Shown piece after piece: positions 1-64,000 of a stretch of DNA of 64,000 nucleotides. Source of the DNA: an uncultured Croceitalea sp. (GTDB lineage: Bacteria; Bacteroidota; Bacteroidia; Flavobacteriales; Flavobacteriaceae). The position numbers and the translations under genes are program-made. Below the pieces are notes generated by a model. The model worked only from the letters and a program-made list of their open reading frames with translations, made no database searches and had not been told where the DNA came from. Location of the stretch: assembly GCA_947495075.1 (NCBI GenBank), contig CANLXH010000001.1, positions 992,001-1,056,000 on the forward strand, in the 5' to 3' direction. How positions within the stretch are numbered: position 1 is the first letter of the stretch; every line of letters starts with the position of its first letter.

Positions 1-2
1 TA

Positions 3-764
3 AATTTTGCAGAAATAAATTTTGCAGATTTCTTAATTAAAAAGAAGGATGAAGAGTTTATTAAAAGGCGAAGTGTATATAACCAAATAGAAAATAACTT
101 TTTTAGTGTTAAGCCAGATTCTATTTTACCAAAAGGGAATATAGATGTTTTTGATGGTGGAACTCCAAAGATTTATAATTTGGATGAATACACTCGTTTC
201 CCAACATTGCAAGAAACTTTTATAGAAATATTGAATAACGTTGGCTACAGAAGTGGAGGGGATTATATACGAGTAGCTCAAGAATTTAATAAAGCCAATA
301 TAGAGTACAACAATTTTCCAGCAATTGTCTTGATTGATGGAGTGTTTATTCCGAAACATGCAGAAATTAGAGATTTTGACTCTAGGCTTATTCATCGAAT
401 ATTAGTGCTCCAAGACAGATTAGTTTTAGGTTCTAAAGAGTATCAAGGACTGGTGTCTATTGAAACTAAAAAAGGAAACTTTTTTAAAAACTATGTAAAT
501 AAAAACACAAGCATAAGTGAGATAGAATACCCTAGAATTCAAAAGAATTATTTTAAACAACAATATTCTAAATATACTAATTTAGAGAGAATACCAGACT
601 ACCGAAGGACATTACTATGGTATCCAGAGGTGACGATAGATGAAAATAGTTTTCCTTTAGAATTCTTTACTTCTGATATTAAAGGTGATTTTGAGATAAT
701 CTTAGAAGGGTTTACTACCTATGGCAAACCCATTTCTATGAAGAAAACAATTACTATAGATTAG
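3..764 (+). CDS. 3' end of a large exported protein with a TonB-plug-like domain (partial)
   Basis: The reading frame is open from the left edge to the stop at 762-764, so this is the C-terminal ~253 residues of a longer protein. A TTG at 180 is only an internal codon. The segment around 'NFPAIVLIDGVFI' resembles the TonB-receptor plug-type domain found in large Bacteroidota proteins. The tail ('RRTLLWYPEV', 'FFTSDIKGDFEIILEG') matches the usual end of those proteins, which carry carboxypeptidase-like or macroglobulin-like (MG2) domains and sit in the cell envelope. The family is assigned from memory of these tail motifs, and the function is unknown. The missing 5' part would decide between an MG2-type protein and another plug-domain protein. 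It may be co-transcribed with comM, 48 bases downstream. Confidence 0.7.
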   Translation, partial: NFAEINFADFLIKKKDEEFIKRRSVYNQIENNFFSVKPDSILPKGNIDVFDGGTPKIYNLDEYTRFPTLQETFIEILNNVGYRSGGDYIRVAQEFNKANIEYNNFPAIVLIDGVFIPKHAEIRDFDSRLIHRILVLQDRLVLGSKEYQGLVSIETKKGNFFKNYVNKNTSISEIEYPRIQKNYFKQQYSKYTNLERIPDYRRTLLWYPEVTIDENSFPLEFFTSDIKGDFEIILEGFTTYGKPISMKKTITID

Positions 765-812
765 ACGATATAATTGGTCTTAAAAACTTTATTTTAGCAA
801 CAAACACTTACC

Positions 813-2348
813 ATGCTCATTAAAGTTTTTGGAAGCGCTGTTTTTGGCGTAGAGGCAACAACGATTACTGTAGAGGTCAATATTGATAAAGGGATTGGTT
901 ATCATTTAGTTGGATTACCAGATAATGCCATAAAAGAGAGTAATTATAGAATTGCAGCTGCATTACAAAATAATGGGTATAAAATTCCAGGAAAGAAGAT
1001 TACTATTAATATGGCTCCCGCAGACCTTAGAAAAGAAGGCTCTGCTTATGATTTGACTCTTGCATTAGGTATTCTAGCGGCCTCAAACCAAATTAAATCA
1101 GAAGAGATAGAGAAATATCTTATAATGGGAGAACTTTCATTAGATGGGAGTTTACAACCTATAAAAGGAGCTTTGCCAATTGCGATTAAGGCAAAAGAAG
1201 AAGGATACAAAGGTTTTATTTTGCCAAAGCAAAATGCAAAAGAAGCAGCTATTGTTAGTGATTTAGAGGTTTTTGGTGTTGAAAATATAAAAGAAGTTAT
1301 TGATTTTTTTGATATTGAAAAGCCTTTGAAACAAACAATAATAGATACAAGAGCTGAATTCTATAAAAGTCTTGATTTTCCTGAATTTGATTTTTCTGAT
1401 GTAAAAGGACAAGAAAGTATTAAGCGTTGTATGGAAATTGCGGCAGCTGGGGGACATAATATTATTTTAATTGGTCCACCAGGAGCAGGAAAAACGATGC
1501 TTGCCAAAAGACTGCCATCTATTCTTCCACCTATGACACTTCATGAAGCTTTAGAAACCACTAAAATTCACAGTGTTGTTGGCAAAATAAAGAATATGGG
1601 GTTAATGAGTCAACGCCCTTTTCGTTCCCCTCATCATACCATAAGTGACGTAGCATTGGTAGGTGGTGGAGCTTATCCACAACCCGGTGAAATATCACTT
1701 TCCCATAATGGTGTGTTATTTTTAGATGAATTACCAGAATTTAAACGAGGAGTACTCGAAGTTATGCGGCAACCTTTAGAAGATAGGGAAGTGACTATTT
1801 CAAGAGCAAGATTTACCGTGACCTATCCGAGTAGTTTTATGCTTGTGGCAAGTATGAACCCAAGTCCTGGTGGCTATTTTAATGACCCCGATGCTCCAGT
1901 TACCTCATCTCCAGCCGAAATGCAGAGGTATTTGAGTAAAATATCTGGACCTTTGTTGGATAGAATAGATATTCATATTGAAGTTACTCCTGTTCCTTTT
2001 GATAAGTTATCCGAAGACCGAAAAGGAGAAAACAGTGTTGAAATTAGGAAACGGGTAACTGTAGCCAGAGAAATACAGACTAAACGTTTCGCTAAACTTG
2101 AAAACGTGCATTACAACGCACAGATGAATACGAAACAGATTCGAGAGTATTGCAAGTTAGATGACACATCTAAGAAGCTCTTGAAGAATGCAATGGAACG
2201 TTTAAATCTTTCTGCCCGTGCCTATGACCGCATTCTAAAGGTAGCAAGAACGATTTGTGATTTAGATGGTGTCCAGAGTATTACTGGGGAGCATATTTCA
2301 GAAGCTATTCAATATCGTTCACTGGATAGAGAAGGTTGGTTGGGGTAG
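813..2348 (+). CDS. comM: YifB/ComM family Mg-chelatase-like AAA+ ATPase
   Basis: 511 residues, the normal length for YifB/ComM. The N-terminal ~180 residues form the Lon-protease-like ChlI domain. An AAA+ core follows with Walker A GPPGAGKT at about 221-228, Walker B VLFLDELPE at about 301-309, and the Mg-chelatase motif 'FRSPHHTISD'. The C-terminal domain is helical. In Vibrio and Haemophilus, ComM is a hexameric helicase that promotes branch migration during natural transformation; the same role here is inferred. The ATG at 813 gives the expected 'MLIKVFGSAVFGVEA' start. The last 111 bases are repeated almost exactly at 4656-4766, on the far side of the next gene, so the 3' end of this gene has been duplicated or replaced. 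Confidence 0.93.
   Translation: MLIKVFGSAVFGVEATTITVEVNIDKGIGYHLVGLPDNAIKESNYRIAAALQNNGYKIPGKKITINMAPADLRKEGSAYDLTLALGILAASNQIKSEEIEKYLIMGELSLDGSLQPIKGALPIAIKAKEEGYKGFILPKQNAKEAAIVSDLEVFGVENIKEVIDFFDIEKPLKQTIIDTRAEFYKSLDFPEFDFSDVKGQESIKRCMEIAAAGGHNIILIGPPGAGKTMLAKRLPSILPPMTLHEALETTKIHSVVGKIKNMGLMSQRPFRSPHHTISDVALVGGGAYPQPGEISLSHNGVLFLDELPEFKRGVLEVMRQPLEDREVTISRARFTVTYPSSFMLVASMNPSPGGYFNDPDAPVTSSPAEMQRYLSKISGPLLDRIDIHIEVTPVPFDKLSEDRKGENSVEIRKRVTVAREIQTKRFAKLENVHYNAQMNTKQIREYCKLDDTSKKLLKNAMERLNLSARAYDRILKVARTICDLDGVQSITGEHISEAIQYRSLDREGWLG
2223..2348 (+). repeat. Direct repeat copy 1 (functional 3' end of comM)
   Basis: Bases 2238-2348 match 4656-4766 at 109 of 111 positions; the two differences lie near the stop codon. 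The match resumes upstream as TATGACC (2223-2229), which is 4649-4655 in copy 2; copy 2 lacks the 8 intervening bases GCATTCTA. Similarity ends at the stop codon. This copy lies inside intact comM. Confidence 0.92.
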
Positions 2349-2351
2349 TAG

Positions 2352-4523
2352 CTACTTTTCTTTTAAAAGATAATTGCTATCTGGATTATAATCTTCCCAT
2401 TCTTCCTTATCGGCATTATATACCCATGCAAAACTAGCAATTGCTTCTTCATCTTCAAGAACGAATTCGTAGTGGTTTTTATAAGAAGATAAAGTCATAT
2501 AACGATTTTCAGATATGGGTAATAATTCTTTACTTGGCAAGCCATCTCTCTTATATATTAATTTACCTTCTTTTAAATAGATGCTGCGCTTGTTTTCATT
2601 TTCTTTTTTAGAATATGTGCCTAAAATTTTTTGATATTGTTGTGCTAATTGGAAAGTGTCTTTCTCTTTTACGTATGTAATGTGTTGTAATACATTTTTT
2701 AAATAATAATGCTTGGGATTGGCATCTATAGCTTTCTTATATGCTTCTTCTGCATTTTCATAATCAGCATTAACTAAATAATTTTCAGCTTTTTTTATTG
2801 AATCATCTAACTTCCACATCCAATAGGAATAAGAATTTTCAGTAAAGTTTTCTTTTCTCACATGCGCATAAACTACACCATCTTTATTTTGTTTGTATTC
2901 ATATTCAAAAGTTTTTTGATTTGGTAATCCCCCTATAAATGTGTATTTACTTGAGGGGATATATGCTTGAATTCTTTGGTTGGAGTAATACCCCAAAAGC
3001 TTATTTTTCTCCACCCAAATAGTTTGTATTGCCTCATTGCCCTCAGATTTAAATTCACCTTCAAAAAATTTCAATAATTCACTATCTATTTTGTTCTTTG
3101 CTTGGTATTCAATGGGCTTTTCATATACTTGATTTAAATTTTTAAAATCTGGGTGAACTATGTTTAACTTTTTGAAAGTGTCTTTTGCATCATTAATTTT
3201 TCCTGACAAAATTTGAGGTACAAGTTTATATGGAAAAATATAATTATTATTGGGACTTATTTTGCTATACAAATTAACCATATCAATATATTGCTCATAT
3301 TCACCCTTGGCTAAAACAGCACTTCCAAAAGCCATTAAATTAAAATTACTTTTTGAAGCATTAAAACGTTTTTCTGTAGTTGTATAGTAATCATTAACAT
3401 TTTTAGTTTCACCGTAAATACCATACAATATGTTATTTAAAAAAATATTTTGAGGAGAAACCTCTAATTGCATATTAACAAGCTCTTTGGCTTCCTCAAA
3501 TTTGTCATAAGACAAGTACCGTAATGCCATGGCTTCCATTTGAAAATCATAAGGGAGTTTATTCCTTAATTCATAAGCTTTCTCTGCTAATGCTTGTTCA
3601 TCATGCTTACCCTGACTATAGCGTAAATTTCGTCTTGAGTTTTGTAAATATGCTAGAGCAAATGTGCTGTCTTTTGATATGGCATTTTCGTAGTCGCCAT
3701 TAAAATAATCTTCTAAGGCAGGTAATGAGTTACTAATAAAGTCTTTAACATTCAAATCTATATGTTGTAATGAGTTTTCTGTAGCAACACTGACTTTTCC
3801 TTTAATATAAATGCTTATTTCATCTATTAAGTCAAGAAAATCTGTTCCCTTAAATGTTTTTGTAGCTTCTAATTTTCCAGTTTTACTCTTCCTAATAGTA
3901 GTTATTATTGTATAATTGTCATCGATTTTTTCATAGGAACCATCTACATAAAAAGAGGAAATAAGTTTTGCTTCCATTACTTTATCCGTAGTATTATCTG
4001 CATATGACCAGTCAGGAGATAAGCTTTTATCTTGTAATAAATCATAAAATAGAAGTCCGGTAATTCCTCTGCTCATCCATGTAAGACTGCTATCACTGGT
4101 TTTCGAAGTAAAATTATAAATAGGAATAATCGTTCTAAACTCTTCTTTTGTAATGGTAGTTTCAGCAATATGACCTTCCGTATCAATGTATTTCACTTCT
4201 TTAGTGGTAGCGCCAAGGTCAGAAGTACCAAATCCAAAATATAACCCAACCGCTAATAAGGTGATATTGGTTGGAAATATAATTTTCTCACGCAATAATA
4301 ATATCCTTTTATTAATACGCTCTTGATGATAAAAGTAGATTAACAGAGAGGGAATAATACCGATAAAAAACCACAATAAGATATCGACCCAATAAGGTGA
4401 TATTTGATATCTGGTCAAAATCCAATCTACAAATTGAAGAAAGGTCCATGCAGCGACAAGGTAAGCGACTATAAATTTTAGGGTTTTAACCCATTTTTTT
4501 TGCCAATTGCTCAAATCGGACAT
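2352..4523 (-). CDS. Membrane protein with TolB-like domain and TPR repeats
   Basis: 723 residues. The N-terminus has about three hydrophobic segments (roughly 15-33, 42-62 and 84-100). A segment at about 125-260 ('RTIIPIYNF', 'WMSRGITGLLFYDLL', 'SSFYVDGSYEKI') matches the TolB-N/FlgO-like domain that precedes TPRs in CadC-like regulators and adenylate cyclases. TPR-like helical repeats fill much of the rest, for example around 'LVNADYENAEEAYKKAI'. There is no DNA-binding or cyclase domain, so a signalling or scaffold role at the inner membrane is only a guess. It converges on comM with 3 bases between stops and is bracketed by two copies of the comM 3' end, which suggests it arrived as inserted cargo. 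Confidence 0.75.
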   Translation of the reverse strand: MSDLSNWQKKWVKTLKFIVAYLVAAWTFLQFVDWILTRYQISPYWVDILLWFFIGIIPSLLIYFYHQERINKRILLLREKIIFPTNITLLAVGLYFGFGTSDLGATTKEVKYIDTEGHIAETTITKEEFRTIIPIYNFTSKTSDSSLTWMSRGITGLLFYDLLQDKSLSPDWSYADNTTDKVMEAKLISSFYVDGSYEKIDDNYTIITTIRKSKTGKLEATKTFKGTDFLDLIDEISIYIKGKVSVATENSLQHIDLNVKDFISNSLPALEDYFNGDYENAISKDSTFALAYLQNSRRNLRYSQGKHDEQALAEKAYELRNKLPYDFQMEAMALRYLSYDKFEEAKELVNMQLEVSPQNIFLNNILYGIYGETKNVNDYYTTTEKRFNASKSNFNLMAFGSAVLAKGEYEQYIDMVNLYSKISPNNNYIFPYKLVPQILSGKINDAKDTFKKLNIVHPDFKNLNQVYEKPIEYQAKNKIDSELLKFFEGEFKSEGNEAIQTIWVEKNKLLGYYSNQRIQAYIPSSKYTFIGGLPNQKTFEYEYKQNKDGVVYAHVRKENFTENSYSYWMWKLDDSIKKAENYLVNADYENAEEAYKKAIDANPKHYYLKNVLQHITYVKEKDTFQLAQQYQKILGTYSKKENENKRSIYLKEGKLIYKRDGLPSKELLPISENRYMTLSSYKNHYEFVLEDEEAIASFAWVYNADKEEWEDYNPDSNYLLKEK

Positions 4524-4648
4524 TATTATTGGTTTGTGTAATTAGTTATCTGCTTTAAATATAAGACTATTAAGAGTAATTGCTACTGAATTGGTTTTTA
4601 AAAGTTATAGTTTTTAGGAGAAGCTTAAATCCACTTACAATGAAATTT

Positions 4649-4766
4649 TATGACCAAGGTAGCAAGAACGATTTGTGATTTAGATGGTGTCCAGAGTATT
4701 ACTGGGGAGCATATTTCAGAAGCTATTCAATATCGTTCACTGGATAGAGAAGATTGGTTGGGATAG
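4649..4766 (+). pseudogene. Duplicate fragment of the comM 3' end (direct repeat copy 2)
   Basis: This stretch repeats the last 111 bases of comM (2238-2348) with two substitutions. Upstream, TATGACC is retained but GCATTCTA is missing. It still reads as the ComM C-terminus up to a TAG at 4764-4766, but it has no upstream gene body and should not be translated. It lies in the 250-base gap between the TPR gene and the next gene. The simplest reading is that this is the original comM 3' end, displaced when the TPR gene arrived with its own copy. Near identity implies a recent event or continuing gene conversion. Confidence 0.9.
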
Positions 4767-4773
4767 ATTTTAC

Positions 4774-5220
4774 TTACCCCACCATTTTTATATTGGCTCT
4801 TAACCCTTCTATAATTCCTTGAATATTTTTAACAGTATCAATTAAATAATACTTAATTGCTACATGTGGTATGCGTATGGTGGTAAATCCATTTTTAAAG
4901 GAATGCATAGCTTGCTCCAAATCGTTGATAGCCTGATCATGAGTAATCATCTCGTAATCTGTATCAACTTCTATGTTTAGTTTAACTCTAGATATGGCAA
5001 TATCGACAGATTTTTTTCCATCCCACCATTCCAACATAGGGTTAACCCCTACTTCTTTTAGTGCATAAAATAGTTGGATAGCTTCAACCGAGGTTGCATT
5101 ATCTAAAATTACTTTTTTAATAAGTTTTGTATGTCTCGTACATAATTCTACTCCTAAGGAATCCATAGAATTTTTGTGCTCTTCGTAGCCAATGTTTTTT
5201 TCACAATCTTTACAGGTCAT
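4774..5220 (-). CDS. Small CxxC protein with a nuclease-like (DUF559-like) domain
   Basis: 148 residues from the ATG at 5218-5220. The frame stays open to an ATG at 5311-5313, but those 31 extra residues look non-coding. The preferred start puts a CKDC pair at residues 3-6 and 'ELCTRH' near 26-31, a possible zinc site. The rest ('LEWWDGKKSVDIAI', 'LNIEVDTDYEMITHDQA', 'GFTTIRIPHVAI') has the layout of the small PD-(D/E)XK-like DUF559/Vsr-type fold, with D and E-V-D in place. No partner gene is adjacent. Nuclease activity is inferred only from this motif order; the second acidic position reads EVDTD rather than the usual EVDG. Confidence in a real gene is good, in function low. Confidence 0.65.
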   Translation of the reverse strand: MTCKDCEKNIGYEEHKNSMDSLGVELCTRHTKLIKKVILDNATSVEAIQLFYALKEVGVNPMLEWWDGKKSVDIAISRVKLNIEVDTDYEMITHDQAINDLEQAMHSFKNGFTTIRIPHVAIKYYLIDTVKNIQGIIEGLRANIKMVG

Positions 5221-5386
5221 GTTAAGTAGGTTGTTTGATATTAATATTTTAAGATTTGGGATTAGTATAACAGCAGCTTTTTTAGAATAGTATTTCAATT
5301 CGATGAATGACATGTAACTTTTAGATGACCTGCATTTTTTTAGATAAACGGTAAATTAAAATGTTAAAATTGTGGTGAAAATGAAT

Positions 5387-5416
5387 TTGAAGGAAACTTT
5401 TTTAATTCTATCTTGA
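5387..5416 (+). promoter_or_regulatory. Putative promoter of the transporter-pxpABC operon
   Basis: TTG (5387-5389), a 19-base spacer, then TATCTTGA (5409-5416). This fits the Bacteroidota -33 TTG / -7 TAnnTTTG layout with one imperfect position. It would start transcription about 20 bases before the ATG at 5444. Assigned by eye. Confidence 0.4.
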
Positions 5417-5443
5417 GAATTTTCTAATTACACTTAGTTAATT

Positions 5444-6637
5444 ATGTTTAAAAAAATTGGACCAGGAATTTTAATTGCATCAGCCTTTATTGGACCAGGT
5501 ACTATCACAGCATGTACTTTAGCTGGCGTAGGGTTTGGCTATGCTTTATTATGGGCCATGTTGCTATCAATTTTGGCTACCATGGTTTTGCAGGAAATGA
5601 CAGCTCGTTTAGGAGTAATATCTCAAAAAGGATTAGCACACAACATTAAACAACAATTAAAGGTAAGATGGTTAAGGGTATTTGTTTTAACGATTATTCT
5701 CGGAGCTATTTTAGTTGGTAATGCTGCTTATGAAGCTGGCAATATTGGTGGAGCCACCCTAGGTTTAGTAGCCTTGTTTGGAGAAAGTTATTCAAATTAT
5801 TATCCTTTCTTAGTTGGTTTTTTAGCATCAGTATTATTATTAATAGGTAGTTACAGAATACTTGAGAAAGTATTTATGGGGTTAATTTTTTTAATGAGTA
5901 TTTCATTTTTAATTACAGCAATACTTACCAAACCAGATGTATTAGAAGTTTTAAGGGGATTATTTATACCTTCTTTTCCAAGAGATAGTGTTTTAACAAT
6001 TATAGCTTTAGTGGGAACAACCGTTGTTCCGTACAATTTGTTTCTTCATGCTTCCCTTGTAAACGAAAAATGGAAATCTAAGGATAACTTAAAAGCTGCA
6101 AGAGTAGATACGATGGTTTCTATTAGCATAGGAGGTATTGTATCTATGGCAATAGTTATCGCCGCTACGGCAATTCCTTCTAAAGAAATTACAGGGGCTT
6201 TAGATTTGGCTAAAGGATTAGAACCTTTATTTGGAAATACTGCTCGATATTTTATGGGGATAGGTCTCTTCGCTGCAGGAATTACATCATCTATAACTGC
6301 ACCTTTAGCTGCAGCATATGTTGCTAATAGCTGTTTTGGTTGGAACGTTGGGTTAAAAGATTGGAAATTTCGTTTAGTATGGTTAACTATCTTAATTATT
6401 GGAGTTTTTAGTTTATCGTTTAAAATTAAGCCTATCCAAATTATTCAATTTGCACAAATAGCTAATGGAATGTTGCTTCCAGTAATTGCAATTCTTTTAG
6501 TATGGATTGTGAATAAGAAAAACGTGATGGGAAAATATAAAAATACATTTCTACAAAATGTTATTGGATTTTTAATAGTTAGTTTGTCAATATTTCTTGG
6601 TCTAAAAAGTATTTTTAAGGTTTTAGGGATTTTGTAA
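5444..6637 (+). CDS. Nramp-family transporter lacking the metal-binding residues (YcsG-like)
   Basis: 397 residues with about 11 hydrophobic segments and overall Nramp (SLC11) sequence. The canonical metal ligands are absent: the TM1 motif DPGN reads GPGT (17-20), and the TM6 motif (usually MPHN) reads VVPYN (194-198), so Asp, Asn and Met are all replaced. The stop abuts the pxpA start (TAAATG), so the genes are translationally linked. Bacillus subtilis has the same neighbourhood, with ycsG (Nramp-like) beside ycsF (pxpA). The likely role is uptake of 5-oxoproline or a related organic acid for the downstream enzymes, rather than Mn or Fe uptake. The fold is seen from sequence; the substrate is inferred from context. 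Confidence 0.85.
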   Translation: MFKKIGPGILIASAFIGPGTITACTLAGVGFGYALLWAMLLSILATMVLQEMTARLGVISQKGLAHNIKQQLKVRWLRVFVLTIILGAILVGNAAYEAGNIGGATLGLVALFGESYSNYYPFLVGFLASVLLLIGSYRILEKVFMGLIFLMSISFLITAILTKPDVLEVLRGLFIPSFPRDSVLTIIALVGTTVVPYNLFLHASLVNEKWKSKDNLKAARVDTMVSISIGGIVSMAIVIAATAIPSKEITGALDLAKGLEPLFGNTARYFMGIGLFAAGITSSITAPLAAAYVANSCFGWNVGLKDWKFRLVWLTILIIGVFSLSFKIKPIQIIQFAQIANGMLLPVIAILLVWIVNKKNVMGKYKNTFLQNVIGFLIVSLSIFLGLKSIFKVLGIL

Positions 6638-7381
6638 ATGAAATTGAAGTCAATAGATATTAATTGTGATGTAGGAGAGGGGATAGGTAACGAATCTCGA
6701 TTATTTCCACTTATATCTTCATGCAATATTGCGTGCGGGGGTCATGCTGGTACTAAAAAGACAATACTAGAAATAGCTTTATTGGCGAAAAAAAACAATG
6801 TGAAAGTTGGAGCTCATCCAAGTTATCCGGATAAAAATAATTTTGGAAGAGTTGTGCTTGATATGTCTAAAAAAGAGCTCTGTGAAAGTATTAAATATCA
6901 GTTGAAAACTTTTCAACAAGTAATATCCTTAAAAGGAGTTAAAATTCATCACATAAAACCTCATGGGGCTTTGTATAATCAAATAGCTATAGATATTGAA
7001 GTTGCGGATACATTTTTAAAAGCGATAAGCCAATATAAGGATAAAGTATTTTTATATGTTCCTTATAACTCGGTAATTGAAAGAGAAGCAAAGAAAAAAG
7101 GTTTTAAAATTATATATGAAGCGTTTTGCGATAGAAACTATAATAATGATTTAACTTTAGTTTCTAGAAGTAAGAATAAGGCATTAATAACTAGACCTAA
7201 AGCCGTTTTGGATCATGTTTTACAAATGCTCAAAAAACAAACCGTGAAAACAATTTCAGGAGAATCTAGAAAAATTTTTGCAGATACATTTTGCATTCAT
7301 GGGGATAGTACTAATGCAATTGAAATATTAACGTATCTTTCTACAGAGTTACCTAAAAATGGTATCCGAATAAGCAAGTGA
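6638..7381 (+). CDS. pxpA: 5-oxoprolinase subunit A (LamB/YcsF family)
   Basis: 247 residues with the LamB/YcsF signatures 'INCDVGEG', 'SCNIACGGHAG' and 'VGAHPSYPDKNNFGR'. With PxpB and PxpC it forms the prokaryotic ATP-dependent 5-oxoprolinase, which opens cytosolic 5-oxoproline to glutamate. It starts directly after the transporter stop codon, and its TGA overlaps the GTG start of pxpB, so the four genes form one tight operon. Length and motifs are normal. Confidence 0.93.
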   Translation: MKLKSIDINCDVGEGIGNESRLFPLISSCNIACGGHAGTKKTILEIALLAKKNNVKVGAHPSYPDKNNFGRVVLDMSKKELCESIKYQLKTFQQVISLKGVKIHHIKPHGALYNQIAIDIEVADTFLKAISQYKDKVFLYVPYNSVIEREAKKKGFKIIYEAFCDRNYNNDLTLVSRSKNKALITRPKAVLDHVLQMLKKQTVKTISGESRKIFADTFCIHGDSTNAIEILTYLSTELPKNGIRISK

Positions 7382-8109
7382 AAAAATTCCCCATAACATT
7401 CAAAAATTTTGGTAAAAGTTCCATTCTCGTAGAATGGCCTAATGAAGTTAAAGAAGAAATCCTTACAGACATTATTCGATTCAAAGCTATTTTAAAAACC
7501 GAATTAAATACTGATTTTGAATTAGTGCCAGCTTATAATTCTTTAGCAATCATTGATAATACTAAAAGCGTTAATTTAAGTAAGCTTGAAAGCAAGTTGT
7601 TTAGCTTATACACAAAACAAACTAGTATTGAAAAGCATAAAAGGACTCTTTGGAAATTACCTGTTTGTTATGACAGTGAGTTTGGTATTGATTTAGAGGA
7701 AGTTGCCCAAAATTTAAAGATTACAACTTCAGATTTAATTAAAATGCATACAAGCCATCAATATACTGTATACGGTATAGGATTTCTTCCCGGCTTTATG
7801 TACTTAGGTGGATTACCAAAAAAAATGGAGACCAAACGAAGAAGTACACCTAGATTAAATGTTGAAAAAGGAGCTGTAGGCTTAGCTGGTGAACAGACAG
7901 GGGTATATCCGCAAGAATCACCAGGAGGATGGAACATCATTGGCAATTGCCCCATACCAATGTTTAACGTTAAGAGTAAGGAACCTTGTTTTGTGAGTGT
8001 TGGAGACAAAATAAAATTTGAACCTATTACACGGGCAGAATATGAACTTCATAAAATACAAGGAGAAGTAGGAATTTATAAACCAGAAAAAACGTTCTTA
8101 GATGCTTAA
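7378..8109 (+). CDS. pxpB: 5-oxoprolinase subunit B (KipI-like)
   Basis: 243 residues starting at a GTG that overlaps the pxpA stop (GTGA). It has the PxpB/KipI carboxyltransferase-type fold, seen in 'YTVYGIGFLPGFMYLGGLP', 'RRSTPRLNVEKGAVGLAGEQ' and 'ESPGGWNIIGNCP'. It pairs with PxpC as the ATP-using part of 5-oxoprolinase. In Bacillus the homologue KipI was first described as an inhibitor of the sporulation kinase KinA. Here the complete pxpABC set argues for the metabolic role. It overlaps pxpC by 8 bases. Confidence 0.92.
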   Translation: MKKFPITFKNFGKSSILVEWPNEVKEEILTDIIRFKAILKTELNTDFELVPAYNSLAIIDNTKSVNLSKLESKLFSLYTKQTSIEKHKRTLWKLPVCYDSEFGIDLEEVAQNLKITTSDLIKMHTSHQYTVYGIGFLPGFMYLGGLPKKMETKRRSTPRLNVEKGAVGLAGEQTGVYPQESPGGWNIIGNCPIPMFNVKSKEPCFVSVGDKIKFEPITRAEYELHKIQGEVGIYKPEKTFLDA

Positions 8110-8941
8110 AGTTTTAAAGCCTGGTTTTTTTACTACGGTTCAAGATAATGGAAGGTTTGGATATAGAGACAAAGGAGTTCCTGTCTCTGGTGCTATGGAT
8201 ATGGGTTCTGTTTCTAGAGTTAACACACTGCTTGAAAATGATTCTAACGCTGCTGTTTTAGAAATCACAATGACTGGGCCTACGTTACTTTTTGAAAGTA
8301 ACACTTATATAGCTTTGGCCGGGGCTTGGTTATCGCCGACTCTTAACAATGAACCAATCTACAATTATAAAGTTTATAAAGTTGAAAAGGGAGATATTTT
8401 ATCTTACGGGAAGTTAGAAAAAGGTTTTAGAAGTTATCTGGCAGTAAAAAATGGTTTTAAAAGTGATACTGTTCTAGGAAGTAAATCACAGTATTTTCCA
8501 ATTACAGAAACTAAATGCATTTCAGAATTACAAGAGATAGATTTTGATGAAACAACTTCATTCAAACCTAAAATATCTGAATTAAAAATGGACACTTATT
8601 TAGATTTCAACTTTTTGGAAGTTGAAAAGGGTCCTGAATATGATATGCTAGGTGACAATCAATTAGTCGAACTATTTTCAAAAGAATTTACGGTTTCTAA
8701 GGAAAACAATAGAATGGCTTACCAGATGAATGAAAAAATTCTTGGCCATGAAAAAACAATATTAACATCTGCTACTCAGCCTGGTACAGTCCAGTTTACT
8801 CCAGCAGGTAGATTAATTGTTCTTATGAAAGACGGCCAAACTACGGGAGGATACCCTAGAATACTTCAACTAACAGAAGAAGCTATTTGTGTTTTAGCAC
8901 AAAAAAGGTCTACGGATTCGGTTACGTTCACACTAGTCTAG
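8102..8941 (+). CDS. pxpC: 5-oxoprolinase subunit C (KipA-like biotin-dependent carboxyltransferase domain)
   Basis: 279 residues. PxpC/KipA motifs are 'GFFTTVQDNGRFGYRDKGVPVSGAMD' (begins near residue 8, longer than shown families' minimum) and 'DGQTTGGYPRI' near the C-terminus. It completes the PxpABC complex. The ATG lies inside pxpB (8-base overlap), typical of subunits made in equal amounts. Its 3' end overlaps that of the convergent nitroreductase by 4 bases, so no terminator fits between the two operons. Confidence 0.92.
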   Translation: MLKVLKPGFFTTVQDNGRFGYRDKGVPVSGAMDMGSVSRVNTLLENDSNAAVLEITMTGPTLLFESNTYIALAGAWLSPTLNNEPIYNYKVYKVEKGDILSYGKLEKGFRSYLAVKNGFKSDTVLGSKSQYFPITETKCISELQEIDFDETTSFKPKISELKMDTYLDFNFLEVEKGPEYDMLGDNQLVELFSKEFTVSKENNRMAYQMNEKILGHEKTILTSATQPGTVQFTPAGRLIVLMKDGQTTGGYPRILQLTEEAICVLAQKRSTDSVTFTLV

Positions 8942-9666
8942 ATTTTAAAATAAACTTCATTAAACGGAATTCGAAAACGTTCACCATAAACTCCATTATC
9001 ATCTCTTATACCACAACCAATTACCATGTTAATTTCAGCACCCCTAGGTAATTTTAATATTCTTTTTATTCGAAGCGTATCACTACCCTCCATAGGACAA
9101 GTATCATATCCTATTGATGCCATACTAATCATAAAATTTTGAGCGGCCAGTCCAGCACTTTTATGAGCTACAATACGCATATCTGACTTTCTAACCTGGC
9201 GATAAATAGGTTTAGATAGACCTATAATTTGAAAAACTAAATACTTCAACCATCCTAATATTCCTAAAAAATCCGTATAAATCGTTGGTATTAACTTCTC
9301 GTAATACCTTAATGTAAATTTTTCTCTCTTGGTATATTCAGATTTTGGTTTGTTATTTAATGTACTTTTTAAAAATTCAATGTTTGACTTTGCTCTTTTA
9401 CTCCAGAGGTCTTTTCTGACCACAATAGCAACCATTTGTTTAGAATACTTTGCAGCATTTTGCCCTAGGCAAGCCTTTGTTATTTCAGTAAGTATTTCTT
9501 TATCCGTTATGTGGTAGAATTCCCAGAGTTGAAGATTACTACTAGTAGGAGCTAATACTGCATTTTTAATACATGTTTCTACCTTTTTGGTGTCAAGCTC
9601 TATATCTTCTTTGAAAACTCGTATAGAGCGTCTGTAATTAATTGCTTCAGTTACTGTTTTTTCCAT
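8938..9666 (-). CDS. Nitroreductase-family flavoprotein
   Basis: 242 residues. The N-terminal 'EAINYRRSIRVF' is the FMN-phosphate-binding RRS-x-R motif of nitroreductases, followed by 'APTSSNLQLWEF'. The C-terminal part has 'GYDTCPMEGSD', 'KRILKLPRGAEINMVIGCG' and 'YGERFRIPF', as in NAD(P)H:FMN nitroreductases. The middle (about 95-150) is longer than in the minimal NfsB type and partly hydrophobic. The physiological substrate cannot be predicted. It is a single leftward gene between two rightward operons. Confidence 0.87.
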   Translation of the reverse strand: MEKTVTEAINYRRSIRVFKEDIELDTKKVETCIKNAVLAPTSSNLQLWEFYHITDKEILTEITKACLGQNAAKYSKQMVAIVVRKDLWSKRAKSNIEFLKSTLNNKPKSEYTKREKFTLRYYEKLIPTIYTDFLGILGWLKYLVFQIIGLSKPIYRQVRKSDMRIVAHKSAGLAAQNFMISMASIGYDTCPMEGSDTLRIKRILKLPRGAEINMVIGCGIRDDNGVYGERFRIPFNEVYFKI

Positions 9667-9729
9667 AGGTGATAAAGATATTATATGTTATTGATTTGAT
9701 TTTAATTAAATTTTTAGTAATCTTGGAGT

Positions 9730-9786
9730 ATGCAAAAGCAAATATTCAATAACAATATTGTCATTATTATTCCAGATATGGAGTGA
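9730..9786 (+). CDS. Ile/Val-rich leader peptide of the ilv operon
   Basis: An 18-codon frame, ATG at 9730 and TGA at 9784-9786, encodes MQKQIFNNNIVIIIPDME. Six of 18 residues are Ile or Val, five of them consecutive (ATT GTC ATT ATT ATT, 9757-9771). It lies directly before a strong rho-independent terminator and 248 bases before ilvD. This is the classical design of a branched-chain amino acid attenuator: a ribosome stalled at the Ile/Val codons exposes the antiterminator. A GGAG lies just before the ATG with very short spacing. A TTG-(19)-TAATCTTG promoter-like pair (9696-9725) would start transcription almost at the ATG, so either the leader is leaderless or the real promoter lies upstream. 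Confidence 0.7.
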   Translation: MQKQIFNNNIVIIIPDME

Positions 9787-9819
9787 TACGGACTTTAATT
9801 GTTGAAAAAAGCCTGTATC
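9785..9819 (+). promoter_or_regulatory. Predicted antiterminator of the ilv attenuator
   Basis: GATACGG (9785-9791), overlapping the leader stop codon, can pair with CTGTATC (9813-9819), which is the left arm of the terminator (six Watson-Crick pairs and one G-U). A ribosome stalled at 9757-9771 leaves GATACGG free, so the terminator cannot form. A ribosome that reaches the stop codon covers it, and the terminator forms. Pairing was worked out by hand. Confidence 0.55.
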
Positions 9820-9840
9820 TAAATGATACAGGCTTTTTTT
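9811..9840 (+). terminator. Rho-independent terminator (ilv attenuator)
   Basis: Perfect 9-bp stem GCCTGTATC / GATACAGGC (9811-9819 and 9825-9833), loop TAAAT, then seven T. Six A precede the stem, so it could also act leftward. No complete gene on this strand lies between pxpC and this site except the leader peptide, which supports a role in attenuation. The following 194 bases up to ilvD (9841-10034) are AT-rich and show nothing else recognisable. Confidence 0.9.
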
Positions 9841-10034
9841 ATGCTTTGATTTGAACTAAATGGATATGGTATTTTAAATTGATTTAAATATATGATAATC
9901 AATATTTTAGATAAATTATTTTTTAAATGAATTTAGAACATATAGAACTGTTAAAATATTGAGGTATTTGAAACAATTATTTTTGAGTGTCAAAGTATTT
10001 TCAATGCTTTTATTCAATTTGAAAGATTTTTTTA

Positions 10035-11711
10035 ATGGAATTAAATAAATACAGTAAAAATGTTACTCAAGATTCAACGCAACCAGCTGCGCAGGCAATG
10101 CTTTATGCAATTGGTTTAAACGAAGAAGACCTTAAAAAACCATTAATTGGTATTGGTAGTACTGGTTATGAGGGGAATCCTTGTAATATGCATTTGAATG
10201 ATTTGGCTCTAGAAGTTAAAAAAGGTGTAAACGATAGTGGTTCTGTTGGTTTAATTTTTAATACAATTGGTGTTAGTGATGGTATTTCAATGGGTACTTA
10301 TGGCATGCGTTATTCTCTTCCCTCTAGAGACATTATCGCAGATTCTATGGAAACTGTTGTGCAAGCAATGAATTATGATGGTTTGGTTACTGTAGTTGGT
10401 TGTGATAAAAATATGCCAGGTGCTTTAATGGCTATGATTCGTTTAAATAGACCCTCTGTTTTAGTTTATGGAGGAACTATAGCTTCTGGTTGTTTTAAGG
10501 ATAAAAAACTGGATGTGGTATCTGCTTTTGAAGCATGGGGAGAAAAAGTAGCTGGAACAATGGATGAAGCTGATTATAAAGGAGTTATACAGAATGCTTG
10601 CCCTGGTGCAGGAGCATGTGGTGGTATGTATACAGCAAATACTATGGCTTCTGCTATTGAAGCATTAGGCATGGCGATACCGTATAATTCTTCTAACCCT
10701 GCCATTGGTAAGCCAAAACAGAATGATGCTATTGCGTCTGGAAAAGCCCTAAGAGTATTGCTAGAAAAAGATATAAAGCCTAGTGATATTATCTCTAGAA
10801 AGTCTTTAGAAAATGCGGTTAGACTATTAACGCTTTTGGGAGGTTCAACAAATGCAGTATTACATTTTCTTGCTATAGCAAAAGCCGCAGAAGTCGAATT
10901 TACTTTAGATGATTTTCAAAGAATAAGTGATACTACACCATTTTTAGCAGATTTAAAACCTAGTGGTAAATTTTTAATGGAAGATGTGCATCGTGTTGGA
11001 GGGATTCCTGCAGTTATGAAATTTATGCTTGAGAACGGAATGTTACATGGAGATTGTTTAACGGTAACAGGCAAAACCATCGCTGAAAATCTTGAAGAAA
11101 TCCCTAGTCTTTTAAAGAGTCAAAAAGTTATTAAGCCTTTAAATGAGCCAATTAAAGAAACAGGTCATTTAAGAATTTTATATGGTAATCTAGCAGAAAA
11201 GGGTGCAGTTGCCAAAATCACGGGTAAGGAAGGATTGTATTTTTCTGGTCCTGCTAAAGTATATGATGATGAATTTTTAGCCAATGCAGGAATAGGTAAG
11301 GGTGAAGTGCAAAAAGGTGATGTTGTTGTTATTAGGTACGAGGGACCAAAAGGTGGCCCAGGAATGCCAGAAATGTTGAAACCGACTTCTGCAATAATGG
11401 GAGCAGGCTTAGGCAAAGACGTAGCTTTAATAACAGATGGTCGTTTTTCTGGTGGTACTCATGGTTTTGTCGTTGGACATGTATGCCCGGAAGCTCAAGA
11501 AGGAGGCTTAATAGGTCTTTTAAAGGATGGGGACTTAATTACAATTGATGCAGAAAAAAATAAGATATCAGTCGATTTATCCAATGAAGAAATTAAAACA
11601 AGAAAGGCTAGTTGGAAACGACCTTCTTTAAAAGTAAGTAAAGGAAGCTTGTATAAATACGCGAATATAGTATCATCTGCCTCTGAAGGATGCGTAACAG
11701 ATGAATTCTAG
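10035..11711 (+). CDS. ilvD: Dihydroxy-acid dehydratase
   Basis: 558 residues, normal for the IlvD/Edd family. It dehydrates 2,3-dihydroxy-isovalerate and -methylvalerate to the 2-oxoacids, the third common step of Ile/Val synthesis. Fe-S cluster cysteines lie in '[13 protein letters not shown]' and '[16 protein letters not shown]'; the C-terminal '[19 protein letters not shown]' is the family signature. It is the first gene of a seven-gene operon behind the leader/attenuator, and it overlaps ilvB by 11 bases if ilvB starts at 11701. Confidence 0.97.
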
Positions 11712-13461
11712 TAATAATAGGATAGAGATGGAAACATTAAAAGAAAGAAAGACAATCACTAAAAAAAATGAAGCAATAAAAATATCCGGAGCGGAGGCAA
11801 TTATTCATTGTCTACTAGCCGAAGGGGTAGATTTACTTTACGGTTATCCAGGTGGTGCTATAATGCCAGTATATGATGAACTCTATAAGTTTCAAGATAG
11901 ATTAACCCATATATTAACGCGTCATGAACAAGGAGCTACCCATGCAGCACAAGGATATGCTAGAGTTTCTGAGAAAGTAGGCGTTGCCATGGCAACTTCT
12001 GGACCGGGAGCAACAAACCTTGTAACCGGATTAGCAGATGCTCAAATAGATTCTACACCAATGGTTTGTATTACAGGTCAGGTACCAAGACACTTATTAG
12101 GTTCGGATGCTTTTCAAGAAACCGATATCATTGGGATTTCTACGCCAGTTACTAAGTGGAATTATCAGATTACTAAAGCTTCAGAAATCCCTGAGATTAT
12201 AGCCAAGGCGTTTTATATCGCTAAATCAGGACGACCAGGACCAGTATTAATAGATATTACTAAGAATGCACAATTTGATGAGTTTGAGTTTTCATACAAA
12301 AAGTGTGAAGCAGTAAGGAGTTACAATCCTACTCCAAAACCGAATATGGAGTTAATTAAAGCTGCTGGAAAACTAATTAATGAAGCAAAAAAGCCGTTGA
12401 TAGTTTGGGGACAAGGTGTTATACTAGGTAAAGCTGAAAAGGAACTAAAAGCTTTAGTAGAAAAGACAGGCATACCAGCAGCATGGACTATTATGGGAGC
12501 TTCAGCTTTAGAGACAGAACATCCATTAAACGTAGGAATGGTTGGGATGCACGGAAATTATGGACCTAATATCCTTACTAATGAGTGTGATGTTTTAATA
12601 GCCATTGGAATGCGGTTTGATGATCGTGTAACAGGCAGATTAGAGGATTATGCTAGACAAGCTAAAGTAATACACTTTGAGATAGACCCAGCAGAGATAA
12701 ATAAAAATGTTCATGCAGACATCCCTGTATTAGGAAACTCCAAAGAGACTTTAAGCTTACTATTACCACTTGTTAATTCTAATTCTCATGAGGCTTGGCA
12801 TAATGTTTTTAAAGAAAAATATCAGATAGAGTTTGATACTGTAATTAAAAAAGATATTCACCCCACCAAAGATGGTTTAACCATGGGGGAGGTAATTGAA
12901 GAAATAAATATAGCTACGGAACATAAAGCTGCGATAGTTACAGATGTGGGACAACATCAAATGATTGCCTGTAGGTATGCAAAATTTAAAGAAACTAAAA
13001 GCAATATTACTTCTGGAGGATTGGGAACGATGGGCTTTGCGTTACCCGCAGCAATTGGCGCTAAAATGGGTGCCATGGATAGGGAAGTGGTAGCGGTAAT
13101 TGGTGATGGCGGCTATCAGATGACCATCCAAGAGTTAGGTGTTATTTTCCAACATAATATTCCTGTAAAAATTGTTGTGTTAAACAATGACCATTTGGGT
13201 ATGGTTCGCCAATGGCAAGAGTTATTTTTTGATAAGCGCTACGCTTCAACAGTAATGGTAAATCCGGATTTTGTGAAAATTGCAGAAGGCTATCACATTG
13301 AAGCTAAATCTGTAAGTGAACGGAAAGATTTGAAAGCAGCTGTTCAAGAAATGATTGCTTCGGATAAACCATACTTCTTAGAAGTAAAAGTAGAAAAAGA
13401 GGATAATGTATTTCCGATGATTCCGTCTGGAGCTGCAGTATCAGAAATAAGATTAAAATAA
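11701..13461 (+). CDS. ilvB: Acetolactate synthase large (catalytic) subunit
   Basis: 586 residues, a three-domain ThDP enzyme. The catalytic Glu lies in '[16 protein letters not shown]'. The ThDP-Mg motif begins at '[11 protein letters not shown]' and ends near 'LNNDHLGM'. The FAD-binding middle domain is of normal length. It condenses pyruvate with pyruvate or 2-oxobutyrate, the first committed step. The start is ATG 11701 inside the ilvD end, or ATG 11728 nine codons later. Its regulatory partner ilvN is not adjacent: a methyltransferase gene lies between them. Confidence 0.96.
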
Positions 13462-13477
13462 AGAACAGTAGAATAGT

Positions 13478-14059
13478 ATGGAAGATGAAAGCGTAATTGA
13501 TATTCCTGAAATATATTCTGAAATTAAGAGTAAATCTAAAGAGATAGGTTTTACAATGCCTTCAGATGTATATATAGGAACATTACTTAAGGTTTTAATA
13601 AGCTCTAAGCCCAATGCTCATCTTCTTGAACTTGGCACAGGAATAGGTCTGTCTTTATCATGGATGATTGATGGCATGGATGATTTTTCAAAACTAATAA
13701 CGGTAGACAACGATCCAAAATTGATTACGATTGCTAAACAGTACTTTGAAACTAATAGTCAAGTAGAAATTATCTGTCGTGACGCATCAGATTGGATTAG
13801 AGAATACAAAGGAGAAAAGTTTGACTTAGTTTTTGCGGATGCTTGGCCAGGTAAGTACAGTGAAATAGATGAAATTTTAGATTTAATTAAAATAGGTGGG
13901 TTCTATGTAATTGATGATATGAAGACACAGCCAAATTGGCCGAAAGGACATCAATTTCATGTAAATACTTTAGTGAGTTATTTAAAAAAAAGAGATGATT
14001 TTAATTTGACTAAAATGGATTGGTCAACAGGAGTAATATTGGCGGTAAAAATAAAATAG
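13478..14059 (+). CDS. Class I SAM-dependent methyltransferase inside the ilv operon
   Basis: 193 residues. The Rossmann-type SAM site shows ELGTGIG (51-57), the acidic residue after strand 2 in 'LITVDNDP' (D77), 'DLVFADAWPGKY' (116-127) and 'GGFYVIDDM' (140-148). The overall layout is like small O-methyltransferases. It sits 16 bases after ilvB and 12 before ilvN, so it is certainly co-transcribed, yet no Ile/Val step needs methylation. The substrate is unknown: a small-molecule acid or a protein are both possible. Confidence 0.82.
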   Translation: MEDESVIDIPEIYSEIKSKSKEIGFTMPSDVYIGTLLKVLISSKPNAHLLELGTGIGLSLSWMIDGMDDFSKLITVDNDPKLITIAKQYFETNSQVEIICRDASDWIREYKGEKFDLVFADAWPGKYSEIDEILDLIKIGGFYVIDDMKTQPNWPKGHQFHVNTLVSYLKKRDDFNLTKMDWSTGVILAVKIK

Positions 14060-14071
14060 ATTAAAAACGAT

Positions 14072-14602
14072 ATGGAAAACAATCAATGGTTCACAATATC
14101 GGTTTATTCCGAAAATAATGTTGGATTGCTTAATAGAATATCTGGAATATTCTTAAAGCGTCACATTAATATAGAAAGTTTAAATGTCTCAAAATCAGAA
14201 ATTGATAATGTTTCAAAATTCACTATAGTTATATATACAACTGATACTTGGGTACATAATATAGTGGGGCAAATAGAAAAACAAATTGAGGTAATTAAAG
14301 CATTTTATCATACGGATGATGAAACCATATATCAAGAGTCAGCGTTGTTCAAAATTGCTTCGGATTTACTATTCGACGAAAGACAGATTCAAAATATTAT
14401 AAAAGAGAGTAATGCTCAAATTGTTACTGTAGCGCGAGATTTTTTTGTTCTTGCTAAAAGTGGAAGACGATTTGAAATCGACGATATGTATGAGCAATTA
14501 AAACCATTTGGTATTATGCAATTTGTTCGCTCAGGCAGGATATCTGTTACAAAGGACGAAATGCAGATATCAGCATTACTTAGAGAATTCCAATACAACT
14601 AA
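14072..14602 (+). CDS. ilvN: Acetolactate synthase small (regulatory) subunit
   Basis: 176 residues. The N-terminal ACT domain begins '[21 protein letters not shown]' (about 7-27) and contains '[14 protein letters not shown]'. The C-terminal half ('[21 protein letters not shown]' region) matches the second ACT-like domain of IlvN/IlvH. It binds valine and controls IlvB. It is 12 bases after the methyltransferase and 35 before ilvC. Confidence 0.93.
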
Positions 14603-14637
14603 AAATAATCAAAACAATAAATAAAAGAGAATATAGC

Positions 14638-16110
14638 ATGGCAAATTATTTTAATACACTATCATTAAGAGACCAATTAACGCAGTTAGGAAAGTGCAGG
14701 TTTATGGAGTCTTCGGAATTTTCGGATGGTGTAACTGCTTTAAAAGGAAAAAAAATAGTTATCGTTGGTTGTGGTGCACAAGGATTAAACCAAGGTTTAA
14801 ATATGCGAGACTCTGGGCTAGATGTTTCCTATACACTTCGTGATGCTGCGATAAAAGAAAAAAGACAATCCTATAGTAATGCTACTGAAAATGGTTTTAC
14901 GGTAGGAACTTATAATGAGTTAATTCCAACAGCAGATGTTGTAATTAATTTAACGCCAGATAAACAACATACAGCTGTAGTAAGCGCAGTCATGCCTTTA
15001 ATGAAGAAAGGTGCTACATTGTCTTATTCTCATGGTTTTAATATCGTGGAAGAAGGTATGCAGATTCGGGAAGATTTAACTGTAATTATGGTAGCTCCAA
15101 AAAGCCCAGGTTCAGAAGTACGTGAGGAATATAAGAGAGGTTTTGGAGTTCCTACACTAATTGCTGTGCACCCGGAGAACGACCCAGAGGGAAAAGGTCT
15201 AGCAGAAGCAAAAGCCTATGCTGTTGGAACTGGAGGACATAGAGCAGGGGTGCTAATGTCTTCTTTTGTTGCTGAGGTAAAATCAGATTTAATGGGAGAA
15301 CAAACCATTCTTTGTGGTTTGCTGCAAACGGGTTCTATCCTATGCTTTGATAAAATGATGGAAAAAGGAATAGATGCAGGTTATGCTTCTAGACTTATCC
15401 AATATGGTTGGGAAACCATTACTGAGGGGATGAAATATGGTGGAATCACCAATATGATGGACCGTTTATCAAACCCTGCAAAAATTAAAGCATTTGAATT
15501 ATCAGAAGAATTAAAAAATATTATGCGTCCGCTTTTTCAAAAACATATGGATGATATCATGACTGGACATTTTTCCAAAACTATGATGGAAGACTGGGCT
15601 AATGATGATAAGAATCTATTAACATGGCGTGCAGCAACAGGAGAAACCGCTTTTGAAAAGACTCCGGCTGGTAACGACGAGATTAGCGAACAGGAATTCT
15701 ATGATAATGGTGTTTTAATGGTTGCAATGGTTAGGGCAGGCGTAGAGTTGGCTTTTGAATCGATGACAGAATCAGGAATTATTGCGGAATCAGCCTATTA
15801 TGAATCATTACATGAAACACCACTAATAGCGAATACCATTGCAAGAAAGAAGTTATTTGAAATGAATCGTGTGATTTCTGATACAGCAGAGTATGGTTGC
15901 TATTTATTTGACCATGCGTGTAAACCTTTATTAGCAGGGTTTATGAAAGACATAGATACTAATGTTATTGGTAAGCCTTTTAGTGTAAAAGACAACGGTG
16001 TTGACAATGTAAAGCTTATTGCAGTAAACAAGAAGTTACGTGAGCACCCTGTTGAGATAGTAGGTGCTAGACTTAGAGCTTCCATGACAGCGATGAAGCC
16101 TATTGTTTAG
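14638..16110 (+). CDS. ilvC: Ketol-acid reductoisomerase, class II
   Basis: 490 residues, the long (class II) form as in Escherichia coli. The N-terminal NADPH-binding Rossmann domain has '[20 protein letters not shown]' (begins near residue 40), followed by the knotted helical domain, duplicated in this class, with its Mg-binding acidic residues ('[15 protein letters not shown]'). It isomerises and reduces acetolactate and acetohydroxybutyrate with NADPH. The gapN at the end of this operon is a plausible NADPH source. Confidence 0.96.
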
Positions 16111-16115
16111 AATTG

Positions 16116-17381
16116 ATGAAAGAAACAGTTACAACATATTTTCCTAAGATTGCAGATATCTATCAGGCAGCAAAAACCATTCGTAAAGTTGCGAACCAAA
16201 CACCTTTGCAACAGAGTATTCGTTATTCAAAAAAATATGATGCTAATATTCTCCTTAAAAGAGAGGATTTACATAGGGTTCGTAGTTATAAAATACGAGG
16301 GGCTTTCAATAAAATTAGTTCACTCTCTAAACAAGAATTAAAAAATGGAGTGGTGTGCGCGAGTGCTGGGAATCATGCCCAAGGAGTTGCATTCGCCTGT
16401 AATCATTTAGGTGTTAAGGGAACTATTTATATGCCGGCTGTTACGCCTAAGCAGAAGGTTGACCAAACCGAGATGTTTGGAGGTGACTGGGTAGACATTG
16501 TTTTAGAAGGAGATACGTTTGATGATTCATATAAAGCTGCAATTGCTGCTTGTGATGCTGATAAAAAAATATTTGTCCATCCTTTTGATGATCCTAAAAC
16601 TATTGAAGGACAAGCTACTGTTGGACTAGAACTTTTGGAGCAGTCCGAAACTCAAATAGACTATGTGTTTGTTGCTGTAGGTGGTGGAGGTTTAGCATCA
16701 GGTTTATGTGGTACTTTCCAAGCCTTATCTCCTAATACTAAAATTATAGGTGTTGAGCCTTTAGGTGCCCCATCGATGAAGACTTCCATTGAAAAAGGAA
16801 TATTGGTAGAGCTTGATGAAATTGATAAGTTTATTGATGGCGCTGCGGTTCAAAAAGTAGGTAGTTATACTTTTTCTATCTGCAAAGAATACCTTCATAA
16901 AATTGAGACAGTAGATGAAGGTAAGGTCTGTCAAACAATTTTAGAACTATATAACAGAGATGCTATTGTAGTAGAACCTGCAGGAGCGCTTACCATCGCT
17001 ACTTTAGATACTTACAAAGAAGAAATAAAGGGGAAAAATGTTGTTTGCATTATAGGTGGTAGTAATAATGATATTACACGAACAGCTGAAATAAAGGAAC
17101 GAGCGTTGCTCTACAGTAAGTTAAAACACTATTTCATTATTCGTTTCCCACAGCGCCCTGGAGCGTTAAAAGAATTTGTTGCTGATATATTGGGTCCCAA
17201 TGATGATATTACGCATTTTGAGTATTCTAAAAAGTCCAGTAGAGAGAATGCTCCTGCAGTAGTTGGCATAGAGTTAAAATCCCCTGAAGACCTAGCTCCT
17301 CTCATCCATCGGATGAAAACAAATAGCTTTTTTGGCGACTATTTAAATGATAAACCTGACTTGTTTCAATACTTAATTTGA
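16116..17381 (+). CDS. ilvA: Threonine ammonia-lyase (threonine deaminase)
   Basis: 421 residues from ATG 16116; a TTG one codon earlier is possible but less likely. The PLP lysine lies in '[14 protein letters not shown]'. Other fold II motifs are '[13 protein letters not shown]' and the glycine-rich '[14 protein letters not shown]'. The C-terminal ~85 residues ('[16 protein letters not shown]') form a single ACT-like regulatory domain, as in the ~420-residue IlvA type. It makes 2-oxobutyrate for isoleucine synthesis and is placed directly after ilvC. Confidence 0.95.
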
Positions 17382-17404
17382 ACCGAAAATATAGGAAGAA
17401 ATAT

Positions 17405-18985
17405 ATGAATGCTATACCAAAAGAATTTCAAATTAAATCAGAAATTCATCATTCAACTTATCTGGTTAATGGTGAATTAAAAAAATGGAAAGGTAATACA
17501 ACCAAGGTAACCTCCACCATATCATCTACGGAAGATTATAAGCCAACAGTTTTAGGAAGCATTCCAGATATGGGAGAACCCGAAGCGCTGGAAGCACTAG
17601 ATGCTGCTTTAGCCGCTTATAATCAAGGACAAGGAGTATGGCCTACGATGAAGGTAAAAGACCGTATAGAATGTATGGAATCTTTTGTAAAAAAGATGAT
17701 TACCAAAAGAGATGAGGTTGTAAAATTACTAATGTGGGAAATAGGGAAATCTTTGCCAGATTCCCAAAAAGAATTTGATAGGACAGTTGAGTATATACAT
17801 GATACTATTGAAGATTACAAACAGTTAGATAGAGATTCTGCTAAGTTTCATAAATCAGGTGATGTATATGCCCATATTAGACGAGGGCCACTAGGTGTAG
17901 TGCTATGTCTTGGACCATATAATTACCCGTTAAATGAAACTTTTGCATTATTGATTCCAGCAATAATAATGGGTAATACCACTATTTTTAAACCAGCTAA
18001 ACATGGAGTTTTATTAATAACTCCTTTATTAGAAGCTTTTCAAAGCAGTTTTCCAAAGGGGGTGGTTAATATTCTATTTGGAAGGGGGAGAGCAGTAGCA
18101 GCTCCTATAATGAAAACAGGAAAAGTTGATGTACTTGCCCTAATTGGAAATAGTAAATCTGCTAATGCTTTACAAGAACAGCACCCAAAAAGTAATAGGC
18201 TTCGATTAGTCTTGGGATTAGAAGCGAAGAATCCAGCAATAATTCTACCAGATGCAGATTTAGATTTAACAATAAATGAAGTAATAGCAGGAACAACTTC
18301 TTTTAATGGACAAAGATGTACAGCCTTAAAAGTGGTGTATGTCCATGAAGATATTAAAGAAGAATTCCTAAAACGATTTTCAGAAAGAGTTGATGCTTTA
18401 AAATTCGGTAATCCATGGGAAGAAGGAGTAAAGCTTACACCACTTCCAGAACCAAGTAAACCCGCTTATATTCAAGAGCTAATAGATGATGCTTTAGCAA
18501 AAGGAGCAACTATCAAGAATAAAAAAGGAGGTATCCATTCAGATAATTATATCTGGCCTGCCGTATTATACCCGGTTTCTAAAGACATGCGGGTGTATGA
18601 AGAAGAACAATTTGGCCCAGTAATACCGGTACTTTCATTTAAGGACATAGAAGAGCCTTTGGATGATATGGCAGAATCAAATTATGGACAGCAGGTTAGC
18701 TTGTTTGGGAAAGATGTCTATACACTATCTCCTTTAATAGATACGTTAGCAAACCTGGTATGTAGAGTTAATTTGAATAGCTCTTGTCAGCGAGGTCCAG
18801 ATGTATATCCATTTACAGGAAGAAAAGACTCCGCACAGGCCACTTTAAGTGTTCACGATGCTTTGCGTTCTTTTTCGATTAGAACATTTGTAGCATTTAA
18901 AGACAATGAATTAAATAATGAAACTATAGAGCAGTTGCTAGATGCTAAAGTGAGTAATTTTTTAAGTACGGATTACATTTTATAG
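17405..18985 (+). CDS. gapN: NADP-dependent non-phosphorylating glyceraldehyde-3-phosphate dehydrogenase (aldehyde dehydrogenase family)
   Basis: 526 residues from ATG 17405; the frame extends nine codons upstream to a TTG overlapping the ilvA stop. ALDH motifs are '[10 protein letters not shown]', 'FKPAKHGVL', the Glu in '[18 protein letters not shown]', the catalytic Cys in '[11 protein letters not shown]', and '[13 protein letters not shown]'. The variant LGLEAKNP replaces the usual LGGK/LGGN motif but keeps the Glu. The GapN assignment is by overall resemblance; another NADP-linked aldehyde substrate cannot be excluded. As last gene of the ilv operon it could supply NADPH to IlvC. Confidence 0.78.
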
Positions 18986-19041
18986 AAATTTATTAATGTT
19001 CAACTGCATGAGTTTAAAAGTTTATTAACATACTATAAAAA

Positions 19042-19075
19042 TGACTAGGGTAAACCGCAAGATTATCCCTAGTCA
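19042..19075. terminator. Hairpin between gapN and the haem lipoprotein gene
   Basis: TGACTAGGG-TAA (19042-19053) pairs with TTA-T-CCCTAGTCA (19063-19075) with one bulged base. On the minus strand it is followed by five T, so it is a good terminator for the leftward lipoprotein gene. It may also stop transcripts leaving the ilv operon, although there is no T-run on the plus side. Confidence 0.7.
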
Positions 19076-19106
19076 AAAGCTAATTAAACAAAAAACACTA
19101 TATAAT

Positions 19107-19532
19107 TTATCGTGGTTTGCCACCATCAATCCATTGTTCTATTAAGTCTATATTATCTTGCGGGAGCTTTCCAGAAGGCGGCATAAGACCAGCATTAATT
19201 TGGCTAAAAACACTACTGGAACGATTACTGACTTGACTAAAATTTAATAATGGGAAAGGAGCACCGTTTCTTGGTGGATCTGTATGGCAAGCAATACAGT
19301 TAGAATTGATTATAGGCTGTATATCTGCCACGAACGAAACAACATCTCTCCCTGAACCTTCCGATCCGTCCGATTCCATATTGTCGGAAGTATTTGTATC
19401 ACTTTCACTTGAGGTATCTTCCTCTACTACTTCAATAATGGGTTCTTCTATTATCAATTCTTCATCGGTACTATCCGAAGAACATGAAACAAACCAAAAA
19501 GTAATCATTGTTAAAACTAAAATCTTTTTCAT
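19107..19532 (-). CDS. Exported lipoprotein with a c-type haem motif
   Basis: 141 residues. A type II signal peptide ends at 'FWFVSC' (lipid-modified C17). A very acidic, low-complexity linker (about 21-60, rich in E, D and S) would hold the domain off the membrane. The C-terminal domain has one CIACH haem site (C79, C82, H83) and 'GLMPPSG' with M117 as likely sixth ligand, as in the monohaem domains near DUF1549/planctomycete cytochromes. An electron-transfer role in the periplasm or on the cell surface is inferred. A 34-codon membrane peptide frame lies just upstream. Confidence 0.8.
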   Translation of the reverse strand: MKKILVLTMITFWFVSCSSDSTDEELIIEEPIIEVVEEDTSSESDTNTSDNMESDGSEGSGRDVVSFVADIQPIINSNCIACHTDPPRNGAPFPLLNFSQVSNRSSSVFSQINAGLMPPSGKLPQDNIDLIEQWIDGGKPR

Positions 19533-19545
19533 AGCATTTTTTATA

Positions 19546-19650
19546 TTATAATCTGGCTATAGTTTGATGAACTATAACAACAGATATGATTATTGATATT
19601 ATAAAGCTTAATAATGGAGGTAACAGGTATAAGTATATAGTCTTTTTCAT
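19546..19650 (-). CDS. Putative 34-residue single-span membrane peptide
   Basis: An ATG at 19648-19650 opens a frame ending at TAA 19546-19548. It encodes a basic start (MKKT), then one hydrophobic run from about residue 5 to 28, then a short polar tail. It lies 13 bases upstream of the haem lipoprotein start. The two genes share the same translation-start context, AATGCTATGAAAAAGA-like in the second and nearly so in the first. The frame is short and not supported by a known family. It may be a small structural or regulatory peptide or a remnant. Confidence 0.35.
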   Translation of the reverse strand: MKKTIYLYLLPPLLSFIISIIISVVIVHQTIARL

Positions 19651-20052
19651 AGCATTATTTTTTTATTCTTTTAAATTTCTTGGTACAAAGAAACTTCAGA
19701 AATAGACCTGCGGACAACTTAATTTGATTGAAAGGGAATTATTCCCATTAAAACGGAAAAAATAGGCTTAAAGATTGTCCACTCCTTTTGAAGTCAGTAA
19801 ACATAGACGATTCAAGAACATAGGATTTGAATAAAGTACCGTTAAAATGAATTTCTATGTTACTATAAAAGGTGTTTATGGCAGTATTTTACTAGTAAAG
19901 TAGCTTTTCATCGGAATATGTTTTTCCAATTGAATACCCGTTATTTTAACAGAAATCAATCTTTTTTTAACACAGTTCTAACTACCCTCAACTGTAGGTA
20001 TCAATACTTTTAACGACTAACCTAGTTATTCACTAAACGATAAATATTCAAA
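19651..20052. other. 402-base intergenic region between divergent genes
   Basis: No gene was recognised. It must hold the promoters of the leftward small peptide/lipoprotein pair and of the rightward DUF2911 gene. The only clear symmetry is GGGAAT-T-ATTCCC (about 19735-19747), a possible operator. No tRNA or riboswitch fold was recognised. Confidence 0.4.
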
Positions 20053-21159
20053 ATGAAAAACAACTACTCAAGACTTACATTTTTGCTATTAATAGCAATT
20101 TTTACTTTTACAACAAATGTAGATGCACAGCTCACGCTACCTGCGGGAAGTCCAGAAGCAGAAGTGTCGCAACGTGTTGGGATTACAGACATTACAATTC
20201 ACTATAATAGACCTTATGTAAAAGGGAGAGAAATATGGGGAAAATTAGTTCCTTATGGTTTTAATGACTTAGGTTTTGGAACATCTAAATCGGCTCCTTG
20301 GCGTGCTGGTGCAGATTATAATACAACTATTGAGTTTACTCATGATGTTAAAATAGAAGGGAAAGATGTAAAGGCTGGTAAATATGCACTATTCTTTGCT
20401 TTGGAAGAAAATGGAGATGTAACGGGTGTATTATCAAGCAATACAACATCATGGGGAAGTTATTTTTATGATGAGACTGAAGATGTATTAAGATTTAATG
20501 TCAAATCAAAAGATATAGACACATCTGTAGAAATGTTAACCTACAGTTTTGATACTGCAGATGCCACAAGTACTGTTGCAAGCTTAAAATGGGCTAAAAA
20601 AGAAATACCTGTAAAAATTGAAGTTGCCGTTACCGATATTGTTATGGAAGGTATAGCGAATGATTTACGTAATCCAAATGGCTTTAGACAAGCTACTTGG
20701 GACCAGGCCGCGAATTATGCTTTTAATGCTGGAAATATTGACAAAGCATTGGAATGGGTTAATGCTTCTATAAGTGGTAACTTCTTTAGCAAAGAAACTT
20801 TTTCAAACCTGGCTTTAAAATCTCAGATTTTAGCAAAGCAAGGGAAAACAGCAGAAGCGTCTAGCTATGTAGATAAAGCTGCTGCAATGGGAACATCACG
20901 TGAAGTGTATGGTTTAGGAACGCAACTTTTAGGCACTGATGTTGATAAGGCATTTGGTATTCTTAAGGCTAATGTAAAGAATAGTAAAGGCGCTTGGCCT
21001 AGTAATTATGGACTTGCAAGAGCATATTCTGCCAAAGGAGATTATAAAAATGCCATAAAATCTATAAATAAATCTTTAACAGTGGCTCCTGCTAATTTTA
21101 AACCCAGATTAGAACAGAGTGTAGAACGCCTTAAAAAGGGAGAAGACATCAACAAGTAA
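20053..21159 (+). CDS. DUF2911 protein with C-terminal TPR-like repeats
   Basis: 368 residues. The signal peptide ends near 'TTNVDAQ' (about 26). Residues ~30-195 form the DUF2911 domain ('HYNRPYVKGREIWG', 'VPYGFNDLGFGTSKSAPWRAGAD' start, 'AGKYALFFA'), very common in exported Bacteroidota proteins. The C-terminal third contains TPR-like helical pairs ('GDYKNAIKSINKSLTVAP'). It probably acts in the periplasm; the biochemical role of DUF2911 is not known to me. A terminator follows at 21185. Confidence 0.88.
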   Translation: MKNNYSRLTFLLLIAIFTFTTNVDAQLTLPAGSPEAEVSQRVGITDITIHYNRPYVKGREIWGKLVPYGFNDLGFGTSKSAPWRAGADYNTTIEFTHDVKIEGKDVKAGKYALFFALEENGDVTGVLSSNTTSWGSYFYDETEDVLRFNVKSKDIDTSVEMLTYSFDTADATSTVASLKWAKKEIPVKIEVAVTDIVMEGIANDLRNPNGFRQATWDQAANYAFNAGNIDKALEWVNASISGNFFSKETFSNLALKSQILAKQGKTAEASSYVDKAAAMGTSREVYGLGTQLLGTDVDKAFGILKANVKNSKGAWPSNYGLARAYSAKGDYKNAIKSINKSLTVAPANFKPRLEQSVERLKKGEDINK

Positions 21160-21184
21160 GAATTATAATCTTTTTTATTAAACA

Positions 21185-21210
21185 AAAGCTCTACAGAAAT
21201 GTGGAGCTTT
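21185..21210 (+). terminator. Rho-independent terminator after the DUF2911 gene
   Basis: Stem AAAGCTCTACA / TGTGGAGCTTT (one T-G pair) with loop GAAA, followed by TT. It ends one base before the recG stop codon of the opposite strand, so it may serve both convergent genes. Confidence 0.8.
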
Positions 21211-23751
21211 TTAGCTAATATATCCCCAAATTGCCTTGTCTTTAGTTAGATTTATATAAGCTTGTCTAATTCTCAAATTCTCTTGTTTAGTTATTTTTGG
21301 GTCCTCTTTTAAAAGTTGAACAGCGTAATACCGAGCGGATTTCAAAATTTGATTATCCTTTACAATATCTGCAATTTTAAGATTTAATAACCCGCTCTGT
21401 TGTGTCCCCATTAGGTCTCCTGGTCCACGGAGTTTTAAATCTACCTCAGCAATCTCAAATCCGTCATTAGTGCGAACCATGGTTTCTAATCGCGTCTTGG
21501 CGTCGTTGGATAATTTATGACTTGTCATTAAAATACAAAAACTTTGTTCTGCGCCACGTCCAACTCTACCACGCAATTGATGTAATTGTGATAATCCAAA
21601 GCGTTCTGCGCTTTCTATAATCATTACAGAAGCATTAGGAACATTTACGCCAACCTCAATTACCGTTGTGGCTACCATGATTTGTGTTTCCCCATTAACA
21701 AACCTATTCATTTCATAATCCTTATCCTCGGGTTTCATTTTCCCGTGGACAATAGATATTTGATAATCGGGTAGGGGAAAGTCACGTGCAATACTTTCAT
21801 AACCATCCATTAAATCTTTATAATCCAACGCTTCAGATTCTTGAATTAATGGATAGACTATATAGATCTGGCGCTCTTTCTTTATTTCATCTCGTATAAA
21901 TTGAAAAACCTTAAGTCTATTAGCATCATAACGATGTACCGTTTTGATAGGTTTTCTTCCAGGAGGCAATTCATCAATCACAGATATATCCAAGTCCCCA
22001 TATAAACTCATAGCCAAGGTTCTAGGTATTGGAGTAGCCGTCATAACCAAAATGTGGGGGGGAATAGCCCCTCCATCCTCCCCATTGGGGAGGCTTTTTA
22101 ACGTCCCAACAATTTTTTCAAGAACAGTATCTATCGCTCCGATTACTTCTTCATTAGAAAATCGTACAACCTTATATCCAAAATCGCTTAAGATTTGTGT
22201 TCGCATGGCGTCTACTTCTTTTTGAGAAGGATTATTATGGTAACCACCATCTACTTCAATAATCAATTTTTTAGATAAGCAGACGAAATCAACAATAAAT
22301 TTGTCTATAATGTGCTGGCGTCTAAATTTTACTTCTAGTTTTTTGGTTTTTAACTGTTCCCAAAGAATTTTTTCTGCTTCTGTACTTTGCTTTTTTAACT
22401 CTTTTCGGTTTTCCTTTAAAAGACTATATATGGAAGGTTTTGCCGTTTGGTATTTATGATGAATCTTATTCACCCTCCCTTTGGGAGGGACTAGGGGTGG
22501 GCTTCCTTTTTGCCATAGTTTAGAACGTTGTGCTACCCCAAAGCGATGTTGCTCATCAATTACTGCGAGCCCTAGGTTTTTAAATTGCACCTTATCTTCC
22601 AATAAAGCATGGGTACCTACTAAAATATGTAAGACCCCGCTTTCAAGACGTTCATGGATTCCTTTGCGAACAGATTTCTTAACAGAACCGGTTAAAATTT
22701 CAATGGTAATATCCATTTCTCCCAACAATTCTTTTAAACCGTTATAATGTTGGTTAGCAAGAATTTCAGTTGGAGCCATTAAACAGGCCTGATAGCCATT
22801 GTCAATTGCCAAAAGCATGCACATAAGAGCTACAATGGTTTTGCCTGAGCCAACATCACCCTGCAACAGCCGGTTCATTTGTGCACTACTACCCAAATCA
22901 TTGCGAATTTCTTTTATTACTCGTTTTTGGGCATTGGTGAGTTCAAAAGGTAGATAGTTCTTAAAGAAATCATTAAAAGTGTTTCCAACTTGATCAAAAG
23001 CTAACCCTTTTATTTTTTGTTTGCGAACAGCCTTTTTATTCAGCAGTTGCAGCTGTACATAAAAGAGTTCCTCAAATTTTAGACGAAATTGTGCTCTAGC
23101 CAATAACTCTTGACTTTTTGGAAAATGAATATTAAGAAGGGCATCGGCTCTTGAAATAAGTTTAAGTTCAGTAATTAATTGTTGCGAGAGCACTTCCTCA
23201 AAATTTGCTTTAGTTTCAAGAAAAAGCTGCTGAATTAGTTTTGATATCACTCGATTGGTGATGCCTGAATTGCTTAATTTTTCGGTAGAAGGATAGATGG
23301 GCTGCATGCTTATTTTAAGTCCTGCTTGGTGCGCCTTTAATAGTTCCATCTCTGGATGGGGGACAGAAAAGTTGCTACCATATTTATTTATCCTGCCAAA
23401 TATCACATAGGGTTCATTAAGTTTTATATTTTCCCTAATCCATTTTTGTCCTCTGAACCAGACCAGTTCTATTTGCCCAGTATCATCGACAAAACTTGCT
23501 ACCAATCTTTTACCGCGCTTTTGTTCTACATTTTTTAGATGAACAATTTTGCCAATTATCTGAACATCGGCGCCACTGTCTTTTAACTGTGCTATTTTGT
23601 AATACTGCGTTTTATCTAAATATCTATTAGGATAAAGCTGCAGGAGGTCTTGAAAAGATTCGATTCCCAATTCCGTGCGTAATAGTTCGGCCCTATTTGG
23701 ACCAACACCTTTTAGGTAAACTATTGGAGTTTGTAGAAAATTGGAATTCAT
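21211..23751 (-). CDS. recG: ATP-dependent DNA helicase RecG with an inserted DUF559 nuclease domain
   Basis: 846 residues, about 145 longer than ordinary RecG. It has the N-terminal wedge/OB domain, 'RLLQGDVGSGKTIVA' (Walker A), 'VIDEQHRFGVAQRSKLWQKG' (motif II), 'ILVMTATPIPRTLAM' (motif III) and the C-terminal helicase half ending in the RecG TRG-like region. RecG unwinds stalled forks and Holliday junctions. Between motif II and motif III (about residues 417-562) lies a complete DUF559-type domain, in frame, with 'FIVDFVCLSKKLIIEVDG'. Helicase motifs on both sides are intact, so the protein is probably active, but the insertion lies between two ATPase motifs. Confidence 0.95.
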   Translation of the reverse strand: MNSNFLQTPIVYLKGVGPNRAELLRTELGIESFQDLLQLYPNRYLDKTQYYKIAQLKDSGADVQIIGKIVHLKNVEQKRGKRLVASFVDDTGQIELVWFRGQKWIRENIKLNEPYVIFGRINKYGSNFSVPHPEMELLKAHQAGLKISMQPIYPSTEKLSNSGITNRVISKLIQQLFLETKANFEEVLSQQLITELKLISRADALLNIHFPKSQELLARAQFRLKFEELFYVQLQLLNKKAVRKQKIKGLAFDQVGNTFNDFFKNYLPFELTNAQKRVIKEIRNDLGSSAQMNRLLQGDVGSGKTIVALMCMLLAIDNGYQACLMAPTEILANQHYNGLKELLGEMDITIEILTGSVKKSVRKGIHERLESGVLHILVGTHALLEDKVQFKNLGLAVIDEQHRFGVAQRSKLWQKGSPPLVPPKGRVNKIHHKYQTAKPSIYSLLKENRKELKKQSTEAEKILWEQLKTKKLEVKFRRQHIIDKFIVDFVCLSKKLIIEVDGGYHNNPSQKEVDAMRTQILSDFGYKVVRFSNEEVIGAIDTVLEKIVGTLKSLPNGEDGGAIPPHILVMTATPIPRTLAMSLYGDLDISVIDELPPGRKPIKTVHRYDANRLKVFQFIRDEIKKERQIYIVYPLIQESEALDYKDLMDGYESIARDFPLPDYQISIVHGKMKPEDKDYEMNRFVNGETQIMVATTVIEVGVNVPNASVMIIESAERFGLSQLHQLRGRVGRGAEQSFCILMTSHKLSNDAKTRLETMVRTNDGFEIAEVDLKLRGPGDLMGTQQSGLLNLKIADIVKDNQILKSARYYAVQLLKEDPKITKQENLRIRQAYINLTKDKAIWGYIS
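22063..22503 (-). mobile_element. In-frame DUF559 endonuclease-domain insertion in recG
   Basis: About 441 bases (147 codons), a multiple of three, interrupting recG between 'KLWQKG' and 'PPHILVMTAT'. The core encodes a DUF559/Vsr-like PD-(D/E)XK domain ('STEAEKILWEQLK', 'FRRQHIIDKFIVDF', 'IIEVDGGYHNN', 'GYKVVRFSNEEV'). Each end carries a GC-rich hairpin unlike the surrounding AT-rich gene: CCCTCCC-TTT-GGGAGGG (22473-22489) and CCTCCCC-ATT-GGGGAGG (22077-22093). Stand-alone DUF559 genes and similar in-protein copies occur in Flavobacteria, so this may spread as a homing-like element. It lacks intein splice motifs. Mobility is inferred. Confidence 0.6.
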
Positions 23752-23797
23752 AGAACTAAAATATGTAATTTGGATTGACTTTTGCTACTTTGCTTTT

Positions 23798-25867
23798 ATG
23801 AGGTTTTCATTGTTTACTTTCTTGTTTACTTATTCGGTTTTTTTATTCGGTCAGAATAATCAAAAAGTGGTTGATTTTATCAAAATCGATATGGAAATTA
23901 CGCCCATTTTTGATTCTAAAGAGGTGTGGGGTAGTGGCACTTATGATTTTGAATTAAAATCAAAGACAGATTCGATTTTCATAGATGCGATTAATATGGA
24001 TTTTTTATATGTAGCATTAAACGGAAAACAAATTGAGTTCTTGAATTCTGGTAAACAACTTGGTTTTAAAGCCCCAAAAATAAAGGGTAATCATAAATTG
24101 TTTATACGGTATGTTGCCAAGCCCAGGCAAACTGTATACTATATTGGGCTAAATGATAGAATTACTGGAAATGAACAGCTCTGGACTCAAGGACAAGGCA
24201 AATATACAAGCCATTGGCTACCAAGTTTTGATGATATGGATGAGAAAGTAGAGTTTGACCTGACCTTGAATACTGATGAAGGATATACCGTAATCACTAA
24301 TGGAAAGCTAACGGAAAAGAACGTAACAGAGGGTATTATCGATTGGCATTTTGATATGCAAGATCCTATGAGTAGCTACTTGGCTGCCTTCGTTATTGGA
24401 AATTTTAATAAAAAAGAACTGAAATCCAATTCAGGTATCCCCATTGAACTCTATTACGAACCTAAAGACAGCTTAAAAGTTGAGCCTACATACCGATACT
24501 CCAAAGAGATTTTTGATTTTTTAGAAGAAGAAATTGGAATTCCTTATCCTTGGCAGAATTACAAGCAAGTACCTGTTCAAGATTTTTTATATGCTGGAAT
24601 GGAAAATACGAGTGCTACGATATTTTCTAACACCTATGTAATAGACTCTACCGCTTTTGTGGATAAGAACTATGTAAATGTAAATGCGCACGAACTGGCG
24701 CACCAATGGTTTGGAAACCTAGTCACAGAGAAAAGTGGAAAGCACCATTGGCTCCATGAAGGTTTTGCTACCTATTATGCGTATTTAGCTGAACGACAGT
24801 TGTTTGGTGAAGATTATTTTTATTGGAAACTGTATGCAACAGCAAAAACACTCCATAACCTGTCGGAAAGTGGAGGAGGGGAAGCTTTGACCAACCCTAA
24901 TGCAAATAGTCTAACTTTTTATGAAAAAGGAGCTTGGGCACTTGTAATGCTTAAAGATAGAGTGGGAAAAGAGGCTTTTGATACTGGAATTAAAGCATAT
25001 CTATCAAAACATCAATTTAAAAACGTGACAATTTCAGATTTTTTAAAGGAAATGGAGACGACTTCAAATCAGAGCTTAGAAGATTTTGAAGTGCTATGGT
25101 TAGAATCTGAGCAGTTTCCTTGGACCAAAATAAAACAGAAGTTGAAACAAGAATCGAAAAGCTTACGAATGGTTTTTGAAATGGAAGACGAATTCCAAAA
25201 AATAAAAAGCGATGATCTAAATTTTGAAGCTTATTGGAATGCCTCTGAATCTAGTAACTTTAAACAATACCTCATCAAACAACATCATAAAATTTTACCC
25301 GAGACTATTCTAAATAAAGCATTTTCAAGTAATGATATTAAAATAAGGCAGGCCTTAGCGACATCGTTATTGGGTATTAAAGGAACTAGAAAGCTTACAG
25401 AGGAACTTATTTCTAAATATGAAACCTTGTTAGAAGATCAAAGCTACGTAACTATAGAAAGTGCACTTGTGAAACTTTGGTCTACCTTTCCTGAAAAAAG
25501 GGCTGATTATTTTTCAAAAACTAAGGAAATTATAGGTCTTCCTAATAAAAATATACGTTTATTATGGCTAGCATTAGCACTAATTACTCCAGATTATCAA
25601 TTAGAATCAAAAGATGCTTTTTACCAAGAGCTCAACGGCTATACGAATAATCATCATCATTTTGAAGTTAGGCAATTAGCTTTCGAATATTTAAGTCAAA
25701 TTAAAGCATTAAATGATGCCTCATTGATTAATTTAATAGAAGCCTCAGAACATCATGTTTGGCAATTTAAAAAGTCTTCAAGAAATTTGTTAAAAGAACT
25801 AAGTAAGCGTAATGATTATAAAACACGACTTTCTACTATCGCTAAATCCTTAGATGAAAGACAGTAA
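23798..25867 (+). CDS. M1-family zinc aminopeptidase, exported
   Basis: 689 residues from ATG 23798, which gives the signal peptide 'MRFSLFTFLFTYSVFLFGQ'; an ATG at 23741 would add 19 unlikely residues and overlap recG. The aminopeptidase motif GAMEN appears as 'YAGMENTSA'. The zinc site is complete: 'NAHELAHQWFGN' (HExxH) and the third ligand Glu in 'WLHEGFATYYAY'. The C-terminal ~200 residues are helical. It removes N-terminal residues from peptides in the periplasm or envelope. It diverges from recG with a very short gap. Confidence 0.93.
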   Translation: MRFSLFTFLFTYSVFLFGQNNQKVVDFIKIDMEITPIFDSKEVWGSGTYDFELKSKTDSIFIDAINMDFLYVALNGKQIEFLNSGKQLGFKAPKIKGNHKLFIRYVAKPRQTVYYIGLNDRITGNEQLWTQGQGKYTSHWLPSFDDMDEKVEFDLTLNTDEGYTVITNGKLTEKNVTEGIIDWHFDMQDPMSSYLAAFVIGNFNKKELKSNSGIPIELYYEPKDSLKVEPTYRYSKEIFDFLEEEIGIPYPWQNYKQVPVQDFLYAGMENTSATIFSNTYVIDSTAFVDKNYVNVNAHELAHQWFGNLVTEKSGKHHWLHEGFATYYAYLAERQLFGEDYFYWKLYATAKTLHNLSESGGGEALTNPNANSLTFYEKGAWALVMLKDRVGKEAFDTGIKAYLSKHQFKNVTISDFLKEMETTSNQSLEDFEVLWLESEQFPWTKIKQKLKQESKSLRMVFEMEDEFQKIKSDDLNFEAYWNASESSNFKQYLIKQHHKILPETILNKAFSSNDIKIRQALATSLLGIKGTRKLTEELISKYETLLEDQSYVTIESALVKLWSTFPEKRADYFSKTKEIIGLPNKNIRLLWLALALITPDYQLESKDAFYQELNGYTNNHHHFEVRQLAFEYLSQIKALNDASLINLIEASEHHVWQFKKSSRNLLKELSKRNDYKTRLSTIAKSLDERQ

Positions 25868-25893
25868 ACTACTTTGAATCAATTAATAAGTCA

Positions 25894-26808
25894 ATGAAAG
25901 CATTAGTGATTTCTGGAGGCGGGAGCAAGGGTGCCTTTGCAGGTGGTGTTGCGCAGTTTCTAATTGAGGAAGCAAAAAATGAGTACGATATATTTGTTGG
26001 AACCTCTACGGGTAGTCTTTTAATATCACATTTAGCACTTGGCAAGCTAGATAAAATAAAAGAAATATATTCCAATGTAAATCAAAAGACCATATTTAAT
26101 AATTGTCCTTTTGTGGTAAAGAAGAAGCATGGAGCTGATATTATTGGAATAAATCATTGGAATATTTTTAAAAATTTTATCAAGGGTAGAAAAACGTTTG
26201 GAGAAAGTGAAAACTTACGTGAATTAATAAGAAAGAGTATTACAGTTCCTGAGTTTAATGAATTAAAAGCTTCTCACAAAAACGTAGTAGTTACTGTTTC
26301 CAATCTGTCATTAAATCAAGTAGAGTATAAGTCTATTAACGATTGTACTTATGATGAGTTTTGTGATTGGATATGGATCTCGGCCAATTACACACCTTTT
26401 ATGAGTCTGGTAAGAAAAAATGGGTGTGAATATGCAGATGGAGGACTTGGAAGTCTTGTGCCCATAGAAGAAGCAATTTTAAGGGGAGCTACAGAAGTAG
26501 ATGTTGTGGTTCTACATACAGAAGTCAACTACTATAACAGGATGCCTTCTAGAAACCCATTTGAGTTAATTACAAATATGCTAAGCTTTGTTTTAGACCG
26601 TATTGAAAATCAAAATATACGTGTTGGTAAACTAGTTGCTAATCAGAGAGATGCGATAATAAATTTGTATTATACACCTACTATATTAACAACTAATTCA
26701 TTGATATTCAATAAAGAAAAAATGACTCGTTGGTGGAAACGTGGGTACTTATATGCTAAAAATAAAAATGCAGAAAGTATGCCTATAAAACCTGAAGTTC
26801 AGGAGTAG
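25894..26808 (+). CDS. Patatin-like phospholipase
   Basis: 304 residues without signal peptide. The oxyanion loop is 'SGGGSKGAFAGG' (about 7-18), the nucleophile elbow GTSTG (Ser ~46), and the catalytic Asp lies in 'YADGGLGSLVP'. This is a complete Ser-Asp dyad of cytosolic patatin-type acyl hydrolases. It follows the M1 aminopeptidase by 26 bases and may be co-transcribed. The natural lipid substrate is unknown. Confidence 0.9.
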   Translation: MKALVISGGGSKGAFAGGVAQFLIEEAKNEYDIFVGTSTGSLLISHLALGKLDKIKEIYSNVNQKTIFNNCPFVVKKKHGADIIGINHWNIFKNFIKGRKTFGESENLRELIRKSITVPEFNELKASHKNVVVTVSNLSLNQVEYKSINDCTYDEFCDWIWISANYTPFMSLVRKNGCEYADGGLGSLVPIEEAILRGATEVDVVVLHTEVNYYNRMPSRNPFELITNMLSFVLDRIENQNIRVGKLVANQRDAIINLYYTPTILTTNSLIFNKEKMTRWWKRGYLYAKNKNAESMPIKPEVQE

Positions 26809-26809
26809 T

Positions 26810-27328
26810 TTACCAAAGATCTCCAATTTCCTTTTTTACAAAAGCTAAAGCTGTTGCGGAAGGTGACTGCTTTTCTATCATTTGAGTTAAAATATCTTCT
26901 CGCAGTTTATCCGCAGAATCAGACTCACTCATGGCGGCGGACCTAATAATTTGAATCGTAGCACTTTTTGCCGCTTTAATAATATTCCAACATTCATCTG
27001 TCATATAAATTTGCTGAGATAAATTATGGTCAAATTCATCCTCAACATTTTTAATCAGTAGATTTTCATAGTCCGTTTTGTTTTTGCTTTGAGGTGCAAC
27101 TCTTACTACTAAACTATTTACCGCGATACGTTCTAAGAACAAGGCCATACGTTCATAAGCTTGTAAACGAACAGGTAAAGTATCTTTTTGAGAATCTTTA
27201 TGTAATAAAAAACGTCTTCTACCATCTTCGTTACGAGTGTGGAGTCTAAAAAAGTAAAATGCAATAAGACCAGTAACTAAAGACGGCAAGGTGTAAGCAA
27301 AAAGTTGAAAAATTTGATCTCCGGTCAT
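26810..27328 (-). CDS. Conserved flavobacterial membrane-anchored protein of unknown function
   Basis: 172 residues. One N-terminal membrane span (about 8-28) is followed by a charged helical cytosolic domain ('ERMALFLERIAVNSLVVRV', 'EFDHNLSQQIYMTDECWNII'). I recognise the type as a conserved hypothetical of Flavobacteria, possibly the family now called DUF7935, but cannot give a function. It stops 1 base from the patatin stop and lies downstream of an OmpA-like gene on the same strand. Confidence 0.7.
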   Translation of the reverse strand: MTGDQIFQLFAYTLPSLVTGLIAFYFFRLHTRNEDGRRRFLLHKDSQKDTLPVRLQAYERMALFLERIAVNSLVVRVAPQSKNKTDYENLLIKNVEDEFDHNLSQQIYMTDECWNIIKAAKSATIQIIRSAAMSESDSADKLREDILTQMIEKQSPSATALAFVKKEIGDLW

Positions 27329-27391
27329 TTAAAATGTATTTTTATTTGGAAGTAAAACGAAGTAAAACTCCAAAAAGTATATGGTATAGCA

Positions 27392-28153
27392 CTACATTTT
27401 TTCTTTAGCTAGGCTGTAGAAAGCGTTTAAATTAGGGGACAAACGAACAGTAATACCTTCTTTAAAATTACCGTCTTTTGTAACTATTTGTATTCTTTCT
27501 GCGGGTATACTATTGTTTTTCCATAATTCATTGGCAACAGCTATCGCTTGGTTATAGGATACATCAAAATCCCCTGTTATATTCATAGCTTCAATAGTAA
27601 TCTGCCTGTCTGGATTCTTAGTAATAAGTGTAGCAATCTTAGCTATGCTTGCTTTTCCTTCTTCAGATAATACAGTAGACTGGTCGCTTTCAAATAGCGT
27701 TAATAGGCTATTGGAAACTAGAATACTGCCGTTTGATGCTCCCACTTTGGCATTAGAACCTAGAATTTGTTTACTTTGAGATAAGATAGCAATCGCAGTA
27801 GAATCATTTTTTGCATAAGTGTCCGATATGAGTCGTAGCTGTTGTTCTTTCTCGTTAAGACTGGACAATGCACTATTTACTGTTTCTGTATTTTGTTTAG
27901 AAATCTTGGAAAAATTAGTGAGATTCTGAAGTAGTGTAGCATTAGCATTTCTTAACTCTTCCGCTTCTTTATTGGCTAATTCTGCTTTAGAGTTACTTAC
28001 GTTTATTTGACGTTTTGCAACAGAGATAGAATCATTTAATTCTAAAATGGTTTGCTCTAACTCCGTAATCTTTGTGATTAGGTCTTTCTTTTTTTGAGCC
28101 TGTATACTTAAAGTTGCTACTAAGAATAAGATTATGGGTAATATTTTTTTCAT
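27392..28153 (-). CDS. Periplasmic coiled-coil protein with OmpA-like C-terminal domain
   Basis: 253 residues from ATG 28151-28153, which gives the signal peptide 'MKKILPIILFLVATLSIQAQ'; a longer frame to 28189 would overlap the neighbouring gene. Residues ~22-115 are a heptad-rich coiled coil. The C-terminal half ('LFESDQSTVLSEEGKASIAK', 'PDRQITIEAMN', 'DVSYNQAIAVANEL') is a degenerate OmpA/MotB-type peptidoglycan-binding fold; the usual GHTD motif is replaced. It starts 2 bases after the flavoprotein gene stop, so the two are co-transcribed. Confidence 0.72.
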   Translation of the reverse strand: MKKILPIILFLVATLSIQAQKKKDLITKITELEQTILELNDSISVAKRQINVSNSKAELANKEAEELRNANATLLQNLTNFSKISKQNTETVNSALSSLNEKEQQLRLISDTYAKNDSTAIAILSQSKQILGSNAKVGASNGSILVSNSLLTLFESDQSTVLSEEGKASIAKIATLITKNPDRQITIEAMNITGDFDVSYNQAIAVANELWKNNSIPAERIQIVTKDGNFKEGITVRLSPNLNAFYSLAKEKM

Positions 28154-28155
28154 AA

Positions 28156-29718
28156 TTAAGCTTTGAATTTTCCACCTAAATAAGTGCAATCATAAAGTTC
28201 TTGCATTGAATTAAAGGCTACATTAGTTTTCTCATAGCCATACACTGTTTTTAAATCACTGCTAAGGTAATCATCATCTACATTTACATGAATATCTGAC
28301 ATGGTAAATTGTGAAGGATGTTCATACCCAGCTGCATGTGTTACTTCTAAAAACTCTTTACTAAAAGTTTTAAAATACTGAGCTAATCGTTCAGATTTTA
28401 ATGTTACATCTATACCATTTTGAAGCCATTTACTTTGTGTAGCAATACCAGCAGGGCATTTATTTGTATGACATACTTGTGCCTGAATACAACCAATACT
28501 CATCATCGCCTCACGAGCAACATTAATACAATCTACACCCATGGCAAATGCCATAGCAGCTTTTGCGGGGAAACCAAGTTTACCACTACCTATAAAAACT
28601 ATCCTATCTGTTAAATCACGGTCCTGAAAAATCTTATAGAGACTAGCAAAACCATAAACCCATGGTAATGAAACATGATCAGCAAAACTTGGGGGCGCAG
28701 CCCCGGTTCCTCCCTCACCACCATCTACGGTAATAAAATCAGGCCCTTTACCCGTTTTTTTCATTAAATCTGCTAGTTCTATCCATTGGTCTAATTTTCC
28801 AATTGCTCCTTTAATTCCTACTGGAAGCCCTGTTTGATTTGCAATTTTTTCAACAAGTTCGTGTAGTTCTTGTATGTTGGAAAACGCTTTATGTGTGGAA
28901 GGTGAAAGTACATCTTTACCAACCTCGACACCTCTGATTTCTGCAATTTCTTTTGTGATTTTAGCGCCAGGTAAAACCCCACCTTTGCCAGGTTTTGCTC
29001 CTTGAGAGAGTTTAACTTCAATCGCTTTAATACATGGATTTTCATCAACTAAAACCTTCATTTTGTCCAAAGAAAGATTTCCTTCTTTAGAACGTACTCC
29101 AAAATAACCAGTTCCAAAGTGGAATATAACATCGCCACCTTGCTTGTGGTAAGGTGATAGTCCTCCTTCTCCAGTATTATGATAAGCTCCAGAATTTAAA
29201 ACCCCCTTGTTCATAGCTTTTACTGCCGCCGCCGATAACGAACCAAAGCTCATAGCAGAAATATTAATTACAGATGCTGGGCGATAAGGTTTTTTGCGCT
29301 TATTGTATGCTCCAATTACTTTGGCGCAAGGTAAAAAATAAGGATTCTCTTGATTAGGGTGGTTTTTAGGTATTTGATACCCAATCATCGCATTTTTAAT
29401 AAAAATGTGCTTGTGGGCATAAATATCCCTATCTGTACCAAACCCCTCGTAATTATTCTCTCGTTTTGCTGAAGCATAAATCCAACTACGTTCAATCCTA
29501 TTAAAAGGAAGTTCTTCCCGGTTATTTGCTACAAAATATTGTCGCATTTCTGGACCTATACTTTCTAACCAATAACGCAAATGCCCAACAATTGGGAAGT
29601 TGTGAGTTATAGTGTGTGAGCGTTGGAAAAATATATCCCGAATTGCGACAAGCACAAGTATAGCTATAATCCAAAGCCACCAAGGAACATTACCTAAAAA
29701 GTTTACTATTGATTCCAT
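28156..29718 (-). CDS. FMN-binding glutamate synthase family protein, membrane-anchored
   Basis: 520 residues. A membrane span (about 12-28) precedes a GltB-type FMN/3Fe-4S domain with 'ISAMSFGSLSAAAVKAMNKG', 'NTGEGGLSPYH', 'ITVDGGEGGTGAAP' and the cluster cysteines in 'CIQAQVCHTNKCPAGIAT'. It lacks the glutaminase domain of true GltB. Such proteins are common in Bacteroidota; their reaction is not established to my knowledge. A 60-residue two-span membrane protein precedes it by 16 bases. Confidence 0.87.
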   Translation of the reverse strand: MESIVNFLGNVPWWLWIIAILVLVAIRDIFFQRSHTITHNFPIVGHLRYWLESIGPEMRQYFVANNREELPFNRIERSWIYASAKRENNYEGFGTDRDIYAHKHIFIKNAMIGYQIPKNHPNQENPYFLPCAKVIGAYNKRKKPYRPASVINISAMSFGSLSAAAVKAMNKGVLNSGAYHNTGEGGLSPYHKQGGDVIFHFGTGYFGVRSKEGNLSLDKMKVLVDENPCIKAIEVKLSQGAKPGKGGVLPGAKITKEIAEIRGVEVGKDVLSPSTHKAFSNIQELHELVEKIANQTGLPVGIKGAIGKLDQWIELADLMKKTGKGPDFITVDGGEGGTGAAPPSFADHVSLPWVYGFASLYKIFQDRDLTDRIVFIGSGKLGFPAKAAMAFAMGVDCINVAREAMMSIGCIQAQVCHTNKCPAGIATQSKWLQNGIDVTLKSERLAQYFKTFSKEFLEVTHAAGYEHPSQFTMSDIHVNVDDDYLSSDLKTVYGYEKTNVAFNSMQELYDCTYLGGKFKA

Positions 29719-29734
29719 TAACTAAGATTAAAAT

Positions 29735-29917
29735 CTATATTTTCTTTTGATTATCATGAACAATTTTAATAAGTCCGACTAATGCAAGGAATACCCCGAT
29801 TATACAGCAACTAATATAAATCCATGCGGGTTTTTGCATCACTAATAACACCATTCCAATAGAGGTGAATACCATTCCTGAAATGGTGAATAGGAGTCCC
29901 TTACTTTTTTTGTCCAT
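29735..29917 (-). CDS. Small two-span membrane protein
   Basis: 60 residues with two hydrophobic segments (about 7-26 and 31-51), a charged start (MDKKSKG) and a charged end (HDNQKKI). It lies 16 bases upstream of the membrane-anchored glutamate-synthase-like gene on the same strand and is probably its operon partner. No family recognised. Confidence 0.6.
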   Translation of the reverse strand: MDKKSKGLLFTISGMVFTSIGMVLLVMQKPAWIYISCCIIGVFLALVGLIKIVHDNQKKI

Positions 29918-29930
29918 TGTTTAAGTTTAA

Positions 29931-29957
29931 TTCTTCGACGAGCTCAGAATGACAATT
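29931..29957. repeat. Dispersed repeat fragment (TTCTTCGACGAGCTCAGAAT type)
   Basis: This 27-base stretch matches the 'TTCTCGACAAGCTCAGAATGACA' type of intergenic repeat frequent in Flavobacteria. A related sequence lies at 54161-54180 (CTTCGACAAACTCAGTACAG). Confidence 0.5.
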
Positions 29958-29972
29958 AAAAGGTTTTCTTTC

Positions 29973-30029
29973 TAACTACTAACTACTAACTACTAACTAC
30001 TAACTACTAACTACTAACTACTAACTACT
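29973..30029. repeat. Heptanucleotide tandem repeat (TAACTAC)n
   Basis: About eight perfect copies of TAACTAC over 57 bases. On the minus strand the first copy contains the TAG stop codon of the M20 peptidase gene. The stop comes before the rest of the array, so changes in copy number would not alter the protein, only the 3' untranslated region. Confidence 0.93.
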
Positions 30030-31305
30030 TATTCAGGTAATCTAAAGTCAGTTCTGTCATTGCCTTAACTCCCAATTGCATTCCAGCATCATCAATTAAA
30101 AAATCTGGTGTATGGTGCGGAAAAGATGCTGTGTTCCCAGGTGTCATTCCTCCTAAAAAGAAGAAAAAACCTGGTGCTTCACGCTGAAAATAAGAGAAAT
30201 CTTCTGCACCAGTAATAGCTTTTTGAATAACTACATTATCATTACCAGCAACTCTTTCTAAGGTTGGTAACATTTGGCTAACTAAAGCTGGATCATTATA
30301 AGTAATGTCTGTCGCATCTTTAATTTCACAAGTTGCGGTTCCACCATAAGCTTTTGCAATAGTTTCTACCATTTCTACCATACGCTTATTCAACTTGTCT
30401 TTCATATCGTAGTCTAGCGTTCTAATAGTACCAATCATTTCGGCACTTTCAGGGATAATATTAAAGCGAACACCGCTTTTTATTTTACCAACAGTAATCA
30501 CGGCAGCTTCTTCCGTTAGTTTGGTTTCACGACTAATAATAGTTTGTAAGCCATCAATAATTTTAGCACTTATTAAAATTGGGTCCACACCAGCCCAGGG
30601 TTGTGAACCGTGACTTTGTTTTCCGTTAACTTTAATCGTAAAACTTTGAGCAGCAGCCATAGTGCCACCAGACTTATACCGAATCATCCCAACTGGAGTC
30701 TGGGAGTTAATGTGCAATCCAAAAATGGCATCTACTTTGGGGTTTTCCATTACACCTTCTTTTACCATTAGTAAAGCCCCACCTTCTTCCCCAGGAGGTG
30801 GTCCTTCTTCTGATGGTTGAAAAATAAACTTCACGGTACCTTTAATCTTATCTTTATTTTTTGAGAGTATTTCTGCAACACCCATTAAAATTGCAGTATG
30901 TGTATCATGTCCACAAGCATGCATTACACCAACTTTTTCTCCTAGAAATTCTGAAGTTACCGTCGATTTAAATGGCAAATCATTTCGTTCTGTAACAGGT
31001 AAAGCATCAATATCTGCACGTAATGCAACTACTTTTCCAGGTTTATCACCTTTTAAAAGCCCTACTACGCCAGTATGAGCGACACCTGTCTTTACTTCAA
31101 TCCCTAAAGACTTTAAATGTTTTGCAATCTTCTCCGCAGTTTTAAATTCTCTGTTTCCTAATTCTGGGTTTTGGTGAAAATCATGTCTCCAATCAATCAC
31201 TTTATTTTCAACACTCTTGTAATCTTTACTAAGGTTTGGACCTTGTGCAAGCAAGCTACAGGTAGCTATTACAAAAGCAAAAGCGAATACTTTAAATTTA
31301 TTCAT
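30025..31305 (-). CDS. Exported M20-family amidohydrolase/metallopeptidase
   Basis: 426 residues from ATG 31303-31305, giving the signal peptide 'MNKFKVFAFAFVIATCSLLAQ'; a longer frame to 31344 overlaps the upstream gene and is unlikely. It has M20D (IAA-amidohydrolase/hippurate hydrolase) motifs: 'DWRHDFHQNPELG', 'ALRADIDALPVTE', the metal-binding 'MHACGHDTHTAIL', 'FQPSEEGPPPGEEGGALLM' and 'TGAEDFSYF'. It hydrolyses N-acyl amino acids or similar amides in the periplasm. It lies 10 bases after the DsrE-like gene, as one operon. Confidence 0.93.
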   Translation of the reverse strand: MNKFKVFAFAFVIATCSLLAQGPNLSKDYKSVENKVIDWRHDFHQNPELGNREFKTAEKIAKHLKSLGIEVKTGVAHTGVVGLLKGDKPGKVVALRADIDALPVTERNDLPFKSTVTSEFLGEKVGVMHACGHDTHTAILMGVAEILSKNKDKIKGTVKFIFQPSEEGPPPGEEGGALLMVKEGVMENPKVDAIFGLHINSQTPVGMIRYKSGGTMAAAQSFTIKVNGKQSHGSQPWAGVDPILISAKIIDGLQTIISRETKLTEEAAVITVGKIKSGVRFNIIPESAEMIGTIRTLDYDMKDKLNKRMVEMVETIAKAYGGTATCEIKDATDITYNDPALVSQMLPTLERVAGNDNVVIQKAITGAEDFSYFQREAPGFFFFLGGMTPGNTASFPHHTPDFLIDDAGMQLGVKAMTELTLDYLNK

Positions 31306-31315
31306 ACTATTAGTT

Positions 31316-31849
31316 TTAAAATTTGATGAGGCGGTAGCCATCATTTTGTAATTGTATTAATGCTGTCATTGCCGAGAGTGAAAGTTGTACTCCAGAGATA
31401 GCTTCTTCTATAGGAAAATCTCTTGATAAGGATGACTGTCCACAGAAAATAAATTCTACTCCCGCACCCATAAGTTGTTCCACCATTTCAGTATTCGGAT
31501 TTTCAACTCCATACCTTTCTTTATAAGCCTTGTTAGTGCTAATATCTTTTGAAGCTTTGTTATGAACCACTAAGGCAACTTTCATATTTTCAGGAGAAAC
31601 ACCACTTTGAGCATGCATATTTAAAAATCGTGCAGCAGTTTCTATACTTCTATTTAAAGATGAAGTATCCTCTGGGCTATTCATTATATCAAAGACAACT
31701 TTTAATTCTTGGTCTTTTGTAATTTTATAATCTTGATTATTAATTTTCCAAACTTTACCATAATCAGTAATTATGGGACCTGCTTTTTTCTCCTGAGCGG
31801 TAACATTAAGAAATGAAAGTATAAGTAAGAAGATGTAATTCTTATTCAT
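31316..31849 (-). CDS. Exported DsrE-family protein
   Basis: 177 residues. The signal peptide 'MNKNYIFLLILSFLNVTAQ' is cleaved after Q. The rest fits the DsrE/DsrF-like fold: 'LKVVFDIMNSPED', 'MKVALVVHNKA', 'GVEFIFCGQSS', with one Cys in the position of the usual reactive cysteine. A periplasmic sulfur- or ligand-binding role is possible but unproven. It is the promoter-proximal gene of the pair with the M20 amidohydrolase. Confidence 0.8.
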   Translation of the reverse strand: MNKNYIFLLILSFLNVTAQEKKAGPIITDYGKVWKINNQDYKITKDQELKVVFDIMNSPEDTSSLNRSIETAARFLNMHAQSGVSPENMKVALVVHNKASKDISTNKAYKERYGVENPNTEMVEQLMGAGVEFIFCGQSSLSRDFPIEEAISGVQLSLSAMTALIQLQNDGYRLIKF

Positions 31850-31963
31850 AAGGTCTAAATATATTTAAAAGTTGTGTAAATACCATTTGCTGTTCAAAAG
31901 TATTTAAAGCTTCATTTCAACAAACGGAGTAGATTGGCTAATTTCACCTTTTAGATTTTGCTT

Positions 31964-34297
31964 GTGGAAGAAGAGATTTTATATTTAAAAGGATTAAATG
32001 AAGCCCAACGTGGTCCTGTAGTTCATAAAGACGGGCCACTCATGGTTATTGCTGGTGCTGGCTCAGGTAAAACCAGAGTTTTAACATACCGTATTGCCCA
32101 TCTAATGGCGCAGGGCGTGGACTCTTTTAATATTTTAGCCTTAACGTTTACAAATAAGGCTGCTCGTGAAATGAAAAAGCGTATTGCCGATATTGTAGGC
32201 AATTCTGAAGCAAAGAACTTATGGATGGGAACTTTCCATTCTGTCTTTGCCAAACTGTTGCGTTTTGATGGAGATAAATTAGGATATCCAAGCAATTTCA
32301 CTATTTACGATACTCAGGATTCTCAACGTCTGATAGCTTCTATAATTAAGGAGATGGGACTGGATAAGGATATTTACAAATACAAGCAAATTCAAAACCG
32401 AATATCTTCCTATAAGAATAGCTTAATTACAGTAAAGGCTTATTTTCAAAACCCAGAATTAATAGAAGCCGATGCTATGGCAAAACGTCCTAGACTGGGA
32501 GAGATTTACCAAAACTACGTGGATCGTTGTTTTAAAGCTGGCGCCATGGATTTTGATGATTTACTACTACGCACCAATGAATTATTGACGCGCTTCCCAG
32601 AGGTTTTAATGAAGTATCAAGACCGCTTTAGGTATATTTTGGTAGACGAGTACCAAGATACCAATCACTCACAGTACTTAATTGTAAAAGCTTTGGCAGA
32701 CCGCTACCAGAATATTTGTGTGGTTGGGGACGATGCCCAAAGTATTTATTCTTTTCGTGGAGCCAATATCAGTAATATCTTAAACTTTCAACGTGATTAT
32801 GATGATGTTGGAATGTATCGGTTGGAGCAGAATTATAGGTCTACCAAGAATATAGTAAATGCAGCAAACTCAATTATTGCTAAAAACAAGAATCAGTTAG
32901 AGAAAGTGGTTTGGACGTCTAACGATGAAGGGGAAAAGATAAAAATACATCGTAGCGTTACAGATGCTGAGGAAGGGCGTTATGTGGCAGCTTCTATTTT
33001 CGAGAATCGCATGCAGCAACAAATGCAGAATGGAGAATTTGCGGTATTATATAGAACCAATTCACAATCCAGAGCTATAGAAGATGCATTGCGCAAAAAG
33101 GATATTCCATACCGTATTTATGGGGGGCTTTCTTTTTATCAACGAAAAGAAATCAAGGATGTTTTGGCGTATTTGCGTTTGGTCATAAACGCAAAGGATG
33201 AGGAAGCTTTAAAACGTATCATCAACTTTCCAGCGCGTGGAATAGGGCAGACCACAATTGATAAATTAGTTGTTGCAGCTAACCATTACGGGCGTTCCAT
33301 TTTTGAAGTTATAGAGAACTTATCCAAATTAGAATTAAAAATAAACTCGGGAACATCCCGCAAGTTAGAAGATTTTGTTACTATGATAAAAAGCTTCCAG
33401 ATTATGAATGAAGGATCTGATGCTTTTACATTAGCAGAGCATGTCGCCAAAAAAACGGGCTTATTATTAGAGTTTAAAAAAGATGGTACTCCCGAAGGCA
33501 TTGGCAGAATGGAGAATATTGAAGAATTGCTCAATGGTATTCAAGATTTTGTAGAAGGGCAAAAAGAATTGGCAGATGCGGATGGTAGCCTGACCGAATT
33601 TTTAGAAGATGTTGCACTTGCCTCAGATTTGGACAAAGATACCGGTGATGATGACCGCGTGGCACTGATGACCATTCACTTGGCAAAAGGATTGGAATTC
33701 CCATACGTTTATATCGTTGGAATGGAGGAAGACCTGTTCCCTTCCGCCATGAGTATGAATACACGCAGTGAGCTAGAAGAAGAGCGTAGGTTGTTCTATG
33801 TTGCGCTAACGCGTGCAGAAAAACAGGCCTTTCTCACCTATACACAGAACCGCTACCGTTGGGGAAAACTAATAGATGCAGAACCTAGCCGCTTTTTGGA
33901 GGAAATTGAAGAGCAATATGTTGAGAATTTAATTCCTGTTAATGATGGCTATCGTTATAAATCGCCTATAAGCGGTGATATTTTTGGCGATGTAGATAAA
34001 AGTAAATTACGCCAAATAAAACCTCAGAATGGTACTCCACCAAGTATAAAAGGCCCTAACGAAAGTCAGCTGCGCAAGCTTAGAAAGCTTAAGCCAGAAA
34101 TTTCACGACCCTCTGCCAACACCAATGTGATTGATGCCAATTTAACAGAAGGAGCTTTGGTCAATCATACCCGTTTTGGTAAAGGTAAAGTTCTAAAGAT
34201 AGAGGGTGTAGGAAACGATAAGAAAGCTGAAATACAGTTTGATAGAGGTGATATTAAGAAGCTTTTATTACGCTTTGCGAAGTTGGAGGTATTGTGA
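31964..34297 (+). CDS. UvrD/PcrA-family superfamily I DNA helicase
   Basis: 777 residues from GTG 31964; a TTG two codons earlier is an alternative. Motifs are 'LMVIAGAGSGKTRVL' (Walker A), 'ALTFTNKAAREMKKR', 'ILVDEYQDTNHSQY', 'DAQSIYSFRGA', 'LEQNYRSTKNI', 'VALMTIHLAKGLEFPYVYI' and 'RRLFYVALTRAEKQ'. The last ~45 residues ('LVNHTRFGKGKVLKIEG') are the Tudor-like RNA-polymerase-binding tail typical of UvrD/PcrA. It acts in excision and mismatch repair and in clearing proteins from DNA. The gene symbol is left blank because uvrD and pcrA cannot be told apart here. Confidence 0.95.
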   Translation: MEEEILYLKGLNEAQRGPVVHKDGPLMVIAGAGSGKTRVLTYRIAHLMAQGVDSFNILALTFTNKAAREMKKRIADIVGNSEAKNLWMGTFHSVFAKLLRFDGDKLGYPSNFTIYDTQDSQRLIASIIKEMGLDKDIYKYKQIQNRISSYKNSLITVKAYFQNPELIEADAMAKRPRLGEIYQNYVDRCFKAGAMDFDDLLLRTNELLTRFPEVLMKYQDRFRYILVDEYQDTNHSQYLIVKALADRYQNICVVGDDAQSIYSFRGANISNILNFQRDYDDVGMYRLEQNYRSTKNIVNAANSIIAKNKNQLEKVVWTSNDEGEKIKIHRSVTDAEEGRYVAASIFENRMQQQMQNGEFAVLYRTNSQSRAIEDALRKKDIPYRIYGGLSFYQRKEIKDVLAYLRLVINAKDEEALKRIINFPARGIGQTTIDKLVVAANHYGRSIFEVIENLSKLELKINSGTSRKLEDFVTMIKSFQIMNEGSDAFTLAEHVAKKTGLLLEFKKDGTPEGIGRMENIEELLNGIQDFVEGQKELADADGSLTEFLEDVALASDLDKDTGDDDRVALMTIHLAKGLEFPYVYIVGMEEDLFPSAMSMNTRSELEEERRLFYVALTRAEKQAFLTYTQNRYRWGKLIDAEPSRFLEEIEEQYVENLIPVNDGYRYKSPISGDIFGDVDKSKLRQIKPQNGTPPSIKGPNESQLRKLRKLKPEISRPSANTNVIDANLTEGALVNHTRFGKGKVLKIEGVGNDKKAEIQFDRGDIKKLLLRFAKLEVL

Positions 34298-34360
34298 GAA
34301 TTTTTGGTGAGTATTATTACTATGCAGATTTACTATCTTTAAATTACGAATACATACTTA

Positions 34361-34981
34361 GTGGCCGAGTTTATCAAAATATATAATGAGAATCCTAATC
34401 CAAAAGAAATTGCGAAGGTTGTAAAAGTGCTTCGTGATGGTGGCTTGGTCATCTATCCTACAGATACTGTTTATGGTTTGGGCTGCGACATAACCAAATC
34501 TAGAGCTTTAGAAAAGATTGCTAGAATTAAGGGAATAAAACTAACCAAAGCCAATTGGTCATTTATATGTGCAGATTTAAGCAACCTTTCGGACTATGTA
34601 AAACAAATAGATACAGCTACATTTAAAGTGTTGAAAAGAGCTCTACCAGGTCCATATACATTCATTCTACCTGGAAACAATAATTTGCCAAAAGATTTTA
34701 AAAAACGAAATACCGTTGGTATTAGAGTTCCAGATAATACAATAGCGCAAGCATTGGTTTCGGAATTAGGCAACCCGATAGTATCTACATCTATTAGGGA
34801 CGATGACGACGTATTGGAATATACTACAGACCCCGAACTGATTTTTGAAAAGTGGCAAAACCTAGTCGATGTTGTCATTGACGGTGGTTATGGGGGTAAT
34901 GTAGCCTCTACTGTGATAGATTTATCAGAAAGTACTCCTACCGTAGTTCGCGAAGGTAAAGGAAGTTTAGATATACTTTAA
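34361..34981 (+). CDS. Threonylcarbamoyl-AMP synthase family protein (Sua5/YciO/YrdC)
   Basis: 206 residues starting at GTG 34361. YrdC-fold motifs are 'VIYPTDTVYGLGCDI', 'RIKGIKLTKANWSF', 'ALPGPYTFILPG' and 'VGIRVPD'. The 'K-x-R/K-x3' ATP/threonine site is modified (KLTKANWSF instead of KRP..P), as in the YciO-like subgroup, so it may not be the main t6A enzyme of the cell. A terminator follows at 35061. Confidence 0.85.
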   Translation: MAEFIKIYNENPNPKEIAKVVKVLRDGGLVIYPTDTVYGLGCDITKSRALEKIARIKGIKLTKANWSFICADLSNLSDYVKQIDTATFKVLKRALPGPYTFILPGNNNLPKDFKKRNTVGIRVPDNTIAQALVSELGNPIVSTSIRDDDDVLEYTTDPELIFEKWQNLVDVVIDGGYGGNVASTVIDLSESTPTVVREGKGSLDIL

Positions 34982-35060
34982 ATAGATTTGTTTGTTTTCT
35001 GTTGTGCCTAGCTAAGTTGAGATGTAATTTATAACTATTTAATAATTCTTAAGAAATAAA

Positions 35061-35083
35061 AAAAGCAGCCAATTGGCTGCTTT
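35061..35083. terminator. Bidirectional terminator
   Basis: Perfect palindrome AGCAGCCAATTGGCTGCT (35064-35081) with A-rich left and T-rich right flanks. It lies between the stops of the convergent YrdC-family and OmpA-family genes and can serve both. Confidence 0.88.
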
Positions 35084-35107
35084 CTAATTTTATATGGAGA
35101 AGTAGAT

Positions 35108-35986
35108 TTAGTTTCCACCACCATTAATGGCTGGATCTTTCATTCCTTCTTCTATCATGCTGTAGAACTGATCAATTTTTGGAAGAACAACAATTCTAGT
35201 TCTTCTGTTTTTAGCTCTTTCAGCAGCATTATCATTACCTACCAAAGGAACATAGAAACTTCTACCTGCAGCCGTCATTCTTTTTGGATCTACATTAAAG
35301 TCGTTCTGTAATACTCTAACAATAGAAGTAGCACGTTTAGCACTTAAGTCCCAGTTATCTACAAGAACACCTCTGCTAAATGGTACATTATCTGTATGAC
35401 CTTCTACCATAAACTCAAAGTCTGGCTTATTGTTTACCACCTTTGCTACTTTACCAAGTACTTGTTTTGCTGCATTTGTTACATTGTAGCTTCCGCTTCT
35501 AAATAATAACTTATCGGAAATAGAAACAAAAACAACTCCTTTTTCTACGCTTACTTCAATATCTTCATCATCCAAATTCCCAAGAACTCCTTTTAAACTT
35601 TGCACTAAAGAAAGGTTTACAGAGTCTCTTCTGGTGACTGCATCTTGCAATCTTCTTATAGTTAAGTCTTTTTCTTGTAAACTCTCAAGAGATTTTTCTA
35701 AATTTTCTGCTCCTTTAGCAGTTAGGGTAGTTAAATCTCCCATATTGTTAATTAACTCTTGGTTGTTAGCTTTTAAGAAAGCATTTTGTTCTTCTAAAGC
35801 ACTTAACCTAGATGAAGCAGTAGCTTTTTCTTCTAGACAATCGTTGAGTTTAACAGTAGCAGAATTTAATAAATCTTGCGTCTCTTTTTGTTTGGCTTCT
35901 AAATCTGCATATTTCTTTTGAGATACGCATGAAGATAATAAGACTACAAGCGAAAGTGTTCCTAGTATAACTTTTTTCATGTTCAA
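35108..35986 (-). CDS. OmpA-family lipoprotein with coiled coil
   Basis: 292 residues; ATG at 35986 or two codons later. A lipoprotein signal ends at 'VVLLSSC'. Residues ~25-130 form a coiled coil. The OmpA/peptidoglycan-binding domain has 'LLFRSGSYNVT', 'FMVEGHTDNVPF' and 'AKNRRTRIVV', complete with the Asp and Arg that bind diaminopimelate. It tethers the outer membrane to peptidoglycan. A GTP-free single gene with its own terminator. Confidence 0.93.
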   Translation of the reverse strand: MNMKKVILGTLSLVVLLSSCVSQKKYADLEAKQKETQDLLNSATVKLNDCLEEKATASSRLSALEEQNAFLKANNQELINNMGDLTTLTAKGAENLEKSLESLQEKDLTIRRLQDAVTRRDSVNLSLVQSLKGVLGNLDDEDIEVSVEKGVVFVSISDKLLFRSGSYNVTNAAKQVLGKVAKVVNNKPDFEFMVEGHTDNVPFSRGVLVDNWDLSAKRATSIVRVLQNDFNVDPKRMTAAGRSFYVPLVGNDNAAERAKNRRTRIVVLPKIDQFYSMIEEGMKDPAINGGGN

Positions 35987-36056
35987 TTATTTGCGATTAA
36001 CTGTTAATTAGATTTCAAAATTATACAAAATGGAATCTATTGAAATCCTAATGTAG

Positions 36057-37058
36057 TTAATCTTTTACTAAAATGTTAAAATTCTTTACTTGATGTACGA
36101 AATGTGCCCATACAATGGATGTTACTGGGTAGTAATTTAATATAAAATTAGCTTTTTCACGCTTTCTATATATTTTACTAAAGTTACTATAAAAGCTCAA
36201 ATGTGCTTTAAAAATGGCTAAAAAATGATTTGGTTTTAATTGAAAAAGAAAACGTACAGCTGCGATACCATCCAAAATAAGTCTATAAAAGATAATAGGA
36301 AATGCTTTTCTGCGGGGTAAATTTTTTGTGATGGAGTAGAGGGAGTTCCTAAAATTTAGAAATGTTTTTTTAGGATTCATATTACTTAAAGTGGAACCTC
36401 CTAAGTGATATATCTTACTACCCCCAATATAGTAAACTTTGTGACTATTATTTTTTGCACGCCAACACAAGTCTACTTCTTCTTGGTGCGCAAAATAATC
36501 GGTATCAAAACCATTGAGCTCCCAAAAAACATCACTTTTTATAAACATACATGCTCCAGTAGCCCAAAAAATTTCGGTAACATCATTGTATTGTCCTTTA
36601 TCCTCTTCTAAAGCTTGGAATATACGTCCACGACAAAAGGGATAACCTAATTTATCAATAAAACCGCCACCAGCCCCAGCATACTCAAAGTGGTCTTTCT
36701 TTTTTAAATCTAAAATTTTTGGCTGTATGATTTTTGCTTCTGGAATTTCTTTAAAACCTTTTAGAATTGGTTCTAACCAATTTTTGGTTACTTCAACATC
36801 GGAGTTTAGCAGGCAGTAGTAATCTGCTTTAATACTTTTTAAACCTACATTGTAACCACCAGCAAAACCATAATTCGCATCATTTATAACAACACTTACT
36901 TCTGGAAATTCTTTTTTTAATATTTCCACAGATTCATCTGTAGAGGCATTATCTATTACATAGATTGCTGCACCTTTGGAATATTCTAATACCGTAGGGA
37001 GGTAATTTTTAAGCAAATTTGCTCCATTCCAATTTAATATGACTATTGCGAGTTTCAA
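36057..37058 (-). CDS. Glycosyltransferase family 2
   Basis: 333 residues. The GT-A domain shows 'LAIVILNWNGANLL', 'AIYVIDNASTDESV', 'ANYGFAGGYNVGL', 'YYCLLNSDVEVTKNWLEP' and 'FAHQEEVDLCWRAKN'. This is the rhamnosyltransferase-like GT2 type that acts on the cytosolic side of the inner membrane in polysaccharide or glycolipid synthesis. The C-terminus has a hydrophobic, basic stretch that may touch the membrane. No other polysaccharide genes are adjacent. Confidence 0.9.
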   Translation of the reverse strand: MKLAIVILNWNGANLLKNYLPTVLEYSKGAAIYVIDNASTDESVEILKKEFPEVSVVINDANYGFAGGYNVGLKSIKADYYCLLNSDVEVTKNWLEPILKGFKEIPEAKIIQPKILDLKKKDHFEYAGAGGGFIDKLGYPFCRGRIFQALEEDKGQYNDVTEIFWATGACMFIKSDVFWELNGFDTDYFAHQEEVDLCWRAKNNSHKVYYIGGSKIYHLGGSTLSNMNPKKTFLNFRNSLYSITKNLPRRKAFPIIFYRLILDGIAAVRFLFQLKPNHFLAIFKAHLSFYSNFSKIYRKREKANFILNYYPVTSIVWAHFVHQVKNFNILVKD

Positions 37059-37070
37059 AACGGTGGCAAA

Positions 37071-37517
37071 TTAACGGCTAAAATCAGGAATTTCTCTTAA
37101 AAAAGTATATTTTTCTTGTGCGTGGTCTATTTGACAATAATAGTGTTGTAAACCGTTTGTTACCATTAAGTATTCTGCATCCAACTTCATATTGTATCGC
37201 GCAATCTGGTCAAATGTGGCTTGTGTTATTTCAATATTTGGAGATTTGCACTCTACTAATATTTTAATAGTCCCATCAGAATTAAAAACAACGATATCAA
37301 ATCGTTTCTTTAAAGAGTTCAACGTAATTTGTTTTTCAACATTTATAATACTCCTAGGGTATTTTTTTTCTTCAACCAGAAAATGAATTACGTGTTGTCT
37401 TACCCATTCTTCTGGTTGCAAAACCACAAATCTTTTACGGATAGTATCAAAAATATAGATTCTATTTTCGCTATTTTTGATGCGAAACGAATACTTCTTA
37501 AAATTCAATGGCAGCAT
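37071..37517 (-). CDS. HSDR_N-type PD-(D/E)XK nuclease-domain protein
   Basis: 148 residues. The nuclease core reads 'KKRFDIVVFNSDGTIKILVECKSP', with the D...E-x-K triad of the type I restriction HsdR N-terminal domain. There are no helicase, HsdM or HsdS partners here. The gene is short and conserved beside holA in Bacteroidota, which suggests a housekeeping role in DNA processing rather than restriction. It starts 27 bases from the divergent holA. Confidence 0.85.
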   Translation of the reverse strand: MLPLNFKKYSFRIKNSENRIYIFDTIRKRFVVLQPEEWVRQHVIHFLVEEKKYPRSIINVEKQITLNSLKKRFDIVVFNSDGTIKILVECKSPNIEITQATFDQIARYNMKLDAEYLMVTNGLQHYYCQIDHAQEKYTFLREIPDFSR

Positions 37518-37543
37518 TGAACAAATTTGATGATTTTTTTTAA

Positions 37544-38545
37544 ATGGATGCTGTAAAAGCTATTGTAAATGATATAAAGCAGAAAAATCTAAAACCTATC
37601 TATTTTCTAATGGGTGACGAACCTTATTATATAGATAAGATTTCGGATTTTATTGCAGTGACAGTTTTGACTGAAGAAGAACGAAGCTTTAATCAAATGG
37701 CACTTTATGGAAAGGAAACTTCTATAGATGACATTGTTTCTAATGCTAAGCGGTTTCCAATGATGGCAGAACATCAAGTAATCATTGTTAAGGAGGCACA
37801 AGAGCTATCCAGAACAATAGAAAACTTAATTTCTTACGTAGAAAATCCACAGCCTACTACGGTTTTGGTTGTTTGTTACAAGTATAAAAAACTTGATAAA
37901 CGTAAGAAACTATATAAGGCAGTTCAAAAGAACGGAGTACTTTTTGAGAGTAAAAAGCTTTACGAAAATCAAGTAGCAGATTGGATTAGAAAGGTATTAA
38001 ATGGAAAAAAATATCAAATTTCACCTAAAGCATCGGCCTTGTTAGTAGAATTTTTAGGAACAGATTTAAGTAAAATTAATAATGAACTCCAAAAACTATT
38101 TTTAGTTGTTCCTCAAGGCTTAGAGATAACACCAGCGCATATTGAAGAGCATATTGGAATAAGTAAAGATTACAATAATTTTGAGTTAAAGAAAGCTATT
38201 GGTGAACGCAACGTTACAAAAGCCAGTAAGATTATCAATTACTTTTCCCAAAACCCTAAGGATAACCCTTTTGTATTAACCGTAACCTTGCTTAATAGTT
38301 TTTTTACACAACTGCTTAAATATCATGGTTTACAAGACCATTCACCTAAAAGTGTTGCTTCTTCTCTTGGTGTAAGCCCATATTTTGTTGATGAATATAG
38401 GATAGCGGCCAAGAATTATCCAATGAAAAAAGTAAGTAAGATAGTTTCAAGTTTACGAGAGTTGGATTTAAAAGGCAAGGGGGTGAATGCCCAAAACATG
38501 AGTCATCCAGATTTATTAAAAGAATTACTAGTTAAAATTATCTAG
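37544..38545 (+). CDS. holA: DNA polymerase III delta subunit
   Basis: 333 residues, normal length. The N-terminus 'IYFLMGDEPYYIDKISDFI' and 'FPMMAEHQVIIVKEAQEL' are typical of HolA, with 'LEFLGTDLSKINNELQKL'-type helices in the middle. It opens the beta clamp within the clamp loader. The stop codon abuts the convergent DoxX gene stop with no gap. Confidence 0.92.
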   Translation: MDAVKAIVNDIKQKNLKPIYFLMGDEPYYIDKISDFIAVTVLTEEERSFNQMALYGKETSIDDIVSNAKRFPMMAEHQVIIVKEAQELSRTIENLISYVENPQPTTVLVVCYKYKKLDKRKKLYKAVQKNGVLFESKKLYENQVADWIRKVLNGKKYQISPKASALLVEFLGTDLSKINNELQKLFLVVPQGLEITPAHIEEHIGISKDYNNFELKKAIGERNVTKASKIINYFSQNPKDNPFVLTVTLLNSFFTQLLKYHGLQDHSPKSVASSLGVSPYFVDEYRIAAKNYPMKKVSKIVSSLRELDLKGKGVNAQNMSHPDLLKELLVKII

Positions 38546-38926
38546 TTACTTTCTATCTATGCTATATTTTCCGGGACCTAACAATGCAATAACCGTAAAC
38601 GCTAAAAGATAGAACAGCGCTTTTTCCTGTATTTTAAATGGGTCGGCTATATGTACAGCGAAGAAAGCAACTGCCATTGTTATAGCCGCAGGTATTGATG
38701 CTAACCTTGTTTTATACCCAACTAGAATTAGTATAGGAGCTATAAATTCGCCTATGACTGCTAAAAATAACGAAGGAGTAGCACCGATTCCTAGAGGATT
38801 AGGAAACTCAAAATTACCAGCAACTAGATTTTGGAATTTTGATAAGCCATGACCAAAAATCATCATTGAAGAAACACCAATTCTTAATAATGCTAATCCT
38901 ATATCCGTTAAAAGAGATTTTTTCAT
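38546..38926 (-). CDS. DoxX-family membrane protein
   Basis: 126 residues from ATG 38924-38926; the frame runs 21 codons further up but those are unlikely. About four hydrophobic spans with the DoxX motifs 'LLRIGVSSMMIFGHGLSKF', 'GEFIAPILILVGYKTRLA' and 'YLLAFTVIALLGPGKYSID'. DoxX proteins are small inner-membrane proteins linked to redox or thiol stress; the exact role here is unknown. Confidence 0.88.
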   Translation of the reverse strand: MKKSLLTDIGLALLRIGVSSMMIFGHGLSKFQNLVAGNFEFPNPLGIGATPSLFLAVIGEFIAPILILVGYKTRLASIPAAITMAVAFFAVHIADPFKIQEKALFYLLAFTVIALLGPGKYSIDRK

Positions 38927-39082
38927 TGTAGGGGGAATTAATTCTACAAATATATTTTTTTTATTGAATATGTAGATTTTACAATACAAAAACTAATCGG
39001 CAATGATTTTTAAACAAAACTTATTAGTAAATTGTATGTCTTATGAACTATCAATCAATTAATTAATTAAAACTAGAACATT

Positions 39083-41863
39083 ATGAAAAAAACTATTTTA
39101 GGAGTAGTATTTTTACTCCTTTGCTCATTTTTTGTAAAAGCTCAAGATTTTCAATTCAAGGCTAGTGATATCGAAATAAAATATGAGCGTTTTGTTTTAC
39201 CTAACGGCCTTACACTTTTAGTACATGAAGACCATAAAGCTCCAATTGCGGCTGTAAATGTTTGGTACCATGTAGGCTCCAAAAATGAGAAACCTGGTAA
39301 GAGTGGTTTTGCACATCTTTTTGAACATTTAATGTTTAACGGTAGCGAAAATTACAATAAGGATTACTTTCAAGCATTGGAAAGTATTGGAGGTACCGAC
39401 TTAAATGGAACGACCAACAACGATAGAACAAATTATTTCCAGAATGTGCCTATTTCAGCATTAGACCAAGTATTATTCTTGGAATCTGATCGTATGGGTC
39501 ATTTATTAGGTGCTATTGACCAAGAACGTTTAGATGAGCAACGTGGCGTTGTACAGAATGAAAAGCGCCAAGGTGAAAATCAGCCTTATGGTAAGCAATG
39601 GGGTTACTTGACTAAGGCTATGTATCCTAAAGGGCATCCATACTCTTGGACGGTAATAGGAGAGATGGCAGATTTAAATGCAGCTTCTTTAGAAGATGTT
39701 CAAGAATGGTTTAGATCTTATTATGGCACTGCTAATGCTGTGGTTGCTGTTGCTGGCGATGTTAACCCGAAAGAAGTGTATGATAAAGTACTTAAATATT
39801 TTGGAGACATTCCTTCAGGGCCAACTGTTGAAAGACAAGAAGTTAATATTCCAGATCACGGTTTGGATACTTACCAAGTTTATGAGGATAGAGTTCCTGA
39901 AACCCGTGTTTTATTCTCATGGAATACTCCAGAATTTGGTGCGAAAGAAGATATTCATTTTGATTTAATTTCAGCCATCTTAACTAACGGAAAGAATTCT
40001 AGATTATATAAAAAGTTTATCTATGAAGACCAAACGGCAAGTTCAGTTGTTTCTTTTCAGGGGTCAAGCGAAATAGCTAGTACATTTGTTACTTGGACCA
40101 ATGTAAAGCCAGGACAAGATTATAAAAAAATTGAGAAAGAGCTACTAGAAGAAATAAACAAATTCATTGAAAATGGTCCTACTGAAGCTGAACTTAAAAG
40201 AGTTAAAGCAGCATATTTCTCTGGATTTATAAAAGGATTGGAAAGAATTGGTGGATTTGGTGGTGTATCTGATATTCTTGCATCTAACCAAACCTATTTT
40301 GGTGATGCAGGATATTATAAAACGGTATTAAATTATGCAGAGTCAGCTACTATAGAGGATTTAAAGAAAACCGCCAAAAAGTGGCTGTCTAAAGGAAAGC
40401 ATACATTAATATGTAAACCTTTTCCAGAGTATACATCAAATAAATCTGTAGTTGATAGATCTAAACTTCCTGAACTAGGACCACAAAAAAGCTCACAGTT
40501 TCCAGATATTGAAAGAGCAAAACTATCTAATGGTCTAAATGTAGTCTTAGCTAAACGTACGGGAGTACCAACGATTGTGATTAATCTAATGGTAGATGCT
40601 GGCTACAAAACAGATTATTTATCTAGTCCTGGAACCGCTCAACTAGCAATGAACTTGATTGATGAAGGAACCAAGAGCATGAATTCACTCGAGATAAATG
40701 AAAAGTTGCAACTTATTGGGGCTAGCCTTAATACATTTTCAGATCAAGATATGTCTAATATTTATATGACAACGTTAAAACAGAGTTTTAACGAGAGCTT
40801 AGATTTATTTTCTGATGTTGTTTTAAATCCAGTATTTCCTCAAAATGAATTTGATCGTTTAAAAAGTGAACAGATTAACGGTATTAAGCGCGAAAAGTCC
40901 CAACCAATCTCAATGGCACTACGAGTCATGAATAAGTATTTGTATGGAGAAAATCACCCATACAGCAATCCATATACTGGAACTGGATATGAAGACACTG
41001 TTGACAAACTCACCAAAGATGATATTGTTAAGTTTTATGATACGTGGATAAAACCAAACAATGCAACGCTTGTAGTTACCGGTGATGTGGAAATGAAAAA
41101 TTTGAAATCTAAATTGGAAAAGGCCTTAGGTAAATGGAAGAAAGCTGATGTGCCAACTATAACTTTTAATAAGCCTAGTGCCAATTCTAAAAATACTCTT
41201 TATTTGATGAATAGGCCAGAATCACAGCAATCGGTTATTATTGCGGGTCATTTGACAAAAAAATATGGGGATTTATCTGAAGTAGCCATGGAACAGATGG
41301 TAAATATTTTAGGAGGTGATTTTACTTCTAGAATAAACATGAACCTTCGTGAAGATAAGCACTGGTCCTATGGTGCAGGAGGTTTTGTTATAGGAGCTAA
41401 GGAAGAACGTCCGTTTATCATGTATGCCCCTGTGCAAACAGATAAGACCGCAGAGTCTGTTAAAGAATTACGTAAAGAGATTTCCGATTTTTTAACTACT
41501 AGACCAGCAACCCAAGCAGAACTAGATAAAGTTAAAACAAATCAAGTATTGAAACTTCCTGGACAGTGGGAAACTAATAGCGCTGTTAATAATTCTGTAA
41601 CAAACCTTGTTAGGTATAATTTAGCAGACGATTATTATAAAAAGTATGATCAGAATGTGCGTAATTTATCTTTAAGTGAATTACATAAAGTTGCTAAAGA
41701 TGTTGTTAAACCAGAAGCTGTAAACTGGTTTATGGTTGGCGATAGAGCTAAGATAGCAAGTAAGTTAGACGAGCTTGGTTTTGATCAAATAATTGAAATT
41801 GATGCTGATGGAAAACCACTTGTTCCAGCTATGAAACAAGATGATACAGACATTAAGAACTAA
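39083..41863 (+). CDS. M16-family zinc protease (pitrilysin type), exported, two-domain
   Basis: 926 residues. The signal peptide ends at 'CSFFVKAQ' (about 21). The inverted zinc motif HLFEH is at 78-82, with the downstream Glu in 'DEQRGVVQNEKRQGENQPYG'. The second half repeats the M16 fold without the zinc motif ('AKLSNGLNVVLAKRTGVPTI', 'LREDKHWSYGAGG'), the usual active-plus-inactive arrangement. It degrades small peptides in the periplasm. A strong terminator follows at 41875. Confidence 0.94.
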   Translation: MKKTILGVVFLLLCSFFVKAQDFQFKASDIEIKYERFVLPNGLTLLVHEDHKAPIAAVNVWYHVGSKNEKPGKSGFAHLFEHLMFNGSENYNKDYFQALESIGGTDLNGTTNNDRTNYFQNVPISALDQVLFLESDRMGHLLGAIDQERLDEQRGVVQNEKRQGENQPYGKQWGYLTKAMYPKGHPYSWTVIGEMADLNAASLEDVQEWFRSYYGTANAVVAVAGDVNPKEVYDKVLKYFGDIPSGPTVERQEVNIPDHGLDTYQVYEDRVPETRVLFSWNTPEFGAKEDIHFDLISAILTNGKNSRLYKKFIYEDQTASSVVSFQGSSEIASTFVTWTNVKPGQDYKKIEKELLEEINKFIENGPTEAELKRVKAAYFSGFIKGLERIGGFGGVSDILASNQTYFGDAGYYKTVLNYAESATIEDLKKTAKKWLSKGKHTLICKPFPEYTSNKSVVDRSKLPELGPQKSSQFPDIERAKLSNGLNVVLAKRTGVPTIVINLMVDAGYKTDYLSSPGTAQLAMNLIDEGTKSMNSLEINEKLQLIGASLNTFSDQDMSNIYMTTLKQSFNESLDLFSDVVLNPVFPQNEFDRLKSEQINGIKREKSQPISMALRVMNKYLYGENHPYSNPYTGTGYEDTVDKLTKDDIVKFYDTWIKPNNATLVVTGDVEMKNLKSKLEKALGKWKKADVPTITFNKPSANSKNTLYLMNRPESQQSVIIAGHLTKKYGDLSEVAMEQMVNILGGDFTSRINMNLREDKHWSYGAGGFVIGAKEERPFIMYAPVQTDKTAESVKELRKEISDFLTTRPATQAELDKVKTNQVLKLPGQWETNSAVNNSVTNLVRYNLADDYYKKYDQNVRNLSLSELHKVAKDVVKPEAVNWFMVGDRAKIASKLDELGFDQIIEIDADGKPLVPAMKQDDTDIKN

Positions 41864-41874
41864 TTTGAAATTTT

Positions 41875-41899
41875 AAAGCCTCGCTAATTGCGAGGCTTT
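41875..41899. terminator. Bidirectional terminator
   Basis: 10-bp stem AAAGCCTCGC / GCGAGGCTTT with loop TAATT, then T-rich sequence. It lies 11 bases after the M16 gene stop and just before the stop of the convergent E1 dehydrogenase gene. Confidence 0.9.
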
Positions 41900-41905
41900 T
41901 TTATC

Positions 41906-44317
41906 TTATCTAAGAGCGGGATAATCTAATGGGTCTGCTTCATGCATTATTTCGTAAATCTTTTCAAAAATATCCTCTGCATTTGGTTTTGAAAAATAAT
42001 CACCATCAGTTGCATATGCCGGCCTATGAGCTTTGGCAGTAAGGGTCTGCGGTTTGCTATCTAAATACTTGTAAGCTCCTTGTTTTTCGATAATCTCTTG
42101 CAATAGGTATGCAGAACATCCTCCAGGAACATCTTCATCAATAACCAGCAATCTATTGGTTTTTTGAATACTTTTTACTACATCATGATTTATATCAAAA
42201 GGAAGTAAAGATTGCGCATCAATAACTTCAGCATCAATACCAACTTCTTTTAATTCCTCTGCAACACTTAATACAATACGTAAGGTAGAGCCATAAGAAA
42301 GGAGTGTAATATCTGAACCTTCTTTCATGGTTTCTACAACACCAATTGGTGTGCAGAATTCTCCAAGGTTTTTAGGTTTATCTTCTTTTAATCTATATCC
42401 ATTAAGACTTTCTACTACAAGTGCTGGTTCATCTGTTTTCATAAGAGTATTATAGAAACCGGCTGCTTGAGTCATATTTCTTGGAGTCAAAATGTACATA
42501 CCTCGAAGTAGGTGAATAAGTCCCCCCATTTGGGACCCCGAGTGCCAGATGCCCTCCAAACGATGTCCTCTGGTCCTTATTATTAACGGTGCTTTTTGCT
42601 TTCCAGCTGTTCTGTATAATAATGTAGCTAAATCGTCGCTTAGTGTTTGAAGACCGTACATTATGTAATCTAAATACTGTATCTCTGCTATTGGTCTTAA
42701 GCCACGCATAGCCATACCAATACCTTGTCCAACTATAGTAGCTTCACGAATACCTGTATCTGCAATTCTAAGTTCCCCAAATTTTTCTTGGAGTCCTTCA
42801 AGACCTTGATTTACATCTCCAATATTACCTGTGTCTTCTCCAAATATTAATGCGTTTGGGTATTTTTCAAAAAGTTTATCAAAATTATCTCTTAGAATCA
42901 CTCTACCATCAACTTGTTCTATGCTATCCTCATAGATAGGAACAATCTTTTTTATTGAAGTAGCATTTTCTGATAATTCCGAATAAAGATGCGAACTAAA
43001 TGCAGGCTGGTTTTTTTCCATAAATGAAATTATCCAGTTTTGTAATTCTTTCTTTTCTACGGAATCTTCACCAATAATATATCTAAGCACTTTTCTAGCA
43101 TGTGAAGCTAAATCCTTTTTAATAGGCTCTTCAATAGCGATTAAATCGTTCTTTATTTTGGTAATAAAATTTCGGTTAGGGCTATTATTTGCAACTTTTT
43201 CTATGATGGCGACTAAGTTCTTTTTTTCAGAAGCATGTGGTGCTAAAAATTGTGTCCATGCCGTTTTCTTAGCATTTCTAACTTCTTGCTTAATTTTCTT
43301 TTCTAATGCTTTTAAATCTTCCTCAGTCGAGATATTTTTTTCTATAATCCACTCACGAAAACGTTTGTTGCAATCGTTTTCACGCTCCCATACTAAGCGT
43401 TCTTGTGATTTGTAACGCTCATGAGAGCCAGAAGTGGAATGCCCTTGTGGCTGCGTTAATTCAGTCACATGAATTAATACAGGTACATGTTCTTCTCTTG
43501 CTATGTCAGATGCATTTTCATAGGCATGTATAAGCGCAGTGTAGTCCCAACCAGCAACTTTTAAAATTTCATACCCGTTACTGTTCTCATCACGTTGAAA
43601 ACCTTTTAAAATCTCAGAGATATCACTTTTTGTAGTGTGGTATTTAGCAGGCACAGAAATTCCGTAGGCATCATCCCAAACACTTATAACCATTGGTACT
43701 TGCATAACTCCTGCGGCATTCAAAGCTTCAAAAAAATGCCCTTCGCTTGTACTTGCATTACCAATAGTACCCCATGCAACTTCATTTCCATTCTCCGAAA
43801 AATTAGTAATATCTATTCCTTTAACATTTCGGTATATTTTTGAAGCTTGTGCTAAACCAAGCAAACGAGGCATTTGTCCAGCGGTACATGATATATCTGC
43901 GCTACTATTTTTTTGTTGCATTAAATTTTTCCAACTTCCATCTTCATTAATACTATGAGTCATAAAGTGGCCACCCATCTGGCGACCTGCGCTCATAGGG
44001 TCTTTATTAATATCTGTAGTTGCGTAAAGACCATGAAAAAATGACTCAGGATTTAAATGCCCAAGGGCCATCATAAATGTCTGGTCTCTGTAATATCCAC
44101 TTCTAAAATCTCCATTTTGAAAAGCTCTAGCCATAGCTAGTTGCGGTAACTCTTTACCATCACCAAAGATTCCAAACTTTGCTTTTCCAGTAAGTACTTC
44201 TCTTCTTCCTAATAAACTACATTCCCTACTAGTGACTGCAACCTTATAATCACTCAAAATCTGAGCTTGAAAATCATCGAATGAAATATCATTATCGGTT
44301 TTAGGGTCTGTTTTCAT
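41906..44317 (-). CDS. 2-oxoacid dehydrogenase E1 component, fused alpha and beta subunits
   Basis: 803 residues. The N-terminal half is the E1-alpha ThDP domain ('SAGRQMGGHFMTHS', 'ISCTAGQMPRLLGLAQASK', 'WGTIGNASTSEGHFFEALN'). The C-terminal half is the E1-beta transketolase-type domain ('ALIFGEDTGNIGDVNQGLEG', 'ADTGIREATIVGQGIGMAM', 'LSYGSTLRIVLSVAEEL'). This fusion is common in Bacteroidota and is usually annotated as branched-chain 2-oxoacid dehydrogenase; pyruvate cannot be excluded. E2 and E3 are not nearby. Confidence 0.93.
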   Translation of the reverse strand: MKTDPKTDNDISFDDFQAQILSDYKVAVTSRECSLLGRREVLTGKAKFGIFGDGKELPQLAMARAFQNGDFRSGYYRDQTFMMALGHLNPESFFHGLYATTDINKDPMSAGRQMGGHFMTHSINEDGSWKNLMQQKNSSADISCTAGQMPRLLGLAQASKIYRNVKGIDITNFSENGNEVAWGTIGNASTSEGHFFEALNAAGVMQVPMVISVWDDAYGISVPAKYHTTKSDISEILKGFQRDENSNGYEILKVAGWDYTALIHAYENASDIAREEHVPVLIHVTELTQPQGHSTSGSHERYKSQERLVWERENDCNKRFREWIIEKNISTEEDLKALEKKIKQEVRNAKKTAWTQFLAPHASEKKNLVAIIEKVANNSPNRNFITKIKNDLIAIEEPIKKDLASHARKVLRYIIGEDSVEKKELQNWIISFMEKNQPAFSSHLYSELSENATSIKKIVPIYEDSIEQVDGRVILRDNFDKLFEKYPNALIFGEDTGNIGDVNQGLEGLQEKFGELRIADTGIREATIVGQGIGMAMRGLRPIAEIQYLDYIMYGLQTLSDDLATLLYRTAGKQKAPLIIRTRGHRLEGIWHSGSQMGGLIHLLRGMYILTPRNMTQAAGFYNTLMKTDEPALVVESLNGYRLKEDKPKNLGEFCTPIGVVETMKEGSDITLLSYGSTLRIVLSVAEELKEVGIDAEVIDAQSLLPFDINHDVVKSIQKTNRLLVIDEDVPGGCSAYLLQEIIEKQGAYKYLDSKPQTLTAKAHRPAYATDGDYFSKPNAEDIFEKIYEIMHEADPLDYPALR

Positions 44318-44337
44318 AAATGAAGTATGATTTTTTG

Positions 44338-44345
44338 CAAAAATA
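44338..44345 (-). promoter_or_regulatory. Putative -7 promoter element of the E1 gene
   Basis: On the minus strand the bases read TATTTTTG, a perfect TAnnTTTG element, about 20 bases before the ATG. No TTG stands at exactly 19 bases upstream, so the assignment is tentative. Confidence 0.3.
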
Positions 44346-44476
44346 CGAAATGAAGTTTTATTTTGCTAACTTAATAGAGTACTTCTATTTGCAAAATCAC
44401 AATAAAATGTTATTTTAAAAATGAATATGGAAAAATAGCACATCCTTTTTAGCTATATTTTGCTAATCTTTTAAAG

Positions 44477-47335
44477 TTAGAACCATTTTCTTGTGAAGAG
44501 TCCTGTTAACGTTTTGGGGCTTATTGTTACTATAAAACGGATGCTTTGCCCATAATCTGGCTGTGCTATTTCCCAACCATTATTAGAATATAAAGGAAAG
44601 TATAATTCAAAATAATCGGTCACTAAATTTAATCGAATACCAGAATCATAGACGAATCTTGCACTCTCTCCTCTATCAGCAATCATTCCTACATCTCCAT
44701 ACAATTCTATCCATCTCCATATATTAAAGCTCGCATTAGTGGTTGCTATCCAGTCGCTACCAAATTGATCATCAAACCTAGATTTAAAGCCACCTTCGGC
44801 AATTATAATTTGTTGACTATATATACCGCTTCCTTCAGAACGACCCAAATATCCTAAATCAAAGAGGTAGTCTGTGGGTCTATCTAATGCATAGCTAAAG
44901 AAATCAGAATTGGTTTTATTTCTAAGAAACTTGCCTGCATAAAACCTTAAATTTAATTGGCGGTTACTTTCAAAAAGTTTTCTGTATTCGAATTCTACTG
45001 ATGCTTTTGTAAACTCACTAGAATGTTGAAAATCAATCAAAGAAGATTTAAAATTGATAATATCATTGTCGATATTGAGGTACCTGACATTAAAAACACT
45101 ATAATCAGGATTGTTCTCTAAGTCTAAATCTGAAGAATTATTGGCTAATACGTCTGGATCAATATTTCTAAAAACATTACGATGCCTAAATAATAGAACT
45201 TGCCTTTTATTGGATATTAAATCATCTGGACGCCAGCCAAAACTAACAGCAGGGGTGATGGTTGTGAATCTTGAATTTCTTTGGAAATGCGACGTACTTG
45301 CTCCTAAGCTATAATTAGAAACGTAATGCCCACTTTTTCCATGGTATTTTCTATATCTAAAACTTGTTCTGCCTACTAGAGTTTTTTCAAGAAAAGAATA
45401 GGTAGGAGCTAAATCGTATGTGAATTGCCGTTCCAGAAAGGTTTTATTATAAACTCTGAGTCCAGGTGTAATACCATCATATAAGTTAAAGTTCGCTATT
45501 GGGACATAAAAAATTTGTGTATAGTTGGGATTTTCGGTATCCTTAAAAAAACGAAACTGAAGTTTTTTATTACTAGAAAAGAAACCATTAAGTGTTTTCC
45601 AATTATCTCTTTGATTAAATTCTGGAATTTTCTGGTCATAGTTTAGCACCAGTCTATCCTCTGTAGTTCGTGGAATTATATATGTGCGTGAAGAGTCTAT
45701 ATTACTAAACCAGTATTTAGAAACTACAGAGTCTTTTTGTAATCCAAAAAGTGAAATAGGTACGTTAGTTCCTCTTTTGTTCTTTATAGTAAGTGTAATA
45801 TTACTATCTGTTTTTATAACATTCTTTATTTTAAAATCAATTCGTTTACGAGTAGCGATGTACTCAGTAAAAAACCAAGTTATATCTTCATCAGTACTCG
45901 CTGTCAAAATGTTTTTGAAATCCCTTGCCTTAACTTTTGGTTGAAGTTTTTTATCTTCCAGTAGTTTTTTAATACTCTCGTCTATTTTTTCTTCACCTAT
46001 GTACTCGGCTAAATAGGCTAAACCAAGGCCTGCTTTATATCTATTAGCAATTTTTTGGTTGAATTTTATTAGAGAATCGTTAGGTGTAGTAAGCGCTTGA
46101 TCTATATTTTTTCTTGTAGATAGCATTTGCAATAAATAATATTGCTCATTAAAGTCCATTTTTGCCAAATGGAAGCCGCGAATTCCCCAAATTTTTGAAA
46201 GTTTTCCTATTAATTTTTGTTTTGGATAATTATCCTCAACATATTTAATCATTAGGTAATTACTAATAGCGTCACAAACCCAACGTTCTTTCCTTGGATC
46301 TAAGTAGATGGCTTCTTTAAGATAACTATTCAGCGCCGTTTTTAAGAACATCATTTCAAATTGAAATTGTTCTTGATAAGGTCTTACGAAGGAAGGGAGT
46401 TGATTAAGCCCATACAAAGGGCTCTTGTTGTAATCTATTTCGCTGACTAAAAGTTCTTTTTTTGGATATTCTCCAAGGTTTTCAGAAAGATATTTGGCTA
46501 CTTTTTCTATAGAAATACTCTGGGAGATCCCATCATATTTTTTAGATTCTAAATCTGTTTTTATAGTTATATAGCTAGTTACATGTCTAGTAAATTCTTT
46601 ATTAGGACTTAAAATTATATCACAATTTTTGCTCTTAAGTCCAGTTAGACTAATCTGTTGTGCAATAGAAATATCTGTTATTCTGGATTCTTGAAAATTT
46701 GAAGTAAGAAACAGTTTTTTTGGAAAAATAAGATTGATAGAAGTATTGGCGATATCTGTGTAATTATCCTCTAAATTTTTGTTAGAATATAACTTCCATT
46801 CACCATCAAAAACAGCTGGATTTAAATACCAATCTTTTAAATAATATCCTCCTTTTGAATTGTATCCATATGGTGTGTACCTGTTTTCAGGCAGTTTTAT
46901 GGTATACGTAAAGAAAATTATAGTAGAATCATTTGGGGCTAAAGGTTTCTGTAATTCAACTTTTATGATATCTAGGTTTCTAGTACGTTTCCAATTTAAC
47001 CCACCATGGTCGTTATCGACGACACTTATTATATCTGTACGACCTCGTTCGTCATCTTTTGCTAAATGTAGACTCTTTTTAAATTGCTCGCTAAAACGCT
47101 TTGCTAAAGGTGTTTTTTTAGATGAGTATGCGTGATTCCAATCATTAAAATAAATACTCTTAAGACTACTGCCAGAACTATTGACATAAGTAAACTTTTG
47201 CCTAATAGCAATCTCTTTTGCTTCATCATCTATAGTTGCGGTCAACTCATTATAATGTTGTCCTCTCGTTATTAAAACAAAGAATAGGAAAAAAGTTGTA
47301 ACATGAAATTTAAATGAAGTGCAATTTTTTCTCAA
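44477..47335 (-). CDS. Degenerate M1-peptidase-like domain fused to an outer-membrane beta-barrel
   Basis: 952 residues. A signal peptide ends near 'FVLITRGQ'. Residues ~25-560 follow the M1 aminopeptidase layout (N-terminal beta domain, then a helical catalytic-like domain). The zinc site is gone: no HExxH is present, and the usual WLxEG helix reads 'WVCDAISNYLMIKYVED'. Residues ~600-952 are rich in alternating beta strands and end in 'LFTRKWF', with the terminal Phe of outer-membrane barrels. It is probably a surface binding or transport protein rather than a peptidase. An intact M1 enzyme is encoded at 23798 in the same window. Confidence 0.75.
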   Translation of the reverse strand: MRKNCTSFKFHVTTFFLFFVLITRGQHYNELTATIDDEAKEIAIRQKFTYVNSSGSSLKSIYFNDWNHAYSSKKTPLAKRFSEQFKKSLHLAKDDERGRTDIISVVDNDHGGLNWKRTRNLDIIKVELQKPLAPNDSTIIFFTYTIKLPENRYTPYGYNSKGGYYLKDWYLNPAVFDGEWKLYSNKNLEDNYTDIANTSINLIFPKKLFLTSNFQESRITDISIAQQISLTGLKSKNCDIILSPNKEFTRHVTSYITIKTDLESKKYDGISQSISIEKVAKYLSENLGEYPKKELLVSEIDYNKSPLYGLNQLPSFVRPYQEQFQFEMMFLKTALNSYLKEAIYLDPRKERWVCDAISNYLMIKYVEDNYPKQKLIGKLSKIWGIRGFHLAKMDFNEQYYLLQMLSTRKNIDQALTTPNDSLIKFNQKIANRYKAGLGLAYLAEYIGEEKIDESIKKLLEDKKLQPKVKARDFKNILTASTDEDITWFFTEYIATRKRIDFKIKNVIKTDSNITLTIKNKRGTNVPISLFGLQKDSVVSKYWFSNIDSSRTYIIPRTTEDRLVLNYDQKIPEFNQRDNWKTLNGFFSSNKKLQFRFFKDTENPNYTQIFYVPIANFNLYDGITPGLRVYNKTFLERQFTYDLAPTYSFLEKTLVGRTSFRYRKYHGKSGHYVSNYSLGASTSHFQRNSRFTTITPAVSFGWRPDDLISNKRQVLLFRHRNVFRNIDPDVLANNSSDLDLENNPDYSVFNVRYLNIDNDIINFKSSLIDFQHSSEFTKASVEFEYRKLFESNRQLNLRFYAGKFLRNKTNSDFFSYALDRPTDYLFDLGYLGRSEGSGIYSQQIIIAEGGFKSRFDDQFGSDWIATTNASFNIWRWIELYGDVGMIADRGESARFVYDSGIRLNLVTDYFELYFPLYSNNGWEIAQPDYGQSIRFIVTISPKTLTGLFTRKWF

Positions 47336-47345
47336 GAAATTCTAA

Positions 47346-48032
47346 TTAAAAGTTTGGACTCATAGTATGTCCTTTATAGAAGCTATCAATTATAGCAACA
47401 GCTTCATCGGCGGTATCTACTAGTTTTATAAGATCTAAGTCTTCTGGGCTAATGTTTTTTTCTTTTAGCATGATTGTTTTAATCCAGTCTAATAAACCGC
47501 TCCAAAAACTAGTCCCAACTAATACAATTGGAAAAGTTCCAATTTTTTTAGTTTGTATTAGAGTTATAGCTTCGAACAATTCATCTAGTGTGCCAAACCC
47601 TCCTGGCATAACGACAAATCCCTGTGAATATTTGACAAACATAACTTTACGAACAAAAAAATAGTCAAAGTCAAGACTCTTATCAGAGTCAATATATGGA
47701 TTGTCATGCTGCTCAAAAGGTAAATCTATATTTAAACCTACGGAAATTCCGCCTGCTTGGTTTGCTCCGCGGTTACCAGCTTCCATAATTCCGGGTCCAC
47801 CACCAGTAATTACACCGTAACCAGATGAAGCAAGTTTTTCTGCTACCTCGACTGCTAACTCATAATATGGGGCACCAGGTTTTGTTCGAGCAGAGCCAAA
47901 AATAGATACACAAGGACCAATCTGACTCATTCTTTCAAAACCGTTAACAAACTCTCCCATAATCTTAAAAATGGCCCAGGAGTCATTTGTTTTTATTTCG
48001 TTCCAACCTTTAGGATGTGCTTCTGATCGCAT
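47346..48032 (-). CDS. LOG-family protein (TIGR00730, Rossmann fold)
   Basis: 228 residues from ATG 48030-48032; a frame extending to 48059 would overlap uvrA. It has the LOG motif 'VVMPGGFGTLDELFEAIT' and 'VITGGGPGIMEAGNRGA'. The family are nucleotide 5'-monophosphate phosphoribohydrolases (cytokinin-activating 'Lonely guy' type, also nucleotide salvage). It lies close downstream of uvrA and is probably co-transcribed. The pseudo-M1 barrel gene follows 10 bases later. Confidence 0.9.
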   Translation of the reverse strand: MRSEAHPKGWNEIKTNDSWAIFKIMGEFVNGFERMSQIGPCVSIFGSARTKPGAPYYELAVEVAEKLASSGYGVITGGGPGIMEAGNRGANQAGGISVGLNIDLPFEQHDNPYIDSDKSLDFDYFFVRKVMFVKYSQGFVVMPGGFGTLDELFEAITLIQTKKIGTFPIVLVGTSFWSGLLDWIKTIMLKEKNISPEDLDLIKLVDTADEAVAIIDSFYKGHTMSPNF

Positions 48033-48042
48033 ATTTTTATTT

Positions 48043-50904
48043 TTAAACTGCTTTCGCAATGTTCTTTTTGGAATTATCTAGTTCTTTCTTTAAAAATTTT
48101 GCAGTATAACTTTTAGGGTCGTTAGAAACTTGTTCCGGCGTACCCTTGGCAACTAGCATTCCGCCACCACGACCACCTTCATAACCAATATCTATAATGT
48201 GGTCTACCATTTTAATAACATCCATGTTGTGTTCTATCACCAAAACGGTATTTCCTTTGTCTACTAACTTATTTAAAACTTCCATAAGTACACGAATATC
48301 TTCAAAATGGAGCCCAGTTGTAGGCTCATCTAAGATGTAAAAGGTATTACCAGTATCTCTCTTAGAAAGTTCTGTAGCGAGTTTAACGCGCTGTGCTTCC
48401 CCACCAGATAAGGTAGTAGATTGTTGTCCTAACGAAATATAGCCTAGACCAACATCAACAATCGTTTTTAGTTTTCTATGGATTTTTGGAATGTTTTCAA
48501 AGAAATCTACGGCCTCATTCATCGTCATTTCCAAAACATCTGCAATAGATTTCCCTTTGTATCTAATTTCTAAGGTTTCCCTGTTAAAACGTTTGCCATT
48601 GCAGGTTTCACACTCAACATAGACATCAGGTAGAAAGTTCATTTCAATCACTTTTAAACCACCACCTTGGCAAGTTTCGCAGCGACCACCTTGTACATTA
48701 AAACTAAAACGACCAGGTTTATATCCACGAATAGTAGCTTCTGTAGTTTTGGCAAATAAGGCTCTAATTTCACTAAAAGTACCAGTATAAGTTGCTGGAT
48801 TAGAACGTGGTGTTCTTCCAATTGGTGATTGGTTAATGTCTATCACCTTATCAATATGCTCTAAGCCTTTAATTTTCTTGTATGGCATGGGTTTTTTAAC
48901 CCCATTAAAGTAATGCGCATTCATAATTGGGTAGAGTGTCTCATTAATCAAAGTAGATTTTCCACTCCCTGAAACTCCAGTTACACCAATCATTTTACCT
49001 AAAGGGAATTCTGCCGTAACCTCTTTTAGATTATTCCCTGTACAACCTGTAAGTACTAATTTTTTACCAGTTCCTTTACGGCGTTTTTCTGGAACTTCAA
49101 TTTCTTTATCTCCAGTAATATAATCTGCAGTAAGGGTATTGTAATTTTTTAAATCCTCTGGTTTACCTTCAGAAATAATGGTTCCGCCATGTTTACCAGC
49201 TTTAGGTCCAATATCAATAACATGGTCTGCAGCTTCTATCATATCACGATCATGCTCTACAACAATAACTGAATTACCAATATCACGAAGCGAAGCCAAA
49301 GAATTTATCAAACGTTCATTATCACGTTGGTGCAAACCAATACTTGGTTCATCCAAAATATAAAGCACTCCAACCAATTGCGAACCTATTTGAGTAGCTA
49401 GTCGAATACGTTGTGCTTCACCACCTGAAAGTGATTTTGAACTCCTGTTCAAAGACAAATAATCTAAACCAACATCTAAAAGAAACCCTATTCTAGTGCG
49501 TATTTCTTTTATAATTTCTTCTGCAATTTTTTTTTGATTGCCTTCTAATCTATCAGTTAAATTCTCAAAGAATTCCGCAAGTTCAGCGATATCTAAATGT
49601 GCTAATTCGGCAATATTCTTTTCATCAATCTTAAAATAGAGTGATTCTTTACGTAAACGAGAACCATTACAAATTGGACATTGAATTTTATCCATATAGT
49701 CCTTTGCCCATCTTTTTATAGAGGTAGAGTTGGCTTCATCAAACTGACTCTTAATAAAGTTTGAAATACCTTCATAATCAATCTTATACTCACGTTTTAC
49801 ACCTAGTGTTTTAGAATCAACAGCAAAACTATCTTTCCCGCCATTTAGAATAACTTCTATAGCTTCTTTTGGTATCTTATCTATGGGAGTTTCTATGTCA
49901 AAATTATAGCGTTGTGCAATAGTTTCTAACTGTTTAAAAGCCCAAGACTTTTTATATTCTCCAAGTGGTGCAATACCACCAGATTTAATGGATAGCTTCT
50001 TATTAGGAAATATTTTTTTTTCATTCACCTCATATACATGACCTAATCCATTACAATTTGGACACATGCCTTTTGGTGAATTAAAGGAGAATGTATTAGG
50101 TTCTGGGGTAGGATAAGAGACACCCGAAGATGGGCACATTAAATCCCTACTAAAATAGCGAGGTGTTTTTTCACCTTCCTCTAAAACCATTAATACGTTG
50201 TTGCCACTATACATGGCAGTATTTATGGTCTCGCTCAAACGCTTATCAAATTCTTCTCCCTCACTTACTTTTAGACGGTCTATTACAATTTCAATATCAT
50301 GAACTTTATAACGATCCACCTTCATGCCTTTGGTAATATCCACGACAGAACCATCTACACGGACCTTTACAAAACCCTGCTTACCAATTTGCTCAAAAAG
50401 CTCACGGTAATGTCCTTTTCTAGATTTAATAACAGGAGCAAGCACATTTATCTTTTTGCTTGCGTAGGAATCTATAATGAGTTTTTTAATCTGCTCATCA
50501 CTATAGCTTACCATTTTTTCGCCAGTATTGTAACTATAGGCGTCACCAGCACGAGCAAACAGTAGACGTAAAAAGTCATACACTTCAGTTATGGTGCCAA
50601 CTGTGGAACGTGGTGATTTTGATGTTGTTTTTTGCTCAATCGCAATAACAGGAGAGAGCCCATCTATTTTATCTACATCTGGACGTTCTAGCCCACCTAA
50701 AAACTGACGAGCGTAGGCCGAAAAGGTTTCGATATATCGGCGTTGACCTTCAGCATAAATAGTATCAAAAGCCAAGGAAGATTTACCACTACCAGAAAGG
50801 CCTGTAATAACCACAAGCTTATCTCGTGGGATGGTAACATCTATATTTTTAAGATTATGAACTCGCGCTCCGCGAACCTCAATGTTTTCTTCGTAGTTAA
50901 TCAT
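48043..50904 (-). CDS. uvrA: Excinuclease ABC subunit A
   Basis: 953 residues from ATG 50902-50904; the frame extends eight codons up. Both ABC modules are complete: '[17 protein letters not shown]' and '[18 protein letters not shown]' (Walker A), '[15 protein letters not shown]' and '[15 protein letters not shown]' (signatures). Zinc-finger CxxC pairs include '[11 protein letters not shown]', 'CETCQGGG' and 'CETCNGKRF'. It finds DNA damage for nucleotide excision repair and loads UvrB. Confidence 0.97.
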
Positions 50905-51009
50905 AGCACAAGATGCTAAAGTAATCAATTAGACGCTAAAAATGAAGCCCGATTAAGTTGCATTTTTGTTAATTGCTATTGTATTTTTGGAATTGAATTA
51001 TATAACCTA

Positions 51010-51049
51010 TTCTCGACACAATTTGCTGCCAGCAAATTACTCGAATTGA
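51010..51049. repeat. REP-like element, right half only
   Basis: TTCTCGACAC, a small hairpin (AATTTGCTGCCAGCAAATT) and ACTCGAATTGA. It matches the right half of the full elements at 55065 and 55369. It lies between uvrA and the next rightward gene. Confidence 0.6.
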
Positions 51050-51076
51050 TGGTTATTTAAATAAAAATAGTAGTAA

Positions 51077-51601
51077 ATGAAATTACTAGGAATAGGTTCT
51101 CGTATTAATCATGTTGAATATGGAAAAGGAGTAGTAACCAATATCTCTTCTAAACACTATTGGGTTACCTTTTTAGAAAATGGATTGGAAACTATAGACA
51201 TTGATTCGGATTTTGAGGTGATTGAAGCTTTAGAGGGCGATGTGGATAGTGTTAGCTTTTTTGATGTGGAAAGCTCTTTGGTAAAAATTCTTGAAAAGTG
51301 GAGTGATACACATGAAAAAGTGGCTATGGCAGATAAATGGAAAGGTGGAAAATTAATTCTAGACCCGGCTGATGCTACTGCGAGCAAAGAAATACCTATC
51401 GATACTTTTTTTCATAAAATTGTTATGGTGCGCGACCGTATTAGGGTTATGGAACAAAAGATAAATAGCAGCAAGAATCTTGATGACCAAGAAAAAGTGG
51501 ATTTGCAACAATATATTACCAGGGTCTATGGCTCGCTAACTAGTTTTAACATACTCTTTAAAAATAAGAGCGACAGTTTTGTTGGAGAACGTAAAGGTTA
51601 A
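51077..51601 (+). CDS. Conserved protein with a UvrD-tail-like N-terminal domain
   Basis: 174 residues. The first ~45 residues ('IGSRINHVEYGKGVVTNIS') resemble the Tudor-like tail of UvrD/PcrA encoded at 34140-34290 in this window. The rest is helical ('MVRDRIRVMEQKINS', 'DLQQYITRVYGSLTSF'). I do not know the family's function. Its place beside uvrA suggests a nucleic-acid or transcription-repair role, but this is weak evidence. REP-like elements flank it on both sides. Confidence 0.72.
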   Translation: MKLLGIGSRINHVEYGKGVVTNISSKHYWVTFLENGLETIDIDSDFEVIEALEGDVDSVSFFDVESSLVKILEKWSDTHEKVAMADKWKGGKLILDPADATASKEIPIDTFFHKIVMVRDRIRVMEQKINSSKNLDDQEKVDLQQYITRVYGSLTSFNILFKNKSDSFVGERKG

Positions 51602-51626
51602 GTACTACTTTGGATAGATAAAGTTT

Positions 51627-51740
51627 GTCAATTCGAGTGGTTTTTCTGGTTTCAAACTGAAAAAGTGTAATGAGAATCAAATTTAAGATAGAAAATCTTG
51701 TTCTCGATACGTTTTCTCTTTAGAAAAAACTTGAACTTAC
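51627..51740. repeat. REP-like bipartite element (degenerate)
   Basis: Left half begins GTCAATTCGAGTGG; right half reads TTCTCGATACG, then TTTTCT-CTTT-AGAAAA, then ACTTGAACTTAC. The order matches the complete element at 55369-55467. It occupies most of the 191 bases between the small conserved gene and the GH16 gene. Confidence 0.6.
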
Positions 51741-51792
51741 AGTTTTTTCTACCTCATAAAATTATAAGTGAATTATTAGATAATTTAAAAGC

Positions 51793-52647
51793 TTATTGAT
51801 ATACCCTTATATAGTCTACCACCATAGCACTTTTGGTGAAATCAGGCTCAATATCGGGTTCTATGGCAATATTTAAAATAAAGTAGTAGTCGGTGTCGAA
51901 AGGCCACGTGTTGTTGTTTTTTACAGTGGGGTTGTATTCATAATGTTTAATCCCATCTATTTTAAAAATCATTTTTTCTTTAGTCCATACTAGCGAGTAG
52001 GTATGAAAATCATCTGATACGTTTTCAACAGTTCTTCCCCCAAGATTTGCAACGGTATCTCCATGACTCGAAGCGGTATGTACAGCACTTGATACATAAT
52101 CTTGATTTTTACCCCAATGTTCAAGAATATCTATTTCACCACATGCGGGCCACTTTACTTTTTCATAACCCTTGTTATCCCAATATGCACCATCTTCATC
52201 TATATTGGTATTTAACATCCAAATGGCTGGCCAAGTACCTATGCCCTTGGGCATTTTTGCCTTGACCTCTATTTTACCATGGGTAAATGCAAATTTTGAA
52301 TTTAACCTAGCCGCAGTGTAGTGTTTGGTTTCACCTTGATCTTTAAAAGTTTCTTTTTTGGCAATAAGATTTAAATAACCATTTTTTACATAGGTGTTTT
52401 CTTCTCTATTAGTATAATGTTGAATAAGTCCACCCCACCAACTGCCGCCTGGTGGTAGCTGAGTTTGTAAAAACCATTTTTCGGTGTTGATTGGGCCATC
52501 TTCATTAAACTCATCTGACCAAACCAAAGTAGTAAAATCAGTATCTGTATTATTTGCTTTAGAGGCATTCATACCTGTAAAAATAAAGTAAGAGAGCAGT
52601 AGAGCACCTACAATTAAAACGCTATAAATAACTGACCGTTTTTTCAT
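51793..52647 (-). CDS. Glycoside hydrolase family 16 (beta-glucanase type), membrane-anchored
   Basis: 284 residues. A single hydrophobic segment (about 6-25) is a signal or anchor. The GH16 catalytic signature is present as 'CGEIDILEHWG', with both catalytic Glu and the middle Asp. Other motifs are 'LVWSDEFNEDGPINTEKW' and 'WPAIWML'. Members hydrolyse beta-1,3 or mixed glucans such as laminarin in the envelope or outside the cell. No SusC/SusD pair is nearby, so it is not part of a full polysaccharide locus here. Confidence 0.93.
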   Translation of the reverse strand: MKKRSVIYSVLIVGALLLSYFIFTGMNASKANNTDTDFTTLVWSDEFNEDGPINTEKWFLQTQLPPGGSWWGGLIQHYTNREENTYVKNGYLNLIAKKETFKDQGETKHYTAARLNSKFAFTHGKIEVKAKMPKGIGTWPAIWMLNTNIDEDGAYWDNKGYEKVKWPACGEIDILEHWGKNQDYVSSAVHTASSHGDTVANLGGRTVENVSDDFHTYSLVWTKEKMIFKIDGIKHYEYNPTVKNNNTWPFDTDYYFILNIAIEPDIEPDFTKSAMVVDYIRVYQ

Positions 52648-52943
52648 TTATGTAGTTTGTTTACCAATGGTGATTTTGTTAGTTAAAGCTATGAAAAATC
52701 ATTTTGATGTGATCTGGAAATGCGGTTTGAATAAACAAGTTTCGTTATCCGTTCAGCTATTGCATGTAGGGCAGGCAGGCAAAGAAACCTTTTGTTTCTG
52801 CCTGGTCTACTAACTATAGCTTTTTGTTTTGTAATTATTTCTTCTTGTTTAATTACCAAATCCAAAAGATTTGGTAAACTTTGCAAATGTGCTAAAGCCT
52901 TAACTTAAGGTTTTATACCCTATTTGATATTACCCTTTTAAAC
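52648..52943. other. 296-base intergenic region with an inverted repeat
   Basis: Nothing convincing is encoded. A 65-codon frame on the minus strand (52689-52886) has no family resemblance. The main structure is an imperfect inverted repeat, CAGGCAAAGAAAC (52776-52788) and GTTTCTGCCTG (52794-52804), preceded by GGGCAGG. It resembles other GC-richer dispersed hairpins of this group and may terminate the DUF4062 gene. Confidence 0.5.
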
Positions 52944-54119
52944 TTAGTTTTTTAATGCTTCGTTTAGTAATTTAACACCTTCCATTGTTTCTAATGTAAG
53001 GTCTTTAATAGTTATCTCGGCTTCTCTTTTCGCCTTATTGAATTTATAGTTCAAAGGAGGGAATTCCATAATTGACTTTAACATTAAAGCTAAACTTTCT
53101 AAAGAACTTTCAGAAGTCTCTAATAGGCTTTTTGCTGATTCTTTAATATTATTCACTTCTTCTGCACTAAATTTTTTAGCTATTAGAAAAACTTTTGAAT
53201 ATGAGGAACCAACTTTTCTAAAGTTTTCAGAGAAAATTGGCAGCTCATTTTGAATACGATTGTTAAAATCCAATAATTCCGTTGCTAATAAATTAATAAC
53301 TGTTTTTTGTTTAGCTATTTTAAGTCGTTCGTCTTTTATATTATTAATTGTGCTTATTTCTTTTGTCCTACTTTCCATTTTTAAGGTCCAATCATTCATT
53401 GATTCACTCATGGAGGTTAGAGAAGTTGTTACCAAATTTAAATGCGTTTGTGCTATTTCTACCGTATTGAAAATATCTAATTCTACTGCTTTTTCATCAA
53501 AATTTTCCACTTCCGCTATGAGACTTGTAATGTGAGAATATTTATCTTCTACAATCTCAGGTAGATTCTTATTCTCAAAATTGTTTGGGATAGTATCATT
53601 ACCTGATAGTTTGTCAAAAATCAATCTTGTTAACTGAATTCTAAATAGGGATTCAAATTTTGATGTAGAAGGGAATTCGTGATAGAGAACACCTTTGATT
53701 CCTAGGTCCTGCTTAAATTGATTGATTTTTAGTAACTCTTCTGGATTAATCTTTGTTATGTCGATGGGAGAAGCAGTCTTAAAATAGATTAGTTGTTCTT
53801 TTTCGCTATTGTTTAAAGCTCTATTTATTTCTTCGACAGTTCCAGATTTATCTCTTTTTGTTGGTGTCCCAAGCCTTAACCAAAGAAGGCCTATTAAAAT
53901 ATCATATTGGCTTTCAATTTGATTATTTATTACTTCTTGAGCATCAGAACCTATTTGAGTGTATGTGTCTGTTTTCCAATTTAATAATCTTAAAACATAA
54001 GAGTTTTGCTCTCCTGCTGTTTTATTAATTTCATCCACGACTAGTTTGATTGAATCAAGTTCATGTGTAATATCTCCAGGGCAGGAAATAAAAAGTTTTA
54101 TTTGTTTTACTTGTTTCAT
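52944..54119 (-). CDS. DUF4062-type (TIR-like) protein with a long helical C-terminal domain
   Basis: 391 residues. The first ~150 residues match DUF4062, a TIR/deoxyribosyltransferase-like fold: 'IKLFISCPGDITHELDSI', 'NWKTDTYTQIGSDAQEVINN', 'YDILIGLLWLRLGTPTKRD' and 'SGTVEEINRAL'. Residues ~190-391 are long, charged helices, perhaps a coiled-coil sensor or oligomerisation module. DUF4062 domains often serve as effectors in STAND/NLR-like and other defence proteins. Here it stands alone, between a glucanase and DNA-repair genes, with REP-like repeats on both sides. Defence is a plausible but unproven role. Confidence 0.7.
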   Translation of the reverse strand: MKQVKQIKLFISCPGDITHELDSIKLVVDEINKTAGEQNSYVLRLLNWKTDTYTQIGSDAQEVINNQIESQYDILIGLLWLRLGTPTKRDKSGTVEEINRALNNSEKEQLIYFKTASPIDITKINPEELLKINQFKQDLGIKGVLYHEFPSTSKFESLFRIQLTRLIFDKLSGNDTIPNNFENKNLPEIVEDKYSHITSLIAEVENFDEKAVELDIFNTVEIAQTHLNLVTTSLTSMSESMNDWTLKMESRTKEISTINNIKDERLKIAKQKTVINLLATELLDFNNRIQNELPIFSENFRKVGSSYSKVFLIAKKFSAEEVNNIKESAKSLLETSESSLESLALMLKSIMEFPPLNYKFNKAKREAEITIKDLTLETMEGVKLLNEALKN

Positions 54120-54160
54120 TTCAAATTCAGCCTAACATTTAAATAAGTTGAGTATTAATA

Positions 54161-54180
54161 CTTCGACAAACTCAGTACAG
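54161..54180. repeat. Dispersed repeat fragment
   Basis: CTTCGACAAACTCAGTACAG, related to 29931-29957. It lies in the 151-base gap between the DUF4062 gene and the TIGR03915-type gene, where I see no other feature. Confidence 0.45.
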
Positions 54181-54270
54181 GTTCAATTTATCAGATGATA
54201 ACGAAGTTCAAAGATTTAAAACCTACATGCAACTCAAGTATCTTTTTATTATTCAGCAGTTTTCAACAGG

Positions 54271-55047
54271 CTACACTGCCTCCTTTTTCTCAGAAAGGTA
54301 TTTCCAATAACGTTTAGGTACATGTTGTGTATGGAGCTTTCTGTTAATACGAGATTTAATATTGGTACTTTTGAAGTAATTGTTCCACAATTCTTGGTAA
54401 TCATATTCGTTAGCGGTAAAAGCTTTGCTTTTGCGCGTTCGGTTAAAATGTATTTCGGCTAAATCCAATGATATAATTTCTACACGTTCCAAGTTATAAA
54501 AGATGCCATAACCGCGTTTTACATCATAAATCAGCCATTGCTGGTCTGCATAACGGTTACGAAAGTGTTTGGAGATAAGGGGCAGCACATTAAAATCGGG
54601 CTCAATATTCGCAAAATAGATGTCATCTTGCGTTAATTGAAAGCGTACAAAGGCTTCCATACGGTGCTTTTCACGACCAACTTTACGTGCCAATTGCGAA
54701 ATGTACAATATAGTACTGTCTGAGAAGTCTGCCTGTTTTTTATCCTTAGTAATCATTAATTTTTGAATGTAGGTATAGCACATCATTTCTACTCCTTCCG
54801 TTTCGCTTAAAAAGGCAAAATAAATAGTAGTAATAGCATTATTGCTTTTAGCTCGAACCCCGTTCCATACCCGTTTTGCTTTTGTAACATTAGTAAAAAT
54901 GGTCTCGGTCTCAGAGAATAACCCATTTTGACTTTGGGTGTTGCGTTGTATATCAACTACCTGTAGCTTTTCTTCGAAAGCAATAAAAACTGCTGTTAGA
55001 AAGCCGTTAAAGCTTCCGTCATAGATTAAGGTTTTTGACTTTTTCAT
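54271..55047 (-). CDS. TIGR03915/DUF4130-type putative DNA repair protein
   Basis: 258 residues. The start 'KTLIYDGSFNGFLTAVFIAF' and the central 'HRMEAFVRFQLTQDDIYFA', 'LISKHFRNRYADQQWLIYD' match the TIGR03915/DUF4130 family. These proteins are usually encoded next to a TIGR03916 radical-SAM protein, as here (434 bases upstream on the same strand), and in other bacteria are fused to UdgX-type uracil-DNA glycosylases. A joint DNA-repair or modification function is inferred from that linkage; the reaction is not known. Confidence 0.85.
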   Translation of the reverse strand: MKKSKTLIYDGSFNGFLTAVFIAFEEKLQVVDIQRNTQSQNGLFSETETIFTNVTKAKRVWNGVRAKSNNAITTIYFAFLSETEGVEMMCYTYIQKLMITKDKKQADFSDSTILYISQLARKVGREKHRMEAFVRFQLTQDDIYFANIEPDFNVLPLISKHFRNRYADQQWLIYDVKRGYGIFYNLERVEIISLDLAEIHFNRTRKSKAFTANEYDYQELWNNYFKSTNIKSRINRKLHTQHVPKRYWKYLSEKKEAV

Positions 55048-55064
55048 TTTTCAATAGTTTTAAT

Positions 55065-55160
55065 GTCAGTTCGAGTGATTCGATAAAATCGAACTGTATC
55101 GAGAACAGGTGGCAGGTACTACAGCTCTTTTCTCGATACGTTTGCTCTGCAAACACTTGT
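55065..55160. repeat. REP-like bipartite inverted-repeat element
   Basis: Left half: GTCAGTTCGAGT, hairpin GATTCGAT-AAA-ATCGAA, GTATCGAGAAC. Right half: TTCTCGATACG, hairpin TTTGC-TCT-GCAAA, CACTTG. The two halves are roughly inverted copies. A second, more complete copy starts 304 bases downstream. Confidence 0.75.
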
Positions 55161-55205
55161 AATAACGCGTTTTAACACTTGTGAAATCATATTTTTTATA
55201 GTTGT

Positions 55206-55352
55206 TTATAAAAAGACTATTTGTCTTTTGAGTCTAGCTAGCGATTTTTTAAGCTTGCTTTTGAATACTATGAGTTTATAGCCATAGTTTAAGATACTAT
55301 CTCGGCTTCGCTCTAAGAAGTCTGGGTACTTTTGTGTTTGTAATGTATTCAT
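55206..55352 (-). CDS. Putative 48-residue basic protein between two REP-like elements
   Basis: An ATG at 55350-55352 opens a 48-codon frame that stops at TAA 55206-55208. The product starts MNTLQTQKYPDFLERSRDSI and has a strongly basic second half (KSKLKKSLARLKRQ) that could form an amphipathic helix. It fills almost exactly the space between two REP-like elements and between the two DNA-repair genes. No family recognised. It could be a real small gene, possibly nucleic-acid binding, or a chance frame. Confidence 0.4.
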   Translation of the reverse strand: MNTLQTQKYPDFLERSRDSILNYGYKLIVFKSKLKKSLARLKRQIVFL

Positions 55353-55368
55353 AATTCAGATTTTAGAG

Positions 55369-55467
55369 GTCAGTTCAAGTGATTCGATGAAATCGAATAG
55401 TATCGAGAACCTGTTATTATAAGAGTTCTCTTCTCGATACATTTGCTTTGCAAATACTCGAAGTGAC
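55369..55467. repeat. REP-like bipartite inverted-repeat element (most complete copy)
   Basis: It opens with GTCAGTTCAAGT and closes with ACTCGAAGTGAC, which are inverted copies. Inside are hairpins ATTCGAT-GAA-ATCGAAT and ATTTGC-TTT-GCAAAT, and the inner pair GTATCGAGAAC / GTTCTCTTCTCGATAC. The whole 99 bases can fold into one long structure. It sits 14 bases before the stop of the radical-SAM gene and may act as its terminator. Confidence 0.8.
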
Positions 55468-55480
55468 AAAATTGTTTTCA

Positions 55481-56743
55481 TTAGTTAAATAATGCTAATT
55501 GTGCACTGTACTGATTCCGAAACTTCCCTGAGGAGTTCTGTAGAATCTTTCCTTTAATCTTCTCCGCATCCAAGTCTTTACGTTCCCAATTGCGGGAATC
55601 GCAAATCATAAAGTATTTGGCACGGTTGAGGGCCACTCCAATTTTCTTAAGGTGGTCCCAGTTCAATTTTCTAAATTTTCTGGCATTAATAATTTTATGT
55701 ACCGAGCGCATGCCCAATCCGGGAATTCTAGCCAACATGCGCTTATCTGCTTTATTTATATTTATAGGAAAATGCTGTAGGTTACGCAAAGCCCATGAAA
55801 GTTTTGGGTCAACATCTACATCCAAATTGGGATGCTCATCATTAACAATTTCATTCACTGCAAAACCATAAAAGCGCAATAACCAATCTGTTTGATATAG
55901 GCGATTTTCGCGTAGCATGGGCACCTGAGAACCAATAGCAGGTAATCTATTATCATCGGCGACTGGCACATAGCCAGAATAGTATACGCGTTTCATATTA
56001 TACTTTTTGTAGTAATACGTTGCCGAAAACATAATGTCTTTGTCGCTTTCACCTGTGGCGCCAATTATCATTTGAGTACTTTGACCAGCAGGAGCATATT
56101 TTGGGGTACTTTTAATTATTTTTTGTTCATTTTTATAGCGTATCAGCTCGTTTTTAACCTTAAGCATGGGTTTAGTAAAGTCTTCGTGCTTTTTATCCGG
56201 AGCCAGTAATTTAAGGCCAGATACGGTGGGGACTTCTATGTTAACCGACAAACGGTCTGCATACAATCCGGCCTCATACATTAATTCATCACTAGCTCCC
56301 GGAATAGATTTTAAATGGATATAGCCATTAAAATTCTCTTCTTCTCTCAGTTTTTTAGCAACAGCAATTAAACGCTCCATGGTATAATCTGGACTTTTGA
56401 ATATCCCAGAGCTTAAAAACAAACCTTCTATATAATTACGACGGTAAAAGTTGATGGTTAAATCCACAATTTCCTGAATTTTAAAGGCAGCTCGTTTTAC
56501 ATCGTTACTTTTACGAGTCACACAATAGGCACAATCAAAAATACAGTGGTTGGTTAATAGTATCTTTAAAAGGGAAACACAGCGCCCATCCTCCGTATAA
56601 CTGTGGCAAATCCCCATTTTGGAGGCATCACCTAAACCATTGCCTTTATTTTTTCTACCACTTCCACTGCTAGAACATGATACATCATACTTAGCAGCAT
56701 CTGCCAGTATATTTAATTTTTCTTTTATCCGTTCGAAGCTCAA
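55481..56743 (-). CDS. TIGR03916-type radical-SAM DNA repair/modification protein
   Basis: 420 residues. The radical-SAM cluster motif CIFDCAYC has C67, C71 and C74. Further cysteines precede it ('GICHSYTEDGRC'). The C-terminal part has a helix-hairpin-helix DNA-binding motif ('INKADKRMLARIPGLGMRSV', then 'KIINAR'), supporting action on DNA. This is the putative DNA modification/repair radical-SAM family that pairs with TIGR03915. The promoter region is shared with a divergent LexA-like repressor and carries three operator-like palindromes, so damage-inducible expression is likely. The exact chemistry is unknown. Confidence 0.9.
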   Translation of the reverse strand: MSFERIKEKLNILADAAKYDVSCSSSGSGRKNKGNGLGDASKMGICHSYTEDGRCVSLLKILLTNHCIFDCAYCVTRKSNDVKRAAFKIQEIVDLTINFYRRNYIEGLFLSSGIFKSPDYTMERLIAVAKKLREEENFNGYIHLKSIPGASDELMYEAGLYADRLSVNIEVPTVSGLKLLAPDKKHEDFTKPMLKVKNELIRYKNEQKIIKSTPKYAPAGQSTQMIIGATGESDKDIMFSATYYYKKYNMKRVYYSGYVPVADDNRLPAIGSQVPMLRENRLYQTDWLLRFYGFAVNEIVNDEHPNLDVDVDPKLSWALRNLQHFPININKADKRMLARIPGLGMRSVHKIINARKFRKLNWDHLKKIGVALNRAKYFMICDSRNWERKDLDAEKIKGKILQNSSGKFRNQYSAQLALFN

Positions 56744-56768
56744 TTTCTATTGGTTTTAATCCAAAATT

Positions 56769-56823
56769 ATGGAATTATTCCTAATTATGGAAATATTCCA
56801 TATTATTTTTGGAAATATTCCAT
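56769..56823. promoter_or_regulatory. Three operator-like palindromes (TGGAA-N3-TTCCA) between repressor and repair gene
   Basis: ATGGAA-TTA-TTCCTA (56769-56783), ATGGAA-ATA-TTCCAT (56787-56801) and TTGGAA-ATA-TTCCAT (56809-56823). Centres are 18 and 22 bases apart, about two helical turns. They fill the 98-base gap between the radical-SAM gene (start 56743) and the S24 repressor gene (start 56842). The likely ligand is the S24 repressor, which would then control itself and the repair gene. Confidence 0.75.
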
Positions 56824-56841
56824 ATTCTATTATATTTGAGT

Positions 56842-57603
56842 ATGGAAAATGAAATAACCCTCAAGCGCTTCACAGATATTCGACGAGATTTAGGACACAC
56901 GCAGACAGAATTTGCCAAGCTGCTTGGTATTTCTAACACAACTGCGGATATAGAAAGAGGTCGTACCAAATTATCAGGTAGAGTAGTGGCAGAATTGTTA
57001 AAACAGTTTAATATCAATCCACTTTGGTTGTTCGGTGAAAGCGATGACAAACATTTAGATACCAATAAAACCAGTGTTATTCCTAAAGTGGTTACTGTTG
57101 ATAATGAGGATAGAGATAATATGGTTCTGGTGAATGCTAAGGCTGCGGCGGGTTATCCACAGAATATAGCAGATACCAGTTGGTATCAACAATTACCAGC
57201 TTTTGATATGCCTATTCCAGAGTTTAGAAATGCAACGTATCGTGGTTTTCAAGTAGAAGGTGATAGTATGCTACCCAACTTACAACCTGGTGAGTGGGTT
57301 TTGGCGAAAGGTATTGAGCATATAGACCATGTAAATGCCAATAAAATGTATGTGGTGGTTTTAGAAGATTCTGTGATGGTAAAGAAGATTGAAAAGAGAC
57401 CTAATTCCAATAATATTACTCTAGTTTCCTTAAATGAAACCTATCCTCCTTATGATATTAAGCCTTTTCAAATCCAAGAAATATGGGAAGTAAGTAGCAA
57501 GCTTACTTTTAATGTTGACGCTACCACTGAGAAAGGATTATTGCGCCAGTTGCAGCAGTCTATGGAAGAACTTAAAAAGCAAGTAAGACAGGTAAAAAAT
57601 TAA
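56842..57603 (+). CDS. LexA-like S24-family repressor with HTH (XRE) domain
   Basis: 253 residues from ATG 56842; a TTG 33 bases upstream lies inside the third operator and is unlikely. The HTH spans about 5-60 ('GHTQTEFAKLLGISNTTADI'). The C-terminal S24 peptidase-like domain has the cleavage-type Ala-Gly (103-104, in AAAGYPQ), the nucleophile Ser142 (EGDSMLPN) and the general-base Lys181 (SVMVKKIEK), all properly spaced for LexA-type self-cleavage. It probably represses itself and the divergent radical-SAM gene and is inactivated on DNA damage. It is not canonical LexA, whose HTH differs. Confidence 0.9.
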   Translation: MENEITLKRFTDIRRDLGHTQTEFAKLLGISNTTADIERGRTKLSGRVVAELLKQFNINPLWLFGESDDKHLDTNKTSVIPKVVTVDNEDRDNMVLVNAKAAAGYPQNIADTSWYQQLPAFDMPIPEFRNATYRGFQVEGDSMLPNLQPGEWVLAKGIEHIDHVNANKMYVVVLEDSVMVKKIEKRPNSNNITLVSLNETYPPYDIKPFQIQEIWEVSSKLTFNVDATTEKGLLRQLQQSMEELKKQVRQVKN

Positions 57604-57647
57604 ATGATTTTAAACTATCTTTAGACTATAACCAACAGTTAGCCTTC

Positions 57648-58730
57648 ATGAAACGAAACATTTTTGTTTTTGTATTCATAGTATTTTTACTTAAAATTAA
57701 TAGCCAAGAAAATAAAGTTGTAAAGGACACTCTTATAGTTTCTTATGCATCTGCACCTCCATTTATTATTGAAAATGAAAATCAACTAGAGGGTATTAAC
57801 ATTTGGCTATGGAAAAGGGTTGCGGAAGACTTACAACTACCCTATAAAATTATACCCATGGGTTTTGCTGACATGCTAGCATCTTTAAAAACAGGAGAGG
57901 TAGATGTTAGTATTAATCCATTAACTATTACTAGTGATAGAATTAAAGAAATAGGTTTTACGCGTTCTTTTTTTGCTTCTCATTCTACTGTAGCTGTAGC
58001 AGAAAAGTCATCTTTTCAAAAGATAAAACAATTTCTAGGTGCTATTTTTCATATGAACTTTTTAAGAGGTTTTCTGTTATTGTTTATCATCTTATTATTC
58101 TTTGGATTTTTAACGTGGTTGTTTGAGCGTAAGCATAACCCAGAAGATTTTAGACCTGGACAAAAAGGTATTTGGGATGGCTTGTGGTGGTCTGTAGTAA
58201 CCTTATCAACAGTAGGTTATGGAGATAAGGCTCCCAAAACACGCTGGGGAAAAATAGCAGCTTTAGGTTTAATGCTTAGTGGTTTGCTTTTTATCTCTGG
58301 TTTAACAGCAAGTATAGCATCTAGCTTAACAGTTAACCAACTAACTGAAAATATCGAAAGTTTTGATGAATTTAAAGAACGACCTGTTGGTACGGTGAGA
58401 AGTTCTAGTTCTTATGATTTTTTGCGAGTTCACTTTTTTAAGAAAACTAAACAATACAATAATGTAGTCTCTGGTTTAGAAGACCTAAAAAATCGAGAGA
58501 TAGAAGCTTTTATCTATGATGAGCCCATTTTAAAATACCGAATTCGAAAAGACTCTACACTTAATGATTTACAGATTTTACCTATGAAGTTTGATGTGCA
58601 ATTTTATGCTTTTGGCATTAAAAAAGAACATATTGAACTGCAGCGAAAAATCTCGCAACGTATTTTGGAGATAATAGAGACAACAGAGTGGGAGGTTGTG
58701 TTAGCAGAATACGGACTTACTGAAATTTAG
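57648..58730 (+). CDS. GluR0-like ligand-gated potassium channel (prokaryotic ionotropic glutamate receptor)
   Basis: 360 residues. A signal peptide ends near 'LLKINSQ' (20). The first half of a solute-binding domain (about 28-125: 'SYASAPPFIIE', 'LKTGEVDVSINPLTITSDR') is interrupted by TM1 (~139-159), a pore helix and selectivity filter TVGYGD (188-193), and TM2 (~203-227). The second half of the binding domain follows (~240-360). This S1-TM-P-TM-S2 order is the bacterial GluR0 design. The GYG filter implies K+ selectivity. The ligand, probably an amino acid, cannot be named. Confidence 0.9.
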   Translation: MKRNIFVFVFIVFLLKINSQENKVVKDTLIVSYASAPPFIIENENQLEGINIWLWKRVAEDLQLPYKIIPMGFADMLASLKTGEVDVSINPLTITSDRIKEIGFTRSFFASHSTVAVAEKSSFQKIKQFLGAIFHMNFLRGFLLLFIILLFFGFLTWLFERKHNPEDFRPGQKGIWDGLWWSVVTLSTVGYGDKAPKTRWGKIAALGLMLSGLLFISGLTASIASSLTVNQLTENIESFDEFKERPVGTVRSSSSYDFLRVHFFKKTKQYNNVVSGLEDLKNREIEAFIYDEPILKYRIRKDSTLNDLQILPMKFDVQFYAFGIKKEHIELQRKISQRILEIIETTEWEVVLAEYGLTEI

Positions 58731-59428
58731 TTATACCCTTTAACATTGGTCAAACCCAAGGTAATAGGACCGAACTTATGTGACTTTGGCAAATATGTCC
58801 CAGTATCGGTTAACATCCAATCGTCCCAACTCGCATCTATACCGCCAATAGGAATAATTTTAACCCACATTTGAAAAGCATTTGGGAAACCGTTCGGGTT
58901 AAGTTTCCATAAATAACTATCACCAGGGGTAGAACCTCCTTCAAAGTAGGTAACCAATAAGCCCTTTGAACCATCATCGAGTAGTACTATACTACGATAA
59001 GTACCTTTATCAAAAACTTTAAAGGGTGCAACCAACCAAAAGGAGTCGTTATTAAATTTTTCAATAGCTTTCCCTACCAAGCTATTAACTTTTTCATCTT
59101 TTAATTCTTGGTCGCCATTAAAAACCTTGTTCGTTTCAGGCTTTGCTAGGTTTAAAATTACTCGATTATCGCTCCAACGCACTTCTACTATATCTTTCTT
59201 TTTATCCCATGTATAATGATGGGTATTATTTCTAAAAGACCATTCTAAAAACCGTGTAGCCTTATAATCTTTATAATTAATGGCTTCAAGCATTTTATTG
59301 GCCAAGGCGTCCGCCTCTGGCCCTGAAGTTCCTTCTGGTAAAGACCTATGAATACTAAGAGCATATATAAGTCCTGCCAAAAGGAATACTCCGATGGCAA
59401 TCAGTACTACTTTAATAAACTTTTTAAT
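58727..59428 (-). CDS. Membrane-anchored protein of unknown function
   Basis: 233 residues from TTG 59428, which overlaps the ATP-grasp stop by 5 bases; a longer frame to an ATG at 59506 would run far into that gene. A membrane anchor (about 5-22, 'FIKVVLIAIGVFLLAGLIYAL') is followed by an exported domain rich in W and K ('FLEWSFRNNTHHYTWDKKKD', 'YLWKLNPNGFPNAFQMWVKI'). I do not recognise the family, though it looks lipoprotein/LolA-like in length. It is the last gene of the acpH-ggt-ATP-grasp run and overlaps the channel gene stop by 4 bases. Confidence 0.65.
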   Translation of the reverse strand: MKKFIKVVLIAIGVFLLAGLIYALSIHRSLPEGTSGPEADALANKMLEAINYKDYKATRFLEWSFRNNTHHYTWDKKKDIVEVRWSDNRVILNLAKPETNKVFNGDQELKDEKVNSLVGKAIEKFNNDSFWLVAPFKVFDKGTYRSIVLLDDGSKGLLVTYFEGGSTPGDSYLWKLNPNGFPNAFQMWVKIIPIGGIDASWDDWMLTDTGTYLPKSHKFGPITLGLTNVKGYN

Positions 59429-60344
59429 CAAAGTACAGGGTTTTAATGGTTTGAGCGAGTACTTCGGCTGCTTTGGGCTTAAAGCGAAACCAAAGCTCAG
59501 GTTCAAAAATTTCTAGCTCGGCGAGGGCCCATTTTTCATGATTATCCTTAAAGATGTCAACTCGTGCATAAACGGGCAATTCCGGAGCTGCTTTTACTGT
59601 TGCAATAGCAAAGTCGATTTCATCTTTGGAGGGCTCATAATTATGTACGGTACCTCCATAATCGTCTTGCACTCTAAAATCACCTGGTTTGGCAATTTTT
59701 AAAACAGCATGGGTAAATTCCCCATTAAAGACCATCATTGAAATTTCGCCACCCTTTACAATGTTAGTTTGAAATTCTTGAAGCATCATGGCCTCACCTG
59801 CAATTAATTGCTGAAAGACCTTTTCATAAGTATGAGCTTCTGACATGTTGAATTTGTAGGTATGTCTCGCTCCACCTGCAATACATGGTTTTAGTACGAA
59901 ATCGTTACTAACATATTTATAAAGTGTTTTGGCTTTATTTATCGCAGCTGTTAGTGTCGTTTTGGTTTTAGGTTCAATAATAAGCGTTTCAGGAATGTTT
60001 ACTCCGTTTTCATTTAAATCGCTTAAATAGTGTTTGTCTATATTCCAATCTATCAATGATTTAGAGTTGATGAATATGGTTTGCTTAGCAGTTTCTTCAT
60101 ACCATTTAGAAAACTCTTCATAACGTTCAAAATAATCCCAAGTAGCCCTGAAAATAGCACATTTTGCATGTGACCAGTTAAAACTATCATCATTCCATGC
60201 TTTACGGGTAACGTTTAGGTCTAATTTTTCAAGTTCATTGGTAACTATCTCATCTTCCAATATCACATTGGTAATGTATGGAGAAGTAGATTCAGGGGAT
60301 AGGTAGCGGCTATCAGTAAGAATGACAATGTCAAATGGTTTCAT
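59424..60344 (-). CDS. ATP-grasp-fold protein
   Basis: 306 residues. The ATP-grasp layout is seen in 'NDFVLKPCIAGGARHTYKF' (ATP-binding Lys and glycine-rich loop), 'MLQEFQTNIVKGGEISMMVF' and the acidic end 'WALAELEIFEPELWFR'. It resembles RimK/glutathione-synthetase-like ligases that join a carboxylate to an amine. Its start overlaps the ggt stop (TAATG), so it is translationally coupled to a gamma-glutamyltransferase. A gamma-glutamyl or peptide-type substrate is an inference from that pairing. Confidence 0.8.
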   Translation of the reverse strand: MKPFDIVILTDSRYLSPESTSPYITNVILEDEIVTNELEKLDLNVTRKAWNDDSFNWSHAKCAIFRATWDYFERYEEFSKWYEETAKQTIFINSKSLIDWNIDKHYLSDLNENGVNIPETLIIEPKTKTTLTAAINKAKTLYKYVSNDFVLKPCIAGGARHTYKFNMSEAHTYEKVFQQLIAGEAMMLQEFQTNIVKGGEISMMVFNGEFTHAVLKIAKPGDFRVQDDYGGTVHNYEPSKDEIDFAIATVKAAPELPVYARVDIFKDNHEKWALAELEIFEPELWFRFKPKAAEVLAQTIKTLYFD

Positions 60345-62026
60345 TAATATCCTACTGCTTTATCATCTCCACGTTTATCTGCACCTCCTTCTAGTTTACC
60401 ATTTGGCAGTACACGGATAGCATCAACTTTACCAATAATAGGTGTTCGCTCTTCATTGATAATGTATCCTTTGCCTTTTAAATCGGCCTTTAACTCTTCA
60501 GAAAATCCGTCTGGTTCAAAAATAACCATATCAGGCAGCCATTGGTGATGAAAACGAGGCGCGTTCACTGCATCTTGCATGCTCAAATTGAACTCATAAG
60601 CATTTAATATTGTCTGCGCTACAGCTGTAATGATGGTAGAACCCCCTGGTGTTCCTACTACTAACCATAACTTACCATCTTTTTCAACAATGGTCGGTGT
60701 CATACTGCTTAACATTCGCTTTTCAGGGGCAATACTATTGGCTTTGGCACCTATAAGCCCGAACATATTTGGTATTCCGGGTTTGGCACTAAAATCGTCC
60801 ATTTCATTATTTAAAAAGAAACCCAATTCTTCTGAATATAATTTAGACCCATAGCCACCATTTAAAGTTGTTGTTGCAGAAACCGCATTTCCGTCAGCAT
60901 CAACAATAGAGTAGTGGGTGGTCTCCATACTTTCTACAATTTCTACTTCTCCATGGCTAACATCAGAAGATAAAGTAGCCTTATCAAAGGAAAATTTTTC
61001 CATTCTTTTGGTTAAATAATCGTTAGTTAAAAGAACATCTAATGGAATGTCTGTAAAATCAGGGTCTCCTAAGAAGTAGTTTCTGTCTGCGTAAGCCCTC
61101 CGCGCAGCCTCGGTAAATAATTGAATTGTTTTTGCTGAGTTATGACCGTAATCAGAGATATTATATGGTTCTATCATTTTAAAAATCTGGTTCATAGTAA
61201 CACCACCGCTACTTGGCGGACTCATAGAGATAATTCTTAAATCTTTATAGTTGAAGGTAATTGGATAACGCCATTTGGCTTCATACTTTTCTAAATCTTC
61301 TTCAGTAATAAAACCTCCATTTTCTTGAATAAAAGCGGTAAGTTTTTGAGCTATTTCTCCCTTGTAAAACCCATCACGTCCTTTGTTCATAATCTTAGTG
61401 AGCGTATTTGCTAGTTCTGGATATTTAATAGTATCACCAACTTTAAAGTTTTGAGCGAATTTGGTGCTGTCATGATTAACTTGAATAAAACGCTCTTTGT
61501 AACTATCTAAACGCTTTGCCTGTTTCTCTGTGACCACAACACCTCTTTTTGCTAAAGCAATTACAGGTTCTAATATTTCAGGTAATGGTAAAGAACCGTA
61601 TTTTATGTGGACTTCTATAATACCGGCAACCGTGCCAGGAACGCCGACAGCCGTTGCTCCAACGGTACTCATATTTGGTATTACATTACCTAAAGAATCT
61701 AAATACATGTCTTTATGAGCTGCTAAAGGTGCTTTTTCACGATAGTCCAATCCGCCTACATCACCATCTGCTTTACGATACACCATAAACCCACCACCAC
61801 CTAAGTTTCCTGCAAACGGATAAGCAACAGCTAAAGCCATTTCTGTAGCAACCATGGCATCAAAGGCATTACCGCCTTTTTTCATAATTTCCAATCCAAT
61901 TTTACTAGCTTCTTCTCGAGCAGAAACTACCATTGCTTTTTCAGCTACTTCTCCAGTTGGTGGTGCAGGTTTTTCCTTGCAATTGATAAATAAAATGAAT
62001 GGTAATAAGAATATTAATCTTTGCAT
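60344..62026 (-). CDS. ggt: Gamma-glutamyltransferase (lipoprotein)
   Basis: 560 residues. The signal peptide 'MQRLIFLLPFILFINCKEK' has a lipobox Cys, so the enzyme is anchored in the envelope. The autoprocessing Thr lies in 'ETTHYSIVDADGNAVSATTT', and the oxyanion and substrate region reads 'GTPGGSTIITAV'. It transfers or hydrolyses gamma-glutamyl groups, for example from glutathione. It overlaps acpH by 13 bases and is coupled to the ATP-grasp gene downstream. Confidence 0.94.
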   Translation of the reverse strand: MQRLIFLLPFILFINCKEKPAPPTGEVAEKAMVVSAREEASKIGLEIMKKGGNAFDAMVATEMALAVAYPFAGNLGGGGFMVYRKADGDVGGLDYREKAPLAAHKDMYLDSLGNVIPNMSTVGATAVGVPGTVAGIIEVHIKYGSLPLPEILEPVIALAKRGVVVTEKQAKRLDSYKERFIQVNHDSTKFAQNFKVGDTIKYPELANTLTKIMNKGRDGFYKGEIAQKLTAFIQENGGFITEEDLEKYEAKWRYPITFNYKDLRIISMSPPSSGGVTMNQIFKMIEPYNISDYGHNSAKTIQLFTEAARRAYADRNYFLGDPDFTDIPLDVLLTNDYLTKRMEKFSFDKATLSSDVSHGEVEIVESMETTHYSIVDADGNAVSATTTLNGGYGSKLYSEELGFFLNNEMDDFSAKPGIPNMFGLIGAKANSIAPEKRMLSSMTPTIVEKDGKLWLVVGTPGGSTIITAVAQTILNAYEFNLSMQDAVNAPRFHHQWLPDMVIFEPDGFSEELKADLKGKGYIINEERTPIIGKVDAIRVLPNGKLEGGADKRGDDKAVGY

Positions 62027-62607
62027 AGAGAGTTAAATTTTTGTTTGGAAAAGGTAATTAATTCTTCAAAAAAAGCGGTAAACTCATTTTCGAAATCACT
62101 GTAATGCTCTTCTAAATCAAGAATAGCAAAATTCATTTTAGACTTGTTTTTTGTTCTACGATTCATTCCGTCTAAGACCCTTGAAATACCCTTTAAATTA
62201 GCATAATTATACAACCAATTGTCCGTAATCATATAAGGCATCATGCGCTGCGTACTTAAGGGTAGAATTTCGTAATTGTCTTCTAATAAATCATAAAATG
62301 CTTCTACGTAAGTATTTAGAGGTACTTCTGAGTATGTTTTCCAATTTTTTGCTAGAAAATGATCGTAGAAAATATCTACTATTATCTGGCTATAATGACT
62401 GTAGTTTTTATGTAAACGCTTACTACTTTGCCTAGCTATAGGATGTGCATCTGTAAAAGTATCTATCTGTCTATGCAATAAAATACCTTTTTGTACTTTA
62501 TCTGGTAAGTGTTTGTATTTGTTGGCTCTAATATGGTCTGCGAAAAAATTACCTAGGGTAATTTGTGGCTCATCAAAAGATAAATAAATATGGGCTAGAA
62601 AATTCAC
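62014..62607 (-). CDS. Acyl-carrier-protein phosphodiesterase family (AcpH)
   Basis: 197 residues. The AcpH/HD-like motifs are 'MNFLAHIYLSFDEPQITLGN' start, 'FADHIRANKYKHLPDKVQKG', 'HRQIDTFTDAHPIARQS' and 'DIFYDHFLAKNW'. The family removes 4'-phosphopantetheine from ACP. It is the first gene of a four-gene leftward operon; a link between ACP turnover and the glutamyl enzymes downstream is not obvious. Confidence 0.9.
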   Translation of the reverse strand: MNFLAHIYLSFDEPQITLGNFFADHIRANKYKHLPDKVQKGILLHRQIDTFTDAHPIARQSSKRLHKNYSHYSQIIVDIFYDHFLAKNWKTYSEVPLNTYVEAFYDLLEDNYEILPLSTQRMMPYMITDNWLYNYANLKGISRVLDGMNRRTKNKSKMNFAILDLEEHYSDFENEFTAFFEELITFSKQKFNSLCKD

Positions 62608-62652
62608 TTTGGAAATTTACAAACTAGAAACGGTTATTAATAACCATCAAAT

Positions 62653-62660
62653 TATATTTG
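62653..62660 (+). promoter_or_regulatory. Putative -7 promoter element of glmM
   Basis: TATATTTG is a perfect TAnnTTTG element 18 bases before the glmM ATG. The expected TTG 19 bases upstream is not present (CGG instead). It lies in the 71-base gap shared with the divergent acpH gene. Confidence 0.4.
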
Positions 62661-62678
62661 CAAAAACTTTTTTAACAA

Positions 62679-64000
62679 ATGACATTAATTAAATCTATTT
62701 CTGGAATACGTGGAACCATTGGCGGAGCTACAAATGATAATTTAACACCTATTGATGCGGTTAAATTTGCAGCAGCCTATGGAACTTGGCTAAAAGGTTA
62801 CGCTGGCAAGGATAAACTTAAGGTAGTTATTGGTAGGGATGCCCGTTTGTCTGGTGAGATGATACAAAATTTAGTAGTGTCTACCTTAGTGGGCCTTGGA
62901 ATAGATGTTGTTGATTTAGATTTGTCAACCACACCTACCGTGGAAATAGCTGTTCCTTTAGAAAAAGCAGATGGGGGCATTATATTAACTGCTAGCCACA
63001 ACCCTAAACAGTGGAATGCTCTTAAGCTTTTAAATGAAAAAGGTGAGTTTTTGGATGCTAAACAAGGTGCGGTCATTTTAGAACTGGCCGAAAAAGAAGA
63101 TTTTGATTTTGCAGAAGTGGATGATTTAGGAAATATCTCCAAAAATGACTCTTACATAGACATTCATATTGATGAAGTACTTAATTTACCACTAGTAGAT
63201 AAAGAGACCATTAAAAAAGCGGGTTTTAAAGTGGTTGTAGATGGCGTAAACTCCACAGGTGGAATAGCAATACCTAAATTATTAAAGGAATTAGGTGTAG
63301 AAGTTATAGAATTGTATTGTGATCCAACTGGTCATTTTCCTCATAATCCAGAGCCTTTAAAAGAACATTTAAAAGATATTTGTGATTTAGTAGTTAAGGA
63401 AAAAGCAGATTTTGGAATTGTGGTAGACCCAGATGTAGATCGTTTGGCGTTTATTAGTGATGATGGAGAAATGTTTGGTGAAGAATATACCTTAGTAGCA
63501 TGTGCTGATTATGTTTTAGGAAAAACTAAAGGAAATACAGTGTCGAACTTATCCTCATCAAGAGCTTTGCGCGATATTACCCAAAAACATGGAGGTACCT
63601 ATGAAGCTGCAGCTGTTGGAGAGGTAAATGTTGTTACTAAAATGAAAGCTAATAATGCTATTATTGGAGGAGAAGGTAATGGAGGAATTATTTACCCAGA
63701 AAGCCATTATGGGCGCGATTCTTTAGTTGGTACGGCTTTATTTTTAATGTTAATGGCTGAAAAAGGAGGGACGGTTGCAGCACTAAGAGCAAGTTATCCT
63801 AGCTATTTTATGAGTAAGAAGAAAATTCAGCTTACGCCAGAACTAGACGTTGATGCGCTTCTTGTTGCTATGCATGATAAATATAAAAATGAAGAAGTTT
63901 CTACTATAGATGGCGTAAAGATAGATTTTGATGAAAACTGGGTACATCTGCGTAAATCCAATACAGAGCCAATTATTAGAATTTATACTGAAGCCAAAAG
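62679..64000 (+). CDS. glmM: Phosphoglucosamine mutase (cut by the window end)
   Basis: 440 codons are visible and the frame is still open; the family is about 460 residues, so only the last few are missing. The active serine lies in 'ILTASHNPKQWNALKL', metal-binding Asp residues in 'VVDPDVDRLAFI', the sugar loop in 'GGEGNGGIIYPE', and the phosphate site in 'SNTEPIIRIYTEA'. It converts glucosamine-6-phosphate to glucosamine-1-phosphate for peptidoglycan and LPS. A phosphoglucomutase/phosphomannomutase of the same family cannot be fully excluded. Confidence 0.9.
   Translation, partial: MTLIKSISGIRGTIGGATNDNLTPIDAVKFAAAYGTWLKGYAGKDKLKVVIGRDARLSGEMIQNLVVSTLVGLGIDVVDLDLSTTPTVEIAVPLEKADGGIILTASHNPKQWNALKLLNEKGEFLDAKQGAVILELAEKEDFDFAEVDDLGNISKNDSYIDIHIDEVLNLPLVDKETIKKAGFKVVVDGVNSTGGIAIPKLLKELGVEVIELYCDPTGHFPHNPEPLKEHLKDICDLVVKEKADFGIVVDPDVDRLAFISDDGEMFGEEYTLVACADYVLGKTKGNTVSNLSSSRALRDITQKHGGTYEAAAVGEVNVVTKMKANNAIIGGEGNGGIIYPESHYGRDSLVGTALFLMLMAEKGGTVAALRASYPSYFMSKKKIQLTPELDVDALLVAMHDKYKNEEVSTIDGVKIDFDENWVHLRKSNTEPIIRIYTEAK

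Follow-up and report, generated by a model that had tools for sequence, protein, structure and literature searches.

A very probable ribosome-mediated attenuator ahead of the ilv genes of an uncultured Croceitalea sp., with a predicted leaderless leader peptide and relatives in the family

In the attenuators of the ilvGMEDA, thr, his and trp operons of Escherichia coli and Salmonella, a short leader ORF carries codons for the amino acid that the operon produces, its stop codon lies over strand 2 of the leader RNA, and the strands pair alternatively as 1:2, 2:3 or 3:4, the last being a terminator with a U-tract. The locus described here is similar to them in all of these points. Closer in phylogeny, PMC9723704 reports strong indications that amino-acid operons of Flavobacterium psychrophilum are preceded by leader-peptide attenuators, together with 5' elements (pheA, hisG and others) that are conserved in other genera. 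For Bacteroides thetaiotaomicron, the available part of PMC7366714 describes some long 5' UTRs that hold short ORFs reminiscent of attenuation leader peptides. Leaderless ilv leader peptides are found in Actinobacteria, namely ilvL of Streptomyces lividans (PMC8079986) and the ilvB leader of Corynebacterium diphtheriae (PMC5784534), both taken from excerpts of the papers. With leader-peptide attenuation reported in Flavobacterium and leaderless ilv leaders in Actinobacteria, the kind of control is already known. The main text of PMC2965389 mentions neither Bacteroid-, Flavobact-, ilv, Gramella nor Cytophaga, and the accessible main text of PMC8632094 neither Bacteroid- nor Flavobacter-. No study of ilv attenuation, or of leaderless or tandem attenuators, in Bacteroidota was among the literature matches listed; the subscription literature may contain cases.

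The window, by which we mean the whole stretch of 64,000 nucleotides analysed, contains the genes of isoleucine and valine synthesis in the following arrangement.

8938-9666, minus strand (opposite to the ilv genes): upstream gene of the nitroreductase family
10035-11711, plus strand: ilvD, first gene of the controlled operon
11701-13461, plus strand: ilvB
13478-14059, plus strand: O-methyltransferase-like gene (OMT), assigned by Pfam
14072-14602, plus strand: ilvN
14638-16110, plus strand: ilvC
16113-17381, plus strand: ilvA-type threonine dehydratase
17378-18985, plus strand: aldehyde dehydrogenase

Judged from the gene spacing, ilvD-ilvB-OMT-ilvN-ilvC-ilvA would form one operon. The OMT-like gene separates ilvB from ilvN, two genes that are usually neighbours. 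Positions 5444-8941 presumably hold, as named by eye, a Nramp-type transporter followed by three PxpA/PxpB/PxpC 5-oxoprolinase-like genes.

Ahead of ilvD the following elements of an attenuator were located.

9730-9786, plus strand: leader peptide ORF ilvL, with ATG at 9730-9732, 18 codons (MQKQIFNNNIVIIIPDME) and TGA at 9784-9786
9757-9771, plus strand: control codons ATT GTC ATT ATT ATT (Ile Val Ile Ile Ile), read from the sequence
9765-9774 with 9779-9788, plus strand: hairpin 1:2 of the minimum-energy fold
9785-9791 with 9813-9819, and 9793-9796 with 9808-9811, plus strand: antiterminator 2:3
9804-9840, plus strand: intrinsic terminator 3:4, core GCCTGTATC (9811-9819) with GATACAGGC (9825-9833)

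That the hairpin at 9804-9840 serves to end a gene further upstream is ruled out because the nitroreductase-family gene points away. An earlier note on this DNA had described an 18-residue leader with five successive Ile/Val codons, a 9-bp terminator at 9811-9833 followed by T7, and a competing antiterminator that starts at the leader stop codon. All three were borne out with exact coordinates, and A-U pairs were found to lengthen the terminator stem beyond its core to 9804-9840. The terminator loop is TAAAT (9820-9824) and T7 occupies 9834-9840. Two of the Ile codons (9766-9771) sit in the 5' strand of hairpin 1:2, and strand 2 of the antiterminator (9785-9791) begins within the stop codon; its pairing with 9813-9819 comprises 7 bp including one G-U (9790:9814). 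Folding of 9730-9845 gave -42.4 kcal/mol compared to -16.9 +/- 3.1 for shuffled sequences (z -8.2; 0 of 200 as good). Since the ilv genes downstream make isoleucine and valine, the control codons match the pathway. We consider it very likely that transcription of ilvD-ilvB-OMT-ilvN-ilvC-ilvA is controlled here by a ribosome-mediated attenuator which senses the charged forms of tRNA-Ile and tRNA-Val.

The proposed course of events is the following. RNA polymerase would start at an upstream promoter P1; the predicted first base, 9730, is the A of the leader ATG. A ribosome would initiate on the 5'-terminal AUG. With isoleucine or valine scarce, it would stall on 9757-9771 and cover strand 1 of hairpin 1:2, so that strand 2 would be free to pair with 9813-9819, the 5' arm of the terminator, permitting read-through into the six genes. 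With both amino acids ample, the ribosome at the stop codon would cover strand 2, the terminator would form and transcription would end. If the leader is not translated, hairpin 1:2 should likewise permit formation of the terminator. This switch was modelled with a 30-nt ribosome mask placed over the Ile codons or the stop codon, the transcript preceding the 3' arm of the terminator being folded. Masking the Ile codons yielded the predicted pairings 9785-9791:9813-9819 and 9793-9796:9808-9811 (-10.7 kcal/mol), while the antiterminator structure was lost with the mask on the stop codon. When the full-length RNA is folded, the terminator prevails in each of the three masked states, which is what a kinetic switch should show. 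The masked folding indicates that the switch is feasible and does not speak to its function; stalling, like the size of the regulation, is inferred.

A terminator with alternative folding ahead of ilv genes would also suit a T-box, which binds tRNA, or a metabolite riboswitch for branched-chain amino acids. Rfam, however, returned no match in the window at its curated cut-offs, and the list of 15 sub-threshold matches in 9650-10040 is led by Thr_leader and includes no T-box. The leader RNA is, in addition, about 110 nt long, with roughly half of it taken up by the ORF. We therefore rejected riboswitches of either type and attach next to no probability to them. The Thr_leader model (RF00506) scores 52 bits on 9752-9842, below its cut-off of 55, so that the locus is not assigned as a member; the reverse strand of the hairpin scores 33 bits to the same model, hence part of the similarity stems from the hairpin alone.

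To return to the attenuator, its conservation was investigated in the regions upstream of ilvD from the best 80 named genome contigs, 7 further genomes of the genus and 146 genomes of the family, together with the window. The family set derives from an ilvD match in 154 of 199 genomes, from which the own genome, one genus genome, matches at contig ends and unlisted ones were excluded. After removal of duplicates (L004, L005, L009) and of regions shorter than 250 nt, 231 regions including the window were scanned; L235 (1 nt), L237 (67 nt) and L089 (an ilvD fragment) never entered. To count as a unit, a terminator had to follow an ATG leader in which some stretch of 10 residues contains 6 or more Ile/Val/Leu. 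Such units occurred in 92 of the 231 distinct regions, two of which (L084 and L051) look spurious by eye, compared to 2 of 462 dinucleotide shuffles and 5 of 231 reverse strands. They are distributed over the window (1), the family set (62 of 146), the other genus genomes (2 of 7, with the spurious L084) and the genome contigs (27 of 77, with the spurious L051). Most of the 139 regions without a unit may be either true absences or cases of another gene order in which ilvD is not first.

For analyses of the units themselves, the threshold was relaxed to 5 in 10 to include L085, and L086, which has a GTG start, was added by hand, giving 108 units at 94 loci. Removal of L084, L051 and one extra unit at L053, all spurious by eye, left 105 units at 92 loci; the agreement with the 92 regions above is coincidental. 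The pairing tests also omit L020 and thus comprise 104 units.

Conservation among close relatives, on which the earlier reading had been made to depend, is given in part: Ile/Val/Leu leader frames are conserved and the stems covary, but a complete unit is present in just four of the eight genus genomes (own included, partly judged by eye), namely the window, L085, L086 and L087. The leaders of L087 (MITKNTLLNVVIIIPEMG) and L086 (VVKNTTNIINVIIIPEME, GTG start) differ from that of the window at the N-terminus and keep the 18 codons and the Ile/Val run. Neither leader nor terminator was found in L082, L083 and L088. In L084 the reverse strand carries, roughly 270 to 190 nt ahead of ilvD, a terminator-like hairpin in which no leader ORF precedes the stem, perhaps a decaying attenuator. 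Units also occurred in records labelled Saprospiraceae (L032, L040, L055), Sediminibacterium (L077), a genus of the Chitinophagaceae, and Ignavibacteriae (L029). The ilvD of L029 is 70% identical to that of the window and preceded by tandem leaders, pointing to a transfer or a mislabelled bin.

The units fall into two main types. In class A, to which the window belongs, the terminator is GCCTGTATC/GATACAGGC and TGA is usually followed by TACGG or similar; class B has GCCTTCC/GGAAGGC. The 104 units comprise 31 of class A, 55 of class B and 18 others, and the exact class A stem pattern CCTGTATC-N3-12-GATACAGG occurs at one place in the window's genome, the locus itself. In the 31 class A units, 97.9% of the terminator cells are paired and 5 pairs are changed on both sides. 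On four of five measures none of 500 shuffles was as good; the fifth, the number of pair types, did not exceed the shuffles (212 of 500). The class A antiterminator is paired in 96.8% of cells compared to 18-49% (maximum 48.8%) for slid versions. With one double change it is not clearly above column shuffles (31-33 of 500 on two measures, 197-202 of 500 on three), its weak covariation being due to the nearly invariant 3' strand.

Permutation of partners across classes is a stronger test of the antiterminator than the comparison within class A. With one representative for each of 28 distinct terminator cores, the own pairing amounted to -9.1 kcal/mol, compared to -6.8 +/- 0.4 for permuted partners (0 of 20,000 as good); in L192, for example, GATGCAG stands opposite CTGCATC. 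Five of the 28 representatives pair no better with their own partner than with strangers (L085 of the genus, L180, L216, the second unit of L029, and L077). For all 104 units, with relatedness left in, 0 of 10,000 permutations were as good, and the duplex energy compared to shuffled strand 2 lay at or below the 5% level in 54 of 106 units, two of them spurious. The compensatory changes that had been proposed as a check are thus present in the terminator, and the antiterminator partner tracks the terminator across the 28 cores. Leader frame, control codons, terminator, alternative pairing, their conservation and their covariation can be regarded as established at the level of sequence and its comparison.

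Attenuators of the same type precede two further operons of the genome. Upstream of trpE, a leader MKTINKNWWWINLRRIS with terminator lies 125 nt before the gene (L240); upstream of hisG on the reverse strand, a leader MRKQNIHHHIVTHA with terminator lies 153 nt before the gene (L239). Among the best 30 trpE loci from 60 family genomes (own included), a WW leader is present in 29, and in 28 of those it is accompanied by a terminator. The same numbers were obtained for HH leaders at the best 30 hisG loci (own included), hisG being present in 49 of the 60 genomes; both sets of counts stand without shuffle control. No unit was found in this genome upstream of a second anthranilate-synthase-like match or of three HMGL-like matches, leuA candidates included; the loci of both homoserine dehydrogenase matches ended short of the region upstream of the gene.

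These data also bear on an explanation in which translation plays no part, the hairpin being a constitutive premature terminator or the site of an RNA-binding protein, and the Ile-rich ORF a product of AT-rich sequence. Ile codons are indeed AT-rich, and translation of the leader is a prediction. Nevertheless, the dinucleotide-preserving shuffles yield such units far more rarely (2 of 462, compared to 92 of 231 regions), the ilv, trp and his operons of the genome each have a leader rich in the amino acid of their own pathway (Ile/Val, Trp, His), and strand 2 overlaps with the stop codon, a requirement of the ribosome model. We hold this explanation to be very improbable. The reading as a ribosome-mediated ilv attenuator, proposed in the earlier note, is supported by the leader frame, the conserved covarying structures and the trp and his attenuators of the same genome.

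How the leader would be translated is suggested by the putative promoter directly upstream.

9696-9725, plus strand: predicted promoter P1, with TTG at 9696-9698, 19 nt, and TAATCTTG at 9718-9725

The TTG element lies at -33, and its spacing is that of such promoters. The box TAATCTTG has one mismatch to TAnnTTTG and ends 4 nt before the leader ATG; the same gap was found in L087 and, despite its GTG start, in L086. As the flavobacterial sigma-A box TAnnTTTG lies at -12 to -5 in the available part of PMC9723704, the first transcribed base is predicted at 9730. A box at 3-6 nt before the start occurs in 11 of the 20 class A first leaders, compared to 0.45 expected and a maximum of 3 in 500 shuffles; in six of the 20, no box lies within 45 nt. 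Among the other 72 first leaders it occurs at 3-6 nt in 3 (1.4 expected) and at 7-12 nt in 11 (2.1 expected). The trp leader of the window's genome has TATATTTG 5 nt before its ATG, similar to the trp loci L248, L250 and L255, while most other trp and his leaders of the family show longer gaps. The remark that gene starts here probably work without a Shine-Dalgarno sequence proved a good lead, as the leader start coincides with the predicted start of transcription. The ilvL mRNA is accordingly predicted from the sequence to be leaderless, with translation from its first base. This would be unusual, since leaderless mRNAs make up 5.5% in F. psychrophilum in the part of PMC9723704 at hand.

Beyond the terminator a second promoter-like site and a conserved block were located.

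9860-9945, plus strand: conserved DNA block upstream of P2, with TTGAATATGRTA-like, TTGATnnTCA-like and TTGaaTTTAgA-like stretches
9950-9985, plus strand: predicted promoter P2, with GTTAAAA at 9950-9956, 21 nt, and TATTTTTG at 9978-9985; predicted +1 at about 9990

P2 was searched for as GTTAAAA with at most one mismatch, 17-24 nt and exact TAnnTTTG within the last 200 nt before ilvD. It was found in 12 of the 20 loci with a single class A unit, with the box 41-58 nt before ilvD, and in 19 of the 139 loci without unit, compared to 12 of 693 shuffles. It occurs in 1 of 59 loci with another single unit, 1 of 11 B-A tandem loci and 0 of 2 other tandem loci. L082 and L083 have it at the same position (-57) with the same 21-nt spacing. 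The stretches of the block hold fixed spacing in 32 aligned loci, which were chosen for carrying P2 or the block. A conserved RNA structure between terminator and ilvD was considered and rejected, as RNAalifold on these 32 chosen loci gave none (energy 0), and none for column shuffles either. The block is hence read as DNA, and its first motif alone, with 2 mismatches, occurs in 117 of 231 regions compared to 91 of 693 shuffles. By its sequence it is a candidate operator or upstream part of P2; an Lrp-like regulator as its ligand would be a guess.

A transcription start downstream of 9840 had been named as evidence against the attenuator. This objection holds in part, as a conserved predicted promoter is situated there; the attenuator probably governs only the part of ilv transcription that starts at P1. 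P2, whose activity is predicted, would probably give a basal or separately regulated supply untouched by attenuation. Leader and terminator might also be real and the operon yet be driven mainly by P2, with the attenuator as a partly redundant or decaying layer. The enrichment of P2 at single class A loci and at loci without unit, as well as its presence without attenuator (L082, L083) and without leader (L084), point in this direction. On the other hand, the window retains the whole attenuator (an intact frame, a strong terminator and the antiterminator), and the leaders of L086 and L087 retain length and Ile/Val run despite their differing N-termini. L088, which has no attenuator, lacks P2 as defined, and where the units are of another type or in tandem P2 hardly occurs (2 of 72 loci), so that it offers no bypass of attenuation there. 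We regard a mainly P2-driven operon as unlikely, though far less so than the explanations weighed above, and retain attenuation of the P1 transcripts as the preferred reading.

At 13 loci two leader-terminator units stand in series (L018, L021, L029, L038, L124, L142, L143, L149, L162, L174, L181, L183, L224). In 11 of these the first unit is not of class A and the second is; ten of the 11 first stems are of CCTTC type and that of L143 is a variant. Among the 13 second leaders, an exact box was found only at L183, 34 nt upstream, and two more have a one-mismatch box inside the T-tract of the first terminator. As the second leaders mostly have no box of their own, both units seem to be transcribed from a single promoter. 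Pairing of class A strands is poor with stems of class B (-4.4 kcal/mol compared to -8.9 within class A), whereas class B strands discriminate less (-6.3 kcal/mol with A, -7.7 with B).

From its position, the single class A unit of the window would descend from the second member of such a pair. A more comprehensive picture can be proposed tentatively, and we consider it somewhat doubtful as a whole. The leader start codon would be the first transcribed base throughout the clade, and binding of a ribosome to the bare 5' AUG on its emergence from the polymerase would make up for the missing Shine-Dalgarno sequence. In the family, the ilv region would go back to a two-stage arrangement, a GCCTTCC-type attenuator followed by a GCCTGTATC-type attenuator, the antiterminator strand of the second pairing poorly with the first stem. 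Lineages would have kept one or both, and the window the second, with a leaderless promoter of its own above the bypass promoter P2.

For the organism itself the finding amounts to ordinary amino-acid control. In a wider sense, covariation and controls show classical translation-coupled attenuation to be common in this family, in which most genes have no Shine-Dalgarno sequence; the prior literature found on attenuation in this family consists of brief reports. The family offers a clean setting for asking how, with no Shine-Dalgarno sequence, a ribosome loads on the leader in time to guide the polymerase, and raises the questions of how serial attenuators combine and what purpose a bypass promoter serves.

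In comparison to the attenuators of E. coli and Salmonella, the window belongs to another phylum, its translation start is predicted at the first transcribed base, and a promoter-like site follows downstream. The attenuators of F. psychrophilum (PMC9723704) come from the same family; 'ilv' is absent from the main text, and the sections consulted contain no covariation analysis. B. thetaiotaomicron (PMC7366714) belongs to the same phylum, but its example is a hypothetical protein gene, and 'ilv' is again absent from the main text. S. lividans and C. diphtheriae share the leaderless ilv leader peptide, situated upstream of ilvBHC or ilvB, and differ in phylum, promoter type and gene order; leaderlessness was mapped there, according to the excerpts available, and is predicted in the window. 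The ilvBNC attenuator of Corynebacterium glutamicum (PMC11857589) is similar as a branched-chain operon attenuator in a non-proteobacterium, a likeness by description and not by sequence. To these systems the present analysis adds the window as a member, the support by covariation, the predicted leaderless start, the downstream promoter and the tandem relatives.
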